Shown one piece after another: positions 1 through 20,106 of a DNA stretch of 20,106 nucleotides. The notes below the pieces were generated by a model, which saw only the letters and a program-made list of their open reading frames with translations, was not told the DNA's origin and did not search any database. The position numbers and the translations under genes were made by a program. This DNA comes from a virus: positions 6,402-26,507 of IMG/VR virus record IMGVR_UViG_3300000228_000033. One strand, 5' to 3'. Position 1 is the first letter of the stretch, and every line of letters begins with the position of its first letter.

Positions 1-164
1 TTTGGAGTAAATCTATTTAAAAGATTTGACTCATTTGTAACCAATACTGGTACATTGATTGGTCCTTTTTTTGCAGGAATAACTATAGCATTATATACGC
101 CTTGCTTCCCAGCTACTTTAGATAGCATGTCTTTTTCGTAAGTTCTTACATTTGCTGCTGGCAT
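1..164 (-). CDS. Tail sheath protein, N-terminal fragment (cut by window edge)
   Basis: Only the first 54 codons are inside the window; the frame is open to base 1. The start is the ATG at 164-162, preceded by AAGGAGG about 6 nt upstream. The peptide begins MPAANVRTYEKD and continues with GVYNAIVIPAKKGPINVP, then VLVTNESNLLNRFTP. The order small-residue N-terminus, 'IP.K.GP.N.PVLVT..., LL..F' is the pattern at the start of T4 gp18-type contractile tail sheath subunits. Sheath subunits polymerise around the tail tube and drive contraction during injection. The position after a run of neck-type genes fits. The sheath call is inference from this short pattern plus context; the rest of the protein is outside the window. 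Confidence 0.72.
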   Translation of the reverse strand, partial: MPAANVRTYEKDMLSKVAGKQGVYNAIVIPAKKGPINVPVLVTNESNLLNRFTP

Positions 165-174
165 TTCGACCTCC

Positions 175-327
175 TTATTTATTTACTAGAATTAATCCTG
201 CTGGTATTTCTGCAGGTAATAATTCTGGGTTTTTAATTGTAATTGTTTCATTTGGAGAAACTATAATTGTTTTTCCATCATATTTTATTTTAACTGGGTA
301 TTTCACAGTTGAAATTATTTTTACCAT
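175..327 (-). CDS. Small 50-aa protein upstream of tail sheath, unknown function
   Basis: This short ORF starts at the ATG at 327-325, behind AAGGAG with 8 nt spacing, and ends with TAA at 177-175, which overlaps the sheath gene's Shine-Dalgarno. The product is 50 aa, beginning MVKIISTVKYPVKIKYDGK and ending ELLPAEIPAGLILVNK. It is a predicted beta-rich polypeptide with no signal peptide and no convincing membrane span. The strong ribosome-binding site, the 10-nt gap to the sheath gene and the late-type octamer 27 nt upstream all support expression as a late virion-associated gene. I do not recognise the family. It could be a small neck or tail accessory protein; that is inference from position only. 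Confidence 0.7.
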   Translation of the reverse strand: MVKIISTVKYPVKIKYDGKTIIVSPNETITIKNPELLPAEIPAGLILVNK

Positions 328-354
328 TTGAAAATCTCCTTACTTGATTTTATT

Positions 355-362
355 TATTTAAT
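355..362 (-). promoter_or_regulatory. ATTAAATA octamer, candidate late promoter element (50-aa gene/tail sheath)
   Basis: On the minus strand this reads ACACATTAAATAAATAAAAT and ends 27 nt before the ATG of the 50-aa gene. The same octamer precedes five other virion genes in the window. It resembles the T4 late core TATAAATA in its AAATA end. Promoter function is inferred. Confidence 0.5.
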
Positions 363-389
363 GTGTGAAATTTACTTTTTTTAGACATT

Positions 390-432
390 TTTAAGTTGCC
401 TTTAAGCGGTGCTTTAAGTCATCCCCTTTAAG
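390..432. repeat. Four TTTAAG repeats spaced 11-14 bp
   Basis: The + strand has TTTAAG at 390, 401, 413 and 427, the last overlapping the stop codon of the 217-aa gene. Spacing is roughly one helical turn. The rest of the 100-bp gap (328-427) holds the candidate late promoter and the ribosome-binding site and nothing else I can support. Confidence 0.5.
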
Positions 433-1081
433 TTATGATTTTTTGTGATGCTAAAGAGTATATATTATTTTTTTCTACCCACAATCTACTATTTATAGAA
501 CCAATAAAAGGAGATATTTCTGCTGGCATTATTACTGGATAATTTATATTCAGATAAATACCTACTCCCATAACTGGTCCGACTTCGTTAATATCTTCTT
601 TATCCCAAGAAACTGTTTTATCTGATTGAGATGAACAAGTAAAAGTTCCTAAGCTTCCGTAATCTGCTTCAAAAACAACAAATTCCCCAGCATTGACATA
701 TAAGTGTTCTTCTATAGTCTCAGAGATTTCAATGTTATTAGTGACTATTTTAAAACCGACGTCCAAAGAAGCCATTCTAAAGGTTGTCTTCGAGTCAGGA
801 TTTCCGGAATTCAAGCCAAAGGAATTGGCTGTAGCTGATATAGGTCTATTATTAAAATTACTCGCAGAAATAGATGAACGATTCCAAATTATAAAAATCC
901 AATCATTTGGAGGAACTCCTTCTATCTGACTAAAAACACCCTCTCTTGCGTAATACTGAGAAGCTCTTCCCCTAAAATCTAAATTTTCATCATAAATGTA
1001 TGTATCTAAAACTTGAAAATGTTTTAAAGTAGTAGTCCTAACCTTATCTAATAATCCTAAAATTGCACACGAAGTATTCAT
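428..1081 (-). CDS. Putative neck/tail-completion structural protein (217 aa), unknown family
   Basis: The ORF starts at the ATG at 1081-1079, with AAGGA 6 nt upstream and 9 nt after the stop of the 142-aa gene. The product lacks a signal peptide and membrane spans, has few charged stretches, and is rich in N, S, Y and I with alternating hydrophobic residues, which suggests a beta-rich virion protein. Examples are GVGIYLNINYPVIMPAEISP near residues 173-192 and INSRLWVEKNNIYSL near the C-terminus. I do not recognise the family. It lies between head-completion candidates and the tail sheath, the place where contractile phages often keep tail-terminator or neck genes, so such a role is likely but not shown. 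Confidence 0.6.
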   Translation of the reverse strand: MNTSCAILGLLDKVRTTTLKHFQVLDTYIYDENLDFRGRASQYYAREGVFSQIEGVPPNDWIFIIWNRSSISASNFNNRPISATANSFGLNSGNPDSKTTFRMASLDVGFKIVTNNIEISETIEEHLYVNAGEFVVFEADYGSLGTFTCSSQSDKTVSWDKEDINEVGPVMGVGIYLNINYPVIMPAEISPFIGSINSRLWVEKNNIYSLASQKIIT

Positions 1082-1090
1082 TTTTCGTCC

Positions 1091-1519
1091 TTAAGCGATT
1101 GGAACTAAAGAATGAATTCCATACATAGGATCTCCGTTCACGCCATTTGCTATCATTGTATTTTGTGTTCTAAAAACCTTCATACCGTCTTTTAAGAAAA
1201 CCTCTATTTTAGAATTTCTCGGTATTTCTAAGTTTTCCCCTATAGTGTAAATCTTTCCTTCATCATCATTAAAAGAAGAATAACCGCTTAGACTCAATCC
1301 AGTTAATTCAGTGTTACCAAAAATTCCAGCAACTAAATATCTCCCGTCTATACTCGGAACACTATTGTATTCATATTGTTGTGATGAATCATTATATAGT
1401 GGTTTTTTTGTTTGAAGTGGATAATATATGTTACAAGGCAAACCTTGTATATATTGAAGATGTTTTATAGCTAAATAATTTCTTCTTGTTTGTTCACTGA
1501 ATGATATCTCGGTTATCAT
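1091..1519 (-). CDS. Putative head-closure (stopper)-type connector protein (142 aa)
   Basis: The start codon overlaps the stop of the preceding gene in an ATGA arrangement (1519-1516), implying translational coupling; a GAGG lies about 10 nt upstream. The first 40 residues look helical and basic (SEQTRRNYLAIKHLQYIQG). The rest is beta-rich and ends with IPRNSKIEVFLKDGMKVFRT, then GVNGDPMYGIHSLVPI. A small beta-barrel with a late 'D.....V..........G......LVP' segment is typical of phage head-closure connectors that plug the portal after packaging. Gene size and position between capsid and sheath fit. This is a pattern and context call; no motif here is diagnostic. Confidence 0.6.
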   Translation of the reverse strand: MITEISFSEQTRRNYLAIKHLQYIQGLPCNIYYPLQTKKPLYNDSSQQYEYNSVPSIDGRYLVAGIFGNTELTGLSLSGYSSFNDDEGKIYTIGENLEIPRNSKIEVFLKDGMKVFRTQNTMIANGVNGDPMYGIHSLVPIA

Positions 1520-1941
1520 TTCCCAGTATCCTCATCAACAAATTTTTTTATTTTATTCACCCACTCTACAAAACTATAAAATGTTCCTTTTCTTACTCTT
1601 ACAGAAAAAAAAGTTTTACTCAATATCCATTCCCATCTGAAATATATTAATTCACCTTGAACATTTACTTTTAAATTTGTCTTTATAGTTTTAAAAATAA
1701 CATCAATCAAACCTTCATTTAAGTCAGAAAAAAAGGTTTTTTCTGAACTTTTGAGACTATTGAAATCCGCATTTACGCTATTTTCAAGAAAATTATAGTC
1801 TGTGTTTTTCAGACTATCGGGAATTTTTTTAGTTTCTTTAGTTTCTAAAGTTTCTTTAGAATCTTTAGAATCTTTACAATTTTGCATTCCTGGAACCGTT
1901 TCATTTTCTTCTCCAGTTTCGAAATATTCAGTAAATGTCAT
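1516..1941 (-). CDS. Small virion-cluster protein with Lys/Ser/Glu-rich N-terminus (141 aa), unknown
   Basis: The start at 1941 has GAGG 7 nt upstream; the end overlaps the next gene by 4 nt (ATGA). Residues 1-45 are low complexity and charged, with short direct repeats (KDSKDSKETLETKETKK near 23-39), and are probably disordered. Residues about 68-137 look folded, mixing hydrophobic and aromatic residues: GLIDVIFKTIKTNLKVNVQG, then ELIYFRWEWILSKTFFSVRV and FYSFVEWVNKIKKFV. I do not recognise the family. Its location between two candidate neck genes suggests a head-tail joining or tail-completion component. Function is unassigned. Confidence 0.6.
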   Translation of the reverse strand: MTFTEYFETGEENETVPGMQNCKDSKDSKETLETKETKKIPDSLKNTDYNFLENSVNADFNSLKSSEKTFFSDLNEGLIDVIFKTIKTNLKVNVQGELIYFRWEWILSKTFFSVRVRKGTFYSFVEWVNKIKKFVDEDTGK

Positions 1942-1973
1942 TTTTCAACCTCATTATCCTCATTATATCTCTA

Positions 1974-2555
1974 TTAAAGTATCGAAAGATACCAATTATT
2001 TTGTTCGTTTTTTAGCACATTTAAAGTGTTGTCAAATAATTCCTTTCCGTCTCCGTATAGTTCAGACCCATCATTCGAAAATGGTTGATCATTAAACGAA
2101 AACGATTTTCTACTAGAGCCTACATACATCATATAAAGACCCAAAACTAAATCTAAAAATTCTGGATGAGATTCATCCATGTCATTTAATGTTGGTTGTA
2201 CTAATAGCTCAAATATATATTTTCCAATAACGCTTGTTCTAAATTGACCATTATCTTTTGAATAATCCCAATTCCACGTTACTGGCATAGGTTCGGTCAT
2301 TAAAATAGGTTGAAAATAATATAAGTCTATTACATTGAGAATTCTTCTATTTTGCGTATCTGTTTTGAAAAAAGAAACATATTCAGTAACTTGAATTTCG
2401 TCTTGAACAAACAATGGACGCCAATTAGCATAGAAAGTTAAGGCTCTTTTTATGAGACCAAGTAACACTTCATCGGTGACTTCTATATCATCTTGCCCGA
2501 TAAAGTATTGAAAGGAGTTTATAAGGAGGTAATCTTTAATTTCGAGAAGATTCAT
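1974..2555 (-). CDS. Putative head-tail adaptor/neck protein (193 aa)
   Basis: The start at 2555 has a strong AAGGAGG 5 nt upstream. The N-terminal 45 residues are helical (MNLLEIKDYLLINSFQYFIG, then VTDEVLLGLIKRALTFYANW). A central region reads RRILNVIDLYYFQPI, and the C-terminal part has PEFLDLVLGLYMMYVGSSRK, then DQPFSNDGSELYGDGKELF and NNWYLSIL. A helical protein of this size a few genes after the capsid gene and before the stopper candidate matches the place of portal-bound adaptor proteins in many tailed phages. Membership of a named family is not proven by eye. It might instead be an internal head or neck-collar protein. Confidence 0.62.
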   Translation of the reverse strand: MNLLEIKDYLLINSFQYFIGQDDIEVTDEVLLGLIKRALTFYANWRPLFVQDEIQVTEYVSFFKTDTQNRRILNVIDLYYFQPILMTEPMPVTWNWDYSKDNGQFRTSVIGKYIFELLVQPTLNDMDESHPEFLDLVLGLYMMYVGSSRKSFSFNDQPFSNDGSELYGDGKELFDNTLNVLKNEQNNWYLSIL

Positions 2556-2576
2556 CGAATCCTCCTTTTATAGTTT

Positions 2577-3263
2577 TTAGATTAGAGTTTCTAAAAGAGA
2601 CTTTTTCTCTTTTAGAGGCGTTTCTTTTGTTTCTACGCTTTTCCCGATAAGTGATTCAAGGAAAGCTTTTTTTGCGCTTTCCTTAATTTTTAATTTTTCG
2701 TCTTCTTCACCGTCTTCACCGTCTTCACCGTCTTCACCGTCTTCACCGTCTTCACCGTCTTTACAAGACTCGCCTTCTTTTTTTGAAGATTTTAGTCTTT
2801 CAGCAAACATAATTTCTAATTCTTCATCTATTTTATCCATAATTTCTTCATCAAGAATAACAACGCCTTCTTCTTTAAGATCAGAAATTACTCTAGTTCG
2901 TAGAGCTTCTTCGACTGCTTCGATTTCTTTTTCTTCTATGATAAGAACGCCTTCTTCTTTAAGATCAGAAATTACTCTAGTTCGAAGAGCTTCTTCAATT
3001 GCTTCGATATTTTCTTCTTCTATGATAAGAGTGCCTTCTTCTTTTAAAGCCTCAAGGATTTTATCTATCATCTTTTCTTCTATTTCTTCTATTTTAGAAT
3101 CCTCTAACACATAGTAACCAGATTCATTGAGAAATTTTATTGCAGAACTTTCATCAAGTCTTTCTTCATTTGATACAAAGAAACCATTACCTAATAACAA
3201 TTCCTTCGCTTCCTCGATTTTTATATTTGATTCGTTCAGTTTTCTAAGATCTTTTATTGCCAT
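2577..3263 (-). CDS. Acidic repeat protein with C-terminal FLESL motif (228 aa), possible head-core or internal protein
   Basis: The start at 3263 is one base after the upstream stop, whose last codons supply the AGGAG ribosome-binding site. The protein contains a degenerate unit centred on Gly followed by 4-5 aliphatic/aromatic residues and acids. Gly is at residues 27, 49, 77, 105 and 133, the last four exactly 28 apart (GFFVSNEE, GYYVLEDS, GTLIIEEE, GVLIIEEK, GVVILDEE). Residues 169-188 are a Gly-Glu-Asp tract encoded by a 9-bp microsatellite. The C-terminal part contains AFLESLIGKS (200-209) and ends SLLETLI. FLESL also occurs at the C-terminus of the protease-scaffold protein, so this may be a second protease substrate in the prohead. 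The family is not recognised; the role is inference. Confidence 0.65.
   Translation of the reverse strand: MAIKDLRKLNESNIKIEEAKELLLGNGFFVSNEERLDESSAIKFLNESGYYVLEDSKIEEIEEKMIDKILEALKEEGTLIIEEENIEAIEEALRTRVISDLKEEGVLIIEEKEIEAVEEALRTRVISDLKEEGVVILDEEIMDKIDEELEIMFAERLKSSKKEGESCKDGEDGEDGEDGEDGEDGEEDEKLKIKESAKKAFLESLIGKSVETKETPLKEKKSLLETLI
2705..2761. repeat. 9-bp tandem repeat (CGTCTTCAC), about six copies
   Basis: Near-perfect copies start at 2711, 2720, 2729, 2738, 2747 and 2756 on the + strand; the sixth differs at its end. It lies inside the 228-aa gene and encodes a (DGE)n acidic tract. Such arrays change copy number easily. Confidence 0.9.
2826..3077. repeat. 84-bp tandem repeat, two close copies and one diverged copy
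   Basis: The copies encode residues 63-90, 91-118 and 119-146 of the 228-aa protein. The two left-hand units share the exact run EALRTRVISDLKEEGV and are almost identical at DNA level, indicating recent in-frame duplication. The third is diverged. Confidence 0.85.
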
Positions 3264-3264
3264 G

Positions 3265-3783
3265 TTATTCTCCTGTTACTAATATAGCTTCTTTTGTAAT
3301 TTCAATTACCAATTCCGGATTCAAAGAATCAATCTTTTCTGCGATAGCCGTTTTATTAGCACACAAAATTTTTAAACCGTCTTCGTGAATCTCTATTTCA
3401 ACGTCGTCATTATCTATTTGTCTAGCAATTTCTTCAAAGTCGAATTTTTTTCCAACTGTTTCCCTTACACCTTCTTTTGATTTCGGAGTTGCTTTTAATT
3501 CAAAATCCCCGATAACTTCAAAATTATATTCAGCTCCAAATACGCTCATTAAAAGCAATAAAAATGATTGAGCACTGAATATAGTAGATTTAATAATAAA
3601 CCCATTACCCTTTGGCGTGATATTCGGTTCTCTTTCATAAACTTTCACAAAAGAAACTAAGTCTATTGGAATAATTTTTCCCTCATCGATCTTGTTACTA
3701 ATTAAAAATCCTTCTGTAGTTTCTTTTATTGAAAGGTTTTCGTTTGCTTTTAAGATTTCAACGAGTTCTTCTAATTTTATCAT
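3265..3783 (-). CDS. Virion-cluster protein of unknown function (172 aa)
   Basis: The start at 3783 follows AAGGAG by about 6 nt; that site overlaps the stop of the 132-aa gene. The protein opens with a helix (IKLEELVEILKANENLS) and then alternates short beta-like segments with two similar elements: TTEGFLISNKIDEG (22-35) and PKGNGFIIKSTIF (57-69). Around residue 117 it has a helix DFEEIARQIDNDDVEIEI, and it ends VIEITKEAILVTGE. It has no signal peptide or clear membrane span. Genes between capsid and neck in T4-like phages often encode head decoration, core or vertex components, so a head role is plausible. I do not recognise the family. Confidence 0.6.
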   Translation of the reverse strand: MIKLEELVEILKANENLSIKETTEGFLISNKIDEGKIIPIDLVSFVKVYEREPNITPKGNGFIIKSTIFSAQSFLLLLMSVFGAEYNFEVIGDFELKATPKSKEGVRETVGKKFDFEEIARQIDNDDVEIEIHEDGLKILCANKTAIAEKIDSLNPELVIEITKEAILVTGE

Positions 3784-3794
3784 GTTTGAACTCC

Positions 3795-4193
3795 TTATTT
3801 TTCTTTAGTTTCGATAGTAACAGCTTTTTTTCTGTTTATCGGTTTCGCTTTAATCTCTTTCTTTACCTCTTCTTTTGGTACAGATTCAGATTCAACTTGT
3901 GTTGCTAATTCTTCTTGTTCAGATTCAGATTCAACTTGTGCTGCTAATTCTTCTTGTTTAGTTTCAACTTCAACCTCTGGTTTAGTTTCAACTTCCTCTT
4001 CAGGAGTTTTAGAAACTCCTGTTTTTAAAGAAAAAGTCATATAAGACTCAGGATAAGACACTTTAGTTCTTTCATCACTAATTTCAATTGCCTTATCTTG
4101 ACCCTTTCTTATTGTATAGGCTTCAGAATTTACTCTGAACATCACTGAGCCAGATGTTTGTGTACTAGCGATATATGTTCCTTTTTTCATCAT
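3795..4193 (-). CDS. Capsid-adjacent small protein with acidic repeat tail (132 aa)
   Basis: The start is the first of two adjacent ATG codons (4193 and 4190); AAGGAG is 8 nt before the first. Residues 1-58 look like a compact beta domain (GTYIASTQTSGSVMFRVNSE, then AYTIRKGQDKAIEI). Residues 59-132 are a charged, probably disordered tail with a repeated block QEELA(A/T)QVESESE and a basic end (KAKPINRKKAVTIETKEK). It is the first gene after the major capsid gene, beyond a terminator-like hairpin. Size and place suit a head decoration or prohead accessory protein, but nothing in the sequence proves it. Confidence 0.6.
   Translation of the reverse strand: MMKKGTYIASTQTSGSVMFRVNSEAYTIRKGQDKAIEISDERTKVSYPESYMTFSLKTGVSKTPEEEVETKPEVEVETKQEELAAQVESESEQEELATQVESESVPKEEVKKEIKAKPINRKKAVTIETKEK
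3882..3959. repeat. 39-bp tandem duplication in the 132-aa gene
   Basis: Two copies (3882-3920 and 3921-3959) differ by about two bases and encode the 13-residue block repeated in the acidic tail. The frame is kept. Confidence 0.85.
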
Positions 4194-4211
4194 TAAGAAA
4201 TCTCCTTATTA

Positions 4212-4249
4212 ATTTTGATTTAATTAAGGGTATTTAATTAAATCAAAAT
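4212..4249. repeat. 16-bp perfect inverted repeat, 6-nt loop
   Basis: The arms ATTTTGATTTAATTAA (4212-4227) and TTAATTAAATCAAAAT (4234-4249) are perfectly complementary around GGGTAT. It sits just upstream of the ribosome-binding site of the 132-aa gene and directly after the terminator-like hairpin in transcription order. It could act as a transcript-end stabiliser, an RNA processing site or a protein-binding palindrome. Confidence 0.85.
4231..4238 (-). promoter_or_regulatory. ATTAAATA octamer, candidate late promoter element (132-aa gene)
   Basis: It lies 37 nt before the start of the 132-aa gene but inside the loop and arm of the 16-bp inverted repeat. It is therefore the least certain of the six octamers. 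Confidence 0.35.
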
Positions 4250-4256
4250 CAATAAA

Positions 4257-4284
4257 GTTATCTTCGAGTTTCCTCGAAGATAAC
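4257..4284 (-). terminator. Terminator-like hairpin after the major capsid gene
   Basis: On the minus strand GTTATCTTCGAG-GAAA-CTCGAAGATAAC forms a perfect 12-bp stem with a GAAA tetraloop, followed by the moderately T-rich TTTATTGATTTTGATTT. It begins 20 nt after the capsid stop codon. The T tract is interrupted, so it may be a partial terminator or a 3'-end stabiliser. On the + strand no T tract follows. Confidence 0.65.
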
Positions 4285-4304
4285 ATTAAAAAGATTGAAA
4301 AGAT

Positions 4305-5684
4305 TTACGCAGTTACAACGATTTTAGTAATCAAAGTTGGAACTGGAGCAATCATACCTGCTTGTAGAGCAACCCCTTTTTGAGATTTCAATGGGTTTCG
4401 TTCCATACCTTCTGACAAGTTCGTAACGAACAATGGTAAATATGGAGCATAAACCACTGCAGTATCAAACATAGAAGAACCTTTAGAAATCATAAGGATT
4501 TCTGAATCAGGGATAACTGAACTTCTAAGAACAGGTTTTCCGTCTAGAGTACCAAAGAAGTGAGTACCAAGAACCGCATTCATATCCCCAGCTGGATTAA
4601 ATCCAGGAAGAGTTCTGATTATTGCTGAAGCTTGGTGACCAGCGATAAGCGCAGTTGCTCCACCACTTCTACCAGCATTGTTAAGAATTGTAGATTCTGC
4701 GAATGCTATTGCATCGAAGAAAGTTAGTTTATGTTCTGTGAAAGAAATCCCAGCAGGAGCAGTTTTTGACCAGTTTGTAGCGCCAACTGCTTTTACATAA
4801 GCTTCTAAAACAACATTTGAAGCAACTTCAGTTGTAAGTTCTTGAGTCAAGTCCTTTGCCATAGTTTCTTCAACATTGATACCAAATCTTTTACCGATTG
4901 AATATGATTTGAATAGACCGATGTCGCTTCTTAACGCATAAGTTCTAGCTCTAACGCCGATTGATTCATATTCGCTTCTAATAGTTGGTATTTCAGTTAA
5001 TGCTTCAAAGTTTGTTGCATAATTTATTGTAATGTTTGCTGCAACCGCTGGTGCTACTAAGAATGTTACAGAGAATACACCTGACTCATAGTTAATAACC
5101 CCAGAACCACCTACGCCGATCAAGTTTCCAAGACCGTCATCGATTAGTTTCAATGAACCAACAAAAATTTCTACTTCTCTTTTTCTTACTGGGAAATATA
5201 AAACTGTTCCAGAGAAAGTCACGTCAGAACCATCTCCAGTCCCGATTACTTCACCTTTTATATCTTCACCAGCATAAGAATTTCCTCTTTTAACTCTACC
5301 ATGAATCGCATCTACCAATACATCGTTATCAACTACTCCGCCTCTTGTAGTTTCAGCAACTACATTTTTGAAGTAAATTGTCCCTTGTTGTTCTTGCAAA
5401 GGTTGGATAGATGCAAATAAAGGTATTGGAGATTGAGCTGAAGATGCTGTAATAACATCAAGAGCGATATTTGGAAGAATTCCAAGGTCACCGTATGAAC
5501 CATTCGCTTCTGTGAATTTTTGGAAAGATTCATATTGCTCTAATTGAGCACCTAATGCAAAAAGGTCTTCGTTTGTAACTCCTCTAGTTTTTGCAACTGT
5601 TGATTTACTTTCGTAAAATGACATATAATCGTTGTATTTCTTAAAATACTGTTCTACTTTTTCGTGAAGTTTTATATCTTCCAT
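4305..5684 (-). CDS. Major capsid protein, T4 gp23-like HK97 fold with inserted beta domain (459 aa)
   Basis: This subunit builds the icosahedral head shell. Residues 82-107 (SAQSPIPLFASIQPLQEQQG, then TIYFKN) match the gp23 region 'P.LIAFDICGVQPM..PTG'. Residues 241-300 (SIGVRARTYALRSDIGLFKS, then helical FGINVEETMAKDLTQELTTE) match the gp23 stretch with 'ARTRALKAEYTIELAQDLKA...ILSTEI'. A putative maturation cut is FTE|A at residues 57-60, close to the gp23 cut after residue 65; the N-terminal 59 residues would be removed. Residues about 146-224 look like an inserted beta-sandwich (GDGSDVTF...DDGLGNL...GVINYESG). The start at 5684 has AGGAGG 5 nt upstream, part of it inside a hairpin. The gene is probably strongly expressed late. 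Confidence 0.93.
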   Translation of the reverse strand: MEDIKLHEKVEQYFKKYNDYMSFYESKSTVAKTRGVTNEDLFALGAQLEQYESFQKFTEANGSYGDLGILPNIALDVITASSAQSPIPLFASIQPLQEQQGTIYFKNVVAETTRGGVVDNDVLVDAIHGRVKRGNSYAGEDIKGEVIGTGDGSDVTFSGTVLYFPVRKREVEIFVGSLKLIDDGLGNLIGVGGSGVINYESGVFSVTFLVAPAVAANITINYATNFEALTEIPTIRSEYESIGVRARTYALRSDIGLFKSYSIGKRFGINVEETMAKDLTQELTTEVASNVVLEAYVKAVGATNWSKTAPAGISFTEHKLTFFDAIAFAESTILNNAGRSGGATALIAGHQASAIIRTLPGFNPAGDMNAVLGTHFFGTLDGKPVLRSSVIPDSEILMISKGSSMFDTAVVYAPYLPLFVTNLSEGMERNPLKSQKGVALQAGMIAPVPTLITKIVVTA

Positions 5685-5689
5685 GTTTT

Positions 5690-5730
5690 CCTCCTAAGGA
5701 ATATTTTTTGTTTTAGTAATATTTCTTAGG
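5690..5730 (-). promoter_or_regulatory. Hairpin overlapping the Shine-Dalgarno of the capsid gene
   Basis: On the minus strand CCTAAGAAATATT (5730-5718) can pair with AATATTCCTTAGG (5705-5693): 13 positions with one A-C mismatch and a 12-nt loop. The ribosome-binding site AGGAGG (5695-5690) has its first three bases in the stem; the ATG follows 5 nt later. Pairing would partly hide the site. Confidence 0.7.
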
Positions 5731-5775
5731 CATTTTTTGCTACCCACTTCTATAAAACAAAAACTTTTATACACT

Positions 5776-5783
5776 TATTTAAT
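5776..5783 (-). promoter_or_regulatory. ATTAAATA octamer, candidate late promoter element (major capsid gene)
   Basis: On the minus strand it reads ATACATTAAATAAGTGTATA. It lies 91 nt before the capsid start, leaving a long leader that contains the ribosome-site hairpin. Three CTTAAAA repeats (5801, 5811, 5819) lie just upstream. The rest of this 145-bp gap shows no gene. Confidence 0.55.
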
Positions 5784-5829
5784 GTATGTATTTAAGTAAA
5801 CTTAAAAAAACTTAAAAACTTAAAAGTCT

Positions 5830-7839
5830 CTATTTAGTCAGGCTTTCTAAAAATTTTGTTTTTGCTTCAGAAGAACTTTCGCTTCTATTAGAATATGTTG
5901 GAACTATAATTTCGATTTCTTTTTCGTTTTTTCTAAAATTTAATTTTTCTTCTTTTTCCAAAGCTAATAACAATCTTTCTTCACTTTCATATATGCCCAT
6001 CAATTTTTCTACAACTGGCAATTCCAGCCTATAATATAATGCGTAATATTTAGCAGAGGATGTTTGTATTTTTTCATAAAGATCATCGACTTTTTTCAAT
6101 GTTTCGTTTAGAGCGTTTTGAGTTTTTTTCTTTTCACTTTCTTCCAAATGAAACGCTTCTTCTAAATCTGATTTTTCTTTTTCGTTATCTTCAACTATTT
6201 CTTTAAAATAAACTTTATTAGTTTCTATACTTTCTTTTAGAGATTCATTTTCATCTCTAAGTTTTTCTCTAAGAAGTTGTTCATTTTCTATTTCCGACCT
6301 AAGTTCTTCTATAGTTTTTTCCAATTCCAATTTTTGTTTGTTTGTTTTTTCGACGGTTTCATTAATTTCAATGAAACGAGAATTAATATCATCTGGAATT
6401 TTGTATTCAATGACAGTTTCTTTTACGATTTCTTTTTCAGCGGATTTATTCAAGGCTTCTTCCAAAGTCTTCGTTAAAGAAATTGTCGCTTCTTTTAATT
6501 TTAAATTTTTACTCTTTAGTTCTATGATTTTAGTTTTATCTTCTTCATAAACAATTTCTTTTACTTCTACTTCCCTTTCTTTCAAGTCCCATAAAAAATC
6601 AATAGCAGATTCATCTGCTGATTTTATTTCAGTAGACGTGTCGATTCCCTTTGAACTAGGTTCTTTTTCTGAAGAAGTCTTTCCTTCTTTGTCTGTTTTT
6701 TCGTCGTCATTTTTTTCACCATCATTATTGATTTTTTTGGTAAGTTCATTAATTCGTTCACAAACATGTATAATTGATTCTTCAACATCTTTTTCTTTTA
6801 ATATTTTATCTGCGATTGCTGAAACGGAATTCATGTCATTGACTGTAATTTTTATATCCTTATCTAAAAATTGAATTAAATCATCATAATATTTTTCATA
6901 TTCGACTTTATACCTAACTAATTTTAAAAGAATTTCTATATAAGAAACATAATTCATAATAAGTTTAGAAGAAACAACTATTCCTCCATCTAATCCTTCT
7001 TTTTTTGGAGATAATGAAAGTAAATTATTTTCTTCTACGACATTTTTTATCATTAATATCAATTCTTCTTTCGCGAGATGTTCTAAAAGAGAAGTATCAA
7101 TTTCTTTACTAACTTCTTCAACTTCTTTCACTTCTTCTTCAACTTCTTTCACTTCTTCTTCAACTTCTTTCACTTCTACTTCTTCAACTTCTAAGTTTTC
7201 AAATTTCAACCCACATATTCCTTCTTCACATTCTATATGAACGATTTTATCTTTTTCTTCAAGTTCTAAAAAATCTTCTTTTAAACTTTCAATCAGTTTA
7301 GGATTTGTTTCTAAAAATCCTGGTTGTATTACAAAATCTATGCTTTCGATTACGAAATTTTTTTCGTCTAAAACTTTATATTTTTTTCCGTCTTTATCTT
7401 TTGTTTCATTAGAAAAACCGCCAAAAGCTCGAGTAGATACATACATTTCTGACCCAGAACGAAGAACAGTATTAAGAATTCTCCCAGAAGGAGTATCGAG
7501 AATTTCATATTCAGCGATTCCTTCTCCTGAATTTTCATTAATCTGAATATCCGTGACTTTATGGGACACCTTTCCTGATTCTAATAATTCATCGAGGCTA
7601 TAATCTTTTGGGTGTCCTATACATCCAAACATCAAACCTCTAGAAATCGTATTTTTCGTTTCTTGATTCTTAAGAGCATTTTCCCATAATTTCTTTGGGT
7701 AAAATCTTCCATTCCTAGAAAACCCGTCTAAGAAAAATGACGCCCCTTTTACTTTTGCGAGAACACCGTCTGGTAACGGTTCTTTTGATTCAGAAAAAAC
7801 CAACCCTTTCACGTCGTGGTTTTCATAAATGTATTCCAT
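5830..7839 (-). CDS. Prohead maturation protease fused to a scaffold-like coiled-coil domain (669 aa)
   Basis: Residues 1-185 match the T4 gp21/herpesvirus assemblin-type serine protease: FFLDGFSRNGRFYP (35-48), GCIGHPKDYSL with probable catalytic His76 (72-82), MYVSTRAFGG with probable nucleophile Ser135 (132-141), and VIESIDFVIQPGF (163-175). T4 gp21 is about 212 aa; here about 480 residues follow. Residues 219-245 are EVKEVEE repeats, 250-370 are helical, 370-410 are a charged linker, and 430-645 are heptad-like coiled coil (LEKTIEELRSEIENEQLLRE and neighbours). The C-terminus is KTKFLESLTK. This layout suggests protease and internal scaffold in one chain, as in the herpesvirus UL26 precursor, whereas T4 splits them (gp21, gp22). 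No separate gp22-like gene is seen before the capsid gene. The start has AAGGAG 5 nt upstream; the stop is TAG. Confidence 0.87.
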   Translation of the reverse strand: MEYIYENHDVKGLVFSESKEPLPDGVLAKVKGASFFLDGFSRNGRFYPKKLWENALKNQETKNTISRGLMFGCIGHPKDYSLDELLESGKVSHKVTDIQINENSGEGIAEYEILDTPSGRILNTVLRSGSEMYVSTRAFGGFSNETKDKDGKKYKVLDEKNFVIESIDFVIQPGFLETNPKLIESLKEDFLELEEKDKIVHIECEEGICGLKFENLEVEEVEVKEVEEEVKEVEEEVKEVEEVSKEIDTSLLEHLAKEELILMIKNVVEENNLLSLSPKKEGLDGGIVVSSKLIMNYVSYIEILLKLVRYKVEYEKYYDDLIQFLDKDIKITVNDMNSVSAIADKILKEKDVEESIIHVCERINELTKKINNDGEKNDDEKTDKEGKTSSEKEPSSKGIDTSTEIKSADESAIDFLWDLKEREVEVKEIVYEEDKTKIIELKSKNLKLKEATISLTKTLEEALNKSAEKEIVKETVIEYKIPDDINSRFIEINETVEKTNKQKLELEKTIEELRSEIENEQLLREKLRDENESLKESIETNKVYFKEIVEDNEKEKSDLEEAFHLEESEKKKTQNALNETLKKVDDLYEKIQTSSAKYYALYYRLELPVVEKLMGIYESEERLLLALEKEEKLNFRKNEKEIEIIVPTYSNRSESSSEAKTKFLESLTK
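7105..7185. repeat. 21-bp tandem repeats in the protease-scaffold gene
   Basis: Units close to ACTTCTTTCACTTCTTCTTCA on the + strand repeat about three to four times and encode the EVKEVEE heptads at residues 219-245. They mark the junction between protease and scaffold parts. Confidence 0.75.
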
Positions 7840-7862
7840 TTTTTCTCCTTGTAATTTTTATT

Positions 7863-7870
7863 ATTTAATA
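7863..7870 (-). promoter_or_regulatory. ATTAAATA octamer, candidate late promoter element (protease-scaffold gene)
   Basis: On the minus strand it reads GTTATTAAATAATAAAAATT and ends 23 nt before the protease ATG, with AAGGAG between. Same octamer and similar distance as in the other virion-gene leaders. Confidence 0.55.
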
Positions 7871-7907
7871 ACTTTTGCGAACTAATGTTTAAATATAGGT
7901 TCATTCA

Positions 7908-8597
7908 TTATATGAATAATTTATCAAGATTATCAAATACTTCATTATTTGGGGTAGACATATCTATATCCAAAACTGCTTTTAATTGAGTCCTGAATTC
8001 AGGATCATCTATATCATTTCTTTTTCCGACTAAATCTCTTTTAGCATAAATATACATTTTTGGATCTTGAAAAAATTGAATCATATCTGTTAATGTTTCG
8101 TAGCTCTCATTTTCAATTTTTCCGGATATGTAAGTTTCTAAAAGTTTTGTTTTTAAAATACTAGCATCTTCTATGAAAGAATTTACTAGATGTAAAAACT
8201 GAACCATTGCTTCAGCGTCAGCTTCATAGTATTGTAATTCTAAATAAAGATGAGTTTCAATGCTCGAAAGCCCAAGTAACGCATCATTGACTTGAGCCAT
8301 AGAAAGTTCGACATAAGTTGAAGAAGGAGTTAAATCGTTATAATATAAGTATGCTTTTTCCCTTAAAGCATTGAAACGACCTAAAGCTCTATGAAATCTC
8401 TTTCCTGAAGTAGACTTTGTCCATTTTTCAATTCCTTTCTTCATTTCAACTTTTTTTCTTCTCCAATTATTTTTCATATTTCTAGAAGATTTATAGTCTT
8501 TTGCCTTTGTAGTGATCAGTAATCTTTTTTTAACTTCTACTTCATTGAGACCTAAAATTTTATATTGAACTTCGTCTATATTATTTTTAAATTTCAT
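7908..8597 (-). CDS. Putative prohead core protein between portal and protease (229 aa)
   Basis: The start at 8597 has AGAGGA 5 nt upstream and lies 11 nt after the portal stop. The first 75 residues are strongly basic (KNNWRRKKVEMKKGIEKWTK, then KRFHRALGRFNALREKAYLY). Residues 95-215 are mainly helical with a more acidic C-terminus (NNEVFDNLDKLFI). It has no membrane span. In T4 the genes between portal (20) and protease (21) encode the prohead core proteins 67 and 68, and a basic helical protein in that place would fit a core or scaffold component. Homology is not visible by eye, so the name rests on position and composition. Confidence 0.6.
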   Translation of the reverse strand: MKFKNNIDEVQYKILGLNEVEVKKRLLITTKAKDYKSSRNMKNNWRRKKVEMKKGIEKWTKSTSGKRFHRALGRFNALREKAYLYYNDLTPSSTYVELSMAQVNDALLGLSSIETHLYLELQYYEADAEAMVQFLHLVNSFIEDASILKTKLLETYISGKIENESYETLTDMIQFFQDPKMYIYAKRDLVGKRNDIDDPEFRTQLKAVLDIDMSTPNNEVFDNLDKLFI

Positions 8598-8608
8598 ATC
8601 GTCCTCTT

Positions 8609-10087
8609 CTAAATTGGCTTTGTTGTTTCATCTGCGTTTGCTTCTTTTATTGAAAGAATGTCAAATCCAGCCATTCTTTCAAATTGAGAATTTAAGAATT
8701 TCACATATTCTTTCATGTTTATTTCTATTTCATCGTGGTCTTCGAAATCTTTTATGAAAGATTTGAAATTATCTACCATAGAAACAGTCAAGTCTAGAAA
8801 TTCAAGTTTTTCTAAATCATCCGTATTTAAAATATTTAAAAACACGATATCTATATTTTCTTTTACATAATTTCTAAACCCCAAATTACTCAGATGGATT
8901 ATAAGTAATCTTTGAAGACCTTCTTTTAAAGCATATTGTATTGATTTCAATTTTTTAGTATATCTAATGTGGTTTTTTATTACATCAGATTTTATTCCTT
9001 CTTCATCTATGATACTCGCAGGAACTCCGACTGTTGTTAGAGCCATTTTTCGTATATCAATAATTTTTTCTTGCATTTCAGCATAGTCGTTTTCTGAATT
9101 AAAGTCCTCTGCCTGAAGTTCTCCTTTATCCCCGAAATTAGGGATAACTTTTACTTCACCGACTCTAGCTCCAATTGTTCTTAATATTTCTTCATCTGTT
9201 TTATCAGCAGTTCCTACTTTTAATGATTTATTAATCATTTTTTCAAAAACTTGAGCTATTTTCTGAGCTTCAGCTGGTTTTGTTGAAGCTGGTACTGTTA
9301 CTGAAACTAACTTAGTTGCCAAAGCATCATTGATAAACCCTAGAGGAATTAAATTTTCTAGAAATTTCATCTCTTTTAGTAAACCATAAATAGGATAAAG
9401 TAAAGATTTCCCCATTCTAAGATATAAGATTTTCTCATCTAATCCGTCAACTTTTACTCTTATTCTTGAAGAAGGTAAAGAAAAATATACCAATTCTGTA
9501 GGTTGTACAGTTTCTATTTTATTTTTTCCTAATGAAAGATAGTAACTCACGTCGGAATCTCTGAATACAGGAATTGCTGTCGTCATATCTACGTCATCAT
9601 GTATAGTGATAATTCCTCTTTTTCCAGAATATTCATCATTTTGTCCGTTTACATCTACTCTTAAAAAATATTCTCCGTATAATAGTAAATCTGATGAAAT
9701 ATCTATTATCATTTTTTGCATATTAAATTCTTCTACAAAATTATTCGCTAATTTCGATGCTGCCTCGTCAATGTCCCCTACCGAATTTTTAATCCTTACT
9801 TCAAATAATTTATATTCATTCCCAGTTGGATTTAGTGAATCATCAAGAATTCTATCTATTATCATTTGACTAAAATAAAAATCCTTGATCGTATCTATAT
9901 CTTCAATAATTCCTCTTTTTGTTTTACTAATTTCTAAAAATTTAGTCAAAAGAATAGTGTTTACTGAAGGTTCGATAGAGTACATTTGCGTTTGAGCCTG
10001 CACTGCAGGATCCAATGAAATCGACCATCCGAAATATTTATTCGTCAAAGTTGAAAAATTGTCACCTATATTTTTAAAAATGTTCAT
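8609..10087 (-). CDS. Portal protein, T4 gp20-like (492 aa)
   Basis: This would be the dodecameric DNA-entry ring at the special head vertex, initiator of prohead assembly and docking site of the terminase. Diagnostic stretches: ILLTKFLEISKTKRGIIEDI (45-64), SSDLLLYGEYFLRVDVNG near 130-147, the mid-protein clip/stem region ESTIMATED by KVIPNFGDKGELQAEDFNSE (about 315-334), and IRKMALTTVGVPASIIDEEG (about 347-366), a typical portal helix followed by a long helical C-terminal crown. Length is close to T4 gp20 (524 aa). It follows the large terminase and precedes the protease and capsid genes, the canonical head order. The start at 10087 has AAGGAG 6 nt upstream. The candidate late promoter octamer lies 21 nt upstream. 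Confidence 0.85.
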   Translation of the reverse strand: MNIFKNIGDNFSTLTNKYFGWSISLDPAVQAQTQMYSIEPSVNTILLTKFLEISKTKRGIIEDIDTIKDFYFSQMIIDRILDDSLNPTGNEYKLFEVRIKNSVGDIDEAASKLANNFVEEFNMQKMIIDISSDLLLYGEYFLRVDVNGQNDEYSGKRGIITIHDDVDMTTAIPVFRDSDVSYYLSLGKNKIETVQPTELVYFSLPSSRIRVKVDGLDEKILYLRMGKSLLYPIYGLLKEMKFLENLIPLGFINDALATKLVSVTVPASTKPAEAQKIAQVFEKMINKSLKVGTADKTDEEILRTIGARVGEVKVIPNFGDKGELQAEDFNSENDYAEMQEKIIDIRKMALTTVGVPASIIDEEGIKSDVIKNHIRYTKKLKSIQYALKEGLQRLLIIHLSNLGFRNYVKENIDIVFLNILNTDDLEKLEFLDLTVSMVDNFKSFIKDFEDHDEIEINMKEYVKFLNSQFERMAGFDILSIKEANADETTKPI

Positions 10088-10108
10088 TATATCTCCTTTC
10101 GCTTAATC

Positions 10109-10116
10109 TATTTAAT
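10109..10116 (-). promoter_or_regulatory. ATTAAATA octamer, candidate late promoter element (portal gene)
   Basis: On the minus strand it reads AAAATTAAATAGATTAAGCG, 21 nt before the portal ATG. The 10-base context AATTAAATAG is identical to that upstream of the possible small terminase gene. Confidence 0.55.
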
Positions 10117-10120
10117 TTTA

Positions 10121-10180
10121 AATTTTTATATAAATTTTTATACGAATTTTTATTCAAATTTTATACGAATTTTTTATACA
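10121..10180. repeat. Five degenerate 12-bp tandem repeats (consensus AATTTTTATACG)
   Basis: Units begin at 10121, 10133, 10145, 10157 and 10168 on the + strand (lengths 12, 12, 12, 11, 13). They fill the gap between the large terminase stop and the portal promoter and run into the last terminase codons. On the minus strand each gives CGTATAAAAATT-like sequence. Confidence 0.8.
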
Positions 10181-12021
10181 AATCTCCCTCTTGTACCAAC
10201 TCCGAAAATGTCCTCAAAAGGATTTTCTTCATCAAAATCGTCTCCAACCGCTTCTTCAAGTTCTTCAATAAATTCTACATCCAAATATGGCTTATAATCT
10301 ACTTCAGTCGAAATAATAAACAAAGCATTCGCAATCGAATCAGAAATATCTTTAGAACCAGGAGTCCCGTCTGAATTGTGTTCAGGGTGATCTATTTTCT
10401 TTTCGTCTTCTTTTAGGTATGTTAGTTCTCTATAAAGTATTCTATTAAAAGGAAGTTTAATTCTTTCTTCTATAATAGCGTTTCTTAGTCCAACATATGC
10501 ATCTTTTTTTCTATCTACAGAATTCATTTTTGTCTTTATACCTTGTTTTTCAAGTAATTGTAAAGTATCCGTAGATTGAAAACTATCCGAAACAACAAAT
10601 TCTATGTTCATTCCTAATCTCTGTAACTCAAAAATAAACTCTCTTATTTGATATAATTTTAATTTTTCACCTTTCGGAGCCTTAATTCCTACAGCAAAAT
10701 CTACCCAATATTCATATTCTTTTAATTCTCCTTCTCCAGAACCTTTTGCGTTGTGAATATGTATCATACAAAGACCATATCTATCCCCTGAATATGCAAT
10801 ATCTAGCCCTATAACTTTTTGGCTTCCTGGTTTGAACATATCAATTTTCGTCAAATTAAAGAAATCTTTTAATTCAGCGGTTTCTGATAAAACTATTTCA
10901 TCAAGTTGACAAGCTCCATGTAATACAAGAGAGTTGTTTATTTTTTCTTTGAATGGAATAAATGTTCTTGTGTCAGAAACTACGACCCCTAATACATCCC
11001 TAATACCAGCATAAATGTCATCAAACTCTTTTCTATATTCTATTGGAACTTCGAATATTTTTGTTCTGTCAAATTGCTCAGCTCTAAGTTGGTCTTGAGG
11101 CGTTTCTATAAAAAATGGATCAGATTGATAGTCCCCAGTGAAAATTTTAAAAACCTTTCCACAATATTCTATCTTATGAGAAAGAATTTCGAATCTAGGT
11201 GCTGAAATTACTAAAATGTCAGATTTTTTTAATTCATCATCATCATTATGGGAATTTTCTTTCGCATTCTCTATAAGGGACTGAATAAGAGAACCTTCTG
11301 TCGTGGCTGAAGAAATCATGGAATAATGTCCTGGCCAATTATTCCCTTTTAACAAGAATCTCGAATTTATCCTGTTATACATTTCCGTGACAATTGATTT
11401 TGAAGACCCTTTAAGAATTTCTTGGTTTACTTCATCTGAGGATGCAGAATAAACATTTTTTCCTACGAGAGAATGTTTTCTAGATACCATGTTTATATCA
11501 ATGTTATTTATGAATAAAGATGATCTTGATTTTGTGTTATTAAATTTTGATCTAAAAAAAGGGCTTTCTCTTATAAAAGACATAATTGGGTCATAATTCA
11601 GTTGTTCAATATTATCTATAGTTGAATTGGTAAGAGTAAAAAATATCTTTGCAGTTTTTGGTAATTTGAATTTTGTTTGCGGTTCATCCATACAAAGGAG
11701 TCTTGCTAAATCATAAAGAAAAATTATACTTGCTACAGTTGTTTTCCCTATCCCTGTTGCCCCAGACAACAAAATAACTTTGTAACGATTTGTTTCAAAA
11801 AATGGAGTAGGGTATATATCAATAAGTTTTTCTTTCCAAAACGGGAAAACGGATGAGTTTTTATCTAAAGAGTTTCCTAAATAATATTCGTTCGTTATAA
11901 ACTCAGTAATTGTAGGTGGCGTTTGTGTATAAGAATTTGTTTTCGCATATAAACCATAGAGATGATTTCTATCATTTTTCGTAAGCCTGTTGATTTCTTT
12001 TTCTTCTAACTTAACAGACAT
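10174..12021 (-). CDS. terL: Terminase large subunit, packaging ATPase and nuclease (615 aa)
   Basis: This is the motor that pumps DNA into the prohead through the portal and cuts the concatemer. The N-terminal ATPase has Walker A SGATGIGKTT (86-95), a probable Walker B ending YSASSDEV (Asp196-Glu197) and a coupling motif ISSATTEGS (236-244). The C-terminal RNase H-like nuclease has the expected acidic triad: VIGLDIAYSGD with Asp407, FVVSDSFQSTD with Asp479 and SKDISDSIANA with Asp558/Asp561. Length is close to T4 gp17 (610 aa). The start at 12021 has AAAGGTGAG upstream, about 7-9 nt away. It sits between a 66-aa gene and the portal gene, as usual for packaging modules. No intein or frameshift is seen. 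Confidence 0.92.
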   Translation of the reverse strand: MSVKLEEKEINRLTKNDRNHLYGLYAKTNSYTQTPPTITEFITNEYYLGNSLDKNSSVFPFWKEKLIDIYPTPFFETNRYKVILLSGATGIGKTTVASIIFLYDLARLLCMDEPQTKFKLPKTAKIFFTLTNSTIDNIEQLNYDPIMSFIRESPFFRSKFNNTKSRSSLFINNIDINMVSRKHSLVGKNVYSASSDEVNQEILKGSSKSIVTEMYNRINSRFLLKGNNWPGHYSMISSATTEGSLIQSLIENAKENSHNDDDELKKSDILVISAPRFEILSHKIEYCGKVFKIFTGDYQSDPFFIETPQDQLRAEQFDRTKIFEVPIEYRKEFDDIYAGIRDVLGVVVSDTRTFIPFKEKINNSLVLHGACQLDEIVLSETAELKDFFNLTKIDMFKPGSQKVIGLDIAYSGDRYGLCMIHIHNAKGSGEGELKEYEYWVDFAVGIKAPKGEKLKLYQIREFIFELQRLGMNIEFVVSDSFQSTDTLQLLEKQGIKTKMNSVDRKKDAYVGLRNAIIEERIKLPFNRILYRELTYLKEDEKKIDHPEHNSDGTPGSKDISDSIANALFIISTEVDYKPYLDVEFIEELEEAVGDDFDEENPFEDIFGVGTRGRFV

Positions 12022-12056
12022 ACACTACTCACCTTTCCTTGAAACCTATAATGAGT

Positions 12057-12257
12057 TCAATCTAGATAATTTACAATAGAGCCACTGAAGATGAAATTAT
12101 CTGGTTTTTCCTTTTCAGACTTTCCTATTTTATTTGGTGCAGTTGGAATCACTCCAAGATCTCCATAACTTCCGTCAGATTCTGATTTTTTTGAACTATT
12201 TGGAATTTTATTTTTTTCACGATTCTCAGTTATTTCATCAACTATTTCTTTTAACAT
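12057..12257 (-). CDS. 66-aa protein sharing a GSYGDLG motif with the major capsid protein
   Basis: The ORF overlaps the 3' end of the 228-aa upstream gene by 20 nt. Its ATG at 12257 has GAGGGGGG about 6 nt upstream, so it is probably translated. It is short, charged and probably largely disordered: a basic/acidic first half, then DGSYGDLGVIP at residues 28-38, then a polar linker and NFIFSGSIVNYLD. The major capsid protein has NGSYGDLGILP at residues 61-71, just after its putative maturation cut. Codons differ at most of these positions, so this is not a recent DNA copy. Placed directly before the large terminase, it may be a packaging or head accessory factor. I do not recognise a family. 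Confidence 0.68.
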   Translation of the reverse strand: MLKEIVDEITENREKNKIPNSSKKSESDGSYGDLGVIPTAPNKIGKSEKEKPDNFIFSGSIVNYLD

Positions 12258-12924
12258 CTTCTTCCCCCCTCATTTCTTTTCTTTGCTCTTCTTCTGCCGA
12301 ACTTAAAAAGTTTTCATTATGAAGAAGAGCTTGTAATAAACTTTGCATTTTATTATCACTCTCATCATTTTCAGATTCTTTCATAGATTCTTTTGCGTGT
12401 AAAGATAACAAATTTGCTTCTAGTGAACTAAAGTCTACATCTTTTCGTATCTCTCGTATCATTCTAAAAGAATCAGAACGCATCATCCTGGTATTTGTAT
12501 AAAGTAATAGAAGATCACTTTTATTCATACCGTCTAGAATTTCATCTTTGAATAACTTATCTTCTATTTTTCCAAGAAATACTTCTATTTTTTGTAACTT
12601 AACTGCAGTTTGTTTTGCCAAGTTAGCCATAGCTAAATCTATGGCTAATTCTGTCGTGCTTACTTCATTAATTATTGAACGCTCTGGAATTTTTCTATCA
12701 CGAACCAAATTTTCTGTTTCAGATTTTATATTATTAGTCATATCTGAAACTTCAGAATATTCAGTTGATTCTACATATTCAGCGCATTCAGAAGAACTAG
12801 AATACTCTTTCTCTTCGGAACTCATTTCTTTGTCGAGTTCCCCCATTAGAATCTTCTTAGCTTGATATAGTTCCATGTCTATAATTTCTACAAAAACTTC
12901 ATCGACTTCATTATTACCTTTCAT
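12238..12924 (-). CDS. Putative terminase small subunit (228 aa)
   Basis: The start at 12924 has AAAGGAG 6 nt upstream. Residues 35-62 are Ser/Glu/Tyr-rich and probably disordered. Residues 88-165 form an alpha-helical core (TTELAIDLAMANLAKQTAVK, then LQKIEVFLGKIEDKLF, then SDLLLLYTNTRMMRSDSFRM). Residues 178-228 are polar with a further helix. A small protein with a central helical or coiled-coil core just before the large terminase matches the size and place of T4 gp16-type small terminases, which recognise DNA and stimulate the packaging ATPase. No helix-turn-helix is obvious, as in T4-like small subunits. It leads the virion cluster behind two promoter-like elements. The assignment is mainly positional. 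Confidence 0.6.
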   Translation of the reverse strand: MKGNNEVDEVFVEIIDMELYQAKKILMGELDKEMSSEEKEYSSSSECAEYVESTEYSEVSDMTNNIKSETENLVRDRKIPERSIINEVSTTELAIDLAMANLAKQTAVKLQKIEVFLGKIEDKLFKDEILDGMNKSDLLLLYTNTRMMRSDSFRMIREIRKDVDFSSLEANLLSLHAKESMKESENDESDNKMQSLLQALLHNENFLSSAEEEQRKEMRGEEDVKRNS

Positions 12925-12944
12925 TATAACTCCTTTACCAAAAC

Positions 12945-12952
12945 TATTTAAT
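12945..12952 (-). promoter_or_regulatory. ATTAAATA octamer, candidate late promoter element (packaging cluster)
   Basis: It lies 20 nt before the start of the possible small terminase gene, with the ribosome-binding site between. It is preceded 3 nt upstream by an exact T4-type TATAAATA. Confidence 0.55.
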
Positions 12953-12955
12953 TTT

Positions 12956-12963
12956 TATTTATA
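12956..12963 (-). promoter_or_regulatory. TATAAATA, exact match to the T4 late promoter core
   Basis: On the minus strand it reads TTCTATAAATAAAAATTAAA, in the 44-bp gap between the gp52-type topoisomerase gene and the head/packaging cluster. Start of transcription would fall about 6 nt downstream, close to the second element ATTAAATA. The same octamer also occurs inside coding DNA here, so the match alone is weak; the position makes it interesting. Confidence 0.45.
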
Positions 12964-12968
12964 GAAAT

Positions 12969-14309
12969 TTAAAGTTTAGTTTTTAAGAGTTCTAGGTCTT
13001 CTTTCCAAAATTTCTTTTCGTCTTTTGTTTTATATTCATTTAACTGATTTTTCAATTCAGAAATTTCATTTTTTAATTCTTCCATTTTCTCTTTCGTGAG
13101 AGCATATAAAGGCATTCTTAGAAGATAATCGTAACTCCCATCTTCTTGTTTTATGTTTTCAAATCTATCTATTTGGAGAATAATTTCTTCTTTTTTCTTT
13201 TTATTAATGATAATTTTATCTTCTGAAACCGCTTTTATAAAAAAATACTTTGAAGCTAAATTCATTATTTTTTTAGTCGTGTCTTCAATAAGAAATATTT
13301 TTCGTTTGTTATAAAAATCTAATCTAATTTTTGCGTATTCTTCGAATAGTTTTTCTGGGCTTTCTTTTACCATTATCCTATTATCCGCACCCATCACTGT
13401 GTAATTTTCTGAAAAGGATTTCGGATCTCCGAAAAGACAAAGTTCTTTCAGAATTTCATCTTCAGGTAAAGCTGTCATTTTTCTACTCACCCTAACTCTA
13501 AAATTGAAAATATCGCCTTCACAATTATCTGTGTAAGACGTAATTATATTTTTATCTTCAAGGTCATTTAGGATACCTATATATGATTTTAAATTAAACC
13601 CAATAGGTAATTCCACTATATCGATCGTTGTAGAATTTATAATAGAAATTTTTCCGTTTACTATCCACTTATGTTTTTCTGAGCCTTGTTTTACAGTACC
13701 TTTGAACCCTTTCCACCCAGGATTTGGGATTTTTATTTCTCCAGTATCTATGAAATTTTCTACCGTTTTTATAATTCCGTTCACTTGTCTCGGAAGAATA
13801 TTTTGGGCAAATCCCGTACTTATAGCATTCACGGAACCGTTCACTAATATCATTGGGATGATAGGCACATAAAATCTAGGTTCAATTTGGTTTCCTTCAA
13901 ACTCTTGTTTTAAAAGAACCCCAATGTCAGTTTTCGGGAAAATGTATTCTAAGTATTTTTCTCCAGCAGTTGAAATATATCTGTCCGCAGAGGCTTCATT
14001 GATAAATCGTTTCCCAAAATTCCCTTCTTCTCTTAATAGAGGAAGGTTATTAGTCCCAACAAAACGCCTTGCCATATTCACTATTACACTTGAAAGATTA
14101 TCCTCTCCGTGTAAATATTCAGTGTATTCAGAAACGGTGCTTTTCAATCTAGAAACTTTCACTTCTGTTTTTATATTCTTATCTAGAATAGTGTTTAAAA
14201 CCTTTCTTCCAGAGTTTTTTAAACCATCCGCGACAGATGCTATTTTTCTTAAATTGTCGTACGAACTTGCGTCTACATACATTGTCGAATAAAAATTAGT
14301 TATTGTCAA
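12969..14309 (-). CDS. DNA topoisomerase II, gp52-type DNA-cleavage subunit (446 aa)
   Basis: GyrA/ParC homologue that breaks and rejoins duplex DNA. The active-site Arg110-Tyr111 pair lies in NEASADRYISTAG (104-116); Tyr111 would form the covalent 5'-phosphotyrosine. Preceding motifs are VADGLKNSGRKVL (26-38) and LLREEGNFGKRF (91-102); following is VPIIPMILVNGSVNAISTGF, the GyrA-like 'P.ILVNGS.GI.TGF' segment, with Ala in place of a usual Gly. A long helical/coiled-coil region closes the protein (about 395-440). Length equals T4 gp52 (about 442 aa), and the C-terminal DNA-wrapping pinwheel of gyrase is absent, so a relaxing/decatenating rather than supercoiling enzyme is expected. A TGnTATAAT promoter lies upstream. 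The start at 14309 has a loosely spaced AAAGGAAA. Confidence 0.9.
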   Translation of the reverse strand: MTITNFYSTMYVDASSYDNLRKIASVADGLKNSGRKVLNTILDKNIKTEVKVSRLKSTVSEYTEYLHGEDNLSSVIVNMARRFVGTNNLPLLREEGNFGKRFINEASADRYISTAGEKYLEYIFPKTDIGVLLKQEFEGNQIEPRFYVPIIPMILVNGSVNAISTGFAQNILPRQVNGIIKTVENFIDTGEIKIPNPGWKGFKGTVKQGSEKHKWIVNGKISIINSTTIDIVELPIGFNLKSYIGILNDLEDKNIITSYTDNCEGDIFNFRVRVSRKMTALPEDEILKELCLFGDPKSFSENYTVMGADNRIMVKESPEKLFEEYAKIRLDFYNKRKIFLIEDTTKKIMNLASKYFFIKAVSEDKIIINKKKKEEIILQIDRFENIKQEDGSYDYLLRMPLYALTKEKMEELKNEISELKNQLNEYKTKDEKKFWKEDLELLKTKL

Positions 14310-14329
14310 ATTATTTCCTTTAGTTTTTC

Positions 14330-14338
14330 ATTATACCA
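14330..14338 (-). promoter_or_regulatory. Extended -10 promoter (TGGTATAAT) before the gp52-type gene
   Basis: On the minus strand TTTTTTGGTATAATGAAAAA contains a perfect extended -10 box. A start about 7 nt downstream leaves a roughly 14-nt leader with AAAGGAAA before the ATG at 14309. No good -35 is visible, as is usual for extended -10 promoters. It suggests host sigma70-type (early or middle) transcription. Confidence 0.5.
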
Positions 14339-14346
14339 AAAAATGT

Positions 14347-14736
14347 TTAATCGTTACTTAAAGACAAAAATATGATAAATATCCCTACTGAGTGATGCAA
14401 AAATTGATCCCATCCTAAGTTAGTCCAAAATATTTCTTCTTGTGGAGTGACTTTTTGGGTTGCTTTCCAACGATCAATTATAAAATGTGTCACAAAGTCA
14501 AAAACAGTTAATTTAAAAATCAAATATGATATCATTTGATTACCTGAATATATATTCAATATTACCAAAATCGCCAATGTGCCTAGTGCATGTTCCAAAG
14601 CGTGTGAAGCAAGAGGAGCTACCCAGCCTTCCACTTTCCCTTTATTTTCATACATGTATGGCGTTTGTAAATAAAAATCTATAATTAGATGTTTAACTTG
14701 AAACGCCATAAACAATATTAACGCTACTATATCCAT
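14347..14736 (-). CDS. DUF3307-like integral membrane protein (129 aa)
   Basis: I chose the ATG at 14736-14734: it overlaps the upstream stop as TGATG and has AAGGA 7 nt before it; the frame could start at 14739 or 14784. The protein has hydrophobic segments at about 2-20, 50-63, 67-85 and 113-127. Conserved-looking polar residues sit among them: KHLIIDFYLQTPYM (15-28), SHALEHALGT (44-53), FDFVTHFIIDRWK (79-91) and WDQFLHHSVG (109-118). This set of H, D, Q residues and order matches DUF3307, a family of small membrane proteins of unknown function seen in bacteria and large phages. The recurring His/Asp could bind metal. It lies between the two topoisomerase genes. Function unknown. Confidence 0.75.
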   Translation of the reverse strand: MDIVALILFMAFQVKHLIIDFYLQTPYMYENKGKVEGWVAPLASHALEHALGTLAILVILNIYSGNQMISYLIFKLTVFDFVTHFIIDRWKATQKVTPQEEIFWTNLGWDQFLHHSVGIFIIFLSLSND

Positions 14737-15050
14737 CATAATTTCCTTAGTGAATTTTTTATATAATGAATTTCTAAATCGCAATCAGTATGTTCATAAT
14801 CCCACTCAACAAGAACTTCAAATTGAAGTATATATTTCTCTCCTGGAACTAAATTCTCAGGGAGACCAATTATGGTCTCTTGTGAATTGATATTTTCATA
14901 TTCAGTTTTGAATAGTTCATAATTAGAAGTGTATGGGGTTTCATCTTCATAAATTTTCGTTATGTAATAGTTTCCCCTAAAATCAATCATAATCTCAATC
15001 CTATTTTCTTTAGGAATTATATTTGATTTTTCATATTTAAAATTCAACAT
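14736..15050 (-). CDS. Unknown 104-aa protein in the topoisomerase operon
   Basis: The start at 15050 has AAGGAA about 5 nt upstream, which overlaps the end region of the gp39-type gene, and the stop overlaps the next start by one base (TGATG). The product is soluble and beta-rich with many Tyr and Glu residues: NRIEIMIDFRGNYYITKIYE near residues 16-35, LVPGEKYILQFEVLVEWDYE near 67-86, and a basic end (KNSLRKL). It has no recognised motif. Tight coupling on both sides puts it in one transcript with the topoisomerase large subunit and the DUF3307 protein. I do not recognise it. Confidence 0.6.
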   Translation of the reverse strand: MLNFKYEKSNIIPKENRIEIMIDFRGNYYITKIYEDETPYTSNYELFKTEYENINSQETIIGLPENLVPGEKYILQFEVLVEWDYEHTDCDLEIHYIKNSLRKL

Positions 15051-15059
15051 ACAATTTCC

Positions 15060-16877
15060 TTAAATTTTTATTAGATCGAATTCATTTTCCATAATCATAG
15101 TTTTTCTATCGTCTGCACGTTTCCCGTTTAGCCATGCGTCAATCATATCCGCAGCACCTTCATCATATTCAAGTAAGTCAATCATCTTTTCAAGACCATC
15201 TTTTTTTAAAACAAATTTTAAACTTTTGTCAGACCAAGATCCGAGACCCTTGAAATACTTTATTTGCCCTTTTAGAGTATTCGCTTCCCTTATATCATAA
15301 ATCCATTTTTGCGGTAAGTTGTTTTTCATTTCCGCCATAATGGGAGTTTGTAACATTCCAACCTGACTTTTATAAAGAAACTCTGGAAGATATTTTTTAA
15401 AGAAACCAATCAATAATCCCCTTATCGAGAACCCATCTAAATCCTGATCGGTGGCAGCAATAATATATTCATAGCCTTCGGTTTGTATAATTTGATATAA
15501 TTCACTCAGCTCCATGTTTGCTCTAAACTTTTGTTGAGTTTTATCATATGCATTTAGAGGTTTTCCTCGCATTTCGTAGTATCCAATTTCTTCACGTCCC
15601 AATGCTGACAAAATGCCGCTTAAAGCACTTTGTCCCTCACAGATTAAAAGGTATTTTTTCTTTTTTGTAGAAGGATAGTATTTATCTGACTTCACTTTTT
15701 TCTTTGGTGTACTAAGCTTTTCTAAATCTTTCTTTTCTTTGTATGCTTCTTTGAGCTTATAGATTTCTATGGCTTCATCCATGATTGATTTATTTTTAAA
15801 AAGAGCTTCTGCCCATTTAGAAAAATCAATTTTTCCTGTATGTTCTAGAATTTTTGAATTCACGGAGGTGAACATTTCTTTACTTTGTCCATCAAATTTA
15901 GCTTCTTTGAATCCTTTAAGGATTACAATCATAGTCATCTTATTCTTAATATCAGCAACTTTAATTTCTTTATATTTCTTAGCAATTTTATCCCTAACCA
16001 AAGGCAATACTTTATCTAAAAAATAATCTATCTGATTCCCACCTTTTGAATTATGAAGCCCGTTAGTATAAGCGAAGAATTTAAAATCATCTGTTTCGTT
16101 CGGTAAAAATGCAACTGAAAAATTCGAACCCTGAAATAAAGTTGCGTTATCGCTAAATTTTGAAAAATAACTTTTTGGGTCAACTTTTAATTCTTCGTTA
16201 TTGAATCTAAATGTAATTCCTGGATAACTGAATGCAATGTGGTATAATCTTTGTTTGATGGCATTTTTATAAACTTCTGAAATTTTTGTTAGACCAAAAC
16301 GAACTAAATCTGGCTTAAATTCAACTTGAGTTCCTCTTAATTTACAAGCTACTGGTTCGGAAATGTTTTCAAAATCTAAATTATTTTTAAAAGTGACTAC
16401 TAATTTTTTATTACCGTCACAAGTAGTCCCTATGAACTCCTTAGAAAATACAGCACATGCATACGCTCCTATACCGTTCATGCCCATAGAACCAACATTT
16501 TTCGTATCATCGAAATTAGTTCCAGCTCTAGGTCTTCCCCAAGCAAGATATGGAATGTAATTTTCCCCCTGTTTTATTACTGGGATCCCGCTTCCGTTGT
16601 CTTTGACCTTTACAGTATCATCTGTCATAGTAATGTCAATTTTGGTACTAAATTCACCGTTTGTTTTTATATACACGTCCACGGAATTGTCTATAATTTC
16701 ATTACAAATTTTCAAAAAACCAGGAACGATATAAAAATCTTCCCAAACAAATTTCCCGTCTTTAAGATTGAAACCACTTTGTTTTATTTCTTGAACTGCG
16801 CCAATGATATTTTGAGGTCTGAGTAACAACCACCCTTTATCAGAGAGTTCTTTAAACTCGTAATTTTTCTTTTCCAT
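15060..16877 (-). CDS. DNA topoisomerase II, unsplit gp39/gp60-type ATPase and Toprim subunit (605 aa)
   Basis: GyrB/ParE homologue that captures and passes a DNA segment using ATP. GHKL ATPase motifs: NEIIDNSVD with Glu60 and Asn64 (59-67), VKDNGSGIP (91-99), GSMGMNGIGAYA (129-140). The transducer loop GQSKEM (330-335) carries the ATP-sensing Lys333 (usually QTK). The Toprim domain has LLICEGQSALSG with Glu414, ATDQDLDGFS with Asp477, Asp479 and Asp481, and YFKGLGSW (541-548). In T4 the same functions are split between gp39 (516 aa) and gp60 (160 aa); here the chain is continuous. It pairs with the gp52-type subunit two genes downstream. No strong Shine-Dalgarno precedes the ATG at 16877; it follows the upstream stop by 2 nt, suggesting coupling. 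Confidence 0.93.
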   Translation of the reverse strand: MEKKNYEFKELSDKGWLLLRPQNIIGAVQEIKQSGFNLKDGKFVWEDFYIVPGFLKICNEIIDNSVDVYIKTNGEFSTKIDITMTDDTVKVKDNGSGIPVIKQGENYIPYLAWGRPRAGTNFDDTKNVGSMGMNGIGAYACAVFSKEFIGTTCDGNKKLVVTFKNNLDFENISEPVACKLRGTQVEFKPDLVRFGLTKISEVYKNAIKQRLYHIAFSYPGITFRFNNEELKVDPKSYFSKFSDNATLFQGSNFSVAFLPNETDDFKFFAYTNGLHNSKGGNQIDYFLDKVLPLVRDKIAKKYKEIKVADIKNKMTMIVILKGFKEAKFDGQSKEMFTSVNSKILEHTGKIDFSKWAEALFKNKSIMDEAIEIYKLKEAYKEKKDLEKLSTPKKKVKSDKYYPSTKKKKYLLICEGQSALSGILSALGREEIGYYEMRGKPLNAYDKTQQKFRANMELSELYQIIQTEGYEYIIAATDQDLDGFSIRGLLIGFFKKYLPEFLYKSQVGMLQTPIMAEMKNNLPQKWIYDIREANTLKGQIKYFKGLGSWSDKSLKFVLKKDGLEKMIDLLEYDEGAADMIDAWLNGKRADDRKTMIMENEFDLIKI

Positions 16878-16879
16878 TT

Positions 16880-17131
16880 TTAAAGACTGTATTTTGAAAT
16901 TGTGATTACTAAAGGTTTGTTTTCTGTTGCTGAGTCAATTTCAGGAATTCCAGTTTTTTCCAAAAACCTTCCAACGATTGTGTACCAACCTTTGTATTGC
17001 ACATTCGTGAAAGTTAATGTGGCCAAAAATTTTTTACCAATTAATTCTTTTCTTACCCAAGCATACCCATCATTTGAGTGAATATCTTCTATTGTTAATT
17101 CTAGTTCTCTTTCTTCTTGTACTTCTTCCAT
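16880..17131 (-). CDS. Unknown 83-aa protein leading the topoisomerase operon
   Basis: The start at 17131 follows AAAGGAAA by about 5 nt; the stop is 2 nt from the topoisomerase start. The N-terminus is acidic (MEEVQEERELELTIEDIHSN), followed by a compact beta-type region (GKKFLATLTFTNVQYKGWYT, then IVGRFLEKTG, then KPLVITISKYSL). It has no membrane span or catalytic motif. Its place as first gene of a probable operon with topoisomerase II suggests a role in DNA replication, but that is inference; I do not recognise the family. Confidence 0.65.
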   Translation of the reverse strand: MEEVQEERELELTIEDIHSNDGYAWVRKELIGKKFLATLTFTNVQYKGWYTIVGRFLEKTGIPEIDSATENKPLVITISKYSL

Positions 17132-17158
17132 TGTTTTCCTTTTATACTAATTCTATTC

Positions 17159-17182
17159 TATACTATATTATATTATAGTATA
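17159..17182. promoter_or_regulatory. AT palindrome with overlapping TATAAT boxes upstream of the topoisomerase operon
   Basis: The arms TATACTATA and TATAGTATA are perfectly inverted around TTATAT (+ strand). On the minus strand the sequence includes CTATAATATAATATAG, giving two overlapping TATAAT boxes 28-40 nt before the 83-aa gene. It could be a -10 region, an operator, or both. No clear -35 is seen. Confidence 0.4.
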
Positions 17183-17209
17183 TTTTTACTTAAAAAAAGC
17201 TTAAATTTT

Positions 17210-19894
17210 CTATTTCACGAATTGAACATATTTTAAATTTATGCTATCTAGATGATACGCTCCTCCTCTTTTATTGTAGCCTATTTTACCTAAAAATGAC
17301 TTAAAATCACCCCAAGTTATTTTTTTATCTACTTCAGAAATTTCAACTAGGGTTATTTTATCTTTTAACTTTATCCCGTTCTTTTTTAAAGATTGAACAT
17401 ATTTAAAATACTTTATTTGCCCTTTGTCTACAATGTTTTCCGAAATTATAAAACTCAGTAAATTTGAAACTTCCGTTTCGTCTTTACTCAAATAAAACTT
17501 AAGTTTTTTGAGTTTGTTTAAAAAATTAAACTTTTTTTGAATTTCAATTTTCGTAATTTCTTTTAAAATTTCTGGAGATACCTTATCCACCAAGTTCTTG
17601 CTTATTTCAGACATCATTTTTATCATCTTTTCTTTTTCACTCACTAAAAAAGATCGTTTTCTGTATTCTTCTAACATATCTACACTATACTCAATTTCTG
17701 TTAGATTAAAAAGAACGCCAACCATAGAATTCATTTCAGCTTCTTTTATTTTTGTTTTTTCTAAGTTTATATTTATGTCTGTTTTTATATTAAACATTTT
17801 TATTTCTTTTTCTTTCACTTGATGTTTCAGTAAAAGTTCAAAACTATGTTTATGGTCTATCTCCAATTTATTATATAATGCCTCTATTGAATTTATAAAT
17901 TCTCCTACCTTCGATAATGTAAAATCTCCGTGTTTGTCAACTTCTATTAATAAACTGTTATTTCGTTTATAATATTTTTCGATGTCATTTTTAGCAATAA
18001 GATTCATTTGCTCCATATCAGTTTCTAAAAATCGTTTTCTTTCTTTTATAAAATAATGAATATTTGTTGCTTTCCTAGATCTTCTTATCATTTGCAAGGA
18101 ACTTATTACATCAACCGAAGAACTTTCGTCAATATGAAAATGATGTTTTGTCTCATTTAGATTTGAAACACCGACGGTTAAAGTGGGCGTGTATATAAGA
18201 ATATCCCAACTATCATGTGAGTTTTTAGTAAATTCTTTATATATGTCACTCTTCTCTTCCTCCTGAGTTGCTGAATAAAGAAGCATAGTTTTTACCCCAA
18301 GCGTTTCCATTAACGATTCTATTGCTTTGGCTGATGCCTTAGAAGAACAGCTTACTGAGACTTTTCTTCCTATTAACCTTTCTTCTAGAGTAATTTCTCT
18401 TATTTTGTGAATAATAGAATTTAGATTTTGATATTCAAGAAGTTCTAAATCTTCTCTATAATTATTTATAATAGAATATTTCGGCTTTGTTGGGATTAGC
18501 TTATCTTCCAACCCAAACAAAAACGCATCAGCTATTAGACAAGTTTTGTTCATCATAGCATACATCAATTTTGTTTTATTGAGATTCCCGTATTCACTCA
18601 TTTCATTTCTTGAATGAAGCATCACGGAAACAAATTCGTCAAGAATAATCATATCAAAATATTTTAGACTATATTTCCAAAGAGAGTCGAATTGCACTAT
18701 TAAGTTGTCGTTAATTTCGTATTTGCCGTCTGAATATAACTTTAGTTTATATTTTTCTTTAAAGTCCATTGCGACGGAAATTCTATTGGTAATTAACAAG
18801 ATTCTTTGATTCTTTATCGTTCCACATTCTATAGCTTTTTCTATCACCTTTGACTTCCCAGTCCCCATAGCAGATTTTAATTTTAGTAATCCGCTTGAAG
18901 TTATCCAATTATCAATAAAATCAACCCCTATTTCATCAACATCAATATATCTTGTATTGATAATTTTTGTAAAATCAGAGACGCCAGTTCCTTGAAATTC
19001 GACTATTCTTTGGTTTTTTTCTTTCATAGAAAAAAACTCTTGAAAAACCTTTTTCCCTTTTAGAGAATCAAATATACTAAAACTTTTGTCTTTATTAAAA
19101 TGATTCATAAAAAAAGGATTGCCTACAAATAAAAAGTAACCATTCGGCGTTTTTTCTGATGGATGTGAAAAAACTATTAAGTCTTTTTCGCTATCTATTT
19201 TATTTATAGAAAACCCTCTTAATAAGAATTCATTAATACATAAATTTACCACTTCTTGATGATTTTCAGTGAAAATTTGTTTAATTTCTTTTTCATATTC
19301 TTCGATTTCAAAATTCGGAATATAATCACCGTTTTGTAAAAGAATGATTCCGTCGTTATACGGAGGAGATTGCAATGAACCTTCATTTATAGAAGTAAGA
19401 TCTATTTTCGTATAAGGAAACAGAGTTTCATTTATTTCTTCTAAAATGGCTCTAATAGATGGTTTGTTGTTAAATCCGGAAGCTTTTAATATTCCTTTAA
19501 GGTTAAAAGAATCAATACCATTATAGCTCCTTGAAGGTATAATTCCGACACAATAGTCTCTTTCTTTGAAGAAATTCACTATCATATTTTCATTGTATTT
19601 ATTTTTTACATTATCGAAATCTATAATAACAAATTCTAATTTCGGACTTAAGAAAGGAGAAAGATCTTTTTTTGTTCTCCTAAGTTTGTGGGTTTTATTA
19701 AAGTCGTAATTCCTATTCAATACGAACTCGTTTCTTATAAGTTCCAATGCTTCTGGTAGAGAAACTTCGTGACTTTTAAATTCGAATGTTTTATCTCCGA
19801 AGGGAGATTTAGGAACTTTCGATGAAGTAAAATCAGAAGCAAATGTAGTTAATTTCAAATTTTTATCCTTTTGAATTTTTCTTATGAAATCCAT
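17210..19894 (-). CDS. Herpesvirus-origin-binding-type SF2 helicase with primase-polymerase-like N-terminus (894 aa)
   Basis: Helicase motifs in order: I SAMGTGKSKV with Lys347 (341-350), Ia LLITNRISVA (366-375), II MIILDEFVSV with Asp419-Glu420 (415-424), III IADAF (454-458), IV KVSVSCSSKA (511-520), V IYTPTLTVGVS (567-577), VI QMIRRSRKA (601-609). This set follows the origin-binding helicase type (UL9-like) found in large phages as replicative or loading helicase. Residues 85-190 resemble an archaeo-eukaryotic primase fold: FVIIDFDNV with Asp92 and Asp94, then SYNGIDSFNLKG (123-134), where the usual His may be Asn131, then KIDLTS with Asp165 and a QSPPYNDG tail. The C-terminal 250 residues are helical and unknown. 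The ATG at 19894 lacks a Shine-Dalgarno; an in-frame TAA lies six codons upstream, fixing the start. Confidence 0.85.
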   Translation of the reverse strand: MDFIRKIQKDKNLKLTTFASDFTSSKVPKSPFGDKTFEFKSHEVSLPEALELIRNEFVLNRNYDFNKTHKLRRTKKDLSPFLSPKLEFVIIDFDNVKNKYNENMIVNFFKERDYCVGIIPSRSYNGIDSFNLKGILKASGFNNKPSIRAILEEINETLFPYTKIDLTSINEGSLQSPPYNDGIILLQNGDYIPNFEIEEYEKEIKQIFTENHQEVVNLCINEFLLRGFSINKIDSEKDLIVFSHPSEKTPNGYFLFVGNPFFMNHFNKDKSFSIFDSLKGKKVFQEFFSMKEKNQRIVEFQGTGVSDFTKIINTRYIDVDEIGVDFIDNWITSSGLLKLKSAMGTGKSKVIEKAIECGTIKNQRILLITNRISVAMDFKEKYKLKLYSDGKYEINDNLIVQFDSLWKYSLKYFDMIILDEFVSVMLHSRNEMSEYGNLNKTKLMYAMMNKTCLIADAFLFGLEDKLIPTKPKYSIINNYREDLELLEYQNLNSIIHKIREITLEERLIGRKVSVSCSSKASAKAIESLMETLGVKTMLLYSATQEEEKSDIYKEFTKNSHDSWDILIYTPTLTVGVSNLNETKHHFHIDESSSVDVISSLQMIRRSRKATNIHYFIKERKRFLETDMEQMNLIAKNDIEKYYKRNNSLLIEVDKHGDFTLSKVGEFINSIEALYNKLEIDHKHSFELLLKHQVKEKEIKMFNIKTDININLEKTKIKEAEMNSMVGVLFNLTEIEYSVDMLEEYRKRSFLVSEKEKMIKMMSEISKNLVDKVSPEILKEITKIEIQKKFNFLNKLKKLKFYLSKDETEVSNLLSFIISENIVDKGQIKYFKYVQSLKKNGIKLKDKITLVEISEVDKKITWGDFKSFLGKIGYNKRGGAYHLDSINLKYVQFVK

Positions 19895-20040
19895 TCGAAA
19901 TGTTATATGTTATCGGTAAAGAGTTAATTTCAAAAGAAAGATTCAGAAGCAAACGCAGTTAATTTCAAATTTTATATTCTTTTGAATTTTTTCTTTTGAA
20001 ATTCATTCGAAATGTTATATGTTATATGTTATCGGTAAAG
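19831..20040. repeat. Imperfect direct repeat of the helicase gene's 5' end and leader
   Basis: Copy 1 (19831-19921) holds the first 21 or so codons and 27 bp of leader. Copy 2 (19941-20040) is about 85-90 percent identical by eye, 110 bp away. Copy 2 has three units of ATGTTAT (20012-20032), copy 1 two (19900-19913). A third partial AGTTAATTTCAAA lies between them at 19922-19934. Confidence 0.88.
19941..20006 (-). pseudogene. Degenerate 5' fragment of the helicase gene
   Basis: Copy 2 of the repeat keeps an ATG at 20006-20004 and homologous codons, but single-base insertions shift the frame, so it reads MNFKRKNSKEYKI and stops at 19965. It has no Shine-Dalgarno. It is either a relic of tandem duplication or a non-coding element reusing the sequence. 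Confidence 0.65.
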
Positions 20041-20074
20041 CCGATATTTCTTATATCCCGCCATAAATGGCGGG
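20030..20074. other. Two hairpins in the helicase leader, one GC-rich
   Basis: TATCGG-TAAAG-CCGATA (about 20030-20046) has a 6-bp stem. CCCGCCA-TAAA-TGGCGGG (20057-20074) has a 7-bp GC-rich stem that can close further to 8 bp. No T tract follows on either strand, so they are not intrinsic terminators. In such AT-rich DNA the second is conspicuous. Confidence 0.7.
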
Positions 20075-20106
20075 AGGGGTTACGAAACAATTCCTAAATT
20101 CATAAG

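Follow-up and report, generated by a model that had tools for sequence, protein, structure and literature searches.

In phage T4, the model for head assembly, residues 66–91 of the mature capsid protein gp23* form the N-fist, which contacts four subunits, two of them in the adjacent capsomer (PMC7136217, PMC9958956), and, at positions facing the portal, is disordered (PMC7136217). During expansion, the N-terminus of gp23 moves from the interior to the outer surface and becomes ordered (PMC9958956). The T4 internal proteins bear capsid targeting sequences, which are N-terminal tags of ~10 residues (PMC9026906, PMC9958956), and a ~10-aa tag of this kind suffices for a protein to enter the head (PMC9026906). 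T4 gp61.1 is conserved in the Straboviridae and had no assigned function; in the literature that we searched, largely without subscription journals, it is mentioned only as a hypothetical protein, and mimicry of gp23 is undescribed.

We analysed a stretch of 20,106 nucleotides (the window) that lies within a 26.5-kb IMG/VR contig from a T4-like phage. The genes for a gp23-type major capsid protein (MCP), an S77-type protease, a portal-like protein, the large terminase (TerL), a gp16-like protein and topoisomerase II are all on the minus strand. The features that matter here are as follows.

4305..5684, minus strand: gp23-type MCP (Pfam Gp23 PF07068, 1.6e-13; profile matches T4 gp23* structures in the PDB)
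5472..5504, minus strand: MCP motif NGSYGDLGILP, residues 61–71, directly after a putative cut at Glu59
5508..5684, minus strand: MCP propeptide, residues 1–59, predicted helical (model of low confidence overall)
5830..7839, minus strand: S77-type prohead protease with a long charged C-terminal region (phrog_207, 2.5e-23; Pfam S77 below cut-off)
8609..10087, minus strand: portal-like protein, from position and conservation (family searches without a match)
10174..12021, minus strand: TerL (phrog_2, 1.3e-9)
12057..12257, minus strand: gene for the 66-aa mimic of the capsid N-terminus, between the gp16-like and TerL genes (counterparts in the same place in L005, L006, L007, L027 and L029)
12144..12176, minus strand: mimic motif DGSYGDLGVIP, residues 28–38, preceded by Glu26 in register with the MCP P1 Glu
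12225..12257, minus strand: tag MLKEIVDEITE, residues 1–11 of the small protein, capsid-targeting-like and ending in IxE
12238..12924, minus strand: gp16-like protein, a conserved neighbour upstream of the small gene, overlapping it by 20 nt
12258..12270, minus strand: Shine-Dalgarno AGGGGGG and a 6-nt spacer ahead of the ATG

By its match to the Gp23 profile, the window capsid gene falls in the HK97-fold gp23-type MCP class. Its motif occupies the place that corresponds to the T4 N-fist, directly after the propeptide cut, but differs from it in sequence and length. Because this arm is ~15 residues shorter than that of T4, the window MCP may lack a true N-fist. The AlphaFold model of the MCP is poor (mean pLDDT 57; arm region <35), and was therefore kept out of fold searches. 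A second capsid protein of the gp24 kind was sought by profile in two genomes (G001 and G007) without a match; this is uninformative, since T4 gp24 itself escaped the profile. From its position, we infer that the gp16-like protein is the small terminase.

The 66-residue protein and the capsid N-terminus

The product of the small ORF, MLKEIVDEITENREKNKIPNSSKKSESDGSYGDLGVIPTAPNKIGKSEKEKPDNFIFSGSIVNYLD, shares seven consecutive identical residues with the MCP, in the segments DGSYGDLGVIP (residues 28–38) and NGSYGDLGILP (MCP residues 61–71), as the earlier note on this DNA had pointed out. When the small protein was compared with the proteins of its own genome, the MCP was the only other match (E 3.3e-4). 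The 20-mer that follows the MCP cut scored 58 against the 66-aa ORF, compared with at most 31 for shuffled ORFs and at most 37 for other MCP 20-mers, and a motif PSSM, built with the window copy included, gave 43 bits for the ORF compared with a best score of 16.5 among ~15,400 shuffled ORFs. The match is thus real and far above chance. The capsid segment lies directly after the putative maturation cut, as had also been proposed: Glu59 is invariant in 14 IMG/VR MCPs and is present in aligned cultured relatives.

The same codon is used at only 3 of the 8 identical residues of the window pair, in agreement with the earlier remark that most codons differ. Across eight genomes, identical residues of the two copies share a codon in 31/66 cases, and 30.5 are expected from codon usage. 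We therefore reject a recent DNA duplication of the capsid segment; since codon identity is at the random level, the match is held at the protein level, one of the two possibilities raised at the outset.

The ORF is probably translated, because it has a strong Shine-Dalgarno sequence, shares 20 nt with the upstream gene, and is kept in place in relatives. The site before its motif is KSE, which keeps the Glu without a hydrophobic P3, and the corresponding sites in L006 (ILE) and L007 (LGE) fit [LIV]xE. The P1 Glu is missing in L005, L027 and L034–L036. Cleavage at the motif would thus not be universal.

Location of the second copy in related phages

The small protein, used directly as a query for homologues, retrieved no relatives, and related contigs were gathered by searches with TerL, the MCP and the gp16-like protein. 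In five of these contigs, the gene between the gp16-like and TerL genes carries the motif (L005, ADGGYGDLGVIPTAP; L006, EADGSVGDLGAAPS; L007, EADGSYGDLGVVPTAP; L027, DGGYGDLGVISTAP; L029, EADGSMGDLGAPPS). The motif is degenerate in the TerL-adjacent gene of L003 and L031, and is absent from the gene at this position in L004, L018 and L097. For L004, no second copy was found in its 48-kb contig. In L018 and L097, the second copy is instead at the N-terminus of the protease (IKE/SNGSTDDIG and FLE/EDGSRGDLG, respectively), with Arg in both L097 copies (GSRSDLG and GSRGDLG); the motif is absent from the N-terminus of the window protease, FSESKEPLPDGVL. In L034–L036, the second copy belongs to the gene product encoded between portal and protease; this is 64 aa long in L034 and P-loop kinase-like in L035 and L036. 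GGQGDLG is common to MCP and partner in these three contigs, except that the L034 MCP has GGQSDLG.

The second copy thus changes its host gene, being found in a TerL-adjacent protein, in a protein encoded between portal and protease, or at the protease N-terminus. Relatives in which the capsid keeps the motif and the small gene lacks it, named in the earlier note as counter-evidence, do exist (L018 and L097, with the motif on the protease); L004, without a second copy in its contig, and the degenerate L003 and L031 belong here as well. The adjacency to TerL that it named holds in the window and some relatives; elsewhere the copy adjoins the primase gene (T4 and Syn9, see below) or lies in the protease or in the gene between portal and protease. 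In the IMG/VR contigs listed, the motif occurs in the MCP and one further protein, and no third copy was detected by PSSM in whole-genome or whole-contig scans. G002 has one extra exact match to the pattern GxxGDLG, without a PSSM score, and a scan match in L093 was a false positive.

Mimic-MCP scores across lineages were 44–96 for a phage's own MCP and at most 36 for MCPs of other lineages, supporting the view that, across distant lineages, the mimic follows the phage's own MCP. Within lineages, the excess for the own genome was small (permutation p 0.003 for the T4-like and 0.047 for the IMG/VR set, uncorrected for phylogeny), so covariation is weak at this level. In both the T4-like and IMG/VR families, GD, I and G are invariant, and G and P positions are near-invariant.

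The TerL gene is intact in the window; in L005 (5857–11578), L007 (9995–12585), L027 (10736–12964) and L097 (1914–4326), its Walker A motif is interrupted (G.G.GK^C...). The interruptions look like split inteins and resemble the AceL-TerL kind, and some halves are separated by endonuclease-like or other ORFs. The MCP gene of L097 (8500–10720) is split into two ORFs; a further ORF of 150 aa separates them and may reflect an intron or another kind of insertion. The P-loop kinase/zeta-toxin-like protein of L035 (15152–15952; AAA_33, 3.7e-9), encoded between portal and protease, has the capsid motif near its N-terminus.

T4 gp61.1 and mimics in other phages

The opening residues of mature gp23, when used to scan T4, had a single clear match besides gp23, the 54-aa hypothetical protein gp61.1 (MKTFKEFIKEDMVAGDSGGNPENISIGTTSGAVVNKGPEQIPKKKKEESKEKEE); no MCP mimic segment was detected elsewhere in T4. 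gp61.1 consists of the tag MKTFKEFIKE, which nearly copies the start of two T4 proteins (MKTYQEFIAE), a copy of the mature gp23 N-terminus (the N-fist), and a lysine-rich tail. MKTFKEFIKE followed by DMVAGDSGGNPENISIGTTSGAVVNKGP in gp61.1 scored 52 against FLTE followed by AEIGGDHGYNATNIAAGQTSGAVTQIGP in gp23, compared with 37 for shuffled sequence. A control with 20 residues did not settle the matter (42, compared with 46 for a different MCP segment); the argument for T4 therefore relies on the longer segment together with conservation in the family. A gp23 N-terminal query recovered gp61.1 in most of 14 genomes tested, and tblastn with gp61.1 gave matches in 1437 phage records, some being gp23 itself. 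The Straboviridae keep gp61.1 as the short form or as a ~150–165-aa form with a YxxRF domain, which correspond to PHROG 1823 and PHROG 2086, respectively, both of unknown function; T4 gp61.1 itself matches PHROG 1823/2086. In 13/15 gp61.1 proteins, [LIV]xE lines up with the gp23 cut, and in the other two it comes one residue later; the family is predicted to carry a protease site aligned to that of gp23. In five records (MW082584.1, MN038175.1, MN013084.1, MT612988.1 and NC_008296.2), gp61.1-type proteins bear the annotation (putative) major capsid or major head protein, for which the mimic segment is apparently responsible.

Like gp61.1, the window protein is small (66 vs 54 aa) and tagged, with a copy of the mature N-terminus of its own MCP and a charged, Lys-rich tail. 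Its own-MCP segment and its capsid-targeting-like tag, the latter judged by sequence only, place it in a gp61.1-type class of proteins that would work alike. The two proteins have no sequence homology outside this principle, and a PHROG search with the window protein gave no match, to PHROG 1823 or 2086 or otherwise. The copies also differ in length (~27 residues in T4, ~11 in the window), and the T4 gene adjoins the primase gene 61, whereas the window gene lies between the gp16-like and TerL genes and is not near a gene 61.

Synechococcus phage Syn9 gp190, annotated as 'major head protein', likewise copies the mature N-terminus of its own MCP at its N-terminus, after a Glu and in the same register (TTGYTGGDAATGPTAGYDP vs TTGYTGGDTVTGPVAGFDP; 96 vs 43), and this N-terminus is quite different from those of other lineages; a 20-mer control (80) was probably contaminated by overlapping fetched pieces with MCP parts. 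Unlike the window protein, gp190 has ~175 aa with a long basic/coiled region, and its gene is one gene before the primase gene. Sinorhizobium phage phiN3 gp354, which has a YxxRF domain, shares TNTGNI with its own MCP, a marginal case (44 vs 38). Three cultured relatives, Rhizobium TM30, E. coli IME392 and Acinetobacter Ab1-TPeters, showed no second copy when their whole genomes were scanned, C48C1 yielded no convincing mimic, and a candidate in L099 (LGAIPNPTVGVV; 5513–6244) was rejected because its score was at background level (27 vs 30).

N-terminal tag, proposed role and alternatives

Several TerL-adjacent proteins start with M[LI][KR]E. [IL]xE occurs within the first 11 residues of 11/13 TerL-adjacent or partner proteins, compared with 22.8% of genes (p 4e-6, from non-independent sequences), and a clear tag is confined to some genomes. 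In G010, the genome of the L027 motif protein, ten other short unrelated genes carry the tag M[LI][KR]EI.E; N-terminal segments gave 46 similar pairs, compared with 1 for internal segments, and the tags end in IxE. These genes, at least ten with four consecutive (L062 2357–3393, L064 16369–17978, L065 7206–16915 and L027 13022–13273), probably encode a set of head-targeted proteins. An N-terminal tag that ends in [IL]xE and is common to unrelated short genes of one genome is also a property of the T4 internal proteins (IPI, IPII, IPIII and Alt); however, these have no detected MCP mimic, their tag is MKTYQEFIAE rather than M[LI][KR]EI.E, and packaging of the proteins described here is predicted. 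Another possible capsid-targeting tag, M[ST].AR[DE][FV][LI][KR]-like, starts several genes of L099 (3539–13922), and a 268-aa protein of L005 (8309–9115) combines a MIREII tag with repeats of the FNGDISKWNV type.

The sequences show the mimicry, the tag and conservation at the protein level; they also show that, across lineages, each copy fits the MCP of its own phage, and they allow a cut site to be predicted for the T4 family. The reading that we prefer, to which we give about an even chance, is that the 66-aa protein is a head protein that is targeted to the prohead, is processed by the protease, and imitates the N-terminus of the mature MCP so as to dock at the sites of MCP N-termini. The tag would send the protein into the prohead core, where the prohead protease would process it; the DGSYGDLGVIP segment would then dock at sites for MCP N-termini in the maturing shell, and the charged tail would stay inside. 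A prohead-targeted protein that exposes a copy of the N-fist could use N-fist docking sites, most simply those without an MCP donor, such as positions around the portal vertex. The window protein would thus act like T4 gp61.1, with its tag, cut site, gp23* N-terminus copy and lysine-rich tail. Packaging into the prohead, cleavage, the docking site and a stabilising role are what we infer for the 66-aa protein. The N-arm mimicry proposed in the earlier note is supported, as are its conservation at the protein level and, across distant lineages, its fit to the phage's own MCP; binding to the portal vertex, the protease or the terminase is conjecture, and the suggested coupling of maturation to packaging found no support.

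Protease recognition is an unlikely explanation of the shared segment, although it accounts for several observations. The small protein would offer the S77 protease the region of the MCP cut and so time cleavage as a competing substrate, or as an inhibitor where P1 is not Glu. Consistent with this, the MCP motif directly follows a P1-Glu site, several partners have the P1 Glu, the motif is at the protease N-terminus in L018 and L097, and P1 is D, Q or G in L005, L027 and L034–L036, as in pseudo-substrates. However, cleavage rules for T4 and SPN3US are described on the P side (PMC9026906, PMC10052503), tagged genes have IxE sites without the GDLG part, and the similarity runs 10–27 residues downstream of the cut, structural Gly/Pro positions included.

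We consider it rather improbable that the proteins are injected cargo like the T4 internal proteins, in which the segment would serve only as a tag for processing or anchoring and the other, diverse parts (a P-loop kinase-like portion, the two-Cys basic domain or short tails) would act in the host. The targeting-like tags and the diversity of fused parts, including the zeta-toxin/AAA_33-like protein of L035 and basic domains, fit such a role. Against it, each genome has a single motif protein, many forms (54–66 aa) are nearly all tag and mimic, and the T4 internal proteins are tagged, yet the mimic segment was undetected elsewhere in T4.

It is still less probable that the mimic is not a lasting structural part but regulates assembly by competing with MCP N-termini (capping, head length or timing of expansion). 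The cut register is that of the MCP, the tag would bring the protein into the same compartment, and MCP N-termini shift and become ordered during expansion (PMC9958956); against this reading, the charged tail that follows the mimic is conserved, which hints at a role beyond competition. A functionless relic of a duplicated MCP fragment, or coincidence, is very improbable despite the shortness of the segment, given scores well above those of shuffles, random codon identity despite a conserved protein, and recurrence in separate lineages that each match their own MCP.

Extending the preferred reading of a docking head protein, we tentatively suggest that a dedicated mimic of the capsid arm (gp61.1, Syn9 gp190 and the 66-aa protein) is widespread in T4-supergroup phages and would enter the prohead, be freed by the protease together with the MCP N-termini, and fill or compete for docking sites without a donor, for example at vertices; this would be an undescribed class of maturation factor that coevolves with the MCP, a generalisation that is possible rather than probable. 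Seen as a copy of the gp23* N-terminus with a tag, gp61.1 acquires a definite role that is testable in the model phage and a place in existing capsid maps where it may be sought, and the sequence signature helps to find the mimic class in uncultured phages like that of the window.

The TerL-adjacent protein of L018 (E 4e-5) and the C-terminus of T4 gp68 (0.0017) both match PHROG 3503 (head scaffolding); hhalign found no match between the two-Cys basic domain and gp68, in the Rhizobium phage PHROG 3503 does not keep a syntenic position, and the window protein differs in having no such domain. The two-Cys, very basic C-terminal domain (C.GNKTP...K.KCT..D...SR) forms one protein with the mimic in some genomes and has a gene of its own in others, with sites in L003 (9119–9970), L006 (8260–8886), L029 (2534–3205), L031 (10553–11296), L097 (1011–1289) and L062 (2357–2674).
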